From: Natrarchaeobius halalkaliphilus
Lineage (GTDB): Archaea; Halobacteriota; Halobacteria; Halobacteriales; Natrialbaceae
Assembly: GCF_003841485.1 (NCBI RefSeq)
Contig: NZ_REFY01000004.1
Span: forward strand, 310,001-374,000
DNA: 64,000 nucleotides
Reading direction: 5' to 3'
The first letter of the stretch is position 1. The number at the start of each line of letters is the position of its first letter. Under the pieces are notes generated by a model. It had not been told where the DNA came from and did no database searches. It worked only from the letters and a program-made list of their open reading frames with translations. Shown one piece after another: positions 1 through 64,000 of this stretch. The position numbers were made by a program, and so were the translations under genes.

Positions 1-1
1 C

Positions 2-718
2 GGTGAGGATCACCACACGCACCTGTATACCGGTATCACCGGCGGCAGAGAGAACATGCGCAAACTCTCCGAGGCCGGGCTCGACGAGATTCGATTCCAC
101 CCGCCGTACGAGCAGTGGGGCGACCTCCACGGTACAGAGTGGGAAGACGTTCTCTACGTCGCCCGCGAGGAAGGACTCACACCGGCGTTCGAAATTCCCG
201 GTATTCGTGCCGAGACGGAGTTCCTCGAGTTCCTCGATGAGGGTGCAGCGGAGTTTTGCAACGTAAACGAGTTCGAGATGTCACAGGGGAACTACCGCCG
301 AATGCAAACGCAAGGCTTCGAACTCAAGGAGGGCCACATGAGCGCCGTCGACGGCTCTCGAGAAGAGATCCTCGAGACCATGGGCGATCACGAACGCGTC
401 TACTTCTGTACGTCGGTGTTCAAAGACGCGGCCCAGCACCGGCGGCGCCTCAAGCGAATGGCTCGCAACGTTCGTCGGGAGTTCGACGACGTCACCGACG
501 ACGGAACGCTCGTCTACGGGAAGACGACCACCGATCCCGCCCGTCTCGTTTCCCTGGGCGTCCCCGAGGAATTTTACACCGTCAAGACGAACCACGTCGA
601 GGTCGCCTGGTGGCTCTTAGAGGAGATGATCGAGGAGGGTGACATAGAGGACGGAGAGATCGTCGAGCAGTACCCGAGCTACGACGGACAGGTCGTCGAG
701 CGGACACCCTTAGCGTAG
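2..718 (+). CDS. Radical SAM protein, C-terminal part (gene starts before the window)
   Basis: The frame is open from the first bases and ends at a TAG, leaving 238 residues. The 5' end, which should hold the CxxxCxxC cluster motif, lies outside. The visible part reads like the last strands of a radical SAM barrel (TGITGGRENMRKLSEAGLDE, then a run ending EFCNVNEFEMS), as in the archaeal family related to pyruvate formate-lyase activating enzyme. That assignment is inference from pattern, because the cluster motif cannot be seen. The substrate is unknown. It is convergent with the next gene, 90 bp away. An internal ATG at 56 is unlikely to be the true start because the frame continues upstream in the same protein style. 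Confidence 0.75.
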   Translation, partial: GEDHHTHLYTGITGGRENMRKLSEAGLDEIRFHPPYEQWGDLHGTEWEDVLYVAREEGLTPAFEIPGIRAETEFLEFLDEGAAEFCNVNEFEMSQGNYRRMQTQGFELKEGHMSAVDGSREEILETMGDHERVYFCTSVFKDAAQHRRRLKRMARNVRREFDDVTDDGTLVYGKTTTDPARLVSLGVPEEFYTVKTNHVEVAWWLLEEMIEEGDIEDGEIVEQYPSYDGQVVERTPLA

Positions 719-808
719 CAGAAATACCACGGTTCACGCAGGTCCCACAAAAAGGAGGACGGAAACTCCGGCCGCGCCGTGATCGTTGATGTGAGCGGGG
801 ACTGTCGT

Positions 809-2086
809 TCACTCGACTTCCGTGGGATCAACTTCGGGGAGGGTGATGAGGTTTTCCCGACCGATTCGGAGTTTGTCTATCTCCTCGTCGTCGTCCATCT
901 GTGAGAGTAACTGCGACACCTTGGCGTTCGACCAGCCCGTCTCTTTGACGATGGTAGCCTGTTTCAGCCTTCCGCCGTTCTGCTTGAGTAGACGGTGGAC
1001 GCGTTCTTCATCGCTCAACAGCTCGAGATCAACGTCCTCTTCGAGTTCTTCCTGATACTCGATGCTGGTTCCGGCCGGCGTGTCATCGCCACCAGCCGTC
1101 GGCCGTTCGGATGCGACTTCGTTACCGCCGTTCTCGCCGGCGGGCGTCACCGTCTCCTCGAGCTCGCTCTCGGCAGCGCTCGGCTCCGATCGCGATGACT
1201 GCGGGAGGATTCCGTCGCCGGACGACATTCGTCCGAAGCGATAAAAGAGGTAGCCGACGACGAGGAGAGCGACCACTGCGCCGGCAGCCGGAACGACGGG
1301 CGAGGAACCGCCGGTGTCGGGAACGTGTCCCCGGAGGAAGACGATCTCGAGATCGCCGTCTTCGAACTGGTGTGGTCCGTCCCAGGTGAGTTGCGTCGGC
1401 GTCTCGAGGCCGTAGTTCGGTGGGGACTCGATGACCAGACGCTGGCCGTCGACGAGGTCGATGTTTGTTCCGGCCGACGACTGGAAGGCGTCTCCGAAGT
1501 AGATCCGCCCGTCGTCGATGGTCGCCAGATTCGTCCAGGTGAACGAGTACGAAATAACGCCGATCCGAGCGTCGTCGTCAAGATCGGCGTCCTCGGGTGG
1601 ATCCTCGAAGTGCGGAGCGTTCCAGCCGGCGTTTTCGAGGGTCATCTCGCGATCGGTCGCGCCGGCTGCACTGTCGACGAACGGCTCGAACTGCGCGACG
1701 TCGTAGCCGACCTCTCGGTCGCCGCTCGAAACGGAGTCGGCGTGCTCGACGAGGAGTTCCTCGTCGGCTTCCTCGGAGACGACGAACCGGCTTTCGATCG
1801 TCCAGCGAGCGTCGCCGTCGTCGCTGACGTTGATCCGGATCACCTGAAACGGCTCGGCGGATGGAAGCGGCGTCTCGTTGGACGTGGTCGTGAGAGAGGG
1901 CTCGGGGACCTGTCCCGACTCGAGAGAGGAGAGGGACGGTGATTCGTGTGGAGGGTCTGCGCCGGAGACCGTTCCGGACTCGGGTTCGGCCCCGAGCGCG
2001 GCTACCGGAGCGGCAAGCGCTACCCCCAGCAGGGACGTAACGAGGAGGGCTGCGAGGGCGAGTGTGACCGCGGTGGACAACCGCAT
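809..2086 (-). CDS. Membrane-anchored winged-helix transcriptional regulator
   Basis: 425 residues. A hydrophobic segment at the N-terminus (LSTAVTLALAALLVTSLLG) looks like a signal or anchor. About 230 residues of acidic, probably extracellular, domain follow, then a second membrane helix (PAAGAVVALLVVGYLFYRFG, about residue 270), a low-complexity Ser/Glu linker, and a C-terminal winged helix of about 60 residues (DEERVHRLLKQNGGRLKQA onward). This layout is that of haloarchaeal one-component regulators with an outside sensor and inside DNA-binding domain. The ATG at 2086 is preferred: an upstream GTG (2173) and ATG (2128) are in frame, but the AT-rich TATA-like stretch at about 2134-2142 lies at or within those longer versions. 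The ligand is unknown. Confidence 0.8.
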   Translation of the reverse strand: MRLSTAVTLALAALLVTSLLGVALAAPVAALGAEPESGTVSGADPPHESPSLSSLESGQVPEPSLTTTSNETPLPSAEPFQVIRINVSDDGDARWTIESRFVVSEEADEELLVEHADSVSSGDREVGYDVAQFEPFVDSAAGATDREMTLENAGWNAPHFEDPPEDADLDDDARIGVISYSFTWTNLATIDDGRIYFGDAFQSSAGTNIDLVDGQRLVIESPPNYGLETPTQLTWDGPHQFEDGDLEIVFLRGHVPDTGGSSPVVPAAGAVVALLVVGYLFYRFGRMSSGDGILPQSSRSEPSAAESELEETVTPAGENGGNEVASERPTAGGDDTPAGTSIEYQEELEEDVDLELLSDEERVHRLLKQNGGRLKQATIVKETGWSNAKVSQLLSQMDDDEEIDKLRIGRENLITLPEVDPTEVE

Positions 2087-2306
2087 ACGTTCAACGAGTG
2101 GTTTCTCGGGGGAAAAAACACTTTCCATCCGAAAATAAAACGTTACCGGCGGTCGTAAATCGTCTCGACGCACGAGAGTGCCTCTATTCCAGCGTCAGTC
2201 CGGCCCTAAACGAGTGGTCCGATTCGGCCGATCGAGCGCAATCAGGGGTCGACCGACCGCCGCTCGGTAATCACGGACTACGTCTCTCGTCCGGAGGACG
2301 ACCCCC

Positions 2307-2314
2307 TTTTGTAT
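2307..2314 (+). promoter_or_regulatory. TATA box of the 2337 gene
   Basis: TTTTGTAT lies 23-30 nt before the ATG at 2337, the spacing expected for a nearly leaderless haloarchaeal transcript. Confidence 0.5.
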
Positions 2315-2336
2315 CAGGAGCCCGTACGGTGGGCCG

Positions 2337-3563
2337 ATGAACAGCGCGACGCCTGCCCTCCTCGCGTTGCTTCTCGTCTGCTCGCTCCCTGCGATGGCGA
2401 TCGTCGCAGCCGATTCCGGACTCGATGGATCCGGCGAGCCAGACGGAAGCGTCCAGGACGACGTCCCGCGAACGCCCCTCGAGATCGAGAATACGACGAA
2501 CCGGCTTCAGCTCGGAGAGACGACCCACGGCTACGCCGGGGCGACTCCGAATCTCGGTTCGGTTTTCGCGAGCACCGACGAGGAGCTTCGGGTCGATCAC
2601 GAACAGTACGTCTTCGTCGAGCGCGGGTTCGACACCGCAAGCTCCACCGAACGAGAGGAGATGATCGAAGCGGCACACAGCCGGATCACCGATCGGACTG
2701 CCGAACTCGAAGAACGCGAGGAAACCGTCGTGCGCCAGCACGCAAACGGCGAGAAATCCGACGACGAGCTGGTGCGATCGCTTCTGGAGATCTACCACGA
2801 AGCGTCAGTGCTGTTGGACGGTCTCGACCGGCTCGAAGAGCGGGCGGACGACGTGGTAGGTTACTCGTTATCTTCCAATCAGGTGAGAGAGAACACGCGA
2901 GCGCTCGAGGCCCACCGGACCACGATCAAGTCGGAGCTGGCGGCATCGAGTGCGGATCTCGAGGCTGACGATCGATTCGAGGTTCTGATCCAGACGTCCG
3001 AGGAGGGATATCGGCTCTCGATAATCGAGGGGGAAACCTACATCTCCGAGACGACCCGGTTCGACAATTACGATCCGGAGGCACCGGATCAGTTCGCAGG
3101 GACCGATCGGGACGCCTACGATTACGCGGGTGAACTCTACCCGTGGGCCGCCGAGCACGGCTCCCCGAACTACCTTGCGGCGGGATCCATTCACGATATC
3201 AGCTTTACCGCAAACGAGTTCGATATTCGGATGTACATCGACGGCGGAACGGGTGAGGTCTACCGCGAACTGCAGAGGCTATCGATCGATTCGCTGCCGA
3301 TCAAAGAGCACGAAACGTGGAGCCAGGACGGTCTCGAACTATCGACCAGAACGACACCAGCCAACGGTCCGGTCGAAGTGACCGTTACGGACGCCGAAAC
3401 GGGCGAACCCGAGTCGTCGACGATCGCCGTTGACGGACACGAACTCGGGGAGACCGAGAGCGACGGAACGCTGTGGATCATCCCACCGATCGGAGAATAC
3501 GAGCTAGCTGCCGAGACACAGACCGGCGGTATCAACGTCACGACCGAGACGCCTGGCGGATAG
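2337..3563 (+). CDS. Secreted haloarchaeal protein of unknown function
   Basis: 408 residues. An N-terminal signal peptide is clear (LLALLLVCSLPAMAIVAA, residues 8-25). A helical Glu/Arg-rich middle follows (about 95-220, probable coiled coil), then an alpha/beta section, and a C-terminal beta-rich domain (about 340-405) that resembles an Ig-like or carboxypeptidase-regulatory fold (VTVTDAETGEPESSTIAVDG). No catalytic motif or C-terminal anchor is seen, so it is probably released or held by partners. I know similar proteins only as conserved haloarchaeal hypotheticals. It lies 84 bp before the pilin-like gene on the same strand and may share its surface role; that is inference. Confidence 0.75.
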   Translation: MNSATPALLALLLVCSLPAMAIVAADSGLDGSGEPDGSVQDDVPRTPLEIENTTNRLQLGETTHGYAGATPNLGSVFASTDEELRVDHEQYVFVERGFDTASSTEREEMIEAAHSRITDRTAELEEREETVVRQHANGEKSDDELVRSLLEIYHEASVLLDGLDRLEERADDVVGYSLSSNQVRENTRALEAHRTTIKSELAASSADLEADDRFEVLIQTSEEGYRLSIIEGETYISETTRFDNYDPEAPDQFAGTDRDAYDYAGELYPWAAEHGSPNYLAAGSIHDISFTANEFDIRMYIDGGTGEVYRELQRLSIDSLPIKEHETWSQDGLELSTRTTPANGPVEVTVTDAETGEPESSTIAVDGHELGETESDGTLWIIPPIGEYELAAETQTGGINVTTETPGG

Positions 3564-3647
3564 GCAGACCTGTTTCACGTCACACGAACCGCAGTCGTCT
3601 TCAATCCGTCCAGAGGTTTAAATTCCAAGACGAGGCCAGAGCGAGCC

Positions 3648-4160
3648 GTGATCGACGGAGCCGCCTCCCCGTCACCTCCAGACGCTCGCTCGAGAACGAC
3701 CTCGCGCGCCCTGAGCCCGGTCGTGGGCGTCGTCGCGCTCGTGGCGATCACCGTCTGTCTGGCCGCCATCGTCGCAGTCGGTGCGGCGTCGCTGTCCCTC
3801 GGATCGACGGCACCGACCGCCGCGTTCGACCTCTCGGTTGACGGCGACGAGAACGAAATCGTGATCGAACACGTCGCCGGTGAGTCGCTCGACGTCCGCG
3901 AACTCTCGATCGTCGTCGCGGTCGACGACACTCGGCTATCGGAACAGCCGCCAGTACCGTTCGTCGGCGCGAACGGCTTCGAGGGGACACCGAGCGGTCC
4001 GTTCAACGAGCGGTCCGATCCGACGTGGCACAGCGGAGAACACGCGAGTCTGACCGTCGCACGGAACAACGATCCGTCACCGAATTCGGGCGACTCGGTT
4101 TCGGTGTCGCTCTCCGTCGACGGTCACCGTCTCGCGACGCTCGAGACCGTAGCAGAGTGA
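3648..4160 (+). CDS. Type IV pilin-like protein
   Basis: 170 residues. After a short polar leader comes SRALSPVVGVVALVAITVCL (from residue 19), a class III signal peptide: a prepilin peptidase (PibD) should cut between Ala21 and Leu22, leaving LSP and a hydrophobic helix that packs in the pilus core. The rest is a small acidic beta-rich head with Val/Ser repeats (FDLSVDGDENEIVIEHV). It is exported and assembled into, or anchored with, adhesion pili; its exact pilus is unknown. The start is GTG at 3648; a TTTAAATTCC stretch about 25-30 nt upstream fits a TATA box. Length and layout match haloarchaeal PilA-like proteins. Confidence 0.85.
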   Translation: MIDGAASPSPPDARSRTTSRALSPVVGVVALVAITVCLAAIVAVGAASLSLGSTAPTAAFDLSVDGDENEIVIEHVAGESLDVRELSIVVAVDDTRLSEQPPVPFVGANGFEGTPSGPFNERSDPTWHSGEHASLTVARNNDPSPNSGDSVSVSLSVDGHRLATLETVAE

Positions 4161-4231
4161 GAACTCGAGGCGATGGACGGGGCGTTCGTCCCGGTTCGGG
4201 AGGGATGAACGTGCCGTTCGAAGGGATAAGC

Positions 4232-4855
4232 CTACTCGGGCGCGCGAGCGATCGTCGTGATCGCGACGTCCGGATCGTACTGTGGCCCCATAAACGCGTG
4301 TTTGACGTCCTCGAAGCCGGCCGTTTTGAACATGCGATCGGCCTCGTACTCGTCGTAAAAGAGCATGATCGCGTCAGCGAGTTTCTGCGTGAGAGGGTTG
4401 TCGGGGTAGTTCGGACCGACGACGAGCACCTGACCGCCCGGTTTCAGCACCCGACGAAACTCACGGAGAGCGAGAATGGGATTCGGCCAGTACTCGATCG
4501 ATCCCGACGACCAGACGACGTCGAACGTATCGGTCGCAAACGGCAGTCGTTCGGCGTCACCACGGTGGAAGTGGACCGGCGGGGCCCGCTTGCCAAGTTT
4601 CGCGTAGGCCTGCTCGAGTTGGTGCTCGCTCTGGTCAAGCGCGTAGACCTCGTCGACGTGTTCTAGCAGCCCTTCGGTCGCAAAGCCGGTTCCACAGCCG
4701 ACGTCGAGGACGGTCATCTCGGGTTCGAACTCGAGAAGCGAGAGCGCGTCCGTGCGCATCTCTTCGGTCCAGATAAACGGGTTCACCCGATCGTAGACCG
4801 TCGAGAGATACTTGTAGAACAGCCGAGCACGACCCTTGTGTTCGAGAACTCCCAT
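4232..4855 (-). CDS. SAM-dependent methyltransferase (quinone methyltransferase-like)
   Basis: 207 residues, class I Rossmann methyltransferase. Motif I is TVLDVGCGTGFATEGL (about residue 45), followed by the acidic end of strand 2 (VYALDQSE), GDAERLPFATDTFDVVWSSG and the post-motif helix FRRVLKPGGQVLVVGPNYPD. The opening KGRARLFYKYLSTVYDRVNP resembles 2-methyl-6-phytylhydroquinone and menaquinone methyltransferases, so a role in isoprenoid-quinone methylation is plausible but not shown. An in-frame start 16 codons upstream exists. ATG 4855 is preferred because GACATATC on the minus strand (4881-4888) sits 26-33 nt before it. Divergent from the ATP synthase operon. Confidence 0.8.
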   Translation of the reverse strand: MGVLEHKGRARLFYKYLSTVYDRVNPFIWTEEMRTDALSLLEFEPEMTVLDVGCGTGFATEGLLEHVDEVYALDQSEHQLEQAYAKLGKRAPPVHFHRGDAERLPFATDTFDVVWSSGSIEYWPNPILALREFRRVLKPGGQVLVVGPNYPDNPLTQKLADAIMLFYDEYEADRMFKTAGFEDVKHAFMGPQYDPDVAITTIARAPE

Positions 4856-4880
4856 TACAGTCGATTTTCGCGTCGATCGG

Positions 4881-4888
4881 GATATGTC
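4881..4888 (-). promoter_or_regulatory. TATA box of the methyltransferase gene
   Basis: GACATATC read on the minus strand, 26-33 nt upstream of the ATG at 4855. It helps to choose that start. Confidence 0.45.
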
Positions 4889-4993
4889 TACTGCTCCGGA
4901 CAACTGTGTGTTCGAGTCGGGTCAGCCTCCTCGTCGACGCCGCTTTCGGGTCCGATCAGTCCGGTCGAGTGGCGAGTGACTTTCGCAACTACC

Positions 4994-4999
4994 ATATAC
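4994..4999 (+). promoter_or_regulatory. Probable TATA box of the ATP synthase operon
   Basis: ATATAC lies 32-37 nt before the atpH ATG at 5031, implying a leader of only a few bases. The 175-bp divergent space between the methyltransferase and atpH is the only obvious place for the main atp promoter. Confidence 0.45.
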
Positions 5000-5030
5000 G
5001 CGCTCTTGCAAAGCTTGGATTGCTTAGAGT

Positions 5031-5363
5031 ATGCCGAGGCCAGAGGTTCTCAAACGAATTACGTCGGCGGAAGAGGAGGCCGACGAGATCGTCGCACAGG
5101 CAGAAGATGACCGCGACGAGCGGATAGCCGAGGCCCGGGAACGTGCCGAGGAGATTCGCACGGACGCGGAAGAGGACGCGCGCGATCTCAAGGAGCGTCG
5201 CCTCGAGGAGGCACGCGATGAGATCGACGAGGAGTGCGAGCGCATCCTCGAAGCGGGTGAACAGGAGCGGATCGCGCTCAGCGAACGTGCCCAGGACCGG
5301 GTCGACGACGTGACCGATCACGTCGTGTCCCTGTTCCAGGAGGACGTCAATGTTCAGACCTGA
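5031..5363 (+). CDS. atpH: A-type ATP synthase subunit H
   Basis: 110 residues, almost entirely a charged amphipathic helix rich in Glu, Arg and Ala (EEEADEIVAQAEDDRDERIA, EERRLEEARDEI-type heptads), as expected for subunit H/G, which pairs with subunit E to form the peripheral stalk of the archaeal A-type ATP synthase on the inner face of the membrane. It has no membrane helix. It is the first gene of atpHIKECFAB, and its last 14 bp overlap the start of atpI, which suggests coupled translation. Family length is usually about 105-115, so it looks complete. Confidence 0.92.
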   Translation: MPRPEVLKRITSAEEEADEIVAQAEDDRDERIAEARERAEEIRTDAEEDARDLKERRLEEARDEIDEECERILEAGEQERIALSERAQDRVDDVTDHVVSLFQEDVNVQT

Positions 5364-7665
5364 GCGGATGAGCAAGGTCTCGATGGCCGGCTCGCGGGGC
5401 GTCATGCCCACGGTCATCGAAACGATTCACGAGCTAAACCTGATCCACCTCTCGGATTACGACGGTTCGTGGGAGGGGTTCGACAACGGAAACCCGGTCG
5501 AAGGAGCGGACGACGCCTCCGAGAAGCTCGTAACCGTCCGGGCACTCGAGAGTACGCTCGATCTCTCTCCGGACGACGTCGCGACCGGATCGGTCGGGAC
5601 GGACTGGGAGAAACGACTCGAGGAGATACGGACGCGCGTCAACGAGCGTGACGACCAGCGCTCGGAGATCCGCGAACAGCGCCGGGTGATCGACGAGAAG
5701 ATCGACCGCGTCGAGCCGTTTGCCGAACTCGGTATCGATCTCGATCTCCTCTCCGGGTACGACTCCGTCGACGTTCTCGTCGGTGAGGGTCCCACCAGTG
5801 CGGTCGAAGCCGCCCTCGAGGACGCAGACGAGATCCGGGCTTTCGAACTCCTCACCGGCGGCGACGTCGTTGCAATCGTCGCAGCGCCCGACGACGACGA
5901 ACCAACTGATGGACTGATCGACGACGCGCTCGTCGGCGTCGAGTTCACCCGTCACCCGGTTCCAGAGACCGAACAGAGTCCGGACGAGTACGTTCGCGAT
6001 CTCACCGAGGAAAAGCGCGAACTCGAGGACGAACTCGAGCGGGTCGAATCCGATCTCGAGGAGATCAAATTCGAAGACGGCGGGTTTCTCCTGCGGGTCG
6101 AAGAGGAGCTGACCATCGAGGTACAGCGCGCTGAGGCGCCGCTTCAGTTCGCGACGACGGACCGAGCGTTCGTCGCTGAGGGATGGATTCCCGAAACGGA
6201 GTACGATCGGCTCGTCGACGCGCTGACCGAGGCCGTCGGTGACAGCGTCGAAATCGAAGAGCTCGAGGTCGCGGAGTTCGACGACCACGACCACGGTGCT
6301 GAAGTCCACACCGGAAGCGGTGGCGACGGCGATGGAAACGGCGGAGACGCGACAGGCGAAGCCGAAGCCGAATCCACACAGCCAGCCGCGGGGAAAGCCG
6401 CTACCGACGGCGGAACGACCGCGAAGTCCGCCGGCCACGGAAGCGGAGCCGTGACCATGGACGACGATCCGCCGGTTATTCTCGAAAACCTGACGCCGGC
6501 GAAACCGTTCGAGCTTCTGGTCAAGATGGTTGGCCAGCCCAAGTACAGCGAACTCGATCCCACGCTGTTGGTCTTTTTGACCTACCCGTTCGCGTTCGGG
6601 TTCATGATCGGGGATATCGGCTACGGTATCCTCTACATGCTGATGGGATACGGCTGCTGGAAAGTGTTCGACTCCGATACGGGCAAGGCCCTGGGGACGA
6701 TCGGTATCTGGGCCGGTGCGTTTACTATTATCTTCGGCTATCTGTACGACGACTTCTTCGGAATCCACATGGCGGACGTCGGACTCGGTTTCCTGCCGTT
6801 TGCCGGGACGCTTTCGAAGGGACTGCAGATCACCGACTGGGCGTTGTTGTGGATCGTTCTGAGCCTCGCGTTCGGAATTATTCACCTCAACATCGGACTC
6901 GTCATGGGATTCGCAAACGAACTCAAACACGGACTGAAGGCGGCCGTCTACGAACGGCTGTCCTGGCTGCTCGCCATGAACGGCGCGTTCCTCTGGATAT
7001 TCAGCCACCGTGACGCCGGTGCGTTCGATCACGGACTCGGTATCGACCTGGCAGCCTCCGGAATGAAACCGGAGTTCATCGCCGGAACCGAGAGCATCCT
7101 CTATCAGACCGAGCACTTCGCGCTCGGCTTCGCAGGGCTTCCGGAGATCGTCGGCATCCTCGGAATCGCGATGTTCCTCGTAGGGAGCGTGATGGTCGGC
7201 GTCGGAGAGGGAATCGCCGGCGTCTTCGAGATTCCGGCGTGGGCGTTCGGTCACGTCCTCTCGTACCTGCGGATGGTCGCCGTCTTGCTCGCAAAGGGTG
7301 GTATGGCGTTCGCCGTCAACCTGCTCGTCTTCGGCGCGTACGAAACGTCGGAGGGATACACCTACTTCAACTACCCCGGGCTCCACATCACCGACATATC
7401 GGGGTACGGTGCCGAAGAGCTTACGCCCGGATTCGTCGGCCTCGTTCACGCCGGCGACGGCATTCTGCTCTCGGCAATCGCGATCATCGGCGCCATCGTC
7501 GTCTTCGTTCTCGGGCACATTCTGGTTCTCTTGCTGGGGATTACCGCAGCAGGGATCCAGATGCTTCGTCTGGAGTACGTCGAGTTCTTCCAGAAGTTCT
7601 ACGAGGGCGGTGGCGAGGAGTACGATCCGTTCGGTGAAGAGCGGACGGTTCAGCCGGCCGACTGA
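5350..7665 (+). CDS. atpI: A-type ATP synthase subunit I
   Basis: 771 residues. The stator membrane subunit (homologue of V-ATPase subunit a) carries the ion half-channels that drive the K ring. Residues 1 to about 310 form the cytoplasmic domain with coiled coils (residues about 90-120 and 215-240) that bind the E/H stalks. A Gly/Asp/Ala-rich linker (about 320-365), typical of haloarchaeal versions, precedes about seven to eight membrane helices from about residue 405 (FLTYPFAFGFMIGDIGYGIL) to 750. AFGHVLSYLRMVAVLLAKGG, about residue 640, holds the conserved channel Arg. The start overlaps atpH by 14 bp and its motif MFRPERMSKVS is typical of the family. Confidence 0.95.
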   Translation: MFRPERMSKVSMAGSRGVMPTVIETIHELNLIHLSDYDGSWEGFDNGNPVEGADDASEKLVTVRALESTLDLSPDDVATGSVGTDWEKRLEEIRTRVNERDDQRSEIREQRRVIDEKIDRVEPFAELGIDLDLLSGYDSVDVLVGEGPTSAVEAALEDADEIRAFELLTGGDVVAIVAAPDDDEPTDGLIDDALVGVEFTRHPVPETEQSPDEYVRDLTEEKRELEDELERVESDLEEIKFEDGGFLLRVEEELTIEVQRAEAPLQFATTDRAFVAEGWIPETEYDRLVDALTEAVGDSVEIEELEVAEFDDHDHGAEVHTGSGGDGDGNGGDATGEAEAESTQPAAGKAATDGGTTAKSAGHGSGAVTMDDDPPVILENLTPAKPFELLVKMVGQPKYSELDPTLLVFLTYPFAFGFMIGDIGYGILYMLMGYGCWKVFDSDTGKALGTIGIWAGAFTIIFGYLYDDFFGIHMADVGLGFLPFAGTLSKGLQITDWALLWIVLSLAFGIIHLNIGLVMGFANELKHGLKAAVYERLSWLLAMNGAFLWIFSHRDAGAFDHGLGIDLAASGMKPEFIAGTESILYQTEHFALGFAGLPEIVGILGIAMFLVGSVMVGVGEGIAGVFEIPAWAFGHVLSYLRMVAVLLAKGGMAFAVNLLVFGAYETSEGYTYFNYPGLHITDISGYGAEELTPGFVGLVHAGDGILLSAIAIIGAIVVFVLGHILVLLLGITAAGIQMLRLEYVEFFQKFYEGGGEEYDPFGEERTVQPAD

Positions 7666-7954
7666 GCGACCATTCTCGATCTTTCGTCTCTGGTGTTCGA
7701 GAGTAGCGACAGGGCCTCGAGACGCGCCAAACGACACGATAGCGGTACAATCGGTGCACAACCCGTTTCAGTTGGATCGGTATCAGGACGGGGACGGATC
7801 ACCGAATCGCTTCGGTCGTCCGATCGGCTGTTTCGACCGGTCGAATCCGGGTGATACGGTTTATCTATGTCGAATTCTTTCGAGAGTTTTATGAGGGGTG
7901 CAGCGACAGATACGATTGTTCGGGCACGGTGCCCACAATGAGTACTACTCAGCC
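7666..7954 (+). other. Unusually long gap inside the atp operon
   Basis: 289 bp separate atpI from atpK, while the other atp genes overlap or lie within about 20 bp. No convincing gene is visible. A TTTATC stretch near 7860 and TTTTATG near 7888 could be an internal promoter that boosts the highly expressed K subunit. A tiny frame (ATG 7938, six codons, ending in a TGA that overlaps the atpK start) is probably chance. Confidence 0.4.
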
Positions 7955-8212
7955 ATGATCGAATCTACGCCAGAACTCGCCAACCTTGTACTGGAATCAC
8001 ACGCAGCGAACGAACACACCTCAGCAGCTGCTGCCGCGATCGCGGTCGGTCTCGCAGCGCTCGGTGCGGGATACGCCGAGCGAGGAATCGGTGCCGCTGC
8101 AGTCGGCGCAATTGCCGAAGACGACGACATGTTCGTCCCAGGGATCGTCATGACGGTGCTTCCGGAAACGCTCGTCATTTTCGCGATCGTCGTCATCTTC
8201 TTGATGCCCTAA
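7955..8212 (+). CDS. atpK: A-type ATP synthase subunit K (proteolipid ring)
   Basis: 85 residues, two membrane helices: AAAAAIAVGLAALGAGYAER and FVPGIVMTVLPETLVIFAIV. The Glu in VLPETLVIF is the expected ion-binding carboxylate of the rotor ring that turns as ions pass subunit I. A polar loop (AIAEDDDMF) joins the helices. The ATG at 7955 gives MIESTPELANLVLE, which matches the usual haloarchaeal beginning. A longer version from 7898 would add 19 unlikely residues. Confidence 0.93.
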   Translation: MIESTPELANLVLESHAANEHTSAAAAAIAVGLAALGAGYAERGIGAAAVGAIAEDDDMFVPGIVMTVLPETLVIFAIVVIFLMP

Positions 8213-8230
8213 CCGCCCTTTCTCACACCA

Positions 8231-8818
8231 ATGAGTTTGGACACTGTCGTTGAAGACATTCGAGACGAGGCCCGCGCGCGTGCGGAAAACATCCGCGCCG
8301 AGGGCGAAGCCCGCGCAGAGGAGATCGTTTCGGCGGCCGAAGAGGACGCCGAGGAGATCCTCGAGAGCGCAGAGCGAGACGTCGATCGCGAGATCGAGCA
8401 GCTTCGCGAACAGCGACTCTCCAGTGCCAAACTGGAGGCGAAACAACAGCGTCTTGAGGCCCGGCGTGACGTCCTCGGTGACGTGCGTGAGGCAGTCGAA
8501 ACCGAACTCGCCACACTCGAGGGCGACGACCGAGAGGAACTCACTCGATCGCTGCTCGATGCTGCAAGCGTCGAGTTCGAGAACGGCGACGACGTCAGTG
8601 TCTACGGTCGAGACGACGATGCGGAACTGATCGAGTCCATTCTCGAAGACGAGGAGTACGCTGATTACGAATACAGCGGCTCTTACGACTGTCTGGGCGG
8701 CGTCGTCATCGAGAGCGAGGGATCGCGACTCCGCGTCAACAACACGTTCGACTCGGTTCTCGAGGACGTCTGGGAGGACAACCTTCGCGAGATCAGCAAT
8801 CGACTCTTCGAGCAATGA
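8231..8818 (+). CDS. atpE: A-type ATP synthase subunit E
   Basis: 195 residues. The N-terminal half is a long charged helix (VEDIRDEARARAENIRAEGE onward to about residue 110) that pairs with subunit H as the peripheral stalk. The C-terminal half is a small alpha/beta domain with SYDCLGGVVIESEGSRLRVN, the conserved Gly-Gly turn of the family, which caps the A/B catalytic head. The gene follows atpK by 18 bp and shares an ATGA overlap with atpC, so it is translationally linked. Usual family length is about 190-200. Confidence 0.94.
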   Translation: MSLDTVVEDIRDEARARAENIRAEGEARAEEIVSAAEEDAEEILESAERDVDREIEQLREQRLSSAKLEAKQQRLEARRDVLGDVREAVETELATLEGDDREELTRSLLDAASVEFENGDDVSVYGRDDDAELIESILEDEEYADYEYSGSYDCLGGVVIESEGSRLRVNNTFDSVLEDVWEDNLREISNRLFEQ

Positions 8819-9879
8819 GTGTATCCGCCTCGAATCCGGAATACGTAAACGCCCGCGTTCGTTCGCGCAGAGCGTCGTTGTTCGCTGACGACGAGTATCG
8901 GAAGCTGGTGCGGATGGGACCGAGCGCGATCGCTCGATTTATGGAGGAGACGGAGTACGAACGCGAGATAAACGCACTCGGGGCACGGTTTTCGGGAGTC
9001 GACTTGATCGAATACGCCCTGAATAGAAACCTCGCCAAGCACTTCGACGATCTGCTCGACTGGTCGGAGGGACGACTCTACGACCTGATCTCACGATACC
9101 TTCGGAAGTTCGACGTCTGGAACGTTAAAACGATTATTCGCGGGATCTACACCGAAAGCGATCCCGAAGAGATCCGAACGGACCTCATCCGGGCCGGCGA
9201 GCTCGAAGATCGAACGATCGATCAGCTCCTCGAAGTCGAGACGGTCGAGGACGCCATCGAGGTTCTCTCCGGAACCATCTTCGCTGACTCGCTCACGGAT
9301 GCATACGAGGAGTTCGAGCAAACGGGTGCGCTCGTTCCGCTCGAGAACGCTCTCGATCGCGAGTTCTACGAGCATCTCCTCGAGGACGTCGGTCAACCCT
9401 ACGGAGAGCCGATGGAAGGCCCCGAAGCGCTCTACGTCGAGTTCCTTCAGGCGGAGATCGACTTTCGAAACCTTCGAAACGCGCTCCGACTCGCCCGCAG
9501 CGGTGCCGACCTCGATCCCGGCGCGTACTACATCGAAGGCGGGACCCTGTTCAGTCAGTCGGAACTGAGTCGCCTCGTCGGAAACGAAGAGGAACTCGTC
9601 GACCACATCGCGGAGAACGAACGATACGCCGGGAGACTCTCCGGTGCGCTCGACCGACTCCGAGACGCAGACAGCCTCATTCAGTTCGAGCACGCACTCG
9701 ACGCAGCACTGCTCGAGTACTCGGATACGCTATCGAGCATCTATCCGACCTCCGTTTCGGCCGTTCTGTCGTACATCCTCGCCAAAGAGCGCGAGGTCGA
9801 AAACATCCGTGCGATCGCTCGAGGCCGCGAGGTCGGCCTCGACGAAAGCGAGATCGAAGAGGAGCTGGTGATCCTATGA
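8815..9879 (+). CDS. atpC: A-type ATP synthase subunit C
   Basis: 354 residues, all-alpha protein of the V-ATPase subunit d/AtpC family. It sits between the central stalk (D/F) and the membrane K ring and passes rotation to it. Recognisable stretches include NPEYVNARVRSRRASLF at the start, RYLRKFDVWNVKTIIRGIY (about residue 93) and YILAKEREVENIRAIARGRE near the end, where the family motif is strongest. It overlaps atpE by 4 bp (ATGA) and atpF by 4 bp. Confidence 0.94.
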   Translation: MSVSASNPEYVNARVRSRRASLFADDEYRKLVRMGPSAIARFMEETEYEREINALGARFSGVDLIEYALNRNLAKHFDDLLDWSEGRLYDLISRYLRKFDVWNVKTIIRGIYTESDPEEIRTDLIRAGELEDRTIDQLLEVETVEDAIEVLSGTIFADSLTDAYEEFEQTGALVPLENALDREFYEHLLEDVGQPYGEPMEGPEALYVEFLQAEIDFRNLRNALRLARSGADLDPGAYYIEGGTLFSQSELSRLVGNEEELVDHIAENERYAGRLSGALDRLRDADSLIQFEHALDAALLEYSDTLSSIYPTSVSAVLSYILAKEREVENIRAIARGREVGLDESEIEEELVIL

Positions 9880-10211
9880 GCCAGGAAATCGCAGTCGTTG
9901 GCGATCCGGAGTTTACGACCGGTTTCAGATTGGCCGGCGTTCGTCGGTTCGAGAACGTCGCGGCCGAAGAGAAAGGGACAGAGTTAGACGACGCCGTCAC
10001 GAACGTCCTCGATGACGATGGCGTCGGTATCGTCGTCATGCACGACGGCGACCTCGAACACCTCTCGCGGAACGTCCGTCAGGACGTCGAAACGAGCGTC
10101 GAGCCAGTCGTCGTCACGATCGGTTCCGGAACCGGTGGTGGCGGCCTGCGCGATCAGATCAAGCGTGCGATCGGTATCGATCTGATGGACGAGGACGAAG
10201 ACAACGAGTGA
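9876..10211 (+). CDS. atpF: A-type ATP synthase subunit F
   Basis: 111 residues, compact alpha/beta fold ([20 protein letters not shown], then [16 protein letters not shown]). Subunit F binds subunit D in the rotating central stalk and tunes activity. The C-terminal end is acidic ([10 protein letters not shown]), a little longer than in non-halophiles. It overlaps atpC by 4 bp and stands 10 bp before atpA. Confidence 0.93.
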
Positions 10212-10221
10212 GACAACAACT

Positions 10222-11985
10222 ATGAGTCAGGCAGAAGAGATCGAAACCGTCGACGAAGACGGTGTAATCGAACGCGTGAGTGGTCCAGTCGTGACCGCCA
10301 CGGACCTCGACGCCCGGATGAACGACGTCGTCTACGTCGGTGAGGAAGGGCTGATGGGAGAGGTCATTGAAATCGAAGGGAACCTGACCACGATTCAGGT
10401 ATACGAAGAGACCTCCGGCGTCGGCCCGGGCGAGCCAGTCGAAAACACGGGCGAGCCCCTTTCCGTCGACCTCGGACCGGGTATGCTAAACGCCATCTAC
10501 GACGGCGTCCAACGCCCACTCGACGTTCTCGAAGAGAAGATGGGAACGGCGTTTCTCGACCGCGGGGTCGACGCGCCCGGTATCGACTTCGAGAAGGAGT
10601 GGGAGTTCGAGCCGGTCGTCGACGAAGGCGATGCGGTCGAACCCGGCGACGTCATCGGTGAAGTCCCCGAGACCGCGAGCATCACCCACAAGGTGATGGT
10701 TCCGCCCGACTACGAGGGTGGCGACGTCACGTCCATCGAGACGGGCGAGTTCACCGTCGACGAGTCGGTCGCTGAGCTTTCGTCGGGCGAGGACGTAACG
10801 ATGCACCAGGAGTGGCCGGTGCGTAAAGCCCGTCCCGCGGACGAAAAGAAGACCCCGACGATCCCGCTCGTTTCGGGTCAGCGAATTCTCGACGGCCTCT
10901 TCCCGATCGCCAAGGGTGGAACGGCGGCGATCCCCGGACCCTTTGGCTCCGGAAAGACGGTCACCCAGCACCAACTCGCCAAGTGGGCCGACGCGGACAT
11001 CGTCGTCTACGTCGGCTGTGGTGAGCGCGGGAACGAGATGACCGAGGTCATCGAGGACTTCCCCGAACTCGAGGACCCGAAGACGGGCAAGCCGCTCATG
11101 TCACGGACGTGCCTCATCGCAAACACGTCCAACATGCCGGTCGCAGCCCGCGAGTCCTGTATCTACACGGGAATCACCATCGCGGAGTACTTCCGCGACA
11201 TGGGCTACGACGTCGCGCTGATGGCCGACTCCACCTCGCGGTGGGCAGAAGCCATGCGAGAGATCTCGAGTCGACTCGAGGAGATGCCCGGCGAAGAGGG
11301 GTATCCCGCCTATCTGGCGGCCTCGCTTTCGGAGTTCTACGAGCGCGCCGGCCTGTTCCAGAACGTCAACGGCACGCAGGGATCGGTGTCGGTCATCGGC
11401 GCAGTCTCGCCACCCGGCGGTGACTTCTCCGAGCCGGTCACTCAGAACACCCTTCGGATCGTCAAGACCTTCTGGGCGCTGGACGCAGACCTGGCTGAGC
11501 GGCGTCACTTCCCCTCGATCAACTGGAACGAATCGTACTCGCTGTACCAACAGCAACTCGATCCGTGGTTCAGAGAGAACGTCGAGGAAGACTGGCCCGA
11601 GGTTCGCCAGTGGGCCGTCGACGTCCTAGACGAAGAGGACGAACTCCAAGAGATCGTCCAGCTCGTCGGCAAGGACGCGCTTCCGGCCGACCAGCAGCTA
11701 ACCCTCGAGGTCGCTCGCTATCTCCGCGAAGCGTGGCTCCAGCAGAACGCGTTCCACGACGTCGACACCTACTGCGATCCGAAAAAGACCTACCGGATGC
11801 TGGGTGCGATCAGGACGTTCAACGACGAAGCGTTCGCGGCACTCGACGCCGGCGTTCCGGTCGAAGAGATCGCAGACGTCGATGCCGCCCCACGGCTCAA
11901 CCGGATGGGGACCGCGGACGAGTGGAACGAGTTCATCGACGAGATCGAATCGGACCTCGAAGAACAGATTCGGAGTCTGTACTAA
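10222..11985 (+). CDS. atpA: A-type ATP synthase catalytic subunit A
   Basis: 587 residues. Three A subunits alternate with three B subunits in the head and carry the catalytic ATP sites. Domains in order: N-terminal barrel (1 to about 75, [20 protein letters not shown]), the bulge domain special to A subunits (about 115-200), and the nucleotide domain with the P-loop GPFGSGKT (about residue 234) and Walker [21 protein letters not shown], then the helical C-terminal domain. [18 protein letters not shown] is the conserved arginine-bearing stretch. No intein is present. atpB starts 2 bp after the stop. Confidence 0.97.
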
Positions 11986-11987
11986 CC

Positions 11988-13406
11988 ATGAAAGAGTACC
12001 AGACAATCACGGAAGTCAGCGGTCCGCTGGTGTTTGCCGAAGTCGACGAACCCGTCGGATACGACGAGATGGTCGAGATCGAAACGCCGAGTGGAGACAC
12101 CCTGCGCGGACAGGTGTTGGAATCGAGCGACGGACTCGTCTCGATTCAGGTGTTCGAGGGGACCGGCGGTATCGACCGCAACGCGTCCGTTCGGTTCCTG
12201 GGCGAAACGATGAAGATGCCGGTCACCGAGGACCTGCTCGGACGGGTGCTCGACGGCTCCGGGAACCCGATCGACGGCGGTCCGGAGATCGTTCCCGACG
12301 AACGTATCGACATCGTCGGTGAAGCGATCAACCCCTACTCCCGGGAGTATCCCGAAGAGTTCATCCAGACCGGTGTCTCGACGATCGACGGCATGAACAC
12401 GCTGGTTCGCGGTCAGAAGCTGCCGATCTTCTCGGGTTCCGGATTGCCTCACAACGAACTCGCACTCCAGATCGCCCGGCAGGCGACCGTCCCGGAGGAA
12501 GAAGAAGGCGACGACGAAGACGGCTCGGAGTTCGCAGTCATCTTCGGTGCGATGGGGATCACCCAGGAGGAGGCAAACGAGTTCATGCAGGACTTCGAGC
12601 GCACGGGCGCGCTCGAGCGTTCGGTCGTCTTCATGAACTTAGCGGACGACCCCGCGGTCGAGCGGACGGTCACCCCGCGTCTCGCGCTGACGACGGCGGA
12701 GTACCTCGCCTTCGAGAAGGATTACCACGTTCTCGTCATCCTCACCGACATCACGAACTACTGTGAGGCGTTGCGAGAAATCGGTGCGGCCCGCGAGGAG
12801 GTTCCGGGTCGGCGTGGCTACCCCGGATACATGTACACCGACCTGGCACAGCTCTACGAGCGTGCCGGTCGAATCGAAGGCCGCGAGGGATCGGTAACGC
12901 AGATTCCGATCCTCACGATGCCCGGCGACGACGACACGCACCCGATCCCCGACCTGACGGGATACATCACCGAAGGGCAGATCGTGATGGACCGGGACCT
13001 GAACAGTCAGGGGATCGAGCCGCCGATCAACGTCCTGCCCAGCCTCTCGCGGCTGATGGACGACGGGATCGGCGAGGGCCTCACCCGCGCGGACCACGGC
13101 GACGTCTCCGACCAGATGTACGCCGCCTACGCGGAGGGTGAGGACCTGCGCGACCTCGTGAACATCGTCGGTCGCGAAGCGCTATCCGAGCGTGACAACA
13201 AGTTCCTCGACTTCGCTGACCGCTTCGAGGACGAGTTCGCCCAGCAGGGCTACGATACCAACCGATCGATCGACGACACGCTCGAGATTGGCTGGGATCT
13301 GCTGTCGACGCTTCCGAAAGAGGAACTCAACCGTATCGGCGAGGACCTCATCGAAGAGCACTATCGCGAGGAAGAAGTCGAGCAGGTCGAAACGACAGCG
13401 GACTGA
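11988..13406 (+). CDS. atpB: A-type ATP synthase regulatory subunit B
   Basis: 472 residues. The non-catalytic partner of subunit A in the head. It starts [20 protein letters not shown] at the ATG 2 bp after atpA; the longer open frame upstream is a shadow of atpA. The degenerate P-loop region reads [20 protein letters not shown] (about residue 145), where A subunits have GxxxxGKT, as is normal for B. Later landmarks are [33 protein letters not shown] and [22 protein letters not shown]6 run follows 12 bp after the stop and may end transcription, so atpD, usually the next gene, is probably transcribed on its own. Confidence 0.97.
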
Positions 13407-13418
13407 TCGGAAACGCGA

Positions 13419-13424
13419 TTTTTT
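13419..13424 (+). terminator. Possible archaeal terminator after atpB
   Basis: A run of six T on the coding strand, 12 nt downstream of the atpB stop. Short U-tracts are the usual archaeal termination signal. It marks the likely 3' end of the atpHIKECFAB transcript. Confidence 0.45.
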
Positions 13425-13644
13425 CAGACCGCGACGTGGCGAGCGGAGACAGGATCACCACCCCTATATCCAGTCCTACCAACCAGACGTTTCGGTTTTA
13501 CTAGGTCCAGTTTCTCGTTGATCGCATTTTTACACCTGGTTACCACCTGCCAGCAGTAACTTTTGTACGGACATACTTTGACTCCGTTCACCGATCCCAT
13601 GTTACTTCTAACTATATTAATTGAAATATTTCATACGCATAAAA

Positions 13645-13650
13645 TTTATA
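13645..13650 (+). promoter_or_regulatory. TATA box in an AT-rich leader region
   Basis: TTTATA lies 23-28 nt before the ATG at 13673. It sits within about 70 bp (13600-13672) that are almost only A and T, in strong contrast to the GC-rich atp genes just upstream. The region marks the left side of the AT-rich island. Confidence 0.55.
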
Positions 13651-13970
13651 TTCTTTAATATATTATTTCTAAATGAGAATAGATGATAATAATAGCAGAT
13701 CGCGTCGAAACCTACTCAAGAAATCGGGGGCCATTGGGCTTGGCGCGATTAGTCTTAGCGGATCGGCTGGAGCGCACGACGAATCGGTAAGAAATCTCCA
13801 CTCCGAGGATGATTTCAAAGCTGAAAATTATGTCGAAAGAGAAGAATTCATCTACCGAAGAGTCCAGACCGCGGAGACAGAAATGCTGTTGCGACTTGAT
13901 TTAGGGAAGGGTGAGGCTGTATTCGCTGAGATGAAATATGCAAGAACTGCAGAGGGTCTGACGGATTCAC

Positions 13971-13978
13971 CAATGGAT
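13971..13978 (+). repeat. Left target-site duplication CAATGGAT
   Basis: An 8-bp direct repeat identical to 15695-15702, directly outside the left terminal inverted repeat. Eight-bp duplications are known for ISH1-type elements of the IS5 family. Confidence 0.9.
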
Positions 13979-13995
13979 GGCTCTGTTGAAATCCT
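13979..13995 (+). repeat. Left terminal inverted repeat of the IS
   Basis: GGCTCTGTTGAAATCCT. It matches the reverse complement of 15678-15694 at 16 of 17 positions. Confidence 0.9.
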
Positions 13996-14030
13996 TAGTA
14001 AGTTACAGATCCAGTCGGTAGTTTGAGTAG

Positions 14031-14852
14031 ATGCAGACGCTCCCAAAGTCTCGGTTGCTCCAGTTTGTCGAGGAAGCATTTCAGTTAGCTCAACGTGCCG
14101 TAGCTCGATACTCTTCAAAGTTCTCGAAACAACGCTACACTCTCCATCAGCACATCGTTCTCCTGTGTCTCAAAGTTCGGAAAGACACAACGTATCGAAC
14201 ACTTCTCGACGAACTCATCGAGATGCCCCGTATTCGGAACGCGATCAACCTCACCGAACTTCCTGCTCCATCCACGCTGTGCAAAGCGTTCGATAGACTC
14301 GATATGGCCGTCTGGCGAGTGCTTCTCAATCTCTCTGTTTCACTGCTTCCGACCAATGGAGTTGTGGGGATCGACGCTTCAGGCTTCGACCGCAGTCACG
14401 CCTCAAAACACTACACAAAACGAGCCGAACTCACGATTCAGCAGCTCAAAGTGACGCTACTGGTCGATACGAAGCTAAACGCGGTCCTCGATCTACACGT
14501 GACAACGACACGAAAACACGATAGCCAGATCGCCCCATCGTTGATCAAGCGCAATCCCGAGACCATTGACATCCTGCTCGGTGACAAAGGGTACGACGAT
14601 CAGAAGATCAGACGACTTGCCCGTCAACATGAAGTACGTCCACTGATCAAGCATCGTGAGTTCACACCACTTCACAAGGCATGGAACGCACGCTTGGACG
14701 CTGACCTCTACGGCCAACGAAGTCAGTCTGAGACCGTCAATTCAACTCTCAAGCGGAAGTACGGTGCGTTCGTCCGCTCACGACGCTGGTGGAAACAGTT
14801 CCGTGAACTCACTATCGCCTGTCTCGTTCATAATCTCGACCGGTCACTCTGA
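14031..14852 (+). CDS. IS5-family transposase
   Basis: 273 residues, full length for the ISH1-type group. The DDE catalytic residues can be placed: Asp115 in VVGIDASGFDRSH, Asp185 in ILLGDKGYDD, and Glu234 in SQSETVNSTLKRKYG, the last being the Y/N-R/K-E-K region of IS5 relatives. The N-terminus (LLQFVEEAFQLAQRAVARYS onward) is a helical DNA-binding part. The ATG lies 52 bp inside the left inverted repeat, the normal place. No frameshift or internal stop is seen, so it could be active. It cuts and joins the element ends in the cytoplasm. Confidence 0.93.
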   Translation: MQTLPKSRLLQFVEEAFQLAQRAVARYSSKFSKQRYTLHQHIVLLCLKVRKDTTYRTLLDELIEMPRIRNAINLTELPAPSTLCKAFDRLDMAVWRVLLNLSVSLLPTNGVVGIDASGFDRSHASKHYTKRAELTIQQLKVTLLVDTKLNAVLDLHVTTTRKHDSQIAPSLIKRNPETIDILLGDKGYDDQKIRRLARQHEVRPLIKHREFTPLHKAWNARLDADLYGQRSQSETVNSTLKRKYGAFVRSRRWWKQFRELTIACLVHNLDRSL

Positions 14853-15090
14853 GCGGTCAATACAGGAGATCTACACAACACGGGTATCGAATTTTGACAA
14901 AATAACCCACTCATCCATAGCCTTCTATATTGACATCTACTGAATCGGAGACGCTTTTCTCATCAGTAATCCTGAATATGTATGAATGACCGAAAGGTAT
15001 TATTGAGTGCTACTAACGGGAAGCAAGTGGCGCAAACTGTGGAGGGGTCTAGGATCGCTCAACAAGGGTGATCTGTCCAAGAGAAAATAA
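14853..15090. other. Non-coding space inside the IS between the two genes
   Basis: 238 bp between the transposase stop and the convergent passenger gene stop. It is AT-richer than the host genome. No second copy of the terminal inverted repeat is visible, so there is no sign that the passenger lies outside a smaller element. Confidence 0.5.
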
Positions 15091-15564
15091 CTACTCAGCT
15101 ATAGTGAGATCGACCGAATCTGGCACGCCTTCCTTATCGGTGATTCGAATGAGATAGGAATGTGTTTTGAGGTCATCATGGTCGATAAGAAATGGCTTAT
15201 CTACCGAAATAGCAACCCGCAGGCCAGACTCAATGCGTTCAATCGAATCCAGTACAAGATCTTCTTCTGATCGCGTTCCATATTGAGCAACAAGAATATA
15301 CGACTCCTCAAAATTGGTCTCTTCCGCAAAATCAGACCCGTCCGGGTGGTCGTCTCTGAATTCAGTGTCTGCCGTTTCTCCATCTGCTATTATCGTGTAC
15401 GACTGTTCCCTATAACCTAATACAGGAAGTCCGAAAACGTTTCCTTCGGTGTACAGCGTATCCACATCCATATCATTGGGAATTGACGGTGTTCGTGACC
15501 TGTACAATGCATACCCTGCACCAAAAGCAAGACCGCCGACAGCAAGGAATTTCCGTCGCTTCAT
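15091..15564 (-). CDS. Tat-signal passenger protein carried by the IS, function unknown
   Basis: 157 residues. It begins MKRRKFLAVGGLAFGAGYAL: twin arginines followed by a hydrophobic stretch, a Tat-type signal or N-terminal anchor without an obvious lipobox. The rest is acidic and beta-rich (LPVLGYREQSYTIIADGETA, ESYILVAQYGTRSEEDLVLD), suggesting a small secreted or membrane-tethered domain. I recognise no family. ATG 15564 is chosen over the in-frame TTG two codons upstream. It is wholly inside the transposable element, convergent with the transposase, and its base composition matches the island, not the host. It could be a passenger that helps the host or modulates the element. Confidence 0.75.
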   Translation of the reverse strand: MKRRKFLAVGGLAFGAGYALYRSRTPSIPNDMDVDTLYTEGNVFGLPVLGYREQSYTIIADGETADTEFRDDHPDGSDFAEETNFEESYILVAQYGTRSEEDLVLDSIERIESGLRVAISVDKPFLIDHDDLKTHSYLIRITDKEGVPDSVDLTIAE

Positions 15565-15584
15565 AGTCAAATATTTGAGATGAG

Positions 15585-15604
15585 TCCCTAAATGTCTTTA
15601 GGGA
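15585..15604. promoter_or_regulatory. Perfect hairpin just upstream of the passenger gene
   Basis: TCCCTAAA, loop TGTC, TTTAGGGA: an 8-bp perfect inverted repeat, 21 nt before the passenger start codon. It could be an operator or a structure in the leader. It overlaps the place where the passenger's TATA region is expected. Confidence 0.4.
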
Positions 15605-15677
15605 ACCCAAATGCCGATTTGACCAATCCGCAGACCTCATCGACCGGCTGTTTCAGTTGAGAATATGTCTAAAAAAT

Positions 15678-15694
15678 AGGATTTCAACAAAGCC
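15678..15694 (-). repeat. Right terminal inverted repeat of the IS
   Basis: AGGATTTCAACAAAGCC on the plus strand, the inverted partner of 13979-13995 with one mismatch. Confidence 0.9.
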
Positions 15695-15702
15695 CAATGG
15701 AT
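15695..15702 (+). repeat. Right target-site duplication CAATGGAT
   Basis: Identical to 13971-13978. The ATG inside this copy makes the 3' gene fragment look like an independent gene starting at 15697. Confidence 0.9.
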
Positions 15703-16305
15703 GACAATTTGAAGGAACAGACTCGTTCTATGACTGGTGTCGGGGATCCGAATGTTGAATCTGTAGATACAAAACTGGAGGCCGTGGATCCGGTAGAGAT
15801 CGTCGATGCGACGGAGGGTGTGAGTATTCAGTCCAGTGGTGTGATTTTCCAACAGGTGGATGTGGCCGAGAAATATCTCGGAAGTTGCGGGACCATCGGT
15901 TACGATGACCACATGTATTATCACGTCGCGATGGAATTAGGCGATTACAAATTCGACGACCTCGGAGATGCTATCGCCTATGGTGTCGTTTGTGACGCGC
16001 TTTTTATCCTAGTAGGATCGAAAAGCAAAACCATTAAGCAGCTCTTAAAGAAGATTTCTGACCACCCCCTAATAAGGACGATCCCTGACAGCATCTGCGC
16101 ATTTATATCCGGAACGGTCCTAGATGGGATCTTTTCCGGTAACGATGGGACGGTCGCATTTTGGGATCGAGAAAGTGGTGGCACTGTCAGTACATCCCAG
16201 CTCGTTTTTGGAGGCTCGGGCGAATACGACCCTGATCCGGAAGACGTAATCGATAAGGGGCCGGTGGAAGAATTCACGGGAGTCCATACCGAAGCCTTGC
16301 TATAA
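15697..16305 (+). pseudogene. 3' fragment of the IS-split Tat-secreted protein gene
   Basis: The frame codes 202 residues. The first two (Met-Asp) come from the duplicated target, and from 15703 on it is the original gene, in frame with the fragment that ends at 13978. The sequence has a Thr/Val-rich stretch, a segment FQQVDVAEKYLGSCGTIGY, two hydrophobic helices (LGDAIAYGVVCDALFILVGS; IPDSICAFISGTVLDGIF) and an acidic tail. Three Cys are present. No known family is recognised. Secretion by Tat plus hydrophobic helices and a following small membrane-protein gene is reminiscent of a peptide or toxin precursor with partner, but this is only a guess. Without the signal peptide this fragment should stay inside the cell. 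Confidence 0.75.
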
Positions 16306-16393
16306 TAGCTACAACGCAAGTGTCTCTCAAAAATATATTGAGTATAATAGTTGTGTGAAGACGACAACATTACATAAATTACTTAAAACTAGT

Positions 16394-16666
16394 ATGGAAT
16401 TTAATGTTATAATTGCATTTCTTATTGGATTTATCTGGGGGACCATAGTATTCATATATGGTAAGGTCTCAAACGCAGATCCGATTCCCCGTTACGATGG
16501 AACGTTCCGTTCGGCAATTCGAATCGGGATCGATATCGCATTCGTAGGCGGTGGTACAGGAACCGTGGTGTACCTCACAGAGAGCTACCTTTCAGCGTTT
16601 CAGTACGGCCTTGCCGGAATAGTGTTTGCCTGCATCGCAGTCGCTGTTTCCGTCAATTTTCGGTGA
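16394..16666 (+). CDS. Small membrane protein, function unknown
   Basis: 90 residues with three hydrophobic stretches: VIIAFLIGFIWGTIVFIYG, AFVGGGTGTVVYLTESYL and QYGLAGIVFACIAVAVSVNF. Polar residues between them (ADPIPRYDGTFRSAIRIG) form a loop. ATG 16394 is preferred to an in-frame GTG 13 codons earlier, whose extra residues are polar and unlikely. It lies 88 bp after the interrupted secreted-protein gene, in the same AT-rich island, and may have been its partner (for example an immunity or export helper). No homologue is recognised. Confidence 0.6.
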   Translation: MEFNVIIAFLIGFIWGTIVFIYGKVSNADPIPRYDGTFRSAIRIGIDIAFVGGGTGTVVYLTESYLSAFQYGLAGIVFACIAVAVSVNFR

Positions 16667-17050
16667 CGGTTCGATTCAACTCCCGAGAACAGTTTCTCGG
16701 ATAACTCGTCTGACTCGTCGGTCTACAGGGGATGATTTGAGTACTCTGCCGGAGTCGAAAAACCAGGAGTACGTAGTGATCGAGCGCCGAGCCGGACTCG
16801 GCTACGACACCGACAATAGCGCTATTCGGGGGCGGTCGAACTGGTAATCGAGAACCTCCAAAACAAGGGAATGCCCGCTGGGAAACAAGAGCACCGTGGC
16901 GTCTCAGTCTAGATAGTGAAACGGTAACGATGTCTCGTATGGAAGATTGTGCGATTCCAAGTGTCGACGCAAGTAGTTGTGGGATCGCATACGGATGTGT
17001 TGTTGGAAACTGTTCGGTAATATAATGTCCTTCTCAGCGTGAATTATCGT
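16667..17050. other. Intergenic region at the right border of the island
   Basis: 384 bp with no convincing gene. An open frame of 73 codons (16626-16847) overlaps the preceding gene and has no recognisable pattern. Base composition moves back to GC-rich here. A stretch near 16988 (CATACGGATGTGTTGTTG) loosely resembles one edge of the palindromic repeats described elsewhere, too weakly to call. Confidence 0.4.
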
Positions 17051-17413
17051 ATGATCCCCAGACCGACGAAGGGCGGATCGATCGTGGTTCTTCTACTGGC
17101 CGGTACCGTACTCGGTGCCGGCGTACTGGCGACGCGGTATCCGGAACTGCGATCGGCGATGACGATCGTCGTTGGGGCCGCCATCACCTTCGCGCTCCTC
17201 GCACCGTACGTCGTTCCCGGCGTCTACGATCGCCCGACGACGTCCATCATCGGGGTTCTCGTAGCCAGCGTCGGCGGATATGGAATCCTCCTCGATGATA
17301 CGGCAAGTGTGCTGATGTGGCTGCTCCTCGTCGGCGGAATCGCGATGGTCGCGGAGGACCAGTATCGACGGCGACGCGGCTCGGGATCGCCGGAGGGCCA
17401 CGAGGCAAAGTGA
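17051..17413 (+). CDS. Small four-helix membrane protein, function unknown
   Basis: 120 residues with four probable membrane helices: SIVVLLLAGTVLGAGVLA, TIVVGAAITFALLAPYVV, IIGVLVASVGGYGILLDD and VLMWLLLVGGIAMVAEDQ, ending in a basic tail (YRRRRGSGS). ATG 17051 is used; an in-frame GTG four codons upstream adds little. GC-rich like the host genome, so it lies outside the AT-rich island. No catalytic motif is visible. Confidence 0.65.
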   Translation: MIPRPTKGGSIVVLLLAGTVLGAGVLATRYPELRSAMTIVVGAAITFALLAPYVVPGVYDRPTTSIIGVLVASVGGYGILLDDTASVLMWLLLVGGIAMVAEDQYRRRRGSGSPEGHEAK

Positions 17414-17535
17414 GGATCGAGTCACGACGCGAGTCGCTGCGTACCTGATGCGGTGGGACAGATTCGATGTGCTCGAGTGACTTCAACGAAGCAGACTGAC
17501 AGAGTTCTTATACCAGTAGAGTAACGACAACTGAT

Positions 17536-18288
17536 ATGGACCTCGTTTCGCTGGCGATCGGCGGTATTCTCGCTGCCCTCGGTGTGGCTGGGATATGGAC
17601 AGGCACCTCGTCGCTTCGGCAGTGGCGACGGCTGGGTGCCGACGACCCGGTTCCGGTTCGAGAGGCTATTTCGCGGTCGGGTTCGGTCGAAGTCGAGGGA
17701 GCGGTCCGCGAACACGAAACCACGCTCGAGTCACCGGTGATGGACGAGTCGTGTGTCGCCTACGAGTACACGATCGAACAGCGTCGAAATCGCGGCGGGA
17801 AACGGTCGGGGAGCAGGTGGCGAACCATCGAAGACGGAACGGATCGACGGCCGTTCGTCCTCGAGGACGAGTCGGGACGGGCCTACGTCGATCCCGACGG
17901 AGCGTCGCTTTCTCTCGAGCGCGAACGAACACGGAACCCGAACGGCGATTCACCACTGCCCGGGTTCTTGCGCTCGTTGAACGTGGATTTCTCGATCAAT
18001 ATCGGCGGCCCCTTCGGCGCTGGGATCGGAAATCGACGTTACACGGAGCGGCGTCTCGACCTCGACGGACACTGTTACGTCGTCGGTCAGGCCGAGCGTT
18101 CGCCGGCAGGGATCGACGCGGACGTTGCGATCGTCGGTGGCGAGTCTCCGACGTTCCTGATTTCGGACGCGACGGAGGGGGAAACGCGACGGCGACTACT
18201 CCTGCGCGGATCGGGGTTCGGACTGGCCGGTGTCGGTTGCGTTGCTCTCGGACTCTGGATACTCGTCAGTACCGGCGTGAGCGTGTAG
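17536..18288 (+). CDS. Membrane protein with a GIDE-like domain
   Basis: 250 residues. Membrane helices are at the two ends (LAIGGILAALGVAGIWTG, residues 5-22; GFGLAGVGCVALGLWILVST, residues 227-246). Between them a beta-rich cytoplasmic or external domain runs from GSVEVEGAVREHETTLESPV to YTERRLDLDGHCYVVGQAER, the pattern of archaeal and bacterial proteins distantly related to the GIDE part of E3 ligases. There is no RING finger. The function is unknown; family assignment is from memory of the motif GxVExxGxVxxxxxxxxSP and is moderate. It lies just upstream of atpD on the same strand, 100 bp apart. Confidence 0.65.
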   Translation: MDLVSLAIGGILAALGVAGIWTGTSSLRQWRRLGADDPVPVREAISRSGSVEVEGAVREHETTLESPVMDESCVAYEYTIEQRRNRGGKRSGSRWRTIEDGTDRRPFVLEDESGRAYVDPDGASLSLERERTRNPNGDSPLPGFLRSLNVDFSINIGGPFGAGIGNRRYTERRLDLDGHCYVVGQAERSPAGIDADVAIVGGESPTFLISDATEGETRRRLLLRGSGFGLAGVGCVALGLWILVSTGVSV

Positions 18289-18355
18289 CCGCCGAGGTAC
18301 CCACGGCTGCGGATCGGCACGGATCTCGCCGCGTCACGGACTCGAACTGTAAACA

Positions 18356-18362
18356 GTTATCC
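18356..18362 (+). promoter_or_regulatory. Possible TATA box for atpD
   Basis: AGTTATC lies 27-33 nt before the atpD ATG. It would let atpD be transcribed apart from the split atp operon. Confidence 0.35.
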
Positions 18363-18388
18363 GACTGCGGGCGCAAGCACCCCACAAG

Positions 18389-19105
18389 ATGGCCAACGAC
18401 GTCAAACCAACCCGCAAGAATCTCATGGAGATCGAAGACCGGATCGAGCTCTCCGAGCGCGGGCACGGGACCCTAGAGAAAAAGCGTGACGGGTTGATCA
18501 TGGAGTTCATGGACATTCTGGACAAGGCCCAGGACGTCCGCGGCGAGCTTTCGGACGACTACGAATCGGCACAGAAGAAAATCAACATGGCTCGAGCCAT
18601 GGAGGGCGACGTCGCGGTCCGGGGAGCCGCCGCAGCCCTGCAGGAACACCCCGAAATTACGACCGAGTCGAAGAACATCATGGGCGTCGTCGTTCCGCAG
18701 ATCGAGTCCTCTCGAGTCTCGAAGAGTCTGGACGAACGCGGCTACGGGATCATGGGCACGTCGGCCCGCATCGACGAGGCCGCAGAGGCCTACGAAGACC
18801 TCCTTGAAAGCATCATCCTCGCCGCGGAAGTCGAGACCGCGATGAAGAAGATGCTTCGAGAGATCGAGACGACCAAGCGTCGAGTCAACGCCCTCGAGTT
18901 CAAACTCCTGCCGGAGCTCTACGAGAACCAGGAGTACATCGAGCAGAAACTCGAAGAGCAAGAGCGCGAGGAAACGTTCCGGCTGAAGAAGATCAAAGAG
19001 AAGAAAGAGCAGGAAGAAAAAGACGAGCGAGCGGCCGAAGCGGAACGCGAGGCCGACGAAGCGGAGATGGAACAGGCGACTGCGGGCGGCGTCCCCGGAA
19101 ACTAG
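18389..19105 (+). CDS. atpD: A-type ATP synthase subunit D
   Basis: 238 residues. Subunit D is the long coiled-coil rotor shaft (gamma-like) that turns inside the A3B3 head. The N-terminal helix ([20 protein letters not shown] then [16 protein letters not shown]) and the C-terminal helix ([20 protein letters not shown] onward) flank a small beta region ([20 protein letters not shown]). The last 60 residues are a very charged Glu/Lys tail, longer than in most relatives. In haloarchaea this gene normally follows atpB closely; here it is 4982 bp away, beyond an AT-rich island and two small genes, so its dose must be kept by its own promoter. Confidence 0.95.
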
Positions 19106-19130
19106 CCGTCGGTGCTACAATCTCATATCG

Positions 19131-19330
19131 GCCCTACACCATTTTGAACCGCGTTATACCACTGTATACCGCCTAAGCCCCGTTCCTACCACACGGCGCT
19201 TCCCAACACCAGTTCTACCGATCGTCGCGTCTTATCAGTTCCCACCACTCGCAGCCACAGATCACGTTACTCCCCGGCCGCCACAGACCACTTCACTCCC
19301 TATTGCCAGGGATCACGTCACACCACCGTC
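19131..19330 (+). other. G-poor, C/T-rich tract after atpD
   Basis: About 200 bp in which G is rare on the plus strand and ACC and CAC words recur (for example CACCACTCGCAGCCACAG, CCACAGACCACTTCACTCCC). No frame is convincing. This strand bias is unlike any other intergenic region in the window. It may be a long 3' region of the atpD transcript or the leader of the next gene. Confidence 0.4.
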
Positions 19331-19375
19331 GACGAGGAGAAGCGTTTTTGCAGTTCTCGAACAACAGTCGTGTCG

Positions 19376-19810
19376 ATGACCTGCACAACGTGTGGCGCTC
19401 GGACGATCTCGTTTTCCGTCCCTCCAGCGTTTCTCGAGTACGCTCCCGACGGAGCGTCGATGGTTACGTTCTGCACTCACTGTCTGGCGCTCGAGTCCGA
19501 AGACACGACTTCCGTCGATTCCGAAACGGGAGTCGACGTCGAGAGCGAAGAAGACGAGATACCAGCGTTCGGTCGCGTGAGCGACTCGTTCCCGACGGAT
19601 CCCGATCAGGCGATCCCGCTCGCGCTCACGATCGGTCACTGTTCGTCGCTCGCGACCAATCGGGAGGCGATCGAATCGCTCCTGCGGGACGTCGAGCGGG
19701 CGGGCACCGACCCGCTCCTCGCGCTCGAGCGACTCACCGACGATCCGACCGTCGATCCGGCGATCGACCTCGAGCGTCGCGCCCATCAACTCGAGCAACT
19801 GCTGTACTGA
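19376..19810 (+). CDS. Conserved haloarchaeal protein (DUF6276-like)
   Basis: 144 residues. The N-terminus is a small zinc ribbon: CTTCGARTISFSVP and then VTFCTHCLAL, giving two Cys pairs about 30 residues apart. An acidic stretch (about 45-65) follows, and a helical C-terminal part (AIPLALTIGHCSSLATNREA, RDVERAGTDPLLALERLTDD). The match to the haloarchaeal DUF6276 family is from memory. It is often found next to ATP synthase genes, as here after atpD. ATG 19376 is preferred to GTG 19370. Function unknown. Confidence 0.8.
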   Translation: MTCTTCGARTISFSVPPAFLEYAPDGASMVTFCTHCLALESEDTTSVDSETGVDVESEEDEIPAFGRVSDSFPTDPDQAIPLALTIGHCSSLATNREAIESLLRDVERAGTDPLLALERLTDDPTVDPAIDLERRAHQLEQLLY

Positions 19811-19951
19811 TCGGCCACCCGTGCTGGTGGAAGGCTGCTCTCGGACAGTACCGCTTGTCAAGCCCCGAGGCACTCGGCCTGCTCAGCCTGTGGATGTCCT
19901 GCTCGTGGACGCTACTATCGGCGTACAAGAGACGTCATCGTTTTCGGAGCG

Positions 19952-20344
19952 TTACTTTCCGGTCGGCGTTACGTTCTCGCTGACCGCCTGTTTCACCTGA
20001 AACGCGGCGCTTGCGGCGAGGCCGCGAGCGACTTCGTTTCGCTCGTCGGAGGTGATGATCTCCTCGGATGCGTCCTCGAGATCGGGAGTGAATCCGGCAC
20101 TGACGGGGTGGCCGACGGGCGGTCTGACCGCGACAGTTACCTGTGGGCCGGAGATCCCACTCGAGACGTCGGCGTCGACGACGTACTCGTTGGGGAGGAA
20201 CTCGCGGGTCCGGGCGGCAATCCGCGAGACGTCGCGGTGAAGCAGTCGTTTTTGCGTTCCCGAGAGGTCCGGAATATCCGCCGCTGCTCGATGACCAGCC
20301 TGTGTCTCCCCCGGCAGCCCTGCGTACGGCGTATTTCCGTTCAT
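19952..20344 (-). CDS. Conserved haloarchaeal protein (DUF5811-like)
   Basis: 130 residues. It opens with MNGNTPYAGLPGETQAGHRA, a well-kept beginning of this haloarchaeal family, followed by a helical stretch and an alpha/beta domain (FLPNEYVVDADVSSGISGPQ, TVAVRPPVGHPVSAGFTPDL) and a helical end (ARGLAASAAFQVKQAVSENV). No catalytic motif or membrane helix. The function is unknown and the DUF number is from memory. It is 54 bp from the 3' end of the arginine decarboxylase gene on the same strand and could be its operon partner. Confidence 0.8.
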   Translation of the reverse strand: MNGNTPYAGLPGETQAGHRAAADIPDLSGTQKRLLHRDVSRIAARTREFLPNEYVVDADVSSGISGPQVTVAVRPPVGHPVSAGFTPDLEDASEEIITSDERNEVARGLAASAAFQVKQAVSENVTPTGK

Positions 20345-20398
20345 GAGACGTGTGTGCCCGTATCAATGGGCCGATCAGTCAAAAGAGTTCGCCTTCGA

Positions 20399-20899
20399 TC
20401 ACTCTGGGATAATCGGAACGCTCCCGCCGTACGCTGCGATGACTACCGCCGTGGTGTACGTTCCCGGATCGGCTTCGCTGCTTTCGACGGCGACGCGTGG
20501 CTCGTCGAACGTCCACTCGCGTAGCTCCTGTCCGGCGGCGAGACCCTCACGAACGCGCTCTTCGACGTCTTCGGATCCGGTTTCGTCGGCCGCCTCGTAG
20601 AACAATCCCGGTCCATCGCCGAGCGATCGTGCCCAGGCGAGCGCCGCGCTCACGCGACTGGCGCTCGATCCGGTATCGGGACCCGTAGTCGCTCGAGATT
20701 CGACGACGGTGAGCCGGTTGCCTGCGGGACCGAGGTCGGGCGCCGTGCCGACGGCTTCGACGGCGACCTCCTCCGGAATAACGGACGAGACCGAGACGAG
20801 ATTGTAGTTTTCGACGCCCGCGTCTGCGAGTGCGGCGTCGTAAGACGACATGGCCGTTGGGGCCGACGCAGAGCCCCAGACGACTCGAATCGTGCTCAT
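20399..20899 (-). CDS. pdaD: Pyruvoyl-dependent arginine decarboxylase
   Basis: 166 residues. Converts arginine to agmatine, needed for polyamine synthesis and for agmatidine in tRNA-Ile. The proenzyme cuts itself between Ser38 and Ser39 (YNLVSVSSVIPEE), and Ser39 becomes the pyruvoyl group. Other family marks are IRVVWGSASAPTAMSSYDAA at the start and TYTTAVVIAAYGGSVPIIPE at the end. Length matches the archaeal trimer-forming family. ATG 20899 is chosen; the frame continues upstream without the family pattern. Confidence 0.93.
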   Translation of the reverse strand: MSTIRVVWGSASAPTAMSSYDAALADAGVENYNLVSVSSVIPEEVAVEAVGTAPDLGPAGNRLTVVESRATTGPDTGSSASRVSAALAWARSLGDGPGLFYEAADETGSEDVEERVREGLAAGQELREWTFDEPRVAVESSEADPGTYTTAVVIAAYGGSVPIIPE

Positions 20900-20963
20900 A
20901 CACCAAGTCGGTGACGCGCGGCGTAAGGTTTTGCGATTCTCGTCGATAGTTTTGCGCCGGATG

Positions 20964-22196
20964 CTATTGGCTCGTTCCGACGAATATCGTATCACTGGTG
21001 GACTCGAGCGAGTCTTCTACGTGATCGAACGACGGTGAATACTCGTCTTCGAATTCAGCTTCCATACTAATTTCGCCGGTTGTACTGACTCGGTTGACTC
21101 CGTTCCACCCACCGATAAATTCGCCGTCTCGAGTGATTACGAACAGATCGGATGACGGATACGTCCAGCGTTCGGAGAGTTCGAGTTCACCACCGGTGAC
21201 GGTTTCTTCGTAGACGGTTCCCTGATTAGCACTCTCCGACTCCGGGATGTACACGAGGGTATCGATGGACTCGATATGATGCCCGTCGATGCGGTCATCG
21301 TGTTCGTACACGAGATCTCCTTCGGTACGATCTATCGCCGAAACGACCCCCTGTTCGTCCAGAACCCACACGTGATCCTCGGTAAGCGTTGGCCTCCGGC
21401 TCGCGTTACCGTCGACGCGAGTTTCCCACGACTGCGATCCGTCGGTCGCATCCAGTGCGACGACGTGTCCCGTTTCGGTTCCGTAGTACAGAACGTCGTC
21501 TTCGAAGATCGGCCTGCTTTCGGGGGTTCTCTCCAGTTCGCGACTCCACCGTTCACTGCCGCCGACGGGATCGAACGCGACTGCATCACTTCCGAGGAAG
21601 TACAGGTGCGAATCACCCTCGACGAAGCCGGCGTACGACGGGGAATACCCGTATTGCGTGAGTCTGTCGCCGGAGTCGACGTCAAGGACGATCACGTCGT
21701 GCCACTTTGCGACGTACAGTTCGTCACCGGAGAGGCTGAGACCAGCGAAAAACCCCTCATCAAACGTGTGTTCCCACAATTCATCGCCCGTATCGGCGTC
21801 GAGACAACGAACGACGGGGTCTTGCTCATCACCACCGCCCGAGTCGGTCGTCGCGTAAAATACCATCCCCTCGGCACTTGTGACCGCCGTGATGCGTGTC
21901 TCTTGGCCGTTTGGAACCGTATCGTGCGTCCAGTTTATCTCTCCCGTCGACGAATCGACGGAATACAACCGAGCGTTCTCGTGGTCGGTGGCCCCGTTTC
22001 CCGAGTCAGTATCCGTATTCGCTTGTCCAGAATCCGCATCGCCCTCCGTGGTGGTGCTTTCTTCTTCTTGTTCTTCTGACTGCTCGAGAAGCGGCTGCAT
22101 ACACCCGGCGATAGCTCCAACGATGGACGCCGACGATGCACAAATCACTGCCCTTCTCCGTTCGGAAAGACGCGTTGTTCGTTTCCCCCGAGTCAT
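20964..22196 (-). CDS. PQQ-repeat beta-propeller lipoprotein
   Basis: 410 residues. The signal region has SERRRAVICASSASIVGAIA then Gly-Cys32, a lipobox behind twin arginines, so Tat export and lipid anchoring are likely. A Glu/Thr/Asp-rich linker (about 40-75) is followed by a beta-propeller of about seven blades with repeated PQQ-type words: YSVDSSTGEINWTHDT, CLDADTGDELWEHTF, VALDATDGSQSWETRV. It probably lacks bound PQQ, as do most haloarchaeal members, and could be a surface scaffold. Its coding 3' end lies 64 bp before the decarboxylase start. Confidence 0.88.
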   Translation of the reverse strand: MTRGKRTTRLSERRRAVICASSASIVGAIAGCMQPLLEQSEEQEEESTTTEGDADSGQANTDTDSGNGATDHENARLYSVDSSTGEINWTHDTVPNGQETRITAVTSAEGMVFYATTDSGGGDEQDPVVRCLDADTGDELWEHTFDEGFFAGLSLSGDELYVAKWHDVIVLDVDSGDRLTQYGYSPSYAGFVEGDSHLYFLGSDAVAFDPVGGSERWSRELERTPESRPIFEDDVLYYGTETGHVVALDATDGSQSWETRVDGNASRRPTLTEDHVWVLDEQGVVSAIDRTEGDLVYEHDDRIDGHHIESIDTLVYIPESESANQGTVYEETVTGGELELSERWTYPSSDLFVITRDGEFIGGWNGVNRVSTTGEISMEAEFEDEYSPSFDHVEDSLESTSDTIFVGTSQ

Positions 22197-22276
22197 TGAC
22201 AGTAGCTGGCGTTCTCTCCGTGAAAGGACTACCGATGTGATAATTCACAAATCGGGACCTGTGATCGAGGGAGTCG

Positions 22277-23509
22277 CTACTGGTAGAAGTAACCAGCCGA
22301 CGAGACGACGTCACTCGAGTCGTCGTTTTCGACCTTCTCGACGGCGTCGAGGAAATCCTGATGGCGGATCTCCTCGCGCTCGTTGCGGATGGCGAACATG
22401 CCGGCTTCGGTCGCGAGACTCTCGATGTCGGCACCGGAGTAGCCCTCGGTGTCGTCCGCGAGCGTGTCGAAGTCGACGTCATCGGTGACGTTCATGCCGC
22501 GCGTGTGGATCTCGAAGATCTGTTCGCGGCCGTCGCGGTTCGGTTCGGGGACCTCAATGAGCCGATCGAACCGACCCGGACGCAGGATGGCGCGGTCGAG
22601 CATGTCGAAGCGGTTCGTCGCCGCGATGATACGGATCTCGCCGCGGGCCTCGAAGCCGTCCATCTCCGCGAGCAGTTGCATCATCGTCCGCTGAACTTCG
22701 GCGTCGCCCGACGTTTTCGACTCCGTCCGCGTGGCGGCGATGGCGTCGATTTCGTCGATGAAGATGATAGCCGGTTCGCGTTCGCGAGCCATCTCGAAGA
22801 GGTCGCGAACGAGCCGCGATCCCTCACCGATGAACTTTCGGACGAGTTCCGAGCCGGCCATCTTGATGAAGGTCGCGTCGGTCTTGTTCGCGACGGCTTT
22901 CGCGAGCATCGTCTTTCCGGTTCCCGGAGGACCGTAGAGGAGGACGCCACTCGGCGGATCGATACCGACCTCCTCGAAGAGTTCGGGTTCGATCAGGGGC
23001 TGTTCGACGGCCTCGCGGACCTCCCGAATCTGCTCGTCGATTCCACCGATGTCCTCGTAGCCGACGGACGGACGCTCGGTGATCTCCATCGACTGAGCGC
23101 GCGCGTCGGTTTCGGCCTCGAGGACCGTCTGGATGGCAAAGGAGTCGTTGACGGCCACGCGGTCGCCGGCCGTAACCCGTTCGGCCATCCGCGGCGAGAC
23201 TTCGGTGAGAACCTCCTGGTTGTTTCCGTGCTGTTTGACGACGACCTCGCCGTCGTCGATGACGTCCTCGACGGTCGCGATGTACAGCGACGAGCTTTTG
23301 AGCGTCTCGTTTTCGCGTTCGACGCGGTCGACGCGCTCTTGCAGTCGCTGTCGTCGGTTCTCCGCGTCCTCGAGTTGGCCCTCGAGCTGTTCGTGTACGT
23401 CCACGAGATCCGCGAAGTGCCCACGAAGCGCCTCGAAGCGCTCGTCGTCGGGCAGATCGGGATCTATCTCTCGATGTGGTCGGTCGGGAAGAGACGGACT
23501 TCGAGACAT
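22277..23509 (-). CDS. pan: Proteasome-activating nucleotidase (PAN)
   Basis: 410 residues. AAA ATPase ring that unfolds proteins and feeds them to the 20S proteasome. In order: N-terminal coiled coil (about 30-72), OB domain (about 75-140), AAA module with Walker A GPPGTGKT at 193-200, Walker B IIFIDEID at 248-254, sensor AATNRFD, arginine-finger region AILRPGRFDRLIEVPEPN and the C-terminal SGADIESLATEAGMFAIR. The protein ends GYFYQ, an HbYX motif that opens the proteasome gate. Many haloarchaea carry two paralogues (PAN1 and PAN2); which one this is cannot be told here. Confidence 0.95.
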   Translation of the reverse strand: MSRSPSLPDRPHREIDPDLPDDERFEALRGHFADLVDVHEQLEGQLEDAENRRQRLQERVDRVERENETLKSSSLYIATVEDVIDDGEVVVKQHGNNQEVLTEVSPRMAERVTAGDRVAVNDSFAIQTVLEAETDARAQSMEITERPSVGYEDIGGIDEQIREVREAVEQPLIEPELFEEVGIDPPSGVLLYGPPGTGKTMLAKAVANKTDATFIKMAGSELVRKFIGEGSRLVRDLFEMAREREPAIIFIDEIDAIAATRTESKTSGDAEVQRTMMQLLAEMDGFEARGEIRIIAATNRFDMLDRAILRPGRFDRLIEVPEPNRDGREQIFEIHTRGMNVTDDVDFDTLADDTEGYSGADIESLATEAGMFAIRNEREEIRHQDFLDAVEKVENDDSSDVVSSAGYFYQ

Positions 23510-23644
23510 CCTGTTGTAGGCTCGTAAGTCATCGACGGTAAATGTGCCTTTGGGTCTCGGTGGAATATCGTAGCAATGCCGACGGCCGTAACGACCACCA
23601 GGGGATGCCAGCGGCGACGCTCGAGTTCGACTCCTGACGTGACG

Positions 23645-25438
23645 TTAGGCCAGCAGCGTCTCGAATTCGTCCAGGCGCTCGCCGTAGGTCGCGAGCGCAC
23701 GGTCGATCGGCTCGGACGTGCTCATGTCGACGCCGGCAACCTGGAGCAACTCGAGCGGATACTCGCGCGAGCCGCGTCGAAGGAACGCCAGGTACTCCTC
23801 GGCGGCCGTCTCGCCTTCCTCGAGGATCCGATCGACGAGCGCGAGCGCAGCGGAGATGCCGGTCGAGTACTGATAGACGTAAAACGCCCGGTAGAAGTGT
23901 GGAATGCGCATCCACTCGCGTGCGATGCGGTCGTCGACGACGGCCGGTTCGTAGTACTTGGCTTTGAGTTCACCGTAAAGTTCGTCCAGGCGATCGGCGG
24001 TGAGTGGAGAACCCTCCTCCTCGAGTCGGTGGACCTCGTGTTCGAACTCCGCAAAGAGCGTCTGGCGGTAGAGCGTCGAACGAACGCGTTCGAGGAACTC
24101 GTTCAGGACGTGTTTACGGAACGCGGGATCGTCGACCGTCTCGAGCAGGTGGTTCGTCAACAGTGCCTCGTTGACGGTGCTCGCGACTTCCGCGACGAAG
24201 ATCTCGTAACCGGAGTAGACGAACGGCTGTTCGTCTTTGGTGAGTTCGGAGTGCATCGAGTGGCCGAGTTCGTGGGCCAGCGTGTACATCGACGTGATGT
24301 CGTCCTGGTAATTCATCAGAATAAACGGCTGGGTGTCGTACGTTCCTCCGGAGTATGCACCCGATTGCTTCCCTTCGTTCTCGTAGACGTCGACCCAGCG
24401 CGACTCGAGTCCCTCTGCGACGCGCGAGCGGTACGTCTCGCCAAGCGGTTCGAGGGCGTCCACGACGTACTCGGTCGCCTGCTCGTACTCGAGGTCCGGC
24501 CCTTCGCCGCCGGTCAGGGGCATGTAGAGGTCCCACATCCGAAGTTCGTCGACGTCCAGTGCGTCGCGTTTGAGTTCGGCGTGGCGGTGAAGCTTGTCGA
24601 GGTTGTCGTGGACGGAGTCGACGAGCGTATCGTAGACCGAGACGGGGACGTTGGGGCCGTTCAGTGCGGCCTCTCGAGCGGTGTCGTAGTTTCGCGCTCG
24701 AGCGGTCTTGACGTCGGCTTTGACGCTGTTTTTGTACGCGGTAGCGACCGTGTTTCGCATCGACGTCCACTCGTCGAAGTAACCCTCGTAGACGCGTTGA
24801 CGGAAGTCCCGATCCGGTCGCTTGAGCAGGGTTGTGAAGTTGCTCTGTGTTATCTCGACGGGCGTGCCCTCGGCGTCTTCGACCGTCGGGAACGCCATAT
24901 CCGCGTTCGAGAGCATCGTGTAGACCTCGCCCGTCGCACCCATGACCTCACCGAGGTCCGCGAGCAACTCCTCGACTTCCGCCGAGCGAGTGTGGGGTTT
25001 CATCCGCAACACGTCGTCGACGTAGTGATCGTAGGTCTCGAGGTCGCTCTCGGTTTCGACCATCGCGTCGAACTCCTCGCGGGTCAGTTCCTGTAGCTCG
25101 GGATCGATGAACGAAGCCGCAGACTGGACGTCGGATGCGAGCGACTGCGCACGGGCGGTCAGCGCCTGATACTCCTGGTCCGTCGTGTCCTCGTCGCGGC
25201 GCATCCGGGCGTACGCTGCGACGGTCGAAACGTCCCGCATGAGCTCGTCGCGACACTCGAGCACCGCGAGGAGGGTTTCGGCGTCGTCGGTTACGTCTCC
25301 CTCGTACGCCTCGAGTTCGCCGACGCGCTCGGTGACGTCCTCGTAGGCTTCCTCCCAGTCGTCGTCGGTCGCATAGATACTCTCGAGATCCCACGTATAG
25401 CGCTCGTCGACCTCGGATCGGTCGGGTACGGAACTCAT
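23645..25438 (-). CDS. pepF: Oligoendopeptidase F (M3 family)
   Basis: 597 residues, the usual length. Zinc metallopeptidase that cuts short peptides in the cytoplasm. The active site HELGHSMHSE is near residue 388, with the following Glu of the third ligand in the VAEVASTVNEALL stretch. The N-terminal oligopeptidase F domain covers about residues 110-180 and the catalytic domain about 200-580. Starts MSSVPDRSEVDERYTWDLES, the family's typical beginning (WDLESIY). It is followed on the same strand, after 135 bp, by the PAN gene, so two peptide-processing steps lie together. Confidence 0.95.
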   Translation of the reverse strand: MSSVPDRSEVDERYTWDLESIYATDDDWEEAYEDVTERVGELEAYEGDVTDDAETLLAVLECRDELMRDVSTVAAYARMRRDEDTTDQEYQALTARAQSLASDVQSAASFIDPELQELTREEFDAMVETESDLETYDHYVDDVLRMKPHTRSAEVEELLADLGEVMGATGEVYTMLSNADMAFPTVEDAEGTPVEITQSNFTTLLKRPDRDFRQRVYEGYFDEWTSMRNTVATAYKNSVKADVKTARARNYDTAREAALNGPNVPVSVYDTLVDSVHDNLDKLHRHAELKRDALDVDELRMWDLYMPLTGGEGPDLEYEQATEYVVDALEPLGETYRSRVAEGLESRWVDVYENEGKQSGAYSGGTYDTQPFILMNYQDDITSMYTLAHELGHSMHSELTKDEQPFVYSGYEIFVAEVASTVNEALLTNHLLETVDDPAFRKHVLNEFLERVRSTLYRQTLFAEFEHEVHRLEEEGSPLTADRLDELYGELKAKYYEPAVVDDRIAREWMRIPHFYRAFYVYQYSTGISAALALVDRILEEGETAAEEYLAFLRRGSREYPLELLQVAGVDMSTSEPIDRALATYGERLDEFETLLA

Positions 25439-25522
25439 GGGCGCAGTTTCGGAACGAAGCTGGTAAAGGGTATCGGACCGCCCTACCGCCGAGCGACGGG
25501 ATCCCGGGCGTCTCGTGGGGGT

Positions 25523-25768
25523 TCAACCGCGCATCTCCGCATCGACCGCGATTCTGACGACGCGAGCCAGTCCGAGCATCGCCGCGAACGTCCCGACGAA
25601 CACGACTGCGCCAAACATGGCGATACCCATCAGAACGGCACCCACGTCGGAGTGTCCGAGAAGCGGCGAAACGACGAACCAGTAGCACAGAGAGACGAAC
25701 ACGAGACCGGCCGCGACGCGGATCGAGGCGCGCCAGTAGGCACCGTACTCTTCGGGCGACAGTTCCAT
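25523..25768 (-). CDS. Small membrane protein of a haloarchaeal family (DUF7536-like)
   Basis: 81 residues with two membrane helices (IRVAAGLVFVSLCYWFVVSP; GIAMFGAVVFVGTFAAMLGL) and a short polar N-terminus (MELSPEEYGAYWRAS). The in-frame extension to 25864 lacks the family pattern, so ATG 25768 is used. DUF number from memory. Function unknown. It lies 84 bp upstream of the oligoendopeptidase gene on the same strand. Confidence 0.7.
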   Translation of the reverse strand: MELSPEEYGAYWRASIRVAAGLVFVSLCYWFVVSPLLGHSDVGAVLMGIAMFGAVVFVGTFAAMLGLARVVRIAVDAEMRG

Positions 25769-25920
25769 GCGCCGACGTGTGGTTCCCGTCGTAAAAAGCG
25801 CTTGTACACGAAGCGACTCGACGTCGAGGCGCTCCGGCACAGCGGTCGTTATCGGTTCCGACACTACGTGTGTAGGAACCAGCCTTACCCGTCCGAATCC
25901 GCTCGTCTTACTCGAGCCCT

Positions 25921-26373
25921 ATGACCGAAACCATCCCCAACGAGCCGATCGATGTCCTGCTCGTCGAGGACAACCCGGGCGACGCACGTCTCACGAAAGA
26001 GGCGTTCAAAGCCACCGATAGCGAGATACGGTTTCACGTCGCCACAGACGGCGTGGAGGCCATGAAAACGATCCACACGCGCCAGTGCAACGGATCGTGT
26101 ACTCGGCCAGACATCATCTTCCTGGACCTGAACCTCCCCGGCCTGGACGGGTTCGACGTCCTCGAGACGCTTCGAACCGAACTCGAGTATCCGCCGCCCC
26201 CGATCATCGTTCTCTCGAGTTCGAAAACGAGCGAGGACGTTACCAGGAGCTACGAACTCGATGCGAACGCGTACGTGACGAAACCGGAGAGTCCCGACGA
26301 GTTCAACACGGTCGCACAGGCGATCGAGGACTTCTGGATCGATGCCGTTCGCCATCCCCCCGTACCGTCCTGA
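25921..26373 (+). CDS. Single-domain response regulator
   Basis: 150 residues, one receiver domain. The phospho-acceptor is Asp69 in IIFLDLNLPGLDGFDVL, with the acidic pair in LLVEDNPGDARL (about 14-18), Ser/Thr switch in IIVLSSSKTSEDV and Lys121 in YVTKPE. The long beta4 insertion and the opening EDNPGDARLTKEAF match Rcp1-type receivers that work with phytochrome-like or bacterio-opsin related histidine kinases. No output domain, so it acts by protein contact. No cognate kinase is adjacent; the nearest in the window is at 55318-57024. Confidence 0.9.
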   Translation: MTETIPNEPIDVLLVEDNPGDARLTKEAFKATDSEIRFHVATDGVEAMKTIHTRQCNGSCTRPDIIFLDLNLPGLDGFDVLETLRTELEYPPPPIIVLSSSKTSEDVTRSYELDANAYVTKPESPDEFNTVAQAIEDFWIDAVRHPPVPS

Positions 26374-26385
26374 GATTGCTGACGG

Positions 26386-26805
26386 TCAGTCCCCGTCGAC
26401 GTCGCCAGCGGGGGTTCGAGCGACGTACAACGTCCCCTCTCGGATCGTCCGCCGTTCGACCGGAACCGCCGGCTGGTCGCCGCCGAGCGTGGTAAAGGCG
26501 AAGGCGGCACCGGCTATCCGCGCCACCTCGAGCGCCGGTCGGTGGAGTTCGGGCGGGAGGTTTCGAGCGTAAATCGCGTCGGCGTTCGCATAGACCGCCG
26601 GGTCCGGATCGACGATATCGTCCCGGACGAACCGGACTCCGTCGGGGGCCTCCCGCCGGTGGACGTCCGTCGCGGTGACGGAGACGCCACGATCAGCGAG
26701 CGCGGCCGCCAGCTCAGTCCGTCGTCCGATCCCTATCTCGACGACGCGGTCGTACTCGAGAAGAAAATCGAGCAGCGTTCTGTCGTTCCGTCGAGAGTGG
26801 GACAC
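26386..26805 (-). CDS. UPF0146 family protein
   Basis: 139 residues. A Rossmann-like start (DRVVEIGIGRRTELAAALAD, then VSVTATDVHRREAPDGVRFV) resembles the SAM-binding half of a methyltransferase, and DAIYARNLPPELHRPALEVA is the best-kept UPF0146 stretch. The function is not known; the fold suggests a nucleotide or SAM binder, but a full methyltransferase core is missing. It starts 39 bp from the divergent archaemetzincin ATG, so the two promoters must overlap. Confidence 0.85.
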   Translation of the reverse strand: MSHSRRNDRTLLDFLLEYDRVVEIGIGRRTELAAALADRGVSVTATDVHRREAPDGVRFVRDDIVDPDPAVYANADAIYARNLPPELHRPALEVARIAGAAFAFTTLGGDQPAVPVERRTIREGTLYVARTPAGDVDGD

Positions 26806-26814
26806 GGCGGGACG

Positions 26815-26820
26815 TTTATA
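26815..26820 (+). promoter_or_regulatory. TATA box of the archaemetzincin gene
   Basis: TTTATA lies 25-30 nt before the amzA ATG at 26845. The 39-bp space to the divergent gene at 26805 must hold both promoters, so the two cannot easily be transcribed at the same moment. Confidence 0.55.
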
Positions 26821-26844
26821 GCGTCCGCGTCCATAGCCTTTGCT

Positions 26845-27366
26845 ATGCTCGTCGACATCGTACCGGTCGGCAACGTCTCCGCAGAAGTCAAGCGGGCGGC
26901 GTCATCGGCGTTGCGATCGGTCTACGACTGCGACGTCTCGATCAACGACTCGCAGTCGGTCCCAAACGGCGCGTACGATTCCGGTCGGAACCAGTACTCC
27001 GCCGAGACCTTCATCCAGCTCGCAGAGCGCATCGGTCGCGGCACCAAGAACATCGCGATAACTCCCCACGACCTCTTCTATCGCCGTCGAAACTACGTGT
27101 TCGGGCTCGCATATCTCGACGGAAGCGGGAGCGTGGTCTCGACCTATCGCCTCCAGACCTCGAGCGACGGCGGCTTCTCGAACAAGAGCGCGAGCGAGAT
27201 CTTCGAAAACCGCGTTCGCAAGGAAATCGTCCACGAGATCGGCCACACGTACGGGCTCGAACACTGTGACAACAACCGATGCGTGATGAATTTCTCACCG
27301 ACGGTCCGCGAGGTCGACATCAAAGAAGAGCATCTCTGTGGAAGCTGTCAGCGAATCATGAGCTGA
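26845..27366 (+). CDS. amzA: Archaemetzincin, zinc metalloprotease
   Basis: 173 residues. The extended zinc motif HEIGHTYGLEHC starts at His130: three zinc-binding His with catalytic Glu. It is followed by DNNRCVMNF, the Met turn, and by HLCGSC, giving the second structural zinc site of four Cys typical of archaemetzincins. The N-terminus MLVDIVPVGNVSAEVKRAAS is the archaeal family start, supported by the TATA box 25-30 nt upstream; the longer frame to 26542 is not coding. Substrates are not known for the archaeal members. Confidence 0.95.
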   Translation: MLVDIVPVGNVSAEVKRAASSALRSVYDCDVSINDSQSVPNGAYDSGRNQYSAETFIQLAERIGRGTKNIAITPHDLFYRRRNYVFGLAYLDGSGSVVSTYRLQTSSDGGFSNKSASEIFENRVRKEIVHEIGHTYGLEHCDNNRCVMNFSPTVREVDIKEEHLCGSCQRIMS

Positions 27367-27628
27367 GGTCTTTCGACGGGTTTTGGCTTCTTCTATTTCG
27401 GTTTCGTTCCGTCCATCGCTGGTCTCGTTCCGTCGATCCGTGTCAGTCGCCGCAGTGCGTGTGCCCAGATCGGAGGTCGGTCCGAGGTTCACACCACGTG
27501 ACGGTCACGCTGTTTGAAAAACAACACCTTACTTCGGAGAGTACGTACGGGGTTACGATTACGGGGTTCCCACAGCACGAGCCGGCAGTCGCGAGTCCCG
27601 TTCCGAACGCCAGCACCAGTGGTGACCG
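27367..27628. other. Intergenic region, no gene seen
   Basis: 262 bp. A few T-rich runs just after amzA may end its transcript. No TATA box at normal distance to the ATG at 27629 stands out. Confidence 0.4.
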
Positions 27629-28432
27629 ATGACCCAGGACCGAAACGACGAGATCGAAATCGAGATCGAACGCGGGAGTGCCGACGAGAGCGATCGCCGC
27701 TTCGACGTCACCGATCGACCCGGGAACGCCACGAACACCTCCGTCTCCGGCGACTCACGGAACCGGCCGGACGGCTTCGATCCAACACAACACCTCGAAG
27801 ACGAACTCGGTCGCATCGACATTCGGACGACAGCCGAGGGATACGTCGAGGGGCGGGTCACCGGTCTCGAGTCGGTCGACGAGACGACGGTTCGACTCGA
27901 AGTCGAGCTCCCACACGGTGAGCGGATACGGTTCTCGCTCGAGAAACCGATTCCGTGGTCCGAGGAGTTCCTGCTGGCCCGCATCGTCGAAGACGTCGGC
28001 TACGATGCGCCCTCGATCAGTCACCTCGTCGGAGAACCGATCTATCTGACTCGAGTCGACGACAGCGTGGCTGCCGGGGACGACGAGAACGACGGACGCT
28101 GGTGGGCCCCGTCGACTCGGTCGCTCGGTGACGTCGTCCTCTCGTCGCTCGGCAGTCGGTTTCGGCTCGTGGAACGAACGAGCTCGCAGTGGCGACTGGT
28201 CGATCCGCTCGAACGACGATCGACCGAGGACGACCGGTCGGGTACGACGGTCGACGCGACGACCGTGGCTTCGTGGCTTCTGGTACTCACAGCACCCGTG
28301 ATCGCTGGGTTCGGCGTCGGCGCGTCGACACCCGGTGAACTGGCCGGCTCGAGCGCAGCGGTCGGATACGTTCTCGGTGGGTTCGTCCTCGCGCTGATCG
28401 GACTCGCGATGCTGACAGCAGGCGAGACGTAG
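27629..28432 (+). CDS. Haloarchaeal membrane protein, function unknown
   Basis: 267 residues. The first 80 are hydrophilic and acidic. An Asp/Glu-rich beta domain follows (GRIDIRTTAEGYVEGRVTGL, TTVRLEVELPHGERIRFSLE), and the end holds two membrane helices (VASWLLVLTAPVIAGFGVGA; VGYVLGGFVLALIGLAMLTA). So most of the protein faces one side of the membrane, probably the cytoplasm. No catalytic motif is visible. Convergent with the ABCE1 gene, 27 bp apart. Confidence 0.7.
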   Translation: MTQDRNDEIEIEIERGSADESDRRFDVTDRPGNATNTSVSGDSRNRPDGFDPTQHLEDELGRIDIRTTAEGYVEGRVTGLESVDETTVRLEVELPHGERIRFSLEKPIPWSEEFLLARIVEDVGYDAPSISHLVGEPIYLTRVDDSVAAGDDENDGRWWAPSTRSLGDVVLSSLGSRFRLVERTSSQWRLVDPLERRSTEDDRSGTTVDATTVASWLLVLTAPVIAGFGVGASTPGELAGSSAAVGYVLGGFVLALIGLAMLTAGET

Positions 28433-28459
28433 GCGCTCGAGGGACCTCACGCGACCGCC

Positions 28460-30274
28460 TTAGGGCGCGTAGTAGTACTCCCCCTCCGATTTCTGTCGTT
28501 TGTCGAGCTGTGAGTCGGGCTTGTTGATCCGCGGCCGAGAGGTCCGTTCGTCGCGACGGAACGTGACCTCGAGGTTCGCGAGGAACTCGTTCATGCCGTC
28601 GCGCATCGGCTGGGGAGTGCCCGCACGACCGTGTTCGGCGGGTTCGCCGTCGAAGACCATCAGGCGATCCGCCAGCAGGTCGATCATGTAAATGTCGTGG
28701 TCGATAACAAGCACGGTCGCGTCCTGCTGTTCGGCGTAGCGACGAATCGCGCTCGTGGCCTGCACGCGCTGTTCGACGTCCAGGTGAGCGGAGGGTTCGT
28801 CGAGCAAGTAGAGATCCGCCGAGTCCGACAGGCAGGCGGCGATCGCGACACGCTGGCGTTCTCCGCCGGAGAGATCCGAGAGGTTCTGCTCCATAATCCG
28901 CTCTAGCTGGAGGGGCTGTGCGATCTCGGTGTTCCAGTACGAGGAGCCGAACTGATCGGTGATCGACGAGAGAAAAACGTCGACGCGCATGTGCTGATCG
29001 ATCGTGACGTACTGCGGTTTGTAGGAAATCTCGAGGTCCAGGTCGGCGTCGCCGCTGTCGGGTTCGAGGTCACCCGTGAGTAACTTTGCGAACGTCGACT
29101 TCCCGATCCCGTTTGGACCCACGATCCCCAGCACCTCGTTTCGGCGGATCTCGCCGCCCTCGACCTCGAGAGAGAACTCACCCTCGCCGTAGCTCTTTTC
29201 GAGATCGGGGTACTCGACGAGCGTGTCGCTGCGGACGGCGGCTCGAGGTGCGTGTTCTTCGAACTCGATCGGGTCCGGACGGATTCGCATGTTCTCGTTG
29301 TCGAGGTAGCCCGCGAGATACTCGTTGATGCCGTTTCGAACCGACTTGGGAGGGGTGATGACACCGTAGGCACCGGGCTCACCGTAGGCGACGTGGAGCG
29401 TGTCGGCGAGCAAATCGAGGATCGCGAGGTCGTGCTCGACGACGAGCATCGACCGGTTCTCTTCTTCTGCGAGCTCGCGGATCAGTCGCGCTGCGGTGAC
29501 GCGCTGGCCGATGTCGAGATAGGGCGTCACCTCGTCCAGAAAGTAAAAGTCCGTATCGCGGGCGAGCGTCGCCGCGATGGCGACTCGCTGGAGTTCACCG
29601 CCCGAGAGATCGTCAATCGACTGGTCCATCACCGGTGCGATCTCGAGTCGATCGACGAGCGAATCGAGCGCACCACGTTCGTCAGTTCGCTCGAGCAGGT
29701 CGCGAGTGTTTCCGTCGAAGCTGTTCGGTATCTGATCGACGTACTGCGGTTTTCGGGAAACAGTGACCTCTCCCTCGCGGATGTCAGCGATGTAGTCCTG
29801 CAGTTCCGTTCCGCGGTAGGCTTCGAGCACCTCGTCCCAACCGGGGGACTCCTCGTGGCGACCGAGATTTGGCTCGAGTTCGCCCGCGAGGATTCGAACG
29901 GCAGTCGTCTTCCCGATCCCGTTTGGACCGAGAATACCCGTCACCTGCCCCTGCTGTGGTGCGGGAAGGCCGTACAGCGAGAAGGCGTTCTCACCGTAGC
30001 GGTGGGCCGGATCGTCCTGCAGTTCCTTGGGCAGATTGATGATCTCGATGGCGTCGAACGGACACTTTTCGACGCAGATCCCACAGGTTTCACCGAGACA
30101 GATCTCCTCGGAGATGTGAATCTGCTCGGGCTGACCCTCGTCGGTATCCTCCCCCCGGAGGGTAATACACTCCTTTCCAGTCCGGTTCGGCGGGCAGTAG
30201 TTCTTACACTCGTAGCTACAGCGGTCGGGTTGGCATCGGTCCAGATCGACGACGGCGATGCTGTCGTCCGCCAT
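28460..30274 (-). CDS. rli: Ribosome-recycling ATPase ABCE1 (Rli1)
   Basis: 604 residues. Splits ribosomes after termination, with aRF1 as partner. N-terminal iron-sulfur part with two clusters: CQPDRCSYECKNYC (about 14-27) and ICLGETCGICVEKCPFDA (Cys59, 64, 67, 71). Two ABC domains follow: Walker A GPNGIGKTT at 116-123 and GPNGIGKST at 386-393, with LSGGE signatures (first at 223-227) and the hinge after each. ATG 30274 gives MADDSIAVVDLDRC, the right start; an upstream frame is ignored. The partner gene aRF1 is also in this window at 61554. Confidence 0.97.
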   Translation of the reverse strand: MADDSIAVVDLDRCQPDRCSYECKNYCPPNRTGKECITLRGEDTDEGQPEQIHISEEICLGETCGICVEKCPFDAIEIINLPKELQDDPAHRYGENAFSLYGLPAPQQGQVTGILGPNGIGKTTAVRILAGELEPNLGRHEESPGWDEVLEAYRGTELQDYIADIREGEVTVSRKPQYVDQIPNSFDGNTRDLLERTDERGALDSLVDRLEIAPVMDQSIDDLSGGELQRVAIAATLARDTDFYFLDEVTPYLDIGQRVTAARLIRELAEEENRSMLVVEHDLAILDLLADTLHVAYGEPGAYGVITPPKSVRNGINEYLAGYLDNENMRIRPDPIEFEEHAPRAAVRSDTLVEYPDLEKSYGEGEFSLEVEGGEIRRNEVLGIVGPNGIGKSTFAKLLTGDLEPDSGDADLDLEISYKPQYVTIDQHMRVDVFLSSITDQFGSSYWNTEIAQPLQLERIMEQNLSDLSGGERQRVAIAACLSDSADLYLLDEPSAHLDVEQRVQATSAIRRYAEQQDATVLVIDHDIYMIDLLADRLMVFDGEPAEHGRAGTPQPMRDGMNEFLANLEVTFRRDERTSRPRINKPDSQLDKRQKSEGEYYYAP

Positions 30275-30276
30275 AA

Positions 30277-30600
30277 TTATGCCGTGTACTCCGCGGTGAG
30301 CAGGATTCCCCACACCACGAACCAGAACGAGAACGTCATGAACGTGATGAACAGGTAGTGTTTGATACCGAACTCGTCGTCACCGTAGATACTCGTGAAA
30401 TCGAAGAGGACGAACTGAACGAGGATCGCCCCCAGGACGAGAAACAGCGGCGTGGTTTCGGTTGCCGCCTCGGCTGGTGTGAGATCGCCGGTCAGTGACG
30501 CGGAGGCAAGCGCCGCGCCGACGCCGAGCAACGCCGAGAATGCTGTTACGCTGATCGAGCGAATGTGTTCGCGTCGATCACTGATCGATTCGGTCGACAT
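30277..30600 (-). CDS. EMC6-like small membrane protein
   Basis: 107 residues, with three membrane helices: SVTAFSALLGVGAALASASL, PLFLVLGAILVQFVLFDFTS and HYLFITFMTFSFWFVVWGIL. This layout and the position next to ABCE1 match the haloarchaeal EMC6-like family, which resembles a subunit of the ER membrane protein complex that inserts membrane proteins in eukaryotes. That role in archaea is inference. ATG 30600 is preferred to the longer frame. It ends 2 bp before the ABCE1 start, so the two are probably co-transcribed. Confidence 0.8.
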   Translation of the reverse strand: MSTESISDRREHIRSISVTAFSALLGVGAALASASLTGDLTPAEAATETTPLFLVLGAILVQFVLFDFTSIYGDDEFGIKHYLFITFMTFSFWFVVWGILLTAEYTA

Positions 30601-30907
30601 GGGATGAACTCGGATAGCAGTGTTGAAAAGCCGTTCGGGTTCGTCGAGCGAGCCGAATCGCCCGCGATTCGAGACGACAGCGAGGCCCACGCGAGATCGA
30701 CGGCTTGTTCGTCCGGGGTGAACATCAGCGTACACGTTACGGTGTCGCTGTCGATGCCGGCACAAGTCTGACTAACCAGTCAAACAACTATTTCGCCCCT
30801 CTGAGAGCCCGTGTCTGATTTTTACACGGATAAACTAATAGTATTTAATTGAGAACGGATCCAGTAAGGCTCAACTTTTATGCTGCTGGATGATTTCGAT
30901 TCGTAAC
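30601..30907. other. Divergent intergenic region with two promoter areas
   Basis: 307 bp between the EMC6-like gene and the divergent HTH gene. The last 130 bp are AT-rich (around 30815-30850). The only clear promoter element is the TATA box at 30876. No gene is seen. Confidence 0.45.
30876..30881 (+). promoter_or_regulatory. TATA box of the HTH gene at 30908
   Basis: TTTTAT lies 27-32 nt before the ATG at 30908, consistent with a leaderless transcript. Confidence 0.55.
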
Positions 30908-31201
30908 ATGGAACAGACTGACGAGGAAGAAATCGAAGACTTGCCGCCAAGTGCAAAACTCGTTTTCAAGGTTCTCGAGTACGACGGGCCACTGACGCAA
31001 AAACAGATCGTCGAGGAGTCGATGCTCTCGGCGCGCACGGTTCGATACGCACTCGAGCGACTCGGGGAGATCGGAATCGTCGACGAGGACATTTACTTTG
31101 CTGATGCCAGACAGAGCCTGTACCGGCTAACTGAGCCGGTCGCAGCGGACGGAAAGGGAGTCGAGGAACCGGCGAAAAAAGACGCCTGCTGTGCGGAGTA
31201 G
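30908..31201 (+). CDS. Small winged-helix transcriptional regulator
   Basis: 97 residues. A single winged-helix domain: PSAKLVFKVLEYDGPLTQKQ (helix 1), IVEESMLSARTVRYALERLG (turn and recognition helix), IVDEDIYFADARQSLYRLTE (wing). It ends KKDACCAE, with two adjacent Cys at the tail that could bind metal or sense oxidation; this is inference. The family is a MarR-like archaeal group of about 95-110 residues. The frame extends upstream to 30890 but the TATA box at 30876 favours ATG 30908. It may regulate itself. Confidence 0.85.
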   Translation: MEQTDEEEIEDLPPSAKLVFKVLEYDGPLTQKQIVEESMLSARTVRYALERLGEIGIVDEDIYFADARQSLYRLTEPVAADGKGVEEPAKKDACCAE

Positions 31202-31416
31202 TGCGGAACGAACCCACCCCACGGGACGCACCGACTGGGGACTCTTCTCGAGGTGATTCGTTCTCTGGATCGGGCCGATATAGAACAACTGAAACGAGTT
31301 ACACACCGATCGCATGGCTGTCGTGCGATCAGGTGTGCATTGGCGTTCGGTGACTACGATAGCAAGCGGTCACGGAGAACGGTAGGATTATTTTGATTCG
31401 GTGATCCCCAACACCT

Positions 31417-31824
31417 ATGGATAAAGAACGGTTTCCTCGGTGGGGATGGCTGCTGATCGGTCTGTTCGGGGCGACGATGGTCGCGAATCTGGTCAATATC
31501 GCCGTTCTCGGACCGGCCGGGCTCTCAGAAGAGTACTTCGTCGTGACGATTATCACCGGAATGTCACTCGTGTTGATCTACACCGGCGTCTGGTACGACG
31601 ACGAACGAGCGCAGTACTGGGAACATTCGACAGAACGCGTGTTCGGAGACGTCGTCTTCGTCGTCATCGGCGCAGCGGTCGGTTCGGCGCTCGCGATCGT
31701 CGCGATCAGCGACATCGGCCTCAGTCGAATCGTCCAGGACGTCATCGCGATGGTCGCCGGGTTCGTCCTCTCGTGGGGGCTGTTCTGGTGGCGGAATCCC
31801 GAGTTGTACCGGGCAGAAGACTGA
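31417..31824 (+). CDS. Four-helix membrane protein, function unknown
   Basis: 135 residues with four probable membrane helices: WGWLLIGLFGATMVANLVNI, TIITGMSLVLIYTGVWYDDE, VVFVVIGAAVGSALAIVAIS and VIAMVAGFVLSWGLFWWRNP. Both ends are polar. The gene is preceded by 215 bp with no other gene. A conserved haloarchaeal protein by general appearance, but I cannot name a family. Convergent with nadE, 19 bp apart. Confidence 0.65.
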   Translation: MDKERFPRWGWLLIGLFGATMVANLVNIAVLGPAGLSEEYFVVTIITGMSLVLIYTGVWYDDERAQYWEHSTERVFGDVVFVVIGAAVGSALAIVAISDIGLSRIVQDVIAMVAGFVLSWGLFWWRNPELYRAED

Positions 31825-31843
31825 GAACGCAAAACCCAGTTCA

Positions 31844-32743
31844 TCACCGCAGATCGGTTCGTCCGTCGATTCCCGGCGTCGGTGGGAGCGTCCGCTTGTG
31901 CGCAGTCTCCGAGCAGCGAAGGGCGATCGTTCGCGCCGTCTCGAGGGTGATCTCGAGTTCGTCGGCAGCGTCCTCGATTGACAGGCGCTCGTCGACGATT
32001 CGAGTCAGGAACGGATCGATCACTTCGTAGGGTGCACCCAGTTCGCTGGCGTCCGTCTGTCCGGCCCAGAAACCGGCCGTGGGTTCCTTGTTGACGATCC
32101 GTCGCGGAACTCCGATCCGCTCTGCAAGCGCTCGCACCTCGGTCTTGTAGAGGTCTCCGATCGGGTAGAGGTCGGCCGCACCGTCACCGTACTTGGTGAA
32201 GTAGCCAAGAAGCCACTCCGACCGATTCGCGGTGCCGAGAACCAGTCGTGATCGGCGGTTCGCGACGTAGTAGGCACACAGCATTCGAAACCGTGCGACC
32301 GCGTTGCCGATCGCGTAGTTCCGTTCGTTCGGACGCTGCGTCGGTTGCTCCGCGCTCGATGCCTCCTCGAGTTCGCCCGCAAACGTCTCTTCGAACGCAG
32401 CGAGCAACGGTCGAAGCTGCACGTCGTGAAACTCGATTCCGAGCCCCTCCGCGATCGTTCGAGCTTCGCTGACGGCCGCACGCTCGGTTTTGTGACAGGG
32501 GAGACCGAGGCCGAGGACCCGGTCACTACCCAGCGCGTCGACGGCCAGCGTCGCCGTCACGGTCGAATCGATTCCGCCGCTCATCGCGACGACGACTCCC
32601 GCTGCGTCCGCGTCCTCCACCGTCGCTCGAACGTGATCGGTGAGGCGCGTGCGTACTTCCTCGAGTTCTTCGCGGCTCGTGATGAACGAACCGTTCTCGA
32701 CCCCGGATCGAGGGTAGACAAACGTTCGGCTATCAACACCCAT
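31844..32743 (-). CDS. nadE: NAD synthetase
   Basis: 299 residues. Makes NAD from deamido-NAD with ATP and ammonia; there is no glutaminase domain, so it uses ammonia directly. The ATP pyrophosphatase loop SGGIDST is at 55-61. Other marks are LGTANRSEWLLGYFTKYGDG, DLYPIGDLYKTEVRALAERI and IVNKEPTAGFWAGQTDASEL. The last 40 residues are charged. A TATA-like GGTATAGAA on the minus strand lies about 25-30 nt before the ATG at 32743. See the inverted repeat at 32716-32789. Confidence 0.94.
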   Translation of the reverse strand: MGVDSRTFVYPRSGVENGSFITSREELEEVRTRLTDHVRATVEDADAAGVVVAMSGGIDSTVTATLAVDALGSDRVLGLGLPCHKTERAAVSEARTIAEGLGIEFHDVQLRPLLAAFEETFAGELEEASSAEQPTQRPNERNYAIGNAVARFRMLCAYYVANRRSRLVLGTANRSEWLLGYFTKYGDGAADLYPIGDLYKTEVRALAERIGVPRRIVNKEPTAGFWAGQTDASELGAPYEVIDPFLTRIVDERLSIEDAADELEITLETARTIALRCSETAHKRTLPPTPGIDGRTDLR

Positions 32744-32789
32744 ACTATTGTATCCGTACGTTCTATACCAAGATAGAAAACGTTTGTCT
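32716..32789. promoter_or_regulatory. Inverted repeat spanning the nadE start and promoter
   Basis: AGACAAACGTT (32716-32726, inside the first nadE codons) and AACGTTTGTCT (32779-32789) are a perfect 11-bp inverted pair 52 bp apart. They bracket both the TATA-like element and the start codon. This fits a two-site operator for DNA looping or two bound repressor copies, but no regulator is known. Confidence 0.4.
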
Positions 32790-32938
32790 TAGTCGAATAG
32801 CCATACCTTAAACAGCTAGTAGTTATCAGTGTGGGTAGCGGTCACGTGGCCTGGAGAGTTCTGGCGGGCGGCTCGAAACCGCCGACCCGAAGACGGAACT
32901 CACCGGGTTGAACGACTCGACGCGGCAACGAAGAATCG

Positions 32939-34036
32939 TCACTCCCGAATCTCGTCGATCGAATCCGCGACGTCCGCCGCCTGAATATCGGAGTAGGCCT
33001 CGTGGGTCGTCTCGATCGACTTGTGTCGGAGCGCCGACTGTGCTAGCTCCGAGTGTCCGCTCTCGTACAGCTCCGCCCCCAGTGCGCGCCGCGCGCCGTG
33101 AGGTTGGAGGTAGTCGTGACCGTCCTCGAGTTCGATCGGCGCTTCGTCGCTGAGTCGCTTCATTACCTGACGCCCTCCCTCTTTCGTTAGCGCGAGCGGA
33201 ACGACTTCGTGATCGCGAAGGAGATCGTCGATCGGACGGTCGCCGTCGTAGTCGTCGACGGCCGCGCGCAGCGCCCCCCACTTCGAGGGTGCGTGAGCGG
33301 TCGGGAACACCGGCCAGTCGTCGCTCGGGGGCTCGAGCACCCGCTGATAGCGCTGGAGTGCATCCCGTGCGGCACCCGGAAGCGCCGCCTCCTCGTACTG
33401 TCGGGACTTCCCGAAGACGCGGATCATCTTCTGCTCTAGGTCGACGTCGCTCCAGTGGAGTCCATCGCGAACGTCGTCGTTCGTATCACGAAAGATTTCG
33501 GCACCGCGGACGCCGGCCTCCGCGAGGAGGACGACGATCGCTCGATCCCGAAAGGCGATCTCGCGGGAAACGTCGATCGTTCCGTCGAGAGCCATATCCA
33601 CGCGCTTGCTCGCGTAGGCGACGATCCCTCGTCGCTGGGCGGGCGTCCAGAACTGGCGCGTTCGGTCGCCTTTGTCCTCGGGCAGGTACTCGGTCGCCCG
33701 GTTGGTATCCGCCGGATTGCGATCTAGAAGCTCTTCGCGAACGCAAAAAGAGAGAAATGCGCGCGTGTAATCGAAGTACGTGTTGGCCGTCGAGGCCTTC
33801 AGCTCACCTTCGATGTGGCGCTCGCGGAGGGCGAACGCGTACTCGCGAAGGTCGCTCGTCTCGAGTGTCCCGACGCTCTCGATCCCTTCTCGCTCGCAAA
33901 ACGCCGCGAATCCGGAGAGCGGCGAGCGCATCGTCGCCTTCGAGCCACCGGAATCCAGCGACTCGAGATAGCGCACCACCGCACCGTCGACGGTGTTTCC
34001 ATCTCGTCCCGTCCGTCGGTTCGATGATCCGGACAT
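32939..34036 (-). CDS. Tyrosine recombinase (XerC/D-like integrase)
   Basis: 365 residues. An N-terminal SAM-like core-binding domain (about 15-115) and C-terminal catalytic domain. The catalytic residues are visible: Arg177 in LLAEAGVRGAEIFR, Lys210 in IRVFGKSRQYEE, His313 and Arg316 in QPHGARRALGAELY, His338 in LRHKSIETTH and Tyr348 in EAYSDI. It cuts and rejoins DNA for chromosome resolution or element integration. There are no phage genes around it and no flanking direct repeats that would mark an integrated element, so a chromosomal Xer-like role is more likely than a provirus integrase. Confidence 0.9.
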   Translation of the reverse strand: MSGSSNRRTGRDGNTVDGAVVRYLESLDSGGSKATMRSPLSGFAAFCEREGIESVGTLETSDLREYAFALRERHIEGELKASTANTYFDYTRAFLSFCVREELLDRNPADTNRATEYLPEDKGDRTRQFWTPAQRRGIVAYASKRVDMALDGTIDVSREIAFRDRAIVVLLAEAGVRGAEIFRDTNDDVRDGLHWSDVDLEQKMIRVFGKSRQYEEAALPGAARDALQRYQRVLEPPSDDWPVFPTAHAPSKWGALRAAVDDYDGDRPIDDLLRDHEVVPLALTKEGGRQVMKRLSDEAPIELEDGHDYLQPHGARRALGAELYESGHSELAQSALRHKSIETTHEAYSDIQAADVADSIDEIRE

Positions 34037-34089
34037 TCCTGTCAGACGTACGGTTCTGACTCACCTTAAACGCACGTGATCGCAGTGAT

Positions 34090-34175
34090 TCATACGGTTT
34101 ACTGTAAATCGTTGCCGGCGCACCCGCGACCCGGGCGGCGGGTGCGCCGGTAAATCGTTACAGTAATCCGTATCA
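34090..34175. repeat. Palindromic repeat, copy 1 (86 bp)
   Basis: From TCATACGGTTTACTGTAAAT to CAGTAATCCGTATCA, a near-perfect palindrome centred on CCCGGG, with CCGGCGCACCCGC on one side and GCGGGTGCGCCGG on the other. The last three bases, TCA, are the TGA stop of the minus-strand gene 34173-34415. It is the same length as copy 2 and aligns along its whole length with copies 2 and 4. Confidence 0.85.
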
Positions 34176-34415
34176 AACCGTTTCGGCCAGTCGGTCGTCG
34201 GTCGGAGTGACCGTAACGGAGGCCGATTCGTCGATCCGTACGAGGTAGTCGCCGTGAGTAAACTCGAGCGTCATCGATCGAGTCGCAGACTGGACGAGCG
34301 CGTCCAGTGCGTCCGGATCGATCGATTCGTACAGCGTCGGTTCGAGCGCTGTCGGATCAGTTTCCTCAGCGGATGCGAGCGCTTCGATAACACTCATACT
34401 TGCCAACTGTTCCAT
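34173..34415 (-). CDS. HalOD1 output-domain protein
   Basis: 80 residues. The pattern SVIEALASAEETDPTALEPT followed by LYESIDPDALDALV and LEFTHGDYLVRIDESASVTV is the haloarchaeal HalOD1 domain. It occurs alone or behind receiver and PAS domains and is thought to act as an output module; the partner is unknown. ATG 34415 (or 34397, six codons on) is preferred to the longer frame. The stop codon TGA is the terminal triplet of palindromic repeat copy 1. Confidence 0.8.
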   Translation of the reverse strand: MEQLASMSVIEALASAEETDPTALEPTLYESIDPDALDALVQSATRSMTLEFTHGDYLVRIDESASVTVTPTDDRLAETV

Positions 34416-34726
34416 CCCTACGCTTCGACGAAGCACGAAGGATACATAAAAGATGGCCCGATTCCCACGACGTGCAAACCGATGCTGACTCACACGCATC
34501 GAACAACACAGGTAGTTGACTCGTGACCTACGCGCCTACGACGGAACCACCGTTACCGGCTCTTTCCGATCGATCGCCTGCTCTAGTTCGTCCGCGATCG
34601 CACTCCCTCTCGAAACCTGAATCTCGCACGCGGACCTTTTTCCGTTCGGGTCGCACAGCGACCACTCACGCAAAAATCTCCACCAAAAACCACTCGTTCG
34701 CGTCCGCTCACTCGTGACCTGCGCGC
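34416..34726. other. Intergenic region with the duplicated 3' end of the PIN/KH ATPase gene
   Basis: 311 bp. Most of it is the 109-bp repeat described below plus an 82-bp spacer rich in A runs. There is no independent gene. Confidence 0.6.
34519..34627 (-). repeat. Copy of the 3' end of the PIN/KH ATPase gene (109 bp)
   Basis: Matches 34710-34818 at 108 of 109 positions. Read on the minus strand it codes the last 29 residues of the ATPase, stop codon included, but lacks the rest. It lies downstream of the real gene and is separated from it by 82 bp that are not repeated. Confidence 0.9.
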
Positions 34727-34818
34727 CTACGACGGAACCACCGTTACCGGCTCTTTCCGATCGATCGCCTGCTCTAGTTCGTCCGCGATCGCACTCCCTC
34801 TCGAAACCTGAATCTCGC
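34710..34818 (-). repeat. Source copy of the 109-bp duplication
   Basis: Contains the last coding residues of the PIN/KH ATPase gene (EIQVSRGSAIADELEQAI onward), its TAG stop at 34727-34729 and 17 bp beyond. Confidence 0.9.
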
Positions 34819-36628
34819 CGCCACGGCTCACCGTCGCGGTAAAGAGATAGTCGCCGCCGGCCTGAACCTCGACGGTCTCGCCGTGGTTGTCGTCAACGGG
34901 GATGACGATGTGTCGTGACGTGATATCGGGGGTTACCGTCTGACCGGCAGCCTGCTGACCGCCACCGCCGCTCCCGCCGCTGTGACCGCTTCCGGCGCTG
35001 TTCGATCGCGATCCCTCGCTATCGCTCGTCCCGTAGTGAGGATTCTCGTCGTGCGTGCGAACGTCGATATCGATTCCGAGCCGGTTCTCGACATCCGTAA
35101 TTCGGCCACCGCCTTTACCGATGACGCTCGAGATGTCGTCTTCTTCGACGTAGACGACCGCGCGATTCTGGCTCTTTAAGCGAACGTCGACGTAGCCGTG
35201 AGCGATCGACCGGATCTCGCGTTCGATCTCCTGTTTGGCGATGCGATCGACGCCGGAATCGCTTCCGGGGCCGTTTTCGTCGTCTTTCAGCGGAACGGTG
35301 ACGACCTGACGGTTGAACGTGTAGATCTCGTATTCGGGTTCGTTCGTCTCGAAGTTCGTGACCTGAATAACCGGTCTGGCGAGGTCCTCTTCGGTGAGCC
35401 CGGCGGGGACTTTGACCTCCGTCCGGACGTCGTAGACGGTGTTGACCTCGCCGGCCTCGATGTAGACGACGGTGTCGACGACCTGGGGAATCATTCCGAG
35501 TTCGACGCGACCGACGAGGCGCTGGAGTGCGTCGATCGGTCGAGTCGCGTGGACGACACCGATCATCCCGACGCCCGCCAATCGCATGTCCGCAAAGACC
35601 TCGAAGTCGTTCGTTTTTCTGACCTCGTCGTAGATCGTGTAATCCGGTCGAACCATCAACAGCGCGTCGGCCGTCTTTTCCATCTTGCCGGCCAGCTCGG
35701 TGTACTGGGTGATCTCCGGACCGACCTGCAGGTCCCGTGGCTTTTCCATCGTCTTGACCGCGTAGTCGTGATCCGAGATGAAGCGTGCGACCGCCTGGGC
35801 GAACGTCGACTTCCCTGCCCCCGGCGCACCCGAGATCAGGACGCCGCGCTGGCGTTCGAGCAACCGATCTTTCAGCTCCTGGGCGTTGTCGTACTCCTCG
35901 AGATCGGTCTGGGCGATCGGTCGAACGGCGGTGATCTCGATACCGTCAGCGAACGGCGGACGACCGATGGCGATTCGGTAGTCCCGGAACTGGACGATCT
36001 TCATTCCCGGCTCCGAGAGTTCGATGAAGCCCTCCGAGGACTCCTTTGCGCCGTCGACCACCTCGCGAGCGTACTCGTCCATGGTCTCCTCGTCGAGGGG
36101 TTCGTCAGCGATTTCTTCGTAGTGCATCTCTCCGAGTTCGCCGCGTTTGGCTCGAGGGATAGCGTCCGTCTTGAGGTGGACGCTCATCGTTTGCTCGTCG
36201 AAGAACCCCTCGACGGTGAGCGTACCCACCCGTCGCGCTTCGGGTGCGACGTGCTGGACGTCTAGCCCTTTCGCCTTCGCGACCTCGGCCTGAACGATGT
36301 CGCTCGTGAGAAACGTCGCCTCGAGATCTTCTGCGATGTCGCGGATGAGCGCGTCGATCTCTCCTTCTGAGGCGTGCCCGCGCTCGATCGCGTTCGGTCG
36401 CTCACCGACGTACTCGAGGTCGATCCGTCCGTCGTCGGCAAGGCCAGCAAGCTGCTTGAGTTCCTCGAGACCGTCCCATCCGGTCTCGATCCCGTCGTTG
36501 GCCTGCGCCTCGAGTTCCGCGACGACGGCTTCGGGGACCGAAATCATCGCACCCTCGAACTGCCCGTCTTCGATCGTCGACGAGACGCGGCCGTCGATAA
36601 CCACGCTCGTATCCGGCACAACGTTCAT
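34727..36628 (-). CDS. PIN domain, ATPase and KH domain protein (PilT-like)
   Basis: 633 residues. The N-terminal PIN nuclease domain begins MNVVPDTSVVIDGRV (catalytic Asp6) and continues to about residue 130. Next is a PilT/VirB11-type ATPase with Walker A GAPGAGKS at 267-274, an Asp box (IYDEVRKTNDFEVFADMRLA) and a His motif (GVVHATRPIDALQRLVGRVE). A KH RNA-binding domain (YVEEDDISSVIGKGGGRITD, about 505-530) follows, then a Gly/Ser linker and a short beta-rich end. The architecture is conserved in archaea; the RNA substrate is unknown. ATG 36628 is supported by TTTTA 25-29 nt upstream. Confidence 0.9.
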   Translation of the reverse strand: MNVVPDTSVVIDGRVSSTIEDGQFEGAMISVPEAVVAELEAQANDGIETGWDGLEELKQLAGLADDGRIDLEYVGERPNAIERGHASEGEIDALIRDIAEDLEATFLTSDIVQAEVAKAKGLDVQHVAPEARRVGTLTVEGFFDEQTMSVHLKTDAIPRAKRGELGEMHYEEIADEPLDEETMDEYAREVVDGAKESSEGFIELSEPGMKIVQFRDYRIAIGRPPFADGIEITAVRPIAQTDLEEYDNAQELKDRLLERQRGVLISGAPGAGKSTFAQAVARFISDHDYAVKTMEKPRDLQVGPEITQYTELAGKMEKTADALLMVRPDYTIYDEVRKTNDFEVFADMRLAGVGMIGVVHATRPIDALQRLVGRVELGMIPQVVDTVVYIEAGEVNTVYDVRTEVKVPAGLTEEDLARPVIQVTNFETNEPEYEIYTFNRQVVTVPLKDDENGPGSDSGVDRIAKQEIEREIRSIAHGYVDVRLKSQNRAVVYVEEDDISSVIGKGGGRITDVENRLGIDIDVRTHDENPHYGTSDSEGSRSNSAGSGHSGGSGGGGQQAAGQTVTPDITSRHIVIPVDDNHGETVEVQAGGDYLFTATVSRGGEIQVSRGSAIADELEQAIDRKEPVTVVPS

Positions 36629-36650
36629 GTCGTCCGATTCGCTCTTCGCA

Positions 36651-36659
36651 GGTAAAAGG
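36651..36659 (-). promoter_or_regulatory. TATA box of the PIN/KH ATPase gene
   Basis: CCTTTTACC on the minus strand, about 27 nt before ATG 36628. It supports that start instead of the GTG at 36670. Confidence 0.5.
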
Positions 36660-36699
36660 ATGCGGGACACGTGTTCTCACGACTGATATCGGGATCGGG

Positions 36700-36785
36700 T
36701 CATACGGTCTGGTGTAACTGTTTACCGGCGCATCCGGCATCCGGTCTCCGGATACGCCGGTAAACAGTCACAGCAAACCGTATCA
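36700..36785. repeat. Palindromic repeat, copy 2 (86 bp)
   Basis: From TCATACGGTCTGGTGTAACT to CAGCAAACCGTATCA, exactly as long as copy 1. Core arms are TTTACCGGCGCATCCGG and CCGGATACGCCGGTAAA. Its last three bases, TCA, are the TGA stop codon of the minus-strand gene 36783-37598, just as for copy 1. Confidence 0.85.
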
Positions 36786-37598
36786 GTCGACGGCATCGGT
36801 TCCGAACTCGCGAACGGATGTCGACTCAACGCCGCTTCCATCGGCTTCGAGCGGGACCGGGCGTGCACGTTCCAGATAGTGTTCGTACCGATCAGTTGCC
36901 CACTCGCGAAACGCCGGCTCGGAGCTTTCGATACAGACCGCGAACGTGCCGTCGTCGTAGGCACCGAAAAATGCCGCGTCGTCGGTCAGCGTCAATCCGA
37001 ACTCGAGCGGTTGCTCGAGGACGTACAGCGAGAAAAGCGTCGACGGGGTCTCCGCGATCGACGGCGGTGCCGTTTCGAGGATCGGACGTGGCGCGATCAG
37101 GTCCGTCTCGACGCCCGACGCGAGGAGGTCCCGGTGAACCTCGACGATCAGTTCGCTGAACACCGGTAAGATCCCGCGAACCGTGTCCGTCGTCGTCTCC
37201 GCCATCGCGTTCCGATAGTGGATGATCGGTTCGTGGGGCGTATCGGGCTCTGCGACAGAGACGGTCGCATTCGCGAGCAGGATCGGATCGAACCGGTCGT
37301 CGACAGTCGCGACCGCATCGATCACGTCGCCGCTTGACTCGAGCACCGAAAGTCGGTCGAGAAAGGTCGCCGCAGCCTCGCAGACGTGGTTTCCGACCGG
37401 AGTTAGTTCGTATCGGCCGTCGACCTTGCGAGCCCATCCGAGCTCAGCACAGCCGTTCAGATGTCGCTGAACCGTCACTCGCGAGATCGGCAGGCTGTCG
37501 GTAAGCGCCTGCGTGTCCGCTGGCTCCGAGTACAGCTCCCGGAGAACGGCGAGGCGATGCGGCGAGGAGAACAGTCGCTCTCCCCAATCGTAGCACAT
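36783..37598 (-). CDS. Winged-helix regulator with a FilR1-like ligand domain
   Basis: 271 residues. The N-terminal winged helix (SSPHRLAVLRELYSEPADTQ, SLPISRVTVQRHLNGCAELG, YELTPVGNHVC) covers about residues 9-80. The C-terminal part (about 115-265), beginning VATVDDRFDPILLANATVSV and including VHRDLLASGVETDLIAPRPI, matches the FilR1 fold of archaeal regulators. Members usually sense small molecules or stress and often control cell-surface genes. The ATG at 37598 is preceded by a Gly/Trp start (MCYDWGERLF). Target unknown. Confidence 0.8.
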   Translation of the reverse strand: MCYDWGERLFSSPHRLAVLRELYSEPADTQALTDSLPISRVTVQRHLNGCAELGWARKVDGRYELTPVGNHVCEAAATFLDRLSVLESSGDVIDAVATVDDRFDPILLANATVSVAEPDTPHEPIIHYRNAMAETTTDTVRGILPVFSELIVEVHRDLLASGVETDLIAPRPILETAPPSIAETPSTLFSLYVLEQPLEFGLTLTDDAAFFGAYDDGTFAVCIESSEPAFREWATDRYEHYLERARPVPLEADGSGVESTSVREFGTDAVD

Positions 37599-38196
37599 TA
37601 GCTATCGTCTGTTGTGCACAGGGTATTAGTCCTTCTGAAGGGATCGTCCACCACGGCCCGTCGGTACCGGCCGGGAAGAAGCATCTGGCGACGGAATTCG
37701 ATCACCGTTCGAAAAACAGCCGTGTTCATCACCCATTCGAACTCCGATTATTGTTCGGGTACTGAACGTGAGTTCACGAGATAAGGTAAGGCGTGTTTCC
37801 CCCGAAGGGGAAGGCGCACCACGAGAACCACGGGCGGAAGCGACCGTGTTCACGGTTCGCCCACAACCGGTGGTTCGTGTGCCTCTGACACCTTCACGCG
37901 ACGCTCGAGGAACTCACTCGAGCGGTTCGTGGTCGTTTCTCGGCGGTGAAGCGGAGATCCGCCCGAACGTCCATCGCTATCGGCCCTCCGACGCACAGCC
38001 GATTGATTCGAACGCATCAGTAGAGACGCGTCCGAGAAGTAGCCGGTTCGGTTACGATAGCGACGCGCAGTCTGATTGTCCACGGAAAGGACGATCGCCG
38101 CGATCGCATCGACTCTCGAAGGGGGAACGGATGCACGCACCGGTAGCGATTCCGGTCCACCGGTGGACTCACGATCCTGGCGGCGAATGGGCGGCC
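37599..38196. other. Long intergenic region before the M20 peptidase gene
   Basis: 598 bp with no recognisable protein. A frame is open on the plus strand from 37768 in phase with the M20 gene, but its residues (VRRVSPEGEGAPREPRAEAT) show no domain, and hairpins at 37797-37924 argue for RNA structure. A TTATTG stretch near 37748 could be a promoter. Confidence 0.5.
37797..37924 (+). ncRNA. Candidate structured RNA with three consecutive hairpins
   Basis: Hairpin 1 (37797-37812): TTCCCC, loop CGAA, GGGGAA. Hairpin 2 (37812-37884): outer arms GAACCAC (37825-37831) and GTGGTTC (37870-37876), inner arms GGGCG (37832-37836) and CGCCC (37858-37862), tip ACCGT, loop GTTC, ACGGT; outer CAC/GTG and GGC/GCC pairs extend it. 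Hairpin 3 (37902-37924): CGCTCGAG, loop GAACTCA, CTCGAGCG. No such density is seen in other intergenic parts. Strand is uncertain since hairpins are symmetric. It might be a stand-alone small RNA, the leader of the M20 gene, or a relic of a transposon-linked RNA. Confidence 0.4.
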
Positions 38197-39303
38197 ATGG
38201 AATCTCAGATCGTCGATCTTACGCGAGCGCTCGTCGGCATTCCGAGCCACGACGACGAGACCGACGCGGGAACGCACGTCGAGGACTGGCTCCGACGCGA
38301 GACCGATGCCGCCGTCACGCGGGACGACGCTGGAAACGTCATCGCTCGACGAGGCGCACACGGGAATGCGGAAACGCTCGCGCTCGTCGGCCATCACGAC
38401 GTCGTCGAGCCGGCACCGACACAGCTGGTAGACGGCGCGGACCCGAAGCGCGGGGCGGCGTACGCCATCGAAGAGCGCGACGGCCGCCTCTACGGACGCG
38501 GCACAGCGGACATGAAGGGGGCGCTCGCGGCCGCCATGCTCGCCTTCCGCGAGGCCGATCCAGCGGGCGAACTCGTCTTCGCCAGCTTCGTCGGTGAGGA
38601 GGTCGGTGGCATCGGTGCGCGACACGCGCTCGAGAACGGCTTTGGTCCCGACGTCGCCGTCGTGGGCGAGGGTTCGACCGGCTACTCGAGTCCGGCCGTG
38701 ACGGACGTCGCCGTCGCGCACAAGGGCCGTCGGGGGAGTACGATCGTCGCCCGCGGCAGCGCGGCGCACGCGAGCGAGGTCGACGCCGGTGAGAACGCGA
38801 TCTATCGGGCGACCGACGCGATCTCGCTGATTCGAGATCTCGAAGTTCCGTCCGTCGACGTGGCGGGCGAAACGATCGACGGCAGCCTCGTCGTCACGGA
38901 GATCGACGGCGGGACGGCGATGAACGTCGTTCCCGACCGATGTGAGATGACCGTCGACGAGCGGACCGTTCCGGGAACGCGTGCACCCATAGAGCGCGTC
39001 GAATCGGTCGAGGGCCTCGAGTGGATCGTGGATCAGGATCTGCCGCCGATGCGGTGTGACGACGACGCCTTCGCGGCGACCGTCCTCGAAGCTGCCGATG
39101 GCACCCAGTCGGGCACGCCGGAACTCGTGACGAAACCCCACGCGACCGACGCCGGGTGGCTCTCCCAGTCCGGAACCGAGTGCGTGATCTGCGGTCCGGC
39201 CGAGCCCGGCCAGGCCCACACCCCAGACGAGAGCGTCTCGATCGAGGTCCTCGAGCGATGTTCCGAGACGTACCGGCGGGTGGCCGAACGCTGGCCGCGA
39301 TAG
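38197..39303 (+). CDS. M20 family metallopeptidase
   Basis: 368 residues. Zinc-dependent deacylase or peptidase of the ArgE/DapE/CPG2 group. Metal ligands: His in LALVGHHDVVEP, Asp in RLYGRGTADMKGALAAAMLA, Glu pair in FVGEEVGGIGARHA, and a further His in KPHATDAGWLSQSG. A dimerisation domain sits between about 180 and 280 (KGRRGSTIVARGSAAHASEV). The exact substrate cannot be read from sequence. Start ATG 38197 (MESQIVDLTRALVGIPSHDD) matches family N-termini; the frame is open further upstream without a domain. No partner genes suggest arginine or lysine synthesis. Confidence 0.9.
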   Translation: MESQIVDLTRALVGIPSHDDETDAGTHVEDWLRRETDAAVTRDDAGNVIARRGAHGNAETLALVGHHDVVEPAPTQLVDGADPKRGAAYAIEERDGRLYGRGTADMKGALAAAMLAFREADPAGELVFASFVGEEVGGIGARHALENGFGPDVAVVGEGSTGYSSPAVTDVAVAHKGRRGSTIVARGSAAHASEVDAGENAIYRATDAISLIRDLEVPSVDVAGETIDGSLVVTEIDGGTAMNVVPDRCEMTVDERTVPGTRAPIERVESVEGLEWIVDQDLPPMRCDDDAFAATVLEAADGTQSGTPELVTKPHATDAGWLSQSGTECVICGPAEPGQAHTPDESVSIEVLERCSETYRRVAERWPR

Positions 39304-39345
39304 CGACGTATCTCGAGAACGTTGGCCGTCACCACTCGCGCCAGT

Positions 39346-40218
39346 TCACCGCGAGGGGTCCGGCTCGGGGTTCGTCACGAACTCGAGCAGTTCGTCGGGA
39401 TCGGTCTCGACGCCCTGTCGGGCGAAGTAACTCGAGACGTTCTCACAGTCTCGTTCCAGGAACTCGCGGCTGTTTGGGTGGTGGACGGTGACGGCCTGTC
39501 CCAGATCGATAACGACGAGTTGGCCCTCGTGGAAGACGACGTTGTACTCGCTCAGGTCGCCGTGAATAATGCCGGCAGCGTAGAGTCGCCGCATGTACTC
39601 ACGCATGACTTCGTAGGCCGTTCGAGGGTTCTCGATGTGAACCTCGCCCAGGCGCTTTGCGCGTCCGTCTTCGTTCCCGATGTACTCCATCACCAGCACG
39701 TTTCGCTCGGTGGCGATCGGCTCAGGTACGCGAACGCCGGCCCGCTTGGCCCGCTCTAGATTCGCCAGTTCCTTTTTCGTCCAGGCGAGGACAACGTCTT
39801 TTTTGTTCCCACCGAGCCCCTCGAATCGAGGATCGCCCTCGAGATAGTCGCGCATCTGCCGGAAGCTCGAGGAGTTGATCCGATAGACTTTGACCGCGAC
39901 CTCGTGATCGCCAGCGAGGGCCTGATAGACGTTTGCCTCCTTGCCCGTCGAGAGGGGACCGCCGAAGGCCTCGACGTGTCCGTCCTGGACCAGCTTGTAC
40001 AGCGCCGCAAGCGTCGCGTCGTCGAACACCGACTGCTCGACTTTGAACTGGTCTGCGTCTTTGATTCGCTCTTCGAACTGCTCGAACTTCCGATCGCGTT
40101 TCCGAGCGATCCGATCCGCTTCGGTGTCCGAGACGTCGATCTCTTCCCACTCGTCGCCCGGGGTCTCGCCGTCCTCGAGTTCGACCAGTCCGAACTCCGC
40201 GTCCGTTCCCTGTCCCAT
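39346..40218 (-). CDS. rio1: Rio1 atypical serine protein kinase
   Basis: 290 residues. Small-subunit ribosome maturation kinase. ATP-binding loop STGKEANVY at 90-98, Lys110 in EVAVKVYRIN, hinge VMEYIGNEDG, catalytic loop HGDLSEYN at 219-226 (Asp221 is the base or phospho-acceptor) and metal loop IDLGQA at 237-242. The N-terminal RIO winged helix spans about 55-90 (FDDATLAALYKLVQDGHVEA). Length is normal. The start is ATG 40218, 61 bp after the end of the Rad3-type helicase gene on the same strand. Confidence 0.95.
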   Translation of the reverse strand: MGQGTDAEFGLVELEDGETPGDEWEEIDVSDTEADRIARKRDRKFEQFEERIKDADQFKVEQSVFDDATLAALYKLVQDGHVEAFGGPLSTGKEANVYQALAGDHEVAVKVYRINSSSFRQMRDYLEGDPRFEGLGGNKKDVVLAWTKKELANLERAKRAGVRVPEPIATERNVLVMEYIGNEDGRAKRLGEVHIENPRTAYEVMREYMRRLYAAGIIHGDLSEYNVVFHEGQLVVIDLGQAVTVHHPNSREFLERDCENVSSYFARQGVETDPDELLEFVTNPEPDPSR

Positions 40219-40279
40219 CTACCGTGGTATCGTGACCCAGACGGGTAAAGTACCGGGTATCCACCCCGACAGAATCAGT

Positions 40280-42112
40280 TTAACCGTCGGTATCCCAAAC
40301 GTCGGCCAGCGGACTGGACGACGAAGACGATCGTAGCGACCGTCTCGAGTCGGTCCGCGAGGGGGGTTCGCTCGCGTCCGTACGGCCCCCGTGACGCCGG
40401 TTCGAACGACCGGAGCCGTCGTGAACCTCGCTGAGCGCGGCTTGCGGGTCGAACGCCGGTAGCGACGGCTGCTCGAGTCGGTCGACCTGGGCGTCGAACC
40501 AGTCCGGCACGTCCGTCCGCGCGCGCTCGAAGAGATCGAGGAGGCTCGAGTCCGCAAGGTAGGTCGCACCGTAGTCGTCGGGAGCGCGGACGACTCTGCC
40601 ACAGGCCTGGATAACGGTTCGCAACGCGGCCCGGTAGTACCACGCCCACTGATCAGCCTCCAGACGATGTGCGACGCGCGAATCGCTCGTGTTGAGAAAC
40701 GGTGCCTTACAGATGACCTGAAACCGACAGAGATCTCCCTTCAGATCGAGCGCCTCTTCCATCTTCACGGAGAGGAACACGTCGGGATCGTCGCTCGCTT
40801 TCCAGTCCTCGAGATCGGCGTCTCGGCCGTCGCGGTCGTGAGTCCTGATCCGATCACCGACGCCAAAATCGGTCAGAAGCTGAGCGAGTCGTTCCTGGAT
40901 GTCGTAGGAGTGGGCGTGGATCAGCCCCTTCTCGTCCGGGTGATTCTGCATGATCCGAACGATGACTCGAGCGAGCTTCGGCGTCGTCTCGTCTCGGTGT
41001 TCGTAGGTCATTTTCCCCTGGGTGACGTCGTACAGTGGCCGATTCTCGACGGGGAACGTGTGGCCGACGTCGACGAGGGCAACGGTGTCGGGATCGAGAC
41101 CGACCTGTCGACAGAACGCCGCCTTGTTGAGGATGGTTGCCGACAGCAGGGCGAACCTGTTGCCACGGTCCCAGACGGTGTGTGCGAGGTACTTCTCGGG
41201 ATTCATCGGCTTGATCGTCAGCGGACCGCCCAGCGCTTCCTCGTCGTCGGTCGATGCGCCGGAGTTCGGCTCCGACTGGTCGACCAGCCACGTCGTCGGA
41301 CTCTGAGGGTCGCGGAAATCCGAGACGAACCACTCGAGTTCACCGATGAGTTCCTGCAAGCGATCGCGTTCTCGAACCTCGCCCGGAGTGAGCGACTGCT
41401 GTGCGAGCAGGTCGTCCTTCCTGCGGGTGCACGTCTGTGCCAGGTTTTCGGCGTAACGAACCGCTCGTTCGGTTCGATCGATCTCGGGGACGCGCAACTC
41501 CTCCCAGAACGGTACCGTTCGGGGACCCAACTGGATCGTCGCGTACATCTCGGCCCACTCCGCGAGGCCGTGAGCTTCGTCGACGACGACGACGTCACGC
41601 GTTCGAAAGACCTCACTGCCGGCGGTTTGCATGAAGTACGCGAGCGTCATGGCCGCGATCTCTCGGTTCGACGCGATCGCTCGATCGGAGAAGTACGGAC
41701 AGCGGTGTTTGACGGAACAGTCATAGCCTCGCTCGCGAACGCAGGGTGCCTGATTGACCGGCGTGTCGCGTTCGTCCGGCAGGATACAGGTGTAGTTCGA
41801 CTTGCCGCGAATAACGCTCAGATCGGCCAACAGGTCGTCGCTCGCCACGTCGTCGAGCTGTGAGACCTGTGGGGTCGTGTAGTAGGCACCCGTCGCATCG
41901 CTCGGGTCGCCCTCCGCGACCGTACGCGCACAGCCGGCGACGGCTCGTGCGAGCAGGGACTTGCCGCTCCCCGTCGGTGCACGGACGAGCACGACGTCGT
42001 TTCCGGCCGCGAAGGCGTCTCGGATGTCTTGGAGAGCACTCTCCTGATTCCCGCGGTAACTCGGCGCGGGAAACTCCTCGAAGATCCGCTCGGGGTTCAC
42101 CGTTCGACTCAC
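40280..42112 (-). CDS. Rad3/DinG-type DNA helicase with an iron-sulfur motif
   Basis: 610 residues. Superfamily 2 helicase. Walker A APTGSGKS at 45-52, Walker B VVVVDEAHGL near residue 177, and C-terminal motif VIQACGRVVRAPDDYGATYL. Four Cys lie between the two (NYTCILPD, QAPCVRERG, YDCSVKH, RCPYF), as in XPD-like proteins where they hold a 4Fe-4S cluster needed for strand separation. It starts at GTG 42112. Likely role is DNA repair or removal of structures. The Ser-rich tail (about residue 570 on) is extra. Confidence 0.92.
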   Translation of the reverse strand: MSRTVNPERIFEEFPAPSYRGNQESALQDIRDAFAAGNDVVLVRAPTGSGKSLLARAVAGCARTVAEGDPSDATGAYYTTPQVSQLDDVASDDLLADLSVIRGKSNYTCILPDERDTPVNQAPCVRERGYDCSVKHRCPYFSDRAIASNREIAAMTLAYFMQTAGSEVFRTRDVVVVDEAHGLAEWAEMYATIQLGPRTVPFWEELRVPEIDRTERAVRYAENLAQTCTRRKDDLLAQQSLTPGEVRERDRLQELIGELEWFVSDFRDPQSPTTWLVDQSEPNSGASTDDEEALGGPLTIKPMNPEKYLAHTVWDRGNRFALLSATILNKAAFCRQVGLDPDTVALVDVGHTFPVENRPLYDVTQGKMTYEHRDETTPKLARVIVRIMQNHPDEKGLIHAHSYDIQERLAQLLTDFGVGDRIRTHDRDGRDADLEDWKASDDPDVFLSVKMEEALDLKGDLCRFQVICKAPFLNTSDSRVAHRLEADQWAWYYRAALRTVIQACGRVVRAPDDYGATYLADSSLLDLFERARTDVPDWFDAQVDRLEQPSLPAFDPQAALSEVHDGSGRSNRRHGGRTDASEPPSRTDSRRSLRSSSSSSPLADVWDTDG

Positions 42113-42255
42113 GGACCGGATCCGCCCTAAAGGCTACGAACCGTCGCTCGTGATGAGAGCGATCCGGTTCGTGGCGGTCGATCGCGGGCTCGGAACCACC
42201 GACTATCCAACGGTCACACCACGAAACCACCGGCTACCCGACGGTAGTAGACCGA

Positions 42256-42264
42256 TTACAAATA
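42256..42264 (+). promoter_or_regulatory. TATA-like element upstream of the tRNA-like gene
   Basis: TTACAAATA ends 27 nt before the first base of the acceptor stem at 42291, a usual distance for an archaeal tRNA promoter. Confidence 0.45.
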
Positions 42265-42290
42265 CGAACTCGGCCGATCGTTCGGTGTAC

Positions 42291-42379
42291 GGAAGGGTCG
42301 CTCAGCGGAAGAGCACCGCGGTGCCCATCGGGTCCGTGGCGGCACTTTGCCTCGTGGCGTTCGAATCCCACCCCTTCCG
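42291..42379 (+). tRNA. tRNA-like gene, anticodon not resolved
   Basis: 89 nt. A perfect 7-bp acceptor stem (GGAAGGG with CCCTTCC, discriminator G), D arm GCTC-AGCGGAA-GAGC, and T loop TTCGAAT with stem CCCAC are present. The 5' side of the T stem is GTGGCG, so it pairs only if one C bulges. The 39-nt middle does not fold into one normal anticodon arm: CCGCG/CGTGG can enclose 14 nt, and a GGC-ACTTT-GCC hairpin resembles a long variable arm. Options are a class II tRNA, an intron-bearing tRNA, or a degenerate gene. I cannot assign an amino acid. Confidence 0.5.
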
Positions 42380-42419
42380 CTCTCGAATCGCGCACTGAAC
42401 GGCGTTTTTCCCCGGTTTG

Positions 42420-42665
42420 TCACGGCTCGCGGAGCCGAGACGTTTCTCCGTCGACTGACTCGAGCCGATCGACGTCCGCAACGGACGGCTCGTCAGGTAA
42501 CGCCGCGAGACACGGATAACACAGCAGGTGATCCGTGCCGTCATCGAACTCGAGCGTCATCGCGGTGCCGGCGCTGCCGTCGTTCTTTCCGAACGTCCAG
42601 ACGTTCGCCATCCCACCGGCGACCGAGACCGCCCGGCCGCAGCCGTCACAGGTGTCCCGTGCCAT
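42420..42665 (-). CDS. Small zinc-ribbon protein (DUF7561-like)
   Basis: 81 residues. It opens MARDTCDGCGRAVSVAGGMA with one CxxC pair and has a second pair in HLLCYPCLAALPD, so it probably binds one zinc. The NVWTFGKNDG segment is typical of this haloarchaeal family (DUF number from memory). ATG 42665 is preferred; the upstream ATG (42746) lies at the edge of palindromic repeat copy 3, and the 27 extra residues are unlike the family. Function unknown. Confidence 0.75.
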   Translation of the reverse strand: MARDTCDGCGRAVSVAGGMANVWTFGKNDGSAGTAMTLEFDDGTDHLLCYPCLAALPDEPSVADVDRLESVDGETSRLREP

Positions 42666-42984
42666 GGGTGAATCTGAGTTCCGAGCCGTGAAAGTCGTTC
42701 CCCCGATCACGACTCGCCGTTCGGGGAACGACAGTTCGGCTGCCATACGACTGCTGTAACGAGGGACAACCGCGACGCGTCTGCGGTTGCACCGGTAACG
42801 ACGTACAGCAGACCCTACCAGTGGCCGGCAGCCGCCTGACGATCGCTCTCTGCAGCCCGGTCGCCCGAACGAGGGCGCACCCACGTCTCGCGCTCTGACG
42901 GAGCCGAAACCTCGAGTCGAGGGCCGATCGACGACGGTCCGAGTTTCGTTCAGCCGGAGAGAGGTGAGCGCCTCGACCGGTCCG
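42666..42984. other. Intergenic region with palindromic repeat copy 3
   Basis: 319 bp. Beyond the repeat, about 160 bp (42821-42984) are GC-rich with no gene seen. Confidence 0.45.
42743..42820. repeat. Palindromic repeat, copy 3 (diverged, about 78 bp)
   Basis: Edges CCATACGACTGCTGTAACGA and GACGTACAGCAGACCCTACC match copies 1, 2 and 4. The core is CAACCGC, GACGCGTCT, GCGGTTG. Unlike the others it lies upstream of a gene and its edges have no TGA. Confidence 0.7.
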
Positions 42985-43341
42985 TCACACGCCCGGCACG
43001 CCGATGGCGTCGAATCCGGTGATACCGACCGCGGCGAGGACGTACAGCGCGATCAGGACCGTCACCCACGCGACGAGGCCGATCATCGCGGCTGCCGTCC
43101 AGTCGCCGGGATACCGGACGTTGACCACCGCAACGTAGGCGACGAGCGCGAGAAGCGGACCCAGCAGTGGGATCCAGCCGACGAAGAAGCCGACGACCGC
43201 CCAGACGATCGCTCCGATCAGAGCGGTGACGATCGCGTGATCGTAATCGCCCGCTCCGACGATGACGCGCGCGCCGACGTAGATGCCGAGCGCGCCGATG
43301 AGCAAACTCGCGAGGAACACGACGGCCGATGCGAGAACCAT
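42985..43341 (-). CDS. Small four-helix membrane protein, paralogue of the one at 49589
   Basis: 118 residues. Four hydrophobic helices: SAVVFLASLLIGALGIYVGA, AIVTALIGAIVWAVVGFFVG, LLALVAYVAVVNVRYPGDW and VAWVTVLIALYVLAAVGITG. It ends GFDAIGVPGV. The whole layout and many residues are shared with the protein at 49589-49939, including AIVTALIGAI, WIPLLG and the GVPG end. Start ATG 43341 begins MVLASAVVF; the frame beyond it is polar. Function unknown; it looks like a small integral membrane family of haloarchaea. Confidence 0.75.
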   Translation of the reverse strand: MVLASAVVFLASLLIGALGIYVGARVIVGAGDYDHAIVTALIGAIVWAVVGFFVGWIPLLGPLLALVAYVAVVNVRYPGDWTAAAMIGLVAWVTVLIALYVLAAVGITGFDAIGVPGV

Positions 43342-43496
43342 ACGGTTGGAGACGTCAGTGTCGACGAACAGTTCTTGGCTTGCACTGTCCGTCCGCGTAT
43401 CACTATCCGTCGACGGATACGACCGCGAGCGTCCCGTTCGGGATCGCGACTCCGGAACCACGAGGTTGATACGCGTTCCCGTGATAGCGCAAGGAA

Positions 43497-45023
43497 ATGG
43501 CGAGCGAGCACGCCCAGAACGACCCAAGCGAAACCTACGACGAGTTCGAAACGCGAGTCGAACGAATCTCGAACGTGAGCAACGCGGCCGGAATCCTCCG
43601 GTGGGACCAGGAAGTCGTGATGCCTGCGGAGGGGACACCCGCGCGTGCACAACAGCTCTCGACGCTCTCGTCGATCAGTCACGAACTCCTGACCGCCGAC
43701 GAAACCGGGAGGTTACTCGAGGAACTCGAGTCGGCCGACCTCTCGGCCGACCGTTCGGCGGTCGTCCGCGAAGTTCGCCGTCAGTACGACCGCGAGACGA
43801 GCGTTCCGGGCGAACTGGTCGAGCAAATTTCGACGGCGACCACGAACGCCCACCCGAAGTGGAAGCGGGCCAAAGAGGAAGACGATTTCGAGGCGTTCGC
43901 ACCGGTTCTCGAGGAACTCGTCGAGTTGAAACGGGAGTACGCCGAGTGCATCGACCCGGACGCCGATCCCTACGAGGTGCTGTTTTCGGAGTACGAACCC
44001 TACATCGATCTCGAGACCGCAGAACGGGTACTCGAGCGTCTGCGCGACGAACTCGTTCCGCTGATCGACGCGATAGACGACAGCGATTCCGAACTGACCA
44101 CGGACGCCTTCGCCGGCGCGTTCGACGACGACGATCAGGAGGCTCTCGCGCGTGACGTCCTCGACGCGCTGGGCTACGACTGGAGCCGGGGCCGTCTCGA
44201 CACCGCACCGCACCCGTTCTCGTCGGGCACGCAGTTCGACGCGCGCGTAACGACTCGCTTCGAGTCCGAGGATCTGCTGGGATCGATCACCTCGACGATC
44301 CACGAGTTCGGCCACGCGAACTACACCCTCGGGCTTCCCGACGAGGGCTACGGAACGCCGCTTGGCGAGGCGCGAGATCTCTCGGTTCACGAGTCACAGT
44401 CGCGCCTCTGGGAGAACCACGTCGGTCGCTCGCGCCCCTTCTGGGAGCGGTTCCTGCCGATCGCTCGCGAGCGGTTTTCCGAACTCGAAGACGTCACTCC
44501 CGAGGCGGCCTACGAGTCGGCCAACCAGGTGTACGACGACAACCTCGTCCGGGTCGAAGCGGACGAACTCACCTATCACCTCCACATCGTGATCCGCTTC
44601 GAGATCGAACGCGACCTCGTCTCGGGCGACCTCGCGGTCGAAGACGTTCCAGAGGCCTGGAACGACAAGTACGAGGAGTATCTCGGCATCCGCCCCGAAA
44701 CCGACAGCGAGGGCTGTCTACAGGACATTCACTGGTCTCACGGAAGCTTCGGCTACTTCCCGACGTACTCCCTCGGGTCCGTCCTCGCCGCCCAGCTGTA
44801 CGCCGCCGCGGCGGCCGATCGAGGCGAGTTCGACGGTCGAATTCGCGAGGGCGAGTTCGCTGATCTCAACGGTTGGCTCCGCGAGAACGTCCACCGACAC
44901 GGCAAGCGCTACACCACGCCCGAACTGATCGAGCGAGCGACCGGAGAGGCGCTCACCGCGGACTACTTCCTCGAGTACGTCCGGACGAAATACGGCGAGC
45001 TGTACGATCTCGAGGCGTACTGA
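43497..45023 (+). CDS. Carboxypeptidase M32
   Basis: 508 residues, the family length. A metallocarboxypeptidase of the Taq/Pfu type that removes C-terminal residues. The active site HEFGH is at 269-273 (IHEFGHANYT), followed by the third ligand Glu in VHESQSRLWENHVGRS. Further family marks: GILRWDQEVVMPAEG at the start and LQDIHWSHGSFGYFPTYSLG near residue 405. Helical throughout. No signal peptide, so it is cytoplasmic. Starts ATG 43497. Confidence 0.94.
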   Translation: MASEHAQNDPSETYDEFETRVERISNVSNAAGILRWDQEVVMPAEGTPARAQQLSTLSSISHELLTADETGRLLEELESADLSADRSAVVREVRRQYDRETSVPGELVEQISTATTNAHPKWKRAKEEDDFEAFAPVLEELVELKREYAECIDPDADPYEVLFSEYEPYIDLETAERVLERLRDELVPLIDAIDDSDSELTTDAFAGAFDDDDQEALARDVLDALGYDWSRGRLDTAPHPFSSGTQFDARVTTRFESEDLLGSITSTIHEFGHANYTLGLPDEGYGTPLGEARDLSVHESQSRLWENHVGRSRPFWERFLPIARERFSELEDVTPEAAYESANQVYDDNLVRVEADELTYHLHIVIRFEIERDLVSGDLAVEDVPEAWNDKYEEYLGIRPETDSEGCLQDIHWSHGSFGYFPTYSLGSVLAAQLYAAAAADRGEFDGRIREGEFADLNGWLRENVHRHGKRYTTPELIERATGEALTADYFLEYVRTKYGELYDLEAY

Positions 45024-45189
45024 GCGACGTCGGTTCGATATCGACTTCCGCTGGCGCTCGAGCCCGAGCGTTCGTCTCGTCGAGGGGGTATTCGGCGCGA
45101 ATCTCGGGACCATCGGTCGGATATTTTCACTCCTGATTGTTCGATACAATTATATGATGGTGCGAACGAATACGTTCACGGAGAAGACA

Positions 45190-45351
45190 ATGCCGAACTG
45201 TCAGAACTGTGGTGCGTTCGTGACGGACGCCTACGCTCGTGTGTTCACACCCCGCGGTATCGACGAACCGCGCGTCTGTCCCGAGTGCGAGGACAAGATT
45301 CGTGACGGAGCCGACGTTCGCTCCGCCCGCTCACCGCGCAACCGAGAGTGA
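45190..45351 (+). CDS. Very small zinc-ribbon protein (DUF7563-like)
   Basis: 53 residues. MPNCQNCGAFVTDAYARVFT, then RVCPECEDKIRDGA, giving CxxC and CxxC, the usual zinc knuckle pair. Such haloarchaeal proteins act in regulation or protein contacts; this one's role is not known. The ATG at 45190 gives the family start; the frame reaches further upstream to 45154. A TATA-like CAATTATATG lies about 40 nt upstream of it. Confidence 0.75.
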   Translation: MPNCQNCGAFVTDAYARVFTPRGIDEPRVCPECEDKIRDGADVRSARSPRNRE

Positions 45352-45441
45352 TCGGTCGATGATCTCGACGAATTCCTCGCCCGATTGCCTCTCGACGAAA
45401 ACCCACGTCACTTATGAGCGTCGCTCCCCTGAACAGCTATA

Positions 45442-47349
45442 ATGGCTACAACGGAGACGAAGGTGACCCGGTTGTTCGGTGGTCCGGGAAGCGGGAAGAC
45501 GACCGCGTTGCTCGACCACGTCGAAGAAATTCTCGAGCAAGAGGGCGTGACGTTCCGGGACATCCTCGTCGTCTCGTACACGCGGGCAGCCGCACAGGAG
45601 ATTCGCGAACGGCTGGCGGATCGACTCGACGAAAGCCCCCGTGCGCTTCAGGGAAACGTCTGTACGATGCACGCGAAGGCGTACGATCTTCTCGATCTGT
45701 CTCGAAGCGACGTTATCGGTGAATCCGATAAGGAGGATTTCTGCGACGAGTACGGCCTCGAGTTCGAAGACGAGTACAGCGGAGCAGGCCGTCGAACCGC
45801 CCGGTCGACGACGATCGGCAACAAGATCATCGCGACGAGTCAGTGGCTCCAGCGAACCCGCCGGGAGGTTTCGGACTGGTACGACGTCCCCTTCCAGTGG
45901 GATGTCGAAGAGGTCAGGCTCCCGCCGGAGATCGACCCCAACGCACAGGAGGGCAACAAGTACACGCCGACCTGGCCAAGCGCCGACGATCGAATCGACG
46001 TCCCCGAAGCGATTCGCGCCTGGCGAACGTTCAAGGGAGAACAGGGAAAGATCGGCTTCGCGGACATGCTCGAGCGCGTCAAACAGCGATCACTGCTTCC
46101 GAGCGTGGACTATCTGGTGATCGACGAGTTTCAGGACATCACCACCCTTCAGTACGACGTCTACACCGAGTGGAAACCGCACATGACAAAAGTCCTCATC
46201 GCCGGCGACGACGACCAGGTCGTCTACTCCTGGCAAGGTGCGGATCCCGCGTTGTTGCTCGACGAAGACGTCGACGAGGACGTCATCCTTCCGAACTCCT
46301 ATCGGCTTCCCTCGAACGTGCTCAACGCCGTCAATCAGGAGATTCGTCACATCGATCAGCGCCAGGACAAAGACCTAAACCCCCGCAAAGAAGGTGGGGC
46401 GGTCGAGGCTCGTCGAAACGCGTCGATGCTCGACGTCGTCCGGATGGTCCGGCAAACGCTCGCATCGGGCGACGGCACGATCATGATCCTGTTCCGGGCA
46501 CGCTACCAGATGTTCCAGTTCATCGATGAGTTCATCACCGAAGGTGTGCCGTTTACCTCGCTGACCGATCAGCGGATGTGGACCGACAGGCTCACCCAGT
46601 ACGTCAAAGCCGTCGAAGCGATCGATCGCGGCGAAGACGTCACCGGCCTGCAAGCTCGCCGGCTCGCGGATATGCTCCAGGATTCGGCCTTCGGAAGCAA
46701 CGAGCGTGACGGCCTGTTCGACGAGATCGACGACCGACAGGAAGAATCCGGTATCGACGACCTGGAGGAGCTTCGGATCCCCGGATCCGTCATCGAAGAC
46801 CACGCGCCGTTCATGCCCGGTCCCGCCTCGGCATCCGACATGGTCAGGAAGGTCACCAACTTCCAGAAAAAGAGCGTTCGCTCGTACTTCAGCATCGGTG
46901 AGTACGCGGGAATGGAGACGGACCGCGTCCGCGTCGGGACGATTCACTCGGCAAAGGGCCGCGAAGCGGACCACGTCGTCGTCGCGACCGACCTGACCGA
47001 GAAGGTCGTCGAACAGATGGTCGCCACCATCGAAGATCGGACCCCGTCCGAGGGGGCGACCGACGTCGATTCGACCGGCGGCGTTACCGGTATTCCCGGC
47101 TGCGAGGAGTTCACCAAAACGACGTCGCCCGTCCCTATTCTGACGGACAACGAACGCCGCGTCTTCTACGTCGGCATGTCTCGAGCGCGCGAACGGCTGG
47201 TTCTGCTCGAGAACCTGGTCGACGGCGCGCCGACGCTTTCGATCGACGTCCTACTCAACAATCGACTCACCGAAACCAGCCTCGAGGACCTGATCGAGCA
47301 GGCCCAGCTACCGGACGAAGCCGAAGAGATCGAAGCCGAAGCGCCGTGA
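45442..47349 (+). CDS. UvrD/Rep-family DNA helicase (haloarchaeal type)
   Basis: 635 residues. SF1 helicase. Walker A FGGPGSGKTTALLDHV (about 12-27), motif Ia VVSYTRAAAQEIRERLADRL, Walker B YLVIDEFQDITTLQYDVY (about 225), motif III LIAGDDDQVVYSWQGADP, motif IV SYRLPSNVLNA, motif V RVGTIHSAKGREADHVVVAT and motif VI VFYVGMSRARERLVLLEN. Unwinds DNA for repair or recombination. It is shorter than bacterial UvrD. Followed by the M24-like gene with a 4-bp overlap (GTGA), so the two are co-translated. Confidence 0.92.
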   Translation: MATTETKVTRLFGGPGSGKTTALLDHVEEILEQEGVTFRDILVVSYTRAAAQEIRERLADRLDESPRALQGNVCTMHAKAYDLLDLSRSDVIGESDKEDFCDEYGLEFEDEYSGAGRRTARSTTIGNKIIATSQWLQRTRREVSDWYDVPFQWDVEEVRLPPEIDPNAQEGNKYTPTWPSADDRIDVPEAIRAWRTFKGEQGKIGFADMLERVKQRSLLPSVDYLVIDEFQDITTLQYDVYTEWKPHMTKVLIAGDDDQVVYSWQGADPALLLDEDVDEDVILPNSYRLPSNVLNAVNQEIRHIDQRQDKDLNPRKEGGAVEARRNASMLDVVRMVRQTLASGDGTIMILFRARYQMFQFIDEFITEGVPFTSLTDQRMWTDRLTQYVKAVEAIDRGEDVTGLQARRLADMLQDSAFGSNERDGLFDEIDDRQEESGIDDLEELRIPGSVIEDHAPFMPGPASASDMVRKVTNFQKKSVRSYFSIGEYAGMETDRVRVGTIHSAKGREADHVVVATDLTEKVVEQMVATIEDRTPSEGATDVDSTGGVTGIPGCEEFTKTTSPVPILTDNERRVFYVGMSRARERLVLLENLVDGAPTLSIDVLLNNRLTETSLEDLIEQAQLPDEAEEIEAEAP

Positions 47350-48488
47350 CCGAGGGATCGACCACTCGGACGCCACAGCCATCGATTCGAACGGCTCTCG
47401 AGGAGGATATTCGGGTGGAACTCGAAGCCAGCGACGCGGCGGCGTACGTTCACGTCGGACCGACGCGCGATCCCGGCGTTCGATACTGTCTGGCGGCGCA
47501 GGCCTCCGGTCGGGGCGGTCACAGTGGCGAAGACGGGTTCGCGAGCGATAGAAGACCCCTATTCGAGGCGACCGTCTCTGCGCTCGCCTTCGACGGCGAG
47601 TGGATCGTCGAGACTGCGCCGCCGCTGTCGTCGACCCACCCCGCACAGAACCTCGCCGCCCGGCTTGCCGAACGCGTCGACGGCGAGACCGTTCTTACGC
47701 CGGCACACATCCCACACGACAGCGCGCTCCACCTCGAGAACAAGGGGTTCTCGCTCGCCTCGACCGACGTCGTCGCTCGGGGACGGGGAACGAAAACCGC
47801 CGACGAACGAGCGCGTATCGAACGCGCCCAGCGAGCGGCGGGGAGGGGTATTCGACGGGCGGCGTCGCTGCTCGCGGACGCCACCGTCGAGAACGACCGC
47901 CTTCGTCTCGAGGGGGCGGAGCTGACTCCCGGTCGGCTGCGGATCGCGATCGACGAGGGGATCGTTTCGGCCGGCGGCTATCCGGCGGGGAACACGACCG
48001 TCGACCCCGGAGCCGACGACGGACCGCTTCGTTCCGGCGATCCAATCGTTCTCGGGGCGAGCCCACGCGGAGCCGCGGGGTACTACGGCGGGCTCGTCCG
48101 AACGCTCGTCGTCGACGGCGAGGGCGGTCGAGAGCGACGCGCTCACGTCGGCGTCACCCAGTCGTTTCGATCCGCGCGAGCGATGCTGACGGCCGGAGCG
48201 GAGTCCGTCAGGTCCGTCGAGACGGATCTCGAGGCGGAGATCCGTGCGTTTGGCGAAGACGACGCGGTCGAAACCCGCGTCTCCGGCGTCGGACTCGAGG
48301 CGATGGAACGTCCCGTCGACGGCGGCGATAACGTCGAACCGGGAACCGTCGTTCGGCTCGAAGCCGCGGCTCGCGTCGGCGGGAACGGCTGGATACGGAT
48401 CGCGGACGTCTTCGCGAAGGGTGAAGACGGCGTCGACCGGCTCGAGGCACCGTCGAGGTCGCTCGAGCCGTCAACCGTCCTCGAATAA
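47346..48488 (+). CDS. M24-family protein, probably without metal-peptidase activity
   Basis: 380 residues of the prolidase (pita-bread) fold. The N-terminal domain covers 1 to about 145; the C-terminal domain starts near TKTADERARIERAQRAAGRG. Of the five metal ligands (Asp, Asp, His, Glu, Glu), most seem lost: the two Asp region reads DPIVLGASPRGAAGYYGG, the His is replaced in VSGVGLEAMERPV, and the last Glu is Ala in IRIADVFAKGED; only Glu in RLEAAARV remains. It may bind peptides or proteins. GTG start overlaps the helicase stop by 4 bp. Its role next to a helicase is unclear. Confidence 0.8.
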   Translation: MTEGSTTRTPQPSIRTALEEDIRVELEASDAAAYVHVGPTRDPGVRYCLAAQASGRGGHSGEDGFASDRRPLFEATVSALAFDGEWIVETAPPLSSTHPAQNLAARLAERVDGETVLTPAHIPHDSALHLENKGFSLASTDVVARGRGTKTADERARIERAQRAAGRGIRRAASLLADATVENDRLRLEGAELTPGRLRIAIDEGIVSAGGYPAGNTTVDPGADDGPLRSGDPIVLGASPRGAAGYYGGLVRTLVVDGEGGRERRAHVGVTQSFRSARAMLTAGAESVRSVETDLEAEIRAFGEDDAVETRVSGVGLEAMERPVDGGDNVEPGTVVRLEAAARVGGNGWIRIADVFAKGEDGVDRLEAPSRSLEPSTVLE

Positions 48489-48508
48489 CCCGTTCGTTTT
48501 CGTCGTCG

Positions 48509-48769
48509 TTATCGATCTTGCTCGGGGTCGGAATCAGGGTCCGGGTCGCTCGCAACCGTGGAGCCGACTCGCTTTGCGACCAGTTCCGGAATATCGGTCG
48601 GCATCGTCAGTCGCCGCTGGACGACCACGAGCGCGACCGCGAGCCCGAGGAGGATGCCGCCGGTCGTCGTCTCGCCGCGGACCAACAGAAGCTCGAGGCC
48701 CGCGAGAGCGGCTGGAATCGCGAGAATCAACACCCCGGCGAGTTTGATCGTATCGATGAGGCCTGCCAT
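48509..48769 (-). CDS. Small membrane protein (DUF7533-like)
   Basis: 86 residues. Two membrane helices (IKLAGVLILAIPAALAGLEL; TTTGGILLGLAVALVVVQRR) and a polar acidic tail (ASDPDPDSDPEQDR). ATG 48769 gives MAGLIDTIKLAGV, the family start; the longer frame is not supported. DUF number from memory. Function unknown. Confidence 0.7.
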   Translation of the reverse strand: MAGLIDTIKLAGVLILAIPAALAGLELLLVRGETTTGGILLGLAVALVVVQRRLTMPTDIPELVAKRVGSTVASDPDPDSDPEQDR

Positions 48770-48931
48770 TGTCCACCGATAGCGCGCGAGGGTGCAAAAG
48801 TACGGCGGCAACTCCGATCGAAAACGCGACCGGGGTTATCGCGAACGCGAGAAACGCGGTGGAGGTCATCACGAACGCGTGATGCATGACGGCGTCGGAA
48901 CGCATTTATTCGTCGGCTGGTACCTCCGAGT

Positions 48932-49534
48932 ATGTTCACCGGAATCGTCGAGGAGACCGGCGAGATCATCGCTCGCGACCGGAGCGACGACGGACTTCGG
49001 CTCCGGATCGGCGCGGACGGGGTCGCGACGGGACTCGAGCACGGACAGAGTATCAGCGTCAGCGGCGCGTGTCTCACCGTCGAGCGAGACGAGGACGGGG
49101 AGTGGTTCGAGGTCTTTCTCGCGACCGAAACCCTCGAGCGAACGTACCTGGGTGAACTCGAGGTTGGCGACGCGGTCAACGTCGAGCGTGCGATGCCGGC
49201 CGACGGGCGTTTCGACGGCCACGTCGTTCAGGGACACGTCGATACCGTCGCGACGATTTCGGACGTCGAGTCCGTCGACGAGGACTGGTTCTTCGAGTTT
49301 TCCCTCCCGGCGGGGTACGAACGCTACGTCGTCGAGAAGGGATCGATCACTCTCGACGGGATCAGCCTGACCGTCGCGGATCTCGAGGACGACGGGCGCG
49401 TCACCGTCGCTATTATTCCGACGACCTACGATCTCACGACCCTCTCCGAGAAATCGGTCGGTGATCCGGTTCACCTCGAGGTCGACGTGCTCGCGAAGTA
49501 CGTCGAACGGCTGCTCGAGACTCGAGTCGAGTGA
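48932..49534 (+). CDS. ribE: Riboflavin synthase
   Basis: 200 residues. Turns two 6,7-dimethyl-8-ribityllumazine molecules into riboflavin plus a pyrimidine. Two lumazine-binding barrels: first from MFTGIVEETGEIIARD to about residue 88, second beginning FDGHVVQGHVDTVATISDVE (about 95). The key first-barrel stretch ISVSGACLTVERDEDGEWFE and second-barrel ITLDGISLTV are present. It is the bacterial-type enzyme, which haloarchaea use instead of the archaeal-type RibC. Other rib genes are not in the window. Confidence 0.95.
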   Translation: MFTGIVEETGEIIARDRSDDGLRLRIGADGVATGLEHGQSISVSGACLTVERDEDGEWFEVFLATETLERTYLGELEVGDAVNVERAMPADGRFDGHVVQGHVDTVATISDVESVDEDWFFEFSLPAGYERYVVEKGSITLDGISLTVADLEDDGRVTVAIIPTTYDLTTLSEKSVGDPVHLEVDVLAKYVERLLETRVE

Positions 49535-49588
49535 GCCGACTGGTCGGTGCGATGGAGTGTGATCGGAGTCTCGCGCTCGACCGACCGA

Positions 49589-49939
49589 TCAGGCACCGGG
49601 GACGCCGAAGGCGTTCACGCCGAGTCCGAAGAGGCTGTTGAGGACGAACAGGATGGCGAAGGCTGCGAACCAGGCGACCGCACCGATGATCGCAGCGTTG
49701 ACCCAGCCTCCGGGGTACCGCCAGTTGATGACCCACACCCAGGCCACGAGCGCGATGAGCGAACCGAAAAGCGGTATCCAGGCGGTCAGTGCCCAGGCGA
49801 TCGCGCCGAAAAGCGCCGTGACGACGGCGTGGGAGTAGTCTTCGACGTCGAGGACGAGACAGGCGCTGACGTAGATCGCCAGACCGCCGACGAGCAACGC
49901 GACAACGAACGCGACGACAGAGCCGATAATCGGAACCAT
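49589..49939 (-). CDS. Small membrane protein, paralogue of the one at 42985
   Basis: 116 residues, four helices (IIGSVVAFVVALLVGGLAIY, AVVTALFGAIAWALTAWIPL, SLIALVAWVWVINWRYPGGW, AVAWFAAFAILFVLNSLFGL) and the same GVPG-type end as the gene at 42985. ATG 49939 is preferred to GTG 49960 because TATA (49963-49970) lies 24-31 nt before it. Function unknown. Two such paralogues within 7 kb point to a duplicated family. Confidence 0.75.
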   Translation of the reverse strand: MVPIIGSVVAFVVALLVGGLAIYVSACLVLDVEDYSHAVVTALFGAIAWALTAWIPLFGSLIALVAWVWVINWRYPGGWVNAAIIGAVAWFAAFAILFVLNSLFGLGVNAFGVPGA

Positions 49940-49962
49940 CGTCGGATCGTTCCGAGTCACTC

Positions 49963-49970
49963 CATATAAA
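49963..49970 (-). promoter_or_regulatory. TATA box of the 49939 gene
   Basis: TTTATATG on the minus strand, 24-31 nt before ATG 49939, so it decides the start. Confidence 0.6.
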
Positions 49971-50086
49971 TACTGGCCGTCGTTGTCGAGCTCGCTGCCC
50001 CGATCGAGTTGGACGCGACGGCGCAGTCGCGAAAGCCCAACGATGCGGGTGCGAAGGGATTCACTGGTGCGATCGCGGGAACGGAT

Positions 50087-51094
50087 TCACCGCGTCGGCG
50101 GCTCGAACTCCGTCAGCTCCGGACTCGAGGCGTCGTCAGTGTCGTTCCTGACGCTGCTGTAGGTCCGGCGGTACCGGACGATCTTTCGGTAGAGGTAGTA
50201 GCCGATCGCGAGATCGAAGAGGATCACGTAGCCGATGAACGCGAACTCGAGAGGGATAGCGGCCAGCGAGGCGATGACGTCGGGAACGACGCTGACGGTG
50301 GAGTTGTAGGTGGCGTGTACCACCGCGGCGATCAACAGCCCTTTGACGACGAGGGGGCCGGCGTACTGCGGATTGAACTTCGCGAGCCCGAGATAGTAGC
50401 CCGCGATGGCGGAGTAGATGACGTGGCCGGGACCGACGAGCGCACGAACCGTGGTGATACCGGTCGCCGCGGTGTACAGTCCCATTTCGGTTTCAGAGAC
50501 CGTCTCCGCGATGTAGATCGCGTTCTCGATCGCGGCGAATCCGAGACCAGCGATCGCACCGTAGACGGCCCCATCGATGACCGCGTCGAAGGACTCGCTT
50601 CGGTAGGCGAAGACGCGAACCGCGAGCAGTTTGACCGTCTCCTCGACGGGACCGACGATCAGGAAGAAAAAGAGCACCGTGCCGACGAGCGGAATCGCCT
50701 CGAACCACGGTCGCGTTACGGAGTTGACGACCGCGGCGAACGTCGCGAACAGAACTGCCAGGACGAACGTCGCGACGAGCAGTCCGATCGGCTCGTTCGA
50801 CGTGATGTCCGTATACCAGATGAATCCGGCGAGCAACGCCGCGGGGACGACCGAAAGCCCGAAGAAGAGACCGAGCAGCGGCTGCTCGAGGACGAGAATA
50901 CCCGGTTGAACGAGCAACAGAAGGGTGATCGCAAGAGCGACGGCGAGGACGATCGCGCGGAGTCCGTAGTTGATCGCGTTGTAGATGCTGTACGCCAGCA
51001 CGTCGAGGAACGATCGCGGCTCCCACGTCGAGACGTCATAGAGGTCGGTCGACTGCTGATCGGCTCGTTCGACCGGATCTCGCCTGCGTTGCAT
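50087..51094 (-). CDS. PrsW family intramembrane metalloprotease
   Basis: 335 residues, about eight to nine membrane helices. The proposed metal site is visible: VGPVEETVKLLAVRVFAYR (Glu-Glu and Lys), GLGFAAIENAIYIAE and GPGHVIYSAIAGYYLG with His, and VVHATYNSTVSVV with a second His. PrsW relatives cut membrane proteins, for example anti-sigma factors in bacteria; the target here is unknown. ATG 51094 (MQRRRDPVERADQQ) is preferred to the longer frame. Confidence 0.88.
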   Translation of the reverse strand: MQRRRDPVERADQQSTDLYDVSTWEPRSFLDVLAYSIYNAINYGLRAIVLAVALAITLLLLVQPGILVLEQPLLGLFFGLSVVPAALLAGFIWYTDITSNEPIGLLVATFVLAVLFATFAAVVNSVTRPWFEAIPLVGTVLFFFLIVGPVEETVKLLAVRVFAYRSESFDAVIDGAVYGAIAGLGFAAIENAIYIAETVSETEMGLYTAATGITTVRALVGPGHVIYSAIAGYYLGLAKFNPQYAGPLVVKGLLIAAVVHATYNSTVSVVPDVIASLAAIPLEFAFIGYVILFDLAIGYYLYRKIVRYRRTYSSVRNDTDDASSPELTEFEPPTR

Positions 51095-51188
51095 GCCATC
51101 CGGTACGTTCTCCTCTCCGGTAAGCGTTCGGAGCGGCGGAGCGGTCCGACTCGGAATTAACAAAGGCGTCCCGTCCCTACGACCGGGT

Positions 51189-51563
51189 ATGCACTTCGAT
51201 CAGCGAACACAGCGGGCGCTTCGGGACGTCGGCCTCGAGACCGACGAGCTTCAGGCGGCCTCCGAATCGGTCGTCGACGCGGTCGAGGCGGACGCCGCGG
51301 CGCTCGAGGCGTTCTTCGACGCCCACGACGTGGTTCACTCGGATATGGATATGGCGCACTCGGCGTCCGAGCATCCCGAACACGCGGTCGAGCGACTCGA
51401 TCTCACGACGCACGCAAACGAGATGCGCGGCTGGCTCCGGTTCGATAGCTGGGGCGCCTTCGTCGAGAACGGCCGAATTCTGGACGACGATCTCGTCGAG
51501 TTAACCCTCGGTCCGACGATCCACGACCGGGTCCGCTTTGCGCCCGACCGCGAGACGCTATGA
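51189..51563 (+). CDS. Conserved haloarchaeal protein (DUF7532-like)
   Basis: 124 residues, mostly helical and acidic at first (MHFDQRTQRALRDVGLETDE), then VVHSDMDMAHSASEHPEH, then LTTHANEMRGWLRFDSWGAF and GRILDDDLVELTLGPTIHDR. His-rich middle without a known motif. It overlaps the FAU-1 gene by 4 bp (ATGA), so it is in one operon with it and may share an RNA role; that is inference. DUF number from memory. Confidence 0.75.
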   Translation: MHFDQRTQRALRDVGLETDELQAASESVVDAVEADAAALEAFFDAHDVVHSDMDMAHSASEHPEHAVERLDLTTHANEMRGWLRFDSWGAFVENGRILDDDLVELTLGPTIHDRVRFAPDRETL

Positions 51564-53002
51564 CGACGGTCCGGATACGCGGCATCTACGCGACCGCGAT
51601 CACCCGATTGCTCGAGCAACGCGGCTTCGAGATCGCCCAGGCCTCGGAACCGATTCGGGACCGGTTCGACGAATCGTTCGCGACCGCCCCGGCGGACGTC
51701 ACGATCGACACGACCCGCGATCGACAGGGACTCGAACTCTCGGGCGTTCCAGAGGAGGTCGAAGCGGTCGCGACGGCGCTCGAAGACGTCTCGATCGACA
51801 CCTTTCGCTGGGCGGACGACGTTCCACGCGGTGCGGTGTTCGACGCCGAGGTGGTAGCGGCGAGCGGCGGGAGCGGTGCGGTCGTCGATCTCGGAGACGA
51901 TAGGCGTGGCTATCTCCCGTACGACGCCGTCGACGGCTACGTCGACGACGGAAGCCGCTATCGACTCCAGGTACACGAACCCGCGCCACCGTGGGACGAC
52001 GACCGACCGCTGGTCGAACCGACGCTCGAGGCCCGGGGCGATCTCTGTACGCTCTCGCGGGATCGACACGGCGTCTCGGCGGCGGTTCGCGGCGCTCGTG
52101 GCGACGAACTCGTCGGAATGACCGACCTGCTGTCGATCGACCGACCGGAGGGGTGGGGGGTTCGCTGGCAACCGCCGGCGGCCGAGGCCGATCTCGAGAC
52201 GATGACGACCGCACTGGAGCGCGGCGTCGAGCGAGTACGAACCCTCGAAGACGGTCTCGCGGACGCACCTGGCGAACCCGACGAGCCGGATCGACTCCTG
52301 GCTCCGGGAGAGACCGAGTGGATCTGGTTCGGCCGCGAGTCGCGGTTCGAACTGGACGACGTCCGCCGCGACGTGGAGACGACGATGCCGGGGCACCACC
52401 GGACGAAGGCCGCCGACCGGGCCGCAAGCGCCGCGGTCGACTTCACCGAGTCGGTGACCGCCTCGATCGCGAGTGATGGCGCGTTCCCGTCGGCCGATTC
52501 GTTTCCGTTCGAGACGGTCGCCCGTCAGTTCGGTCCGACGGTCGACGATCGCCTCGAGATCGGCCACGGCAAACCCGACGGCAGGCTCGTCTCGCTCGGT
52601 CGCGGCGAGGTCACCGACTGGGGGCCCGACGGAACGCTGACGCTCGAGCGGTCGATGCGCGGTGGCGGGACGTACGACGCACTCGACGTCCCGAAGGAGG
52701 ACGGCGACGTCGCCGTCACGAAGTTCCGCGAGGGGCGGTGGTGGTATCCGACGACGTACAGAACGGCGGATGGCTCCACGAAGGGAACGTACGTCAACGT
52801 CTGTACGCCAGTCGAGCTGTTCCCGGAGCGGATACGGTACGTCGACCTCTACGTCGACGTGATCAAGCGAGCCGACGGGACGGTCGAGGTGGTCGACGGC
52901 GACGAACTCGAGGCCGCGGTCGACGACGGACTCGTCAGCGAGGAGCTCTCCGAGCGCGCGCGAAGCGTTGCCGCGGCGGTCGAGCGCGCATTCTCGAACT
53001 AA
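51560..53002 (+). CDS. FAU-1 family RNA-binding protein (RNase E/G-like)
   Basis: 480 residues. N-terminal domain MTTVRIRGIYATAITRLLEQ (alpha/beta), then an S1-like part (GAVFDAEVVAASGGSGAVVD, about 97-150), and the C-terminal DUF402 domain (YVNVCTPVELFPERIRYVDL to YVDVIKRADGTVEVVDGDEL, about 400-460). This is the FAU-1 layout, shown in Pyrococcus to bind AU-rich RNA and related by its barrel to RNase E. ATG overlaps the previous stop. Confidence 0.88.
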   Translation: MTTVRIRGIYATAITRLLEQRGFEIAQASEPIRDRFDESFATAPADVTIDTTRDRQGLELSGVPEEVEAVATALEDVSIDTFRWADDVPRGAVFDAEVVAASGGSGAVVDLGDDRRGYLPYDAVDGYVDDGSRYRLQVHEPAPPWDDDRPLVEPTLEARGDLCTLSRDRHGVSAAVRGARGDELVGMTDLLSIDRPEGWGVRWQPPAAEADLETMTTALERGVERVRTLEDGLADAPGEPDEPDRLLAPGETEWIWFGRESRFELDDVRRDVETTMPGHHRTKAADRAASAAVDFTESVTASIASDGAFPSADSFPFETVARQFGPTVDDRLEIGHGKPDGRLVSLGRGEVTDWGPDGTLTLERSMRGGGTYDALDVPKEDGDVAVTKFREGRWWYPTTYRTADGSTKGTYVNVCTPVELFPERIRYVDLYVDVIKRADGTVEVVDGDELEAAVDDGLVSEELSERARSVAAAVERAFSN

Positions 53003-53038
53003 GGGACCGATCGGACCGGACGACGAACGACGAGGCGG

Positions 53039-53497
53039 TCAGTCCGATGCCGTCGCGAGGTCGCCGGGCGGCTCGGCGGTCGGCAGTAACTGGACGTAAT
53101 CGTCGAGATCGAGCGCGAAGGTTCGCGACGTGGAGGGCCGAACCCAGTACAGCTCGAACTCGGAGCCGTGTTCGTCGCCGCCGTCGGTCACCCTGTGGGT
53201 CCACCGATCGCGTGGCTCGTGAACCGTCGAGTGAAAGAAATGACGGACGTAACGTTTGGGTGGGGATCGACGCCGCGTCCAGACGTCCGTCGAGAGGTGC
53301 TGTGTCGCGTTCAGCGTTCCCAAGCCGCTCTCCTCGAGCACTTCGCGGAACAGCGCTTCCTTCGGTGATTCGTCCGTCTCGAGCGTTCCCTTCGGGATCT
53401 GCAGGCCGTCGTGACCCGGTCCTTCGAAGACGAGCAACTCTCCCGTCGATCGGGTGATGTACGCACACGCCTTCTGGACGTAGGTGACGTCAGTCAT
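53039..53497 (-). CDS. NUDIX hydrolase
   Basis: 152 residues. The Nudix box GTLETDESPKEALFREVLEE-SGL is at 37-59, with the catalytic REVLEE Glu pair, matching GX5EX7REUXEEXGU. It hydrolyses a nucleoside diphosphate linked to another group; the substrate is unknown. ATG 53497 (MTDVTYVQKACAYI) is preferred to the in-frame extension. It lies 36 bp from the FAU-1 stop, convergent. Confidence 0.88.
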   Translation of the reverse strand: MTDVTYVQKACAYITRSTGELLVFEGPGHDGLQIPKGTLETDESPKEALFREVLEESGLGTLNATQHLSTDVWTRRRSPPKRYVRHFFHSTVHEPRDRWTHRVTDGGDEHGSEFELYWVRPSTSRTFALDLDDYVQLLPTAEPPGDLATASD

Positions 53498-53601
53498 GAT
53501 AGTGTTCCGCACACCATTGCTGCGTAAAAGCCTACCCCCCAAGGAAACTAATACAGACTAAGGAGCTTGTACTTCCTACCAGGGGGTCTCTCGGGACGAC
53601 A

Positions 53602-54258
53602 TCACCGGGTGAGTACCGACCGAACGACCGTTGACTCGGCCTTTCGGAGGTGTTCCGCTGCGGTGCTCGGGGCACAGCCGATCTCGCTCGCGACGTCCTC
53701 GTGGCTCGCTTCGCGGGGAATCTCGTAGTATCCGAGCGAGAGCGCGACCTCGAGAGCCTCACGTTGGCGATCCGAGAGCAGTGATTCGAGAACGCCGGGA
53801 ACCGCTGCCATACCCGTTATCGCCGTGACGGTCGCGTCGATCGGATCGGGAATCCGATCGAGTGCCGTCTGGATCGCCTCGCTCGGACCGAACACCGAGT
53901 ACGAGACCACACCGTCGGCGTATTCGAGCGGTGGAACGACGACTAGCGGTCCACGCGACGCCGTCGCGAACAGCTCTCGGAGCGGTTCTGTCATCCTATC
54001 TCGAACGTACGCGTAGAAGGCCCCCTCGCCCGCCGGCGTGAGTTCGTAGGCGACCACCTCGGGAATCCGCTCGAGTTGGGCCCGGAACAGCTCGATATCA
54101 CCCTCGACGTGGTGCATGATGGCGAGTTCGTCGTCGCTGACGTTCCAGTGCATCGCCGTCGCACGGTCGACGGCCGCTGCGTTGAGGAGAACGTCGTACA
54201 TCGGGTGAACGTCGGCTTCACGTCCGTCGGCGTCCAGTGTGAGTCGGACGTGTTTCAT
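53602..54258 (-). CDS. Bacterioopsin-activator-type HTH regulator
   Basis: 218 residues. The C-terminal HTH of the bat family is clear: LLSDRQREALEVALSLGYYE then IPREASHEDVASEIGCAPST and AAEHLRKAESTVVRSVLTR. The N-terminal part (about 5-140) is the sensory alpha/beta portion with MYDVLLNAAAVDRATAMHWN. Such proteins are abundant in haloarchaea; this one's target is unknown. ATG 54258 (MKHVRLTLD) is the start. Divergent from the SDR-like gene with 87 bp between, so they may share control. Confidence 0.85.
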   Translation of the reverse strand: MKHVRLTLDADGREADVHPMYDVLLNAAAVDRATAMHWNVSDDELAIMHHVEGDIELFRAQLERIPEVVAYELTPAGEGAFYAYVRDRMTEPLRELFATASRGPLVVVPPLEYADGVVSYSVFGPSEAIQTALDRIPDPIDATVTAITGMAAVPGVLESLLSDRQREALEVALSLGYYEIPREASHEDVASEIGCAPSTAAEHLRKAESTVVRSVLTR

Positions 54259-54345
54259 ATCCGTTCGCACTCCTCCGATGACTTAAAACCCACAGACGTA
54301 TCCGGGGCTAACGTCTCGGTTCCCTACGTCCAACGGTCATCCGCG

Positions 54346-55131
54346 ATGACCGAACCGATTCGAACCCTACTCACCGGCGCAACCGGAACGCTCGGCGGGC
54401 AGCTCCGTCCTCGACTTCGCGATGCGGGTCACGCGGTTCGTGCGGCGAGTCGATCGCCGCCCAGCGAGCCCGACGCGGACGCGGAGTGGGTCGAGATGGA
54501 CCTCGCCGACGGAACCGGGATCGAGGCCGCCCTCGAGAACGTCGACGTCGTTGTCCACGCGGCGAGCGCCCCCCGAGGAGATACCGAGGCCGTCGACGTC
54601 GAGGGCACTCGCCGACTCCTCGACGCGGCCGCCCAGGCGGGGATCTCGAACGTCTGTTACGTTTCGATCGTCGGCGTCGATTCGGTCCCCCTGACGTACT
54701 ACCAGCACAAACTCGAGGCAGAGCGTGCCGCGGAGGCGAGCGAGGTGCCGTCGACGATCGTTCGGCTCACGCAGTTTCACTCGTTCGTCTTCGACGTCCT
54801 CGAGGCGATCTCGCGGGTGCCCGTTTGGCCGCTTCCGGTCGACGTTCCCCTCCAGCCGATCGAACCGGGAGAGGCCGCGGCCGCGGTCGTCGATCGCGCG
54901 ACGGCCGACCCGCAGGGACGTGTCCCGCCCGTCGGCGGACCCGAGGTCCGAACGGTCGGTGAACTCGCTCGAGCGTATCGTACCGCAACGGGGTCGCGCC
55001 GGCCGATCGTGCCGGTCCCGATTCCGGGTGCCGTCGCGGCAGGCTTCCGGTCGGGCGAGGCCACGTGCCCGGACCGGACCGTCGGCACCACGACCTGGAA
55101 GCGGTGGCTGGCACACCAATCGACGTCCTGA
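54346..55131 (+). CDS. NAD(P)-binding atypical SDR (NmrA-like)
   Basis: 261 residues. Nucleotide-binding loop TLLTGATGTLGGQLRPRL (about 7-24), next strand ADAEWVEMDLADGTGIEAAL, and DVVVHAASAPRGDTEAVDVE. The usual YxxxK of SDRs appears as YYQHKLEAE (Tyr and Lys four apart). The atypical SDR group with NmrA and quinone- or flavin-linked reductases is the best fit. The substrate is unknown. Divergent from a bat-type regulator that may control it. Confidence 0.82.
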   Translation: MTEPIRTLLTGATGTLGGQLRPRLRDAGHAVRAASRSPPSEPDADAEWVEMDLADGTGIEAALENVDVVVHAASAPRGDTEAVDVEGTRRLLDAAAQAGISNVCYVSIVGVDSVPLTYYQHKLEAERAAEASEVPSTIVRLTQFHSFVFDVLEAISRVPVWPLPVDVPLQPIEPGEAAAAVVDRATADPQGRVPPVGGPEVRTVGELARAYRTATGSRRPIVPVPIPGAVAAGFRSGEATCPDRTVGTTTWKRWLAHQSTS

Positions 55132-55287
55132 TCCGGGAGAGAGCCCTCAACGGCGATTTTTCGAGACGATTCGTTTCGCGGGTCCGGCTCCCCTCGAGGA
55201 AACCTGAACGAGCCCGATTCACGAAAACGAGCTGACGTCATCCGGGCGCTGATTTCGTTCCCCTCAGCGTCTGAGTCGTTCCGTTCC

Positions 55288-55294
55288 CTTAAGT
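55288..55294 (+). promoter_or_regulatory. TATA box of the histidine kinase gene
   Basis: CTTAAGT lies 24-30 nt before the ATG at 55318. Confidence 0.45.
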
Positions 55295-55317
55295 AGGATT
55301 AGCGAGGTGATACTGCC

Positions 55318-57024
55318 ATGGGTTGGGTGGTTTCGGTGTCGGAGATAGTCGTCCTCGCGAGCGGAGTTCTCGCACTTGTACTCGCACTGGAAACCCTGCG
55401 ACACCGAAGCGACCCGATGGCGTGGCCCGTCGCCCTCTTGCTGTGTAGTGCTGCCGCCTGGGCGTTTCCGTACGGTCTGAGTATCGGCGCCACCTCGCCG
55501 GAGACAACGCTGTTCTGGAACCGGCTTCGGTATCCGGGAACGGTGGTCGTTCCCCTGGCCTACTTCGCCGTCGCGATGACCTACGCGGGAAAGCGTGAGT
55601 GGTTTTCGAGACGGCTTATCGGCGCGCTGTCGGTGGTTCCACTCGGTATGTTGGTCGGCGTGTTCACGAATCGGTACCACGGCTACTTCTGGCAATCTAC
55701 GTCGGTGACTCGAGTCAACGAGACCGCGATCGTCGCGTTCGATCCGGGGGTACTCTTCTGGACGAACCTCCTGTACTCCTACGCCCTCGTGGGAACGGGT
55801 CTGGCGTTACTCATCTATACCTTCTTCAGATCGGGTCCGATCTACCGGAAGCAATCGGCGCTGTTGGTGGTCGGTGGAGCCGCCCCACTGCTGACGAACA
55901 TCGCAGTCAACGTTCTCACGGAACCGGGGTCGAGCGTTGACTTCACGATGACTGCATTGACGATCTCCGGCGGAGCATTCGCGGTTGCCCTGTTTCACTT
56001 CGACTTGCTCGATCTGCGCCCGGTCGCGCGGGATACACTCGTCGAAGAACTCGATGATGCAGTGATCGTCGCCGACCACGAGGGAACCGTCGTCGACGTC
56101 AACGGCGTCGGGGAAGCCGTCCTCGACGATCCCAGCATCGGGGATCCGATCGAAGCCGTGCTCCCCGAGGAGATCAACGGCGTTCTCTCCGACGAGAACG
56201 AAGACGGGCACTCCAGCGGTCCCGCTCGAAGCGACGAGGAGTTCGTCGTTCAGGGGGACGGACGAACGCGCATCTACCGGTGTCGATCGACGCCGATCAC
56301 TGATCAACTCGATCGGCGGACCGGTCACATCATCTACCTCGACGACGTGACCGATCTCGTCGAACGCGAACAGCGCATCAGCGTGCTGAACCGGGTTCTT
56401 CAACACAACGTTCGAAACGAACTCTCGCTGGTCATCGGACACCTCGATTCTGCGATGGAGACGGCAACCGATCCGACCGCCGACCACATCACCGAGGCCA
56501 GAGAGAGCGCCTCACAGGTCATCGAACTCAGCAACAAAGCGCGGACGCTCGAGCGGACCATCAACACCTCCGCGACGACCGAAGCAGTCCCCGTCTCGAC
56601 GACCCTCGACCGAGTTCTCGAGGACGTCCGGTCGGCGTATCCGGACGCCACTTTCGAAACGGCGACGTCCGAGGAGCAGGTGTCGGTTGCCGTTGCGTCG
56701 GAAACACTGTTCGAAGCGACCGTCGAAAACCTCCTCGAGAACGCCGTCGTTCACAACGACAGCGATCGACCGCGAGCAACCGTTCGAGTCGAAAAGCGCG
56801 ATAGCATCGTCCGTCTTTCCGTCCGCGACAACGGACCCGGAATACCGGAGGGTGAGTTTCAGATCCTCCAGAACCGAACCGAGACGCCGCTCGATCACGG
56901 AAGCGGGCTCGGGCTGTGGATCGCCAAGTGGACGGCGACGCTGTCCGATGGCGACCTCACGATCACCGAGCGGGAGTCGGGCGGGACGGCCGTCACGCTC
57001 TCGTTGCCGATCGCCGACGACTGA
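55318..57024 (+). CDS. Membrane sensor histidine kinase (7TM, PAS, HisKA, HATPase)
   Basis: 568 residues. An N-terminal 7TM domain of about 220 residues (VVLASGVLALVLALETLRHR; LYSYALVGTGLALLIYTFFR; FTMTALTISGGAFAVALFHF) like the histidine-kinase 7TM module, then PAS (about 235-345, ELDDAVIVADHEGTVVDVNG), phosphorylated His363 in LQHNVRNELSLVIGHLDSAM, and HATPase with N box (ATVENLLENAVVHN), G1 (VRDNGPGIP) and G2 (GSGLGLWIAK). The TGA stop is the first triplet of palindromic repeat copy 4. The response regulator partner is not adjacent. Confidence 0.92.
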   Translation: MGWVVSVSEIVVLASGVLALVLALETLRHRSDPMAWPVALLLCSAAAWAFPYGLSIGATSPETTLFWNRLRYPGTVVVPLAYFAVAMTYAGKREWFSRRLIGALSVVPLGMLVGVFTNRYHGYFWQSTSVTRVNETAIVAFDPGVLFWTNLLYSYALVGTGLALLIYTFFRSGPIYRKQSALLVVGGAAPLLTNIAVNVLTEPGSSVDFTMTALTISGGAFAVALFHFDLLDLRPVARDTLVEELDDAVIVADHEGTVVDVNGVGEAVLDDPSIGDPIEAVLPEEINGVLSDENEDGHSSGPARSDEEFVVQGDGRTRIYRCRSTPITDQLDRRTGHIIYLDDVTDLVEREQRISVLNRVLQHNVRNELSLVIGHLDSAMETATDPTADHITEARESASQVIELSNKARTLERTINTSATTEAVPVSTTLDRVLEDVRSAYPDATFETATSEEQVSVAVASETLFEATVENLLENAVVHNDSDRPRATVRVEKRDSIVRLSVRDNGPGIPEGEFQILQNRTETPLDHGSGLGLWIAKWTATLSDGDLTITERESGGTAVTLSLPIADD

Positions 57025-57106
57025 CCCGGATCACCGTACCGATTTACCGGTGTGACCGTGAACCGTCCGCAGTTGCGTCGTCAATGACGTACAGCAGACC
57101 GCATGA
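57022..57106. repeat. Palindromic repeat, copy 4 (85 bp)
   Basis: Starts TGACCCGGATCACCGTACCG, the stop codon of the kinase gene, and ends CAGCAGACCGCATGA. It aligns end to end with the reverse complements of copies 1 and 2, including ATTTACCGG and GTACAGCAGACC. The middle has diverged. It lies at a plus-strand gene end, so its orientation to the gene is the same as in copies 1 and 2. Confidence 0.8.
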
Positions 57107-57168
57107 GACTACTTTTCTCGGCTGCCACGTCTCTCCTCGATATGTCCTCCAACGCCTGCTCTCGAGTT

Positions 57169-58296
57169 TCAGTCTGCTGCCAACTTGTCAAGTCCCGCCG
57201 ATTCGATGTCGTCGCCGCCGACCGACGAGCGTAACGCATCCATGCCGTCGTCTCGATCGATGTGAAAGCCGTTCTCGTAGAGATCCTCGACCCGATCGAG
57301 TTCCACACTCGAGAGTTTGGGAACGTCGCTCGCGGCCGCCCACTCGTCGATATCCGTCGTCGTGCGGAACGTGGGCGTCACGGTGGCAACTGGGTCGTGT
57401 GAGAGGAGCCACGCGATCGACGCCTGGGCCATGGTACGCTCGCGGTCGCCTTCGGCTGCGCGTTCATCATCCGCGGACCGTTGCTCCGCGCGTTCATCAT
57501 CCGCGGACCGTTGCTCCGCGCACTCGAGAAATCGGAGCTTCTCGAGTTTCTCCCAGCCGGTTTCGTACCACTCGTCGGGGCGGAATCCGCGGTGATCTCC
57601 CTCGCCCAGTTCGGTCTCGGGCGTGACCTGTTCGTTCAGGATTCCCGAAGAGTGTGGGACCCGCGGGATTAGACTCGTCGACGAGCCGGTCTCCTCGATC
57701 GTCTCGAGGAAGTGATTTCCGACCTCCTGTTCGAGGACGTTCCAGACGAGCTGGACGGAGTCGAACTCTTCTTCGATCGCGAGGTCGCCCTCTGCCAGCC
57801 AGCCGATCGACGGACCGAGTGCGAGTCCCGTCGCGTGGATGATCCCCTCCTCTTCGAGTTCGTCGAGCAGTTCGAGGATGTCGGGAGTGATCTCCTCGAC
57901 GTTCGCGTTGTGAAGCTGCAGGACGTCGATCGAGTCCATCTCGAGGCGCTCGAGGCTCCGTTCGACGGCCTTCCGAAGGTACTCCGGATCCATCTCCTTT
58001 GGCAACTCCCCGTGGCCGGCCTGGGGGTTGTTGTAGAAATCGTAGCCGACTTTGGTCGCGACCGTCACTTCGTCGCGGACGTCCGTCAGTGCCCGTCCGA
58101 TCAATTCTTCGCTCCGACCGTGGCCGTAGACGTCGCCGGTATCGAAGTAGGTGATCCCCCGGTCGACGGCGTACCGGATCATCTCGATCGCGTCGTCCTC
58201 AGAACGGTCGCCCCACCAGTCGGTGCCGACGACCCACGCACCGAAGCCGACCTCGCTGACCTCGACATCGGAGTTACCCAGTTCGGTGTATCGCAT
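57169..58296 (-). CDS. Aldo/keto reductase with a duplicated loop
   Basis: 375 residues. The NADPH-dependent oxidoreductase barrel starts MRYTELGNSDVEVSEVGFGA. Catalytic residues: Asp and Tyr in YFDTGDVYGHGRSEELIG, Lys in EVTVATKVGY, His in IDVLQLHNANVEE. The acidic loop at about 260-282 has a perfect tandem repeat of ten residues (AEQRSADDER twice), from a 30-bp DNA repeat. The end (TLVG-type tail) is normal. Substrate unknown. Confidence 0.88.
   Translation of the reverse strand: MRYTELGNSDVEVSEVGFGAWVVGTDWWGDRSEDDAIEMIRYAVDRGITYFDTGDVYGHGRSEELIGRALTDVRDEVTVATKVGYDFYNNPQAGHGELPKEMDPEYLRKAVERSLERLEMDSIDVLQLHNANVEEITPDILELLDELEEEGIIHATGLALGPSIGWLAEGDLAIEEEFDSVQLVWNVLEQEVGNHFLETIEETGSSTSLIPRVPHSSGILNEQVTPETELGEGDHRGFRPDEWYETGWEKLEKLRFLECAEQRSADDERAEQRSADDERAAEGDRERTMAQASIAWLLSHDPVATVTPTFRTTTDIDEWAAASDVPKLSSVELDRVEDLYENGFHIDRDDGMDALRSSVGGDDIESAGLDKLAAD
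57461..57520 (-). repeat. 30-bp perfect tandem repeat inside the aldo/keto reductase gene
   Basis: The unit CGTTCATCATCCGCGGACCG plus TTGCTCCGCG occurs twice, at 57461-57490 and 57491-57520, with no difference. In frame, it doubles a ten-residue surface loop. Confidence 0.95.
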
Positions 58297-58441
58297 ACGT
58301 GCGTCTTCGTAGTCAGGGGACTTATGGCGTACGGAACACTGAGCACGCTGGTCCGAACGGGTTCGGCCCTCGAGGCCTCCGCCACTCGAGGGGGCGTTCT
58401 CGAGTCGAATCGTTCTTGGATGTGGCCCGGGAAGTGAGGGT

Positions 58442-58669
58442 ATGGCGGACGATCACGAGCGGTCGACCGATCGAGTTCTGCTCGTGATCGTCCTCGCCGT
58501 CGCCGTACTCGTTCCCGTCGCGTTCGCCTCGCTCGAAGTGAGTCCGACCCGGATTACCGCCGGAACCGTCGTCGTCGCGTCGTTGCTCGCAGTCGGATCC
58601 GTCGTGCTTCCCGCGCTGTTGTTCTCGCGGTGGGAAACCGCGTCCCGGCACGCAGGGAAACAGAAGTGA
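58442..58669 (+). CDS. Small two-helix membrane protein
   Basis: 75 residues. Helices: LLVIVLAVAVLVPVAFASLE and TAGTVVVASLLAVGSVVLPA, with a basic end (FSRWETASRHAGKQK). No motif is known. It is between divergent genes and preceded by about 145 bp. Low to moderate support, mainly from good hydrophobicity and codon use. Confidence 0.55.
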   Translation: MADDHERSTDRVLLVIVLAVAVLVPVAFASLEVSPTRITAGTVVVASLLAVGSVVLPALLFSRWETASRHAGKQK

Positions 58670-58824
58670 TTCGACTGCCAGTAGTCGGGTCGAATTTCCG
58701 TCATCCTTCGTGACGACCACGACAGAATCCCCCTCAGCTCGGTAACACTCGTGTCACCCCTTGTGACGTGGCAAGTCGGACGTACAACCGAACCCCTATC
58801 AACTCCGCGGGCAATACCTCGTGT

Positions 58825-59724
58825 ATGACAAAGCGGTACGTCTCGCTTCCCGACGAGGCGGAAGCGGGCATGCGCGAGTTCATAGACGAGGTCGACGAAC
58901 GGCTCTCGAGCGACGAGGACACCTGTTCGGTCGTCGAGGACGTTCTGCTCGATCTCTCGGGAGACAGAGACGCCTACGATCGCTGGCAGGACGGGGAGTC
59001 AGTTTCGTTGGCGACGCAAGTTCGCCTGCAGAGTTACGATCCATGTAACACCACGCTCGAGAGCGAGTACTACGCCGAAAAGGACGAAGCCGAATTCAGG
59101 CGATCGAAACACCTCCAGTGGCTCTGGCGACAGTTCGATAGCCTTCCGATCGCGGACAACGTCGAGTTCGCGCTTCGATTCCGTCGAATGCTCGCGGACC
59201 ACCTCTTTTCCGATTGCGGAACGGACTGTCGCTTTTTCAAAGGGATCACGTTCACCTACGGACACAACATCAGTATCGGGGACAATACCGTGGTCCACGA
59301 CGACGTTCACCTCGACGATCGCGGAACGCTGACCATCGGAGATCGTGTTTCGATCTCCGACGGCGTCCATATCTTCAGCCACGATCACGACGTCGTCGAT
59401 CAGACCGAGGTCAGAAACTATCACACGATCATCGAGGACGACGTTCGCCTCACCTACGATTCGATGGTTCGTGCCGGGAACAAAGTCGGGGAGAACGCGA
59501 TCGTCGGGGCGCGTGGTGTCGTCCAGAACGACGTTCCCGCACACCACATCGTCGTCGGCATGCCCGCACGGAGCGTCAAGATCAAACCCGGCTGGGAGTC
59601 CGCCGCGACGCCCATCGACGAGGCCGGCGTCAACCGACAGGAAGAACGCCACCTCGAGTACGACATTCCCGACGGCCTCGAGGTGTTCGACGAGTTCGAT
59701 CGCGACCTTCAGCTGCCACGATAG
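58825..59724 (+). CDS. Acyltransferase with left-handed beta-helix (maltose acetyltransferase-like)
   Basis: 299 residues. The N-terminal 120 are helical, an extra domain. The hexapeptide-repeat helix starts near 140: KGITFTYGHNISIGDNTVVH, DRGTLTIGDRVSISDGVHIF, SHDHDV, then VGENAIVGARGVVQNDVPAH and HIVVGMPARSVKIKPGWES. The catalytic His is in the FSHDHDV stretch. Acetyl-CoA-dependent O-acetyl transfer to sugars is the likely reaction; the substrate is not known. ATG 58825 (MTKRYVSLPD). Confidence 0.85.
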   Translation: MTKRYVSLPDEAEAGMREFIDEVDERLSSDEDTCSVVEDVLLDLSGDRDAYDRWQDGESVSLATQVRLQSYDPCNTTLESEYYAEKDEAEFRRSKHLQWLWRQFDSLPIADNVEFALRFRRMLADHLFSDCGTDCRFFKGITFTYGHNISIGDNTVVHDDVHLDDRGTLTIGDRVSISDGVHIFSHDHDVVDQTEVRNYHTIIEDDVRLTYDSMVRAGNKVGENAIVGARGVVQNDVPAHHIVVGMPARSVKIKPGWESAATPIDEAGVNRQEERHLEYDIPDGLEVFDEFDRDLQLPR

Positions 59725-59794
59725 TCGTCCCGAGTTGACCGTTCTCGTTTCCTGAATCAGGGAACAACCAAGTGTCTTGCGAACGTATGACACG

Positions 59795-60127
59795 ATGATG
59801 GAGCTCTGGGGCTGGCTCATCGGCTACGTGGTTCTGTTTGCCCTCCTTCATCTGATACTGTACGTCGTCTACGCCCGCCGAAACGACGGGGAGACGACGG
59901 GATCGCCGTCCTTTGCGGATCCGAACCGCGCGCGTTCACGAACGTCCCCGGAACCGGACCGGTACTCTCGAGTCAGAGACGAGATCGGTGACCACGCTCC
60001 CGACGCCCCCGACGACGACCGCGAACTCGATGGCGAGACGGTCCGCTGTCCCCACTGTGGCGCAACGAACGCGGCGGATCAAACGTTCACTTACTGCTGG
60101 CACTGCGTCTCGACGCTTCGACACTGA
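59795..60127 (+). CDS. Membrane-anchored zinc-ribbon protein (DUF7577-like)
   Basis: 110 residues. A membrane helix at the start (LIGYVVLFALLHLILYVVYA), then a polar linker rich in Arg, Ser and Asp, and a C-terminal zinc ribbon VRCPHCGATNAADQTFTYCW with HC next, so four Cys bind zinc. The last 37 bp overlap the convergent TraB-like gene. DUF number from memory; function unknown. Confidence 0.7.
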   Translation: MMELWGWLIGYVVLFALLHLILYVVYARRNDGETTGSPSFADPNRARSRTSPEPDRYSRVRDEIGDHAPDAPDDDRELDGETVRCPHCGATNAADQTFTYCWHCVSTLRH

Positions 60128-60876
60128 GCCGTGAGGTCGACTTCGAGACGCTCCAGGTGATCGACGCCGACGACGGCGACGACGTCCCCCTTCGTTCGAC
60201 ACTCGAGGAGTCGATCGACCATGCATCGTTCTCTGACGTCGTCCCGGTAGGACAGCGCGCTTTCGTCGGTGTCGACGCTCTCGAGCAACGTCTGGACGGT
60301 GTCGACGTGTGCGCGCTCGTGAGCGGCCTGTCGTTCGGGCGGATCGTCGACGCTGCAGTCGTACTCGACCGGCTCGTTGCGCGCGACCGTCATCGACGTT
60401 GCGTGCGTGAGCGTCGCCGCGACTCTGCAGGCGAGCACCTCTCGCGTCGCGCCGCCTATGTTGGCGACGACCTGGCGGGCAGTCGCCGGCGAGACCCGAT
60501 CGGCAATCAGTCGGGTCACGACTCGGCGCAGGAACGACCAGTTAGGCGCGTCGATCCCCACGACCTCGGCGTCCGGGGCAGCGCCGATCGCGGCACTCAT
60601 TTCGCCGCCGAATCGAGGTGTGCCGGTTTTCTCGTCACGCTCGCGTGCGTAGGCTCGATAGAGTGCGAGCGCGCCGGCGGGCAACTCGAGTGCGAGAACG
60701 TCCGGATCGAGGGACTCGAGGACGCGTTCGACGCGGGCGACGCTGGCAGGGTGGTCGTGGACAACCCCGAGGAGGATGAGATTTCCCGCAGGCCCGGAAA
60801 GGCGGCGACAGAACCGGTCGCTGATTCGTGGGTCGTCGAACGCCGCGGAGAGAGTCGGTGGCGGGGACGCTGCCAT
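60091..60876 (-). CDS. TraB-like hypothetical protein
   Basis: 261 residues. The opening LILLGVVHDHPASVARVERV followed by VLESLDPDVLALELPAGALA resembles the start of TraB/PrgY-type proteins, in which His and Glu could bind metal. The rest is helical. No membrane anchor is seen. Family assignment is from pattern only. It overlaps the preceding gene by 37 bp at the 3' end (convergent), which is longer than usual and might affect both mRNAs. Confidence 0.65.
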   Translation of the reverse strand: MAASPPPTLSAAFDDPRISDRFCRRLSGPAGNLILLGVVHDHPASVARVERVLESLDPDVLALELPAGALALYRAYARERDEKTGTPRFGGEMSAAIGAAPDAEVVGIDAPNWSFLRRVVTRLIADRVSPATARQVVANIGGATREVLACRVAATLTHATSMTVARNEPVEYDCSVDDPPERQAAHERAHVDTVQTLLESVDTDESALSYRDDVRERCMVDRLLECRTKGDVVAVVGVDHLERLEVDLTAQCRSVETQCQQ

Positions 60877-61210
60877 CGGTCGAATGGTAATACGTTACTA
60901 CCGCTATAATCCTTCCGTTATTCGGAGCCAAACCGGTTCGGTGTCCGGACAGCGAGACGGGGTACCACCGAACGGAGCACCCGGTCGCGGGAGCGAACTC
61001 ACTGGCACGTCCGACGAGATAAGCAGTCGTTACTGACGAAACGATGGGGTACTCGACCGACGCTGCGTCGGCCTCGACCGTGTCGTGCGCTAACGGCGGA
61101 GTACCACCGGACAACGGTTTCTTCGGTTTATTGCCCAGGGATCCTTTCGACCGCCACCGGACCGTCACGACTTGCGTCTCGAGCGGATTCGCCAGGAGGT
61201 AGACGAACCC
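60877..61210. other. Intergenic region, no gene seen
   Basis: 334 bp. Two related words GGGGTACCACCGAACGG and GGAGTACCACCGGACAACGG occur at about 60958 and 61099; their role is unclear. No start signal ahead of 61211 stands out. Confidence 0.4.
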
Positions 61211-61456
61211 ATGACGGAGAACACACTGGAGAAATCGGACGAGGGGAAACGAGTTCTGAACGTCGATGGCACCGAAGTCGGTCGGATCGTCGCGGTCGAA
61301 GGGGGACGAGGATACGTGGTTCCCGATCCGGGTCTCGTCTCGACGATCAGAGCAAAGCTCGGATGGGGAACGGTTCCAGAGGACGGACACCCACTCGACG
61401 AAGGCAGTATCGAGGAAATTACCGACGACGCGATCCACCTTCGCGGAACGCTCTGA
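61211..61456 (+). CDS. PRC-barrel-like small protein
   Basis: 81 residues. A short beta barrel with GKRVLNVDGTEVGRIVAVEG and PLDEGSIEEITDDAIHLRGT resembles a PRC-barrel domain, as found in archaeal regulators. Only one domain is present and there is no partner motif. ATG 61211; the frame continues upstream. Function unknown. Confidence 0.65.
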   Translation: MTENTLEKSDEGKRVLNVDGTEVGRIVAVEGGRGYVVPDPGLVSTIRAKLGWGTVPEDGHPLDEGSIEEITDDAIHLRGTL

Positions 61457-61553
61457 GTGACGTCTCGAGCGTCGTTCGAGACGAAGCCTCGGCCTCAACG
61501 AGCGTGGGATCGGTTGTAGGATGACCGAGCCGGTTATACGTCGATCGAGTCGC

Positions 61554-62813
61554 TTATACGCCGGTCGAGTACCGGAGCAATCCGGCGAAGCCGCCGAAGG
61601 CGTTGTACAGCTGTTCGCCCTTCTCGAAGTCAGTCGAGATGAATTTCGTTTCGGTACCGCGTTGTTCTGCGATCTCGATGAGGTGGTCGATCGCGTCCTC
61701 GCGGTCCTCTTCGGTCGCGTCGACGTCGGATCCACACTCGCTGCAGCCGTGTTCGGGCATCGACGACCGACGGTCGATCACGTCGCGGTCGGTGTTTCCA
61801 CAGGCCTCACAATCGTAGGTTACGACGTCTTTCCGTAGGTCCTCGCTGATCAGCAGACGGTCGACTGCGCCCATCATCAGGTTTCTGCGGGTCTGTTCGA
61901 ACCCGTAGGTGGCGAGGTCGCCCGCGTTGAGTTCCTCGAAGAACTCCTCCATCTGCTGTTTGTCCTTCATTACCTCCGCGTCTGCGAGTGCGTCCTCGGC
62001 GTTGTCGACGAGGTCTTTCAGCCCCGACTCGTCGGTGTAAGCGACGTCGAACTTGCCGATGACGTTGTCCTGAATCTCGTGGTGGAGGTAATCGCCGTCG
62101 AGAAACTCGTCTTTCGTCGGGGAGGGGCCGCCGACGAGAATCCCATCGAGTTCGTGGCGCTTCGGAACGAAGAGGTCGTTCGCCATCCCGGCGACCTCCT
62201 GATAGAAGTTGTCGATCGCCTCGAGACGCAGGCGAGCGAATCGCTGGGCGGACTGGCCACCTTTTCGCTGTTTGCCGGGAACGAGCGACGAGGCGGACTT
62301 GACCGGCTCGATTCGCTTGCCTTTCAGCCAGCCGACGTTCGCCTCACGCCGGTCGAGGACGACCAGGCCGTAGAGCCCTTTGTCCGCGAGCATGTTCTCG
62401 AGCGGTTCGGTGAGGAAATCTGAATCGCAGTGGTATCGGAACGATTCGACCGGTTGGGGCGGGCTCTCGAGCACCTTGGTGACCATCGTGGTCTGACCGC
62501 CGCCGGCGTCGACTGCACCCGAGAACAACACCATCCCCTTTTCGGGGGGGTAGGTGTCGTAGTATCGGAGTCGGTCTTTGATGCTCGTCAGTGCGTCCTG
62601 GACGTTGGTTCGCGTCTGTTTGGACTTGATGTTGGCCGCTTCGCTGTGTTCCTGGGTGACGTGCTGGACGACGTCACTGACCTGTCTGTCGTCCGGGATG
62701 TAAATCGTCACGAGCTGTGTGCCAGAGCCCTCGTAGTCTGTGAGATCCTCGATGACCTTCCGGAACTCGTATTTCTTCCGGTCGGATTGCTCCTGCTCGC
62801 CCTCCTGGCTCAT
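61554..62813 (-). CDS. prf1: Peptide chain release factor aRF1
   Basis: 419 residues. Decodes all three stop codons and releases the peptide. NIKS motif at 61-64 in domain 1, GGQ at 185-187 (RKGGQSAQRF) in domain 2. A second Gly-Gly-Gly-Gln at 104-107 is in domain 1 and not the catalytic one. Domain 3 carries a zinc ribbon-like CEACGNTDRD and HGCSECGSDVD. It acts with ABCE1, encoded at 28460-30274. Start ATG 62813. Confidence 0.96.
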   Translation of the reverse strand: MSQEGEQEQSDRKKYEFRKVIEDLTDYEGSGTQLVTIYIPDDRQVSDVVQHVTQEHSEAANIKSKQTRTNVQDALTSIKDRLRYYDTYPPEKGMVLFSGAVDAGGGQTTMVTKVLESPPQPVESFRYHCDSDFLTEPLENMLADKGLYGLVVLDRREANVGWLKGKRIEPVKSASSLVPGKQRKGGQSAQRFARLRLEAIDNFYQEVAGMANDLFVPKRHELDGILVGGPSPTKDEFLDGDYLHHEIQDNVIGKFDVAYTDESGLKDLVDNAEDALADAEVMKDKQQMEEFFEELNAGDLATYGFEQTRRNLMMGAVDRLLISEDLRKDVVTYDCEACGNTDRDVIDRRSSMPEHGCSECGSDVDATEEDREDAIDHLIEIAEQRGTETKFISTDFEKGEQLYNAFGGFAGLLRYSTGV

Positions 62814-62936
62814 TAGCCGTACAAAACGGTGCTGTGGCTAAGTATTCTTTGACACGCTACTGCGATCGCTCGAATCTCGGCCGACGGGGGTAAGATTCAC
62901 GGTGGTGCCGTTCCACTGTCCGCACAGTATCCGAGT

Positions 62937-63815
62937 ATGTCACACGAGACTGTCTATGCTATCGCGAGCGGGAAGGGCGGTGTCGGAAAGACGACGACGA
63001 CGGTCAACCTCGGAACGGCACTCGCTCAGGCGGGCGAGCGGGTTGCCATCGTCGACACCGACCTGGGTATGGCGAACCTCGCCGGGTTCGTCAGTCTGAC
63101 TCCGGACGCGACGACGTTGCACGACGTGTTAGCCGGCGACGTCTCCATCGACGACGCAACCTATCGCCTCGCGGACAACATCGTCGCCGTTCCCAGTGGT
63201 ACCGACCTCGATGAATACGCCGAAACCTCTCCCGAGGGGCTTCGGGAGGCGGTCTCCGAACTACGTGCCACGTACGACTACGTCTTCCTCGACGTCGGAG
63301 CCGGAATCAGCCACGAGACGGTTCTCCCGCTCGGGCTCGCCGACGCCGTCGTCGTCGTCTCGACCCCCGAGCCCGCCGCCGTTCAGGACTCGAAAAAAAC
63401 GGTCGAACTCACCGATCGGGCGGGCGGCGATCTCGCGGGACTCATCGTCACTCGAACCCACCCCGGCAGCGACATCAGCTACGAGGAGGTCGCCTCCAGA
63501 CTCGAGATTCCGCTGCTCGGGACCGTTCCCGAAGATCCGACGTCCCGCGAAAGCGTCTACGCCGGGACGCCACTCGTCGTCTACGATCCGGACAGCGACG
63601 CATCCGCGGCGTATCGCCAGCTCGCCGCAGATCTCGCCGGCATCGAGATCCCGGATCACTCGAGCGGCGGCGACGACTCCGTCGGAACTGTCAGTTCGGA
63701 CGACGACTCGAACCCGGATGTCGATAGCGATCGAGATCACGAGGAGGTCATCGAAGGCGAGACAGCACACGACGAGGTTTCGAGTGCGATCACGGAAGCG
63801 GAATCCGATAGCTAA
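62937..63815 (+). CDS. MinD/ParA-like ATPase
   Basis: 292 residues. Deviant Walker A GKGGVGKT at 12-19 (preceded by IASGKGG), switch DTDLGMANLAGFVSL, Walker B-like YDYVFLDVGAGISHETVLPL. After about residue 220 the tail is low-complexity acidic (DDSVGTVSSDDDSNPDVDSD), with no amphipathic MinD-type membrane helix. So it belongs to the MinD superfamily of haloarchaea, but may not act at the membrane. Role unknown. Confidence 0.85.
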   Translation: MSHETVYAIASGKGGVGKTTTTVNLGTALAQAGERVAIVDTDLGMANLAGFVSLTPDATTLHDVLAGDVSIDDATYRLADNIVAVPSGTDLDEYAETSPEGLREAVSELRATYDYVFLDVGAGISHETVLPLGLADAVVVVSTPEPAAVQDSKKTVELTDRAGGDLAGLIVTRTHPGSDISYEEVASRLEIPLLGTVPEDPTSRESVYAGTPLVVYDPDSDASAAYRQLAADLAGIEIPDHSSGGDDSVGTVSSDDDSNPDVDSDRDHEEVIEGETAHDEVSSAITEAESDS

Positions 63816-64000
63816 CGGCCGGTAGGCGGTACCTGGTTTCGCTCCGAGACGCCTCGAGAGTTCTTTTCGTGTCGAATGCGGTGACTACCTTCGGCTCCGA
63901 ACGATCGTCTCTTCGAAACCGTTCGTATTTCGTTACCGAGTTCCGGCACACACGAACGTAACCCGCCGAATTCCACCTTTTCAGAGATTGGTTCTGGAAT
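63816..64000. other. Intergenic end of the window, no gene seen
   Basis: 185 bp to the window edge. T-rich runs (for example TTCTTTTCG) after the MinD-like stop may end its transcript. Nothing else is recognised. Confidence 0.4.

Follow-up and report, generated by a model that had tools for sequence, protein, structure and literature searches.

The insertion sequence at positions 13979–15694 of the window (the whole stretch of 64 000 nucleotides of Natrarchaeobius halalkaliphilus DNA that was analysed) belongs to a clade of closely related elements which, as judged by comparison of their sequences, is widespread, almost every copy having a different passenger in the same slot. The clade is probably best described as a haloarchaeal IS5-family lineage of transporter insertion sequences with a fixed passenger slot, in which cargo is acquired through use of a distal right end. 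An earlier note on this DNA had proposed a small transporter element with an unrelated passenger, and this is supported as a property of the whole clade (69 elements). Its suggestion that the element moves secreted-protein genes was too narrow, since metabolic enzymes, transporters, a kinase and regulators are also found among the cargo.

Gene exchange among haloarchaea is notably heavy. If insertion sequences with a core of about 1 kb routinely shuttle single genes, part of this exchange gains a concrete vehicle, which would also carry extra copies of core enzymes such as dihydroxy-acid dehydratase (IlvD). The clade may represent a frequent but little-noticed route of gene transfer among haloarchaea; its cargo is easy to overlook because RefSeq labels only the transposase in the copies read. 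Its intermediates also make up a natural series in which to study the path from a simple insertion sequence to a transposon.

The window element and the gene that it interrupts

Direct reading and a repeat search gave a total length of 1716 bp for the window element. Its inverted arms (13979–13995, GGCTCTGTTGAAATCCT, and 15678–15694) are 17 nt each and identical at 16 of 17 positions, and the 8-bp target duplication CAATGGAT flanks the element at 13971–13978 and 15695–15702. The intact transposase ORF (14031–14852, plus strand; 273 aa) scored 222 bits against the NCBIfam IS5_2 equivalog (cut-off 140) and also matched Pfam DDE_Tnp_1; its dN/dS against relatives is 0.04–0.09. The right arm (14853–15694, 842 bp) contains a minus-strand ORF at 15091–15564 encoding a 157-residue Tat-signal protein. 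In all of these points (ends with one mismatch, flanking 8-bp duplications, intact DDE transposase and an arm of about 840 bp with its minus-strand gene) the earlier note was confirmed.

The transposase match, the terminal inverted repeats and the short target duplication place the element in the IS5 family. Members of this family usually measure about 850–1200 bp and contain the transposase alone, which is a typical range and no strict criterion (PMC7371123); the window element lies outside this range, and the 69 elements delimited here span 1071–5124 bp. With one transposase and single left and right ends, the window copy does not have the two flanking insertion sequences of a composite transposon. 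Two other long IS5-type transposases of the same genome were tried as a size control, and no ends were found for them. A 168-bp left-end remnant of the clade (L002, G000:C1:179147–179314; 88% identity), with the other end missing, is present in the same genome.

Because its own 8-bp duplication flanks the whole unit, the 1716 bp moved as one piece. The insertion lies in a plus-strand gene for a Tat-signal protein, of which the 5′ part occupies 13673–13978 and the 3′ part 15703–16305. Joining the flanks minus one copy of the duplication restores a single ORF, and an uninterrupted homologue occurs at G021:C1:711220–712131 (61% identity over residues 4–302); these two findings identify the window unit as a genuine gene-interrupting insertion. 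The region 13600–18300, which holds the element and the interrupted gene, is low in GC (41–48%, compared with 61% for the window). It sits between genes resembling A-type ATP synthase subunits A/B (10222–13406) and D (18389–19105), so that an operon-like order appears to be split by an insertion of several kilobases.

The passenger protein has a Tat-type start (MKRRKFL...); judged by this N-terminus, it is likely to be exported and anchored in the membrane. It matched no family in Pfam or NCBIfam, and its confidently predicted fold (pLDDT 82) had no match in the PDB at E ≤ 0.001. The twin arginine and several other residues are invariant among 22 aligned homologues, and dN/dS values of 0.24–0.35 indicate purifying selection; on this conservation the passenger represents a real protein family, unnamed and haloarchaeal. 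The hairpin described earlier in its leader (TCCCTAAA-TGTC-TTTAGGGA, 15585–15604, minus strand) is real, with z = −3.4 in the window. As a conserved signal it was rejected, since three relatives of the gene gave z values of +0.4 to +0.9, and it accordingly carries little weight.

The complete passenger gene lies in a cargo segment at 15044–15630 (minus strand), and passenger loci at 71–76% DNA identity to this segment have no transposase beside them. The sequence at 14861–14975 (minus strand) is what remains of a second passenger of this family, namely its final codons and 3′ flanking DNA (89–92% identity to the passenger 3′ ends at the G046 and G047 loci) and forms an internal repeat of the passenger 3′ end. 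From this repeat we infer that the present passenger took the place of part of an earlier one from the same family. The related locus L053 has left-end-like sequence with the tail and an apparent decayed right module, without a transposase, so the passenger gene has probably ridden on the element clade before. Among 14 passenger loci scanned with HMMs, a single one had a clear right module and one other a weak match to it. The homologues were considered as a native chromosomal source and rejected as such: some of the closest (L053, L069/L280 and perhaps L070) belong themselves to decayed elements of this kind, and for this reason no clean chromosomal donor was identified. No other copy of the whole element with its passenger, that is, of the same repeats enclosing this gene, was found in 125 genomes of the host's family, where the earlier note had recommended looking. 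Elsewhere in the same genome a truncated passenger relative with its upstream region (L003, G000:C2, positions 1458–1880) adjoins a TnpB (IS1341-type) gene.

Purifying selection on the passenger, and its association more than once with decayed elements of the clade (L053, L280), would also be expected if the gene served the element itself in an accessory role, such as regulation of transposition. This reading is very improbable, as the gene is found in one intact member, nearly all sisters do without it and carry unrelated genes instead, and its product has a Tat-type N-terminus and belongs to no DNA-binding family.

Sister elements and the passenger slot

Element positions 1 to ∼860–900 were matched at ∼70–91% identity in most of those genomes of the host's family (125 searched) that gave a match, and the passenger arm was found separately and rarely. 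This common left part resembled a short element ending near 14870, so sister elements were delimited by their ends and duplications. The left end was fixed by alignment, and a right end was accepted only if the flanks matched over 8 bp with no more than one mismatch. The resulting 69 elements comprise 42 from the host's family, 26 from named haloarchaeal genomes (Halorubrum, Haloferax, Halogranum, Haloquadratum, Haladaptatus and others) and the window copy; as sampling was by transposase similarity and detectable duplications, old copies and copies at contig ends are missing from this set. The duplications are exact in 65 of the 69 elements. Left and right flanks of the same element match in 69/69 accepted elements, compared with 8/4692 mismatched pairings (about 0.2%), which excludes chance as their origin. 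No phages carrying the transposase were found.

Two constant modules bound a variable arm. In information profiles of the 69 elements, conservation measured from the transposase stop falls to about zero at ∼+14, and conservation measured from the right end starts at about −69. The constant left module thus consists of the end, the transposase and ∼14 nt past the stop, and the constant right module of the last ∼70 nt. The left terminal inverted repeat has the same position and sequence class in all 69 elements, the left leader is constant at about 52 nt, and the extra DNA lies to the right of the transposase. In the window copy the left module ends at 14866 with the tail GCGGTCAATACAGG (14853–14866, plus strand), and the right module, which is common to differently loaded sisters, begins at about 15626 and extends over ∼69 nt (15626–15694, plus strand) to the end of the right inverted repeat. 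Many haloarchaeal plasmids contain a match to the right ∼70 nt when it is searched alone. The control set, seven ISH3-family copies from divergent hosts, all with duplications, spanned only 1378–1515 bp.

The earlier note had held that a common short element with its right end near 14870 would speak against a passenger-bearing unit. One half of this was found: the left module does end at ∼14866, and a cargo-free form of ∼950 bp exists once, in Halorubellus salinus (L108/L190), where it has no target duplication. The other half was not, as none of the elements delimited was a short one with a target duplication, and the 1716-bp unit has its own duplication. The cargo-free form would favour a one-off event in which the passenger region entered a normal ∼1-kb element later, by insertion or local rearrangement, and lies outside the mobile unit. 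We regard such an event as scarcely credible: the duplication encloses the full window unit, matched duplications around the other cargo-bearing copies contradict it, an arm of at least 114 bp occupies the same place in 69/69 elements, and the passenger has no ends of its own. Because the same 8-bp duplication lies outside both modules, the DNA between them moved with the element.

A second class of right module (CGCGC...TATTCAGCACGG...TATCA) occurs in L029, L172, L166, L128, L205 and L197, which span four different left clades, as if it had been borrowed from another insertion-sequence lineage; in L029 part of this module is also present, inverted, at the left edge of the cargo. A repeat (GGCCTTTTTAGCGTA...TTTTTGCGCCGAG...GAGGCGGAAAAAGGT) is shared by L134, at element positions ∼890–1045, and L069, upstream of its passenger. 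It sits just past the tail in these otherwise unrelated elements and resembles a separate small mobile or structured repeat.

Cargo and its acquisition

The arms between the constant modules have a median length of 687 bp (range 114–4167, n = 69) and fall into 50 cargo clusters at the DNA level, 40 of them singletons. Even between close relatives the cargo differs: of 23 pairs in which the left modules agree at 95% or more of positions, only four have at least 150 nt of arm in common. The same cargo also occurs at different sites, that of L116 and L117 being 98.7% identical in different host genera and between different duplications.

When 64 cargo ORFs were scanned for family matches, full-length matches were obtained for IlvD (824 bits) and for a type 2 isopentenyl-diphosphate isomerase. 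Further enzymes were a maltose O-acetyltransferase, an acyl-CoA dehydrogenase, TehB-type methyltransferases, alpha/beta hydrolases and a redoxin; membrane and signalling proteins comprised MATE and MFS transporters, a CNNM-type membrane protein and a PAS histidine kinase, and DUF2270 was also matched. Many of the small cargos encode Tat-signal or membrane proteins that match no family, and defence systems were represented only by mads_2-type matches in two members. Two IS6 matches, one IS66 match and one IS5-type match in the arms indicate that some arms took later insertions. The IlvD cargo is an extra copy, the host also having a core gene at 74% identity; relatives at 92–93% protein identity occur in G077, free of element ends, and in G047, inside a different element copy. 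Where the longest ORF of a distinct cargo reaches 90 aa or more, it is oriented towards the transposase in 34 of 49 cases (p = 0.009); for elements shorter than 2 kb the figure is 22 of 28 (p = 0.004). These counts are upper bounds, because such ORFs can be spurious in GC-rich arms. Eight of the cargo ORFs encode HTH_10 (bacterio-opsin-activator type) regulators, and regulators may be favoured as passengers. These HTH_10/BAT regulators recur in about five unrelated arms, several beside a DUF7344-type protein (L116, L119, L105, L120, L152, L127 and L096).

In the mechanism that we consider likely, the transposase would bring together the left end and a compatible right module lying in cis, whatever the distance. 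Where the nearest right end is damaged or skipped, a farther right module, supplied by another copy or by a miniature derivative, would be used, and the DNA between would become cargo; the inner right end would afterwards decay or be deleted. Recombination between copies within the transposase gene would, in addition, reassort left halves with other right halves. In L134, L175, L105/L213 and L096 a damaged inner right module is followed by more cargo and then by a working outer right end. By the same arrangement of damaged inner and working outer ends L187 equals L188 plus more and L126 equals L123 plus more, and in L280 an inner/outer arrangement surrounds a relative of the window passenger. 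These inner modules with outer ends point to stepwise outward growth through a distal right end. The transposase genes of L020 and L031 are mosaic, A-like on the left and B-like in the last 150–250 nt, and that of the window is clearly A-like over the first ∼400 nt only; recombination inside the gene thus swaps whole right halves.

Some observations do not sit easily with use of a distal end. An inner right module is still visible in only about 8 of 69 elements, and the left junction lies at nearly the same place in most elements; decay alone would not predict so fixed a left edge. The class of the right module follows that of the transposase tail across different cargos (45 elements, p ≤ 1e-4), the matching module being found with 9/13 A tails, 14/20 B tails and 9/12 C tails. 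This linkage fits either specificity for particular ends or retention of the original right end, and free choice of distal ends would blur it unless specificity were strict.

Retention is the central feature of internal capture, in which the original right end stays in place and foreign sequence is inserted as a copy between the tail and the right module, perhaps by template switching while the excision gap is repaired; such a route has been suggested for the way in which plant Pack-MULEs acquire genes. Three observations speak for it: the association of tail class with right-module class irrespective of cargo, the very similar left boundary in unrelated cargos, and the pair L029/L172, which share the left module, the first ∼85 nt of the arm and the right module and differ in the middle. 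It would not, however, lead one to expect decayed inner right modules with further cargo and an outer right end beyond them, and several copies use right modules of a different class; we therefore think internal capture rather unlikely. The inner relics favour distal ends, and the tail linkage together with L029/L172 leaves room for internal capture; weighing these sequence features, we would give the distal-end mechanism roughly twice the weight.

Relation to known mobile elements

The nearest precedent, in another insertion-sequence family, is IS231/MIC231 of Bacillus. These IS4-family elements of the B. cereus group are modular, measure 1450–5400 bp and include members with extra DNA carrying passenger genes for resistance, virulence or metabolism, a modularity that as of 2008 had not yet been observed in other families (PMC2266710). 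The present clade shares with them a variable passenger region between constant parts and a wide size range. It differs in having an IS5_2 transposase and 8-bp duplications, whereas IS231/MIC231 have a YREK transposase of the IS4 family and duplications of 10–12 bp; in placing the extra DNA between transposase and right end rather than between left end and transposase; and in its spread across haloarchaea, IS231/MIC231 being almost confined to the B. cereus group. Transporter insertion sequences (tIS) are a named kind, defined with the IS1595 family (Siguier et al., 2009, as cited in PMC3129680). As that citation presents them, tIS combine insertion-sequence ends and a transposase with passenger genes unrelated to transposition, and belong to another transposase family. 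Matched duplications and the same cargo at different sites indicate that here, too, an unrelated gene is enclosed and moves as a unit. ISDsp3, a tIS example in the IS6 family, is a single member (PMC7986276), whereas nearly every copy of the present clade has a different cargo.

Pack-MULEs of plants are one transposon lineage in which many different host genes lie between constant ends. The 50 cargo clusters give the present clade the same character; Pack-MULEs, however, are Mutator-type, eukaryotic and mostly carry gene fragments, whereas several cargo genes here are full length. Capture of the Pack-MULE type, by template switching or gap repair, is favoured by the fixed left edge and opposed by the inner right-module relics. 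It is conceivable, although we hold it doubtful, that the clade is a prokaryotic counterpart of the gene-capturing plant transposons: an insertion-sequence lineage spread across haloarchaea, with a dedicated slot immediately past the transposase stop, that routinely acquires, transports and exchanges whole host genes, core metabolic enzymes and regulators included, the cargo-bearing form being the norm.

No paper describing a family-wide variable slot was found in a search that did not cover ISfinder or most subscription journals. A single reported case in haloarchaea is Hlac_3088 of Halorubrum lacusprofundi, an S-layer-like protein that is a transposon passenger beside the transposase (PMC10544981); by its description it resembles the present elements in having the passenger next to the transposase. 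ISHla2 and ISHxa2 (ISfinder names in RefSeq annotation, where only the transposase is labelled as the insertion sequence) belong to the same transposase clade as the window element. No papers naming either were found; ISfinder and subscription papers lay outside the search, and passengers may already be on record there. The ISHxa2-type copy on pHALXA01 measures 2490 bp, is flanked by the duplication CACCGTCT and carries two passenger genes.

Follow-up and report, generated by a model that had tools for sequence, protein, structure and literature searches.

Anticodon-less tRNA-like RNAs that come from genes of their own are, to our knowledge, known mainly as bacterial tmRNA, which lacks an anticodon, and we know of no conserved archaeal family of such RNAs that has been described. 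Departures from the usual acceptor branch are known from decoding tRNAs, the branch of tRNA-Sec being 8/5 or 9/4. In the consulted sections of PMC7609411, selC* tRNA-Cys and the allo-tRNAs are described with 12-bp acceptor branches (8/4, 9/3) and a decoding anticodon, and selC* tRNA-Cys with a one-base bulge in the T stem at 51a. Small haloarchaeal RNAs of 96–111 nt have been reported from Haloferax volcanii as s194, H225.2R and sRNA_61, and the consulted parts of those reports describe s194 and sRNA_61 as ribosome-associated or ribosome-occupied (PMC6104027, PMC3956466, PMC12482152). A search of the open-access literature on haloarchaeal tRNA-like and non-decoding tRNAs, with subscription journals mostly outside its coverage, gave, among the matches listed, no description of the RNA family presented below.

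The RNA was followed up in a window of 64,000 nucleotides, the whole stretch of Natrarchaeobius halalkaliphilus DNA that was analysed, where the original prediction had placed a tRNA-like gene with acceptor, D and T arms at 42291–42379. All three arms are present there, both in the sequence and in the minimum free energy (MFE) fold, and the copy can be drawn as a possible cloverleaf at 42290–42379 on the plus strand with the features as they had been described. The features of the locus are as follows:

40280–42112, minus strand: divergent gene for a DinG/Rad3-type helicase (Pfam Helicase_C_2 and DEAD_2), given as context only
42253–42268, plus strand: TATA/BRE-like promoter CGATTACAAATACGAA, predicted from the upstream consensus of 73 Natrialbaceae-type sequences
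42290–42379, plus strand: the whole tRNA-like RNA, including base −1 and discriminator G73, defined by fold, pattern, homology searches and model R1 (103.2 bits, a score for which the window copy was itself in the training set)
42291–42297, plus strand: 5′ strand of the acceptor stem, GGAAGGG, forming 7 bp with 42372–42378, with C42290:G42379 (C-1:G73) as a possible eighth pair
42300–42314, plus strand: D arm, GCUC and GAGC around the loop AGCGGAA, stem 42300–42303 with 42311–42314; A14, G15, G18, G19 and A21 are kept
42316–42339, plus strand: central hairpin replacing the anticodon arm, with 6 bp, a bulged U42322, 4 bp and a 3-nt loop
42341–42351, plus strand: class II extra (variable) arm, GGCA and UGCC around CUU, with 4 bp, 1 nt past the central hairpin and 2 nt (UC) ahead of the T stem
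42354–42371, plus strand: T arm, GUGG[C]G and CCCAC around UUCGAAU, pairing 42354–42357 and 42359 with 42367–42371 and leaving C42358 bulged
42372–42379, plus strand: 3′ strand of the acceptor stem, CCCUUCC, and discriminator G73, with no encoded CCA

The MFE fold of the single strand is a five-helix class II cloverleaf of −42.3 kcal/mol, in which C-1:G73 brings the acceptor to 8 bp and the central hairpin has 10 bp, with a modest z of −2.11, 5 of 200 shuffles folding as well as the window copy. Single-sequence folds of other copies were weaker (z −1.36 in Haloarcula and −1.14 in Haloferax), and those of two loci, L128 and L096, were not plain cloverleaves. A strict tRNA-like definition, drawn up with knowledge of the element, required 7 acceptor pairs, T8, a 4-bp D stem with GG in the loop, a TTCRANY T loop and a T stem of 5 bp carrying no more than one bulge; it matched the 64-kb window once, at 42291–42379, and none of 60 dinucleotide shuffles. 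The bulged C that had been claimed for the T stem is C42358. The claim of a 39-nt middle without a standard anticodon arm also stood; the original prediction had missed that this middle divides into a closed hairpin and a class II extra arm.

The tRNA-like domain of bacterial tmRNA likewise consists of the upper half of a tRNA, according to the consulted sections of PMC3985003; unlike tmRNA, the window RNA has no mRNA domain, a real D arm, a class II arm and an archaeal host. No tag-coding mRNA part was found in the element, which is 90 nt long. The acceptor branch is 7/5 here, and a standard anticodon arm occurs in one copy only, in contrast to the 12-bp branches and decoding anticodons of selC* tRNA-Cys and the allo-tRNAs (PMC7609411, as far as consulted). 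A search of the window copy for a 12–13 bp acceptor branch with a decoding anticodon, as in tRNA-Sec, selC* or allo-tRNAs, found instead 7 + 5 bp with a bulge and no anticodon, and the −1:73 pair could extend the branch to 8 + 5. Identity with s194 is not supported, as s194 is tabulated with 0 homologues in other haloarchaea in the consulted part of PMC3956466. The comparison with the three H. volcanii RNAs was by description rather than by sequence, and no match of our RNA to H225.2R or sRNA_61 could be made from the published descriptions, consulted in part, which gave no sequences (PMC6104027, PMC3956466, PMC12482152).

A normal tRNA fold with a clear anticodon, sought in the window with ARAGORN and Rfam, was not found. 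ARAGORN returned 0 tRNAs and reported no tmRNA; Rfam gave 0 matches at the gathering cut-off and, at E up to 10, no tRNA family and only two weak unrelated matches. The element is absent from the 41–42 Rfam tRNA matches of the genome, and a 7-nt anticodon loop on a 5-bp stem is absent from the fold of the window copy. When ARAGORN was given each of 163 distinct pattern-matching sequences singly, it called 39 of them tRNA, all on the right strand; 17 of these calls had no anticodon, and the other 22 had 12 different anticodons, of 8 isotypes. This result cuts both ways: tRNA finders see some relatives, yet there is no common anticodon, indicating that the shape is tRNA-like and that an anticodon is not common to the copies. 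A standard anticodon arm (5 bp, 7 nt, U33, anticodon CUU, kept in the predicted fold) was found among the 163 only in L147, at 6994–7077 in Halegenticoccus tardaugens, which retains the bulged T stem and may still decode. A further sequence, L239, pairs at all five positions of the anticodon-arm register but lacks U33, and another four sequences pair at 4 of the 5. No triplet was common to the apical loops of the orthologues, and the folds and sequences read gave no sign of a bulge-helix-bulge with a recoverable anticodon.

The 163 sequences come from the available loci and were picked by a search pattern. Because this pattern holds the acceptor, U8, a portion of the D arm, the T loop and the 3′ strand of the T stem constant, invariance at those places is partly imposed; the middle and the 5′ strand of the T stem were left free. 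In each of the 163, a T stem of 5 bp can be formed in one way only, with a single base bulged. The bulge follows the third pair in 90 sequences (U in 89, C in 1), the same place as the bulge of selC* tRNA-Cys described in the consulted sections of PMC7609411, and the fourth pair in the other 73 (C). The predicted apical loop of the central arm has 3–6 nt in 145/163, an extra-arm helix is predicted in 132 and lacking in 31, including Haloferax copies such as L128, and the discriminator is G73 in 128, A73 in 34 and C in one. The central helices of L096 and L101 are 13 nt long and lie in a stretch of 28 nt between base 27 and the T stem, in which an intron could occupy no more than about 7 nt. 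Among 39 diverse sequences (one alignment, A2, made of 38 of 41 cluster representatives and the copy of the window genome), A14, G15, G18 and G19 were invariant and C48 nearly so, all at positions free to vary in the search; U8, A21 and the T loop were also kept, but are fixed by the search pattern. Because these contact bases of the D loop, T loop and core are kept, the L-shaped elbow of a tRNA is expected. Since the bulge is seen in all of the 163 sequences and the closed central arm in nearly all, the two abnormalities pointed out by the original prediction are, as judged from these copies, family features and not damage.

Individual loci depart from this form. L038 (G039, 230–470), a copy with a long insert that lies outside the 163, has an extra arm grown to about 100 nt, for a total of 169 nt, with the rest seemingly intact. 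In L333 and L334 (G330, G296) the acceptor and T arm are intact and the D arm is broken, which suggests decay of the gene in that genus. Differing copies, two or three to a genome, were seen in Halegenticoccus soli (L172, L181, L190), Halobium salinum (L108, L136) and Halorientalis persicus (L154, L193), with shorter and longer central arms suggesting that these are old paralogues.

Conservation of the element exceeded that of its surroundings. Among the four genomes of the genus, the element is 88–95% identical, while the 60 nt downstream are 47–62% and the 60 nt upstream 69–89% identical. Taken by itself, the middle part has a mean pairwise identity of 57–76%, which speaks for a looser constraint there. 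The relaxed selection of a tRNA pseudogene was not found. In an alignment of 36 Natrialbaceae sequences (from 44, near-duplicates and L044 being left out), 98.3% of cells were paired, and changes on both sides of a pair were seen at 6 of the 9 modelled central-hairpin pairs, compared with 0 of 500 shuffles; all six of these pairs lie in the central hairpin. As the acceptor and T stem are invariant in that alignment, the acceptor and D stem were examined in a wider set of 24 hand-picked sequences of several types, including related types that we infer to be homologous to the window type. Here, 99.6% of cells pair, five pairs show both-side changes (1/500 shuffles), and the covariation of the acceptor and D stem is 0.259 versus 0.101 in shuffles, a value that none of the 500 shuffles reached.

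The genome of the window carries one copy, and the RNA was found in 4/4 genomes of the genus. Within the family Natrialbaceae, matches at E ≤ 0.001 were obtained in 111 of 125 genomes and 28 of 29 genera, and at E ≤ 4.5e-10 in 106 genomes; three of the five weakly matching genomes (G006, G009 and G016) proved, once their sequences were read, to have a divergent member each (L336, L100, L102), and the other two (G026, G107) were not confirmed as members. In the order, the exact pattern matched 184 of 392 genomes in 44 of 95 genera, and its reversed control matched 0; the positive genomes had a single match in 174 cases and two in ten (counted by eye). Covariance model R2 added 8 genomes among the same 392 at E ≤ 1.3e-11 (also counted by eye), and four of these, when read, held members with small changes (L326–L329). 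About half of the genomes of the order gave no strong match, so the RNA appears not to be universal in the order, or to be too divergent there. No count outside the family was based on model R1 alone, because two matches at 52–54 bits that were read were ordinary tRNA-Ser genes (L099, L104). For models R2 and R3, the totals of 373/392 and 285/293 (E ≤ 0.001 or 1e-4) include ordinary tRNAs and are not taken as membership counts.

In a sample of the phylum, 24 of 294 genomes had the exact pattern, and each of them belongs to the order; the 241 genomes from outside the order (G421–G661) gave no match. In a wider collection, at least 120 stretches matched, and those among the matches listed were haloarchaeal or from uncultured euryarchaea. 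Thirteen of the 15 Haloferax genomes carry the RNA, and two weak further matches (55–56 bits) were left uncounted. Viral contigs gave no exact match, and phage matches were 28–29 nt long, with an annotated tRNA-Ser in 5 of 9 records. In plasmids, the window query found no match, and the Haloferax query found one copy, on a Halorientalis plasmid.

The TATA-like box at a suitable distance, as the original prediction had it, is TTACAAATA, which starts at 42256, at −34 from base 42290. For the 144 of 163 sequences with 100 nt upstream and 60 nt downstream, the upstream regions were tabulated: the motif TTAYWAW begins between −34 and −32 in 63 of the 73 Natrialbaceae-type regions, and is absent from the other 71, which have only an A/T-rich patch at about −34 to −26. 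A homologue of the divergent helicase lies near the element in 42 of 121 loci, those listed being in Natrialbaceae, and sdhA, the succinate dehydrogenase flavoprotein gene, precedes it in at least 17 of 121, as confirmed by Pfam at L143 in Haloferax and L121 in Haloarcula. In Haloferax the element lies beside sdhA, and s194 and H225.2R, judging by gene numbers, are presumably elsewhere. Clusters of open-reading frames around the 121 loci, some of which are spurious antisense frames of GC-rich DNA, gave lineage-specific neighbours only, none of them pointing to a function. Because the neighbours differ by lineage, the RNA is taken to be a stand-alone gene that is not explained by its neighbours.

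On the other side of the window element, a convergent small gene of the uncharacterised family DUF7561 (42420–42665, minus strand) ends about 40 nt past it. At two further loci, L035 (200–520 in G032, a Halovivax asiaticus contig) and L036 (280–780 in G033), a partial duplicate of the 3′ part (T loop, 3′ strand of the T stem and 3′ strand of the acceptor) stands about 90–270 nt downstream, as if inserted or duplicated there.

Two related types were read alongside the window type. The one designated type C has the acceptor GAAAGGG or close to it, a class II arm, an unbulged T stem and a central loop of 3–5 nt (L330, L331, L332, L335, L338 and L356, in G217, G287, G350, G363, G390 and G291), and ARAGORN assigns it contradictory isotypes, Arg, Pro or His. 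The Haladaptatus type has the acceptor GAACGGG, an unbulged T stem, an extra arm and hairpins of varied length replacing the anticodon arm. Twenty-one of its copies were read (L361, L362, L372–L387, L390, L391), one to four in each of eight genomes (G205, G220, G256, G259, G267, G271, G286, G289), and 20 of the 21 are on contigs other than the first. Their flanks held no widely shared neighbour gene, the largest cluster of open-reading frames spanning 5 of 20 stretches, and ARAGORN named nothing at L361 and L362. With relatives that lack the T-stem bulge, the bulge would not be essential to every relative.

Among the ordinary tRNAs of the genome, tRNA-Ser(UGA) (L286) is closest to the window RNA by alignment score (38.3 versus 31.3 for the next), in a ranking where length favours class II tRNAs. 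The two share acceptor length, the D/T elbow, the spacing of the extra arm (1 nt before it, 2 nt, UC, after it) and G73; unlike tRNA-Ser(UGA), the window RNA has no anticodon loop, a T-stem bulge, a GGAAGGG acceptor and a length of 89 nt. The Ser-type extra arm with G73 is thus present in the window copy, though it is not general across the family. According to the consulted part of PMC9976931, the extra arm, rather than the anticodon, is the main determinant of serine identity. The most likely origin, from this resemblance, is a class II tRNA, probably serine. As for the remaining tRNA set, 41 Rfam matches pass the cut-off and ARAGORN names 40 of them; the one unnamed in its default mode, L280 (1501–1607), is probably the elongator Met tRNA (CAT) with an intron. 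Trp, Ile-CAT, Arg-CCG, Gly-CCC, Gln-CTG and Pro-CGG were not seen among the 41 matches of this draft genome, and U34 partners able to wobble-read the codons of those four C34 tRNAs are present. As far as its copies can be read, the element offers no conserved anticodon to fill a gap in this set.

The original prediction had left several readings side by side, among them an intron-bearing or class II tRNA, a decayed gene and a new tRNA-like RNA. The class II reading is borne out in form by the Ser-type extra arm, and that of a new tRNA-like RNA gains from the conservation, from the compensatory changes and from the copies having no anticodon in common. The intron-bearing reading would make the RNA a decoding tRNA, with one or more introns to be spliced out at bulge-helix-bulge sites. 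It would fit with haloarchaea having intron-bearing tRNAs, the elongator Met tRNA here being apparently one of them, and with the four C34 isoacceptors, Trp and Ile-CAT tRNAs that went unseen; L147, moreover, has its standard anticodon arm without any splicing. We nevertheless regard this reading as highly improbable, since the apical loops share no triplet and ARAGORN proposed 12 different anticodons, a single helix with one bulged base makes up the central arm in the window copy, and this helix is near-continuous in the inspected copies, L096 and L101 with their 13-nt central helices have hardly room for an intron, the unseen C34 tRNAs have U34 partners, and the T-stem bulge would persist after splicing. 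The short central helices and the lack of a common anticodon make split and permuted tRNAs unlikely as well.

Decay of a former tRNA gene is about as hard to credit. No tRNA finder sees the window copy, and the D arm is broken in L333 and L334, but the promoter-like box is kept, identity in the genus falls from 88–95% in the element to 47–62% just downstream, compensatory changes occur in the helices, and not one of the 163 sequences lacks the T-stem bulge. As a general account, a pseudogene is refuted by this conservation, and only single lineages may be decaying. Somewhat less improbable, yet still doubtful, is a tRNA-derived mobile or repeat element or integration target that is kept by copying or insertion, for which the several copies in Haladaptatus genomes (20 of 21 off the first contig, with no widely shared neighbour), the partial 3′ duplicates after the element in L035 and L036 and the Halorientalis plasmid copy could speak. 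The window type, however, matches exactly once in 174 of the 184 positive genomes, stays beside the same gene within a lineage (the helicase in 42 and sdhA in at least 17 of 121 loci), and had no exact match in viral contigs.

We therefore consider it likely that the locus is a conserved, functional, non-decoding class II tRNA-like RNA gene of haloarchaea, nearly all copies of which are without a usable anticodon. Given that the acceptor and elbow are intact, the RNA would be transcribed, processed at its ends by RNase P and tRNase Z, and would receive CCA as a tRNA does. The closed central hairpin, variable in sequence and length, replaces the anticodon arm in nearly all copies. The T stem is where the elongation factor aEF1A grips a tRNA, and the missing anticodon and the T-stem bulge may together keep the RNA off the decoding path, its job being presumably to hold, present or titrate something away from that path.

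What it carries or binds can be proposed only tentatively. Charging by SerRS is conceivable in lineages that have a Ser-type extra arm and G73, such as that of the window, and this idea, which we hold to be short of probable, is weakened by the 34 of 163 sequences that have A73 (one has C) and by the 31 for which no extra-arm helix is predicted. As a general function, a seryl-tRNA donor is a possibility only, given A73 and the loss of the extra arm in other lineages. An aminoacyl donor on the one hand, and a ligand regulating SerRS or a tRNA-processing enzyme on the other, each seem unlikely when taken singly. On a broader and rather speculative view, which may be wrong more readily than right, the window, GAAAGGG and multi-copy Haladaptatus types would be branches of a dedicated haloarchaeal class of tRNAs that carry an aminoacyl group or bind a ligand and no longer decode, the anticodon arm having closed into a hairpin and the T stem having gained a bulge to that end; members of such a class would be matured and possibly charged, would never enter the decoding cycle, and would act as amino-acid donors or as regulators of tRNA enzymes.

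The locus indicates that a conserved gene with the shape of a tRNA can escape genome annotation based on tRNA models. If the non-decoding reading is confirmed, an off-ribosome use of tRNA structure would become testable in genetically tractable haloarchaea such as Haloferax.
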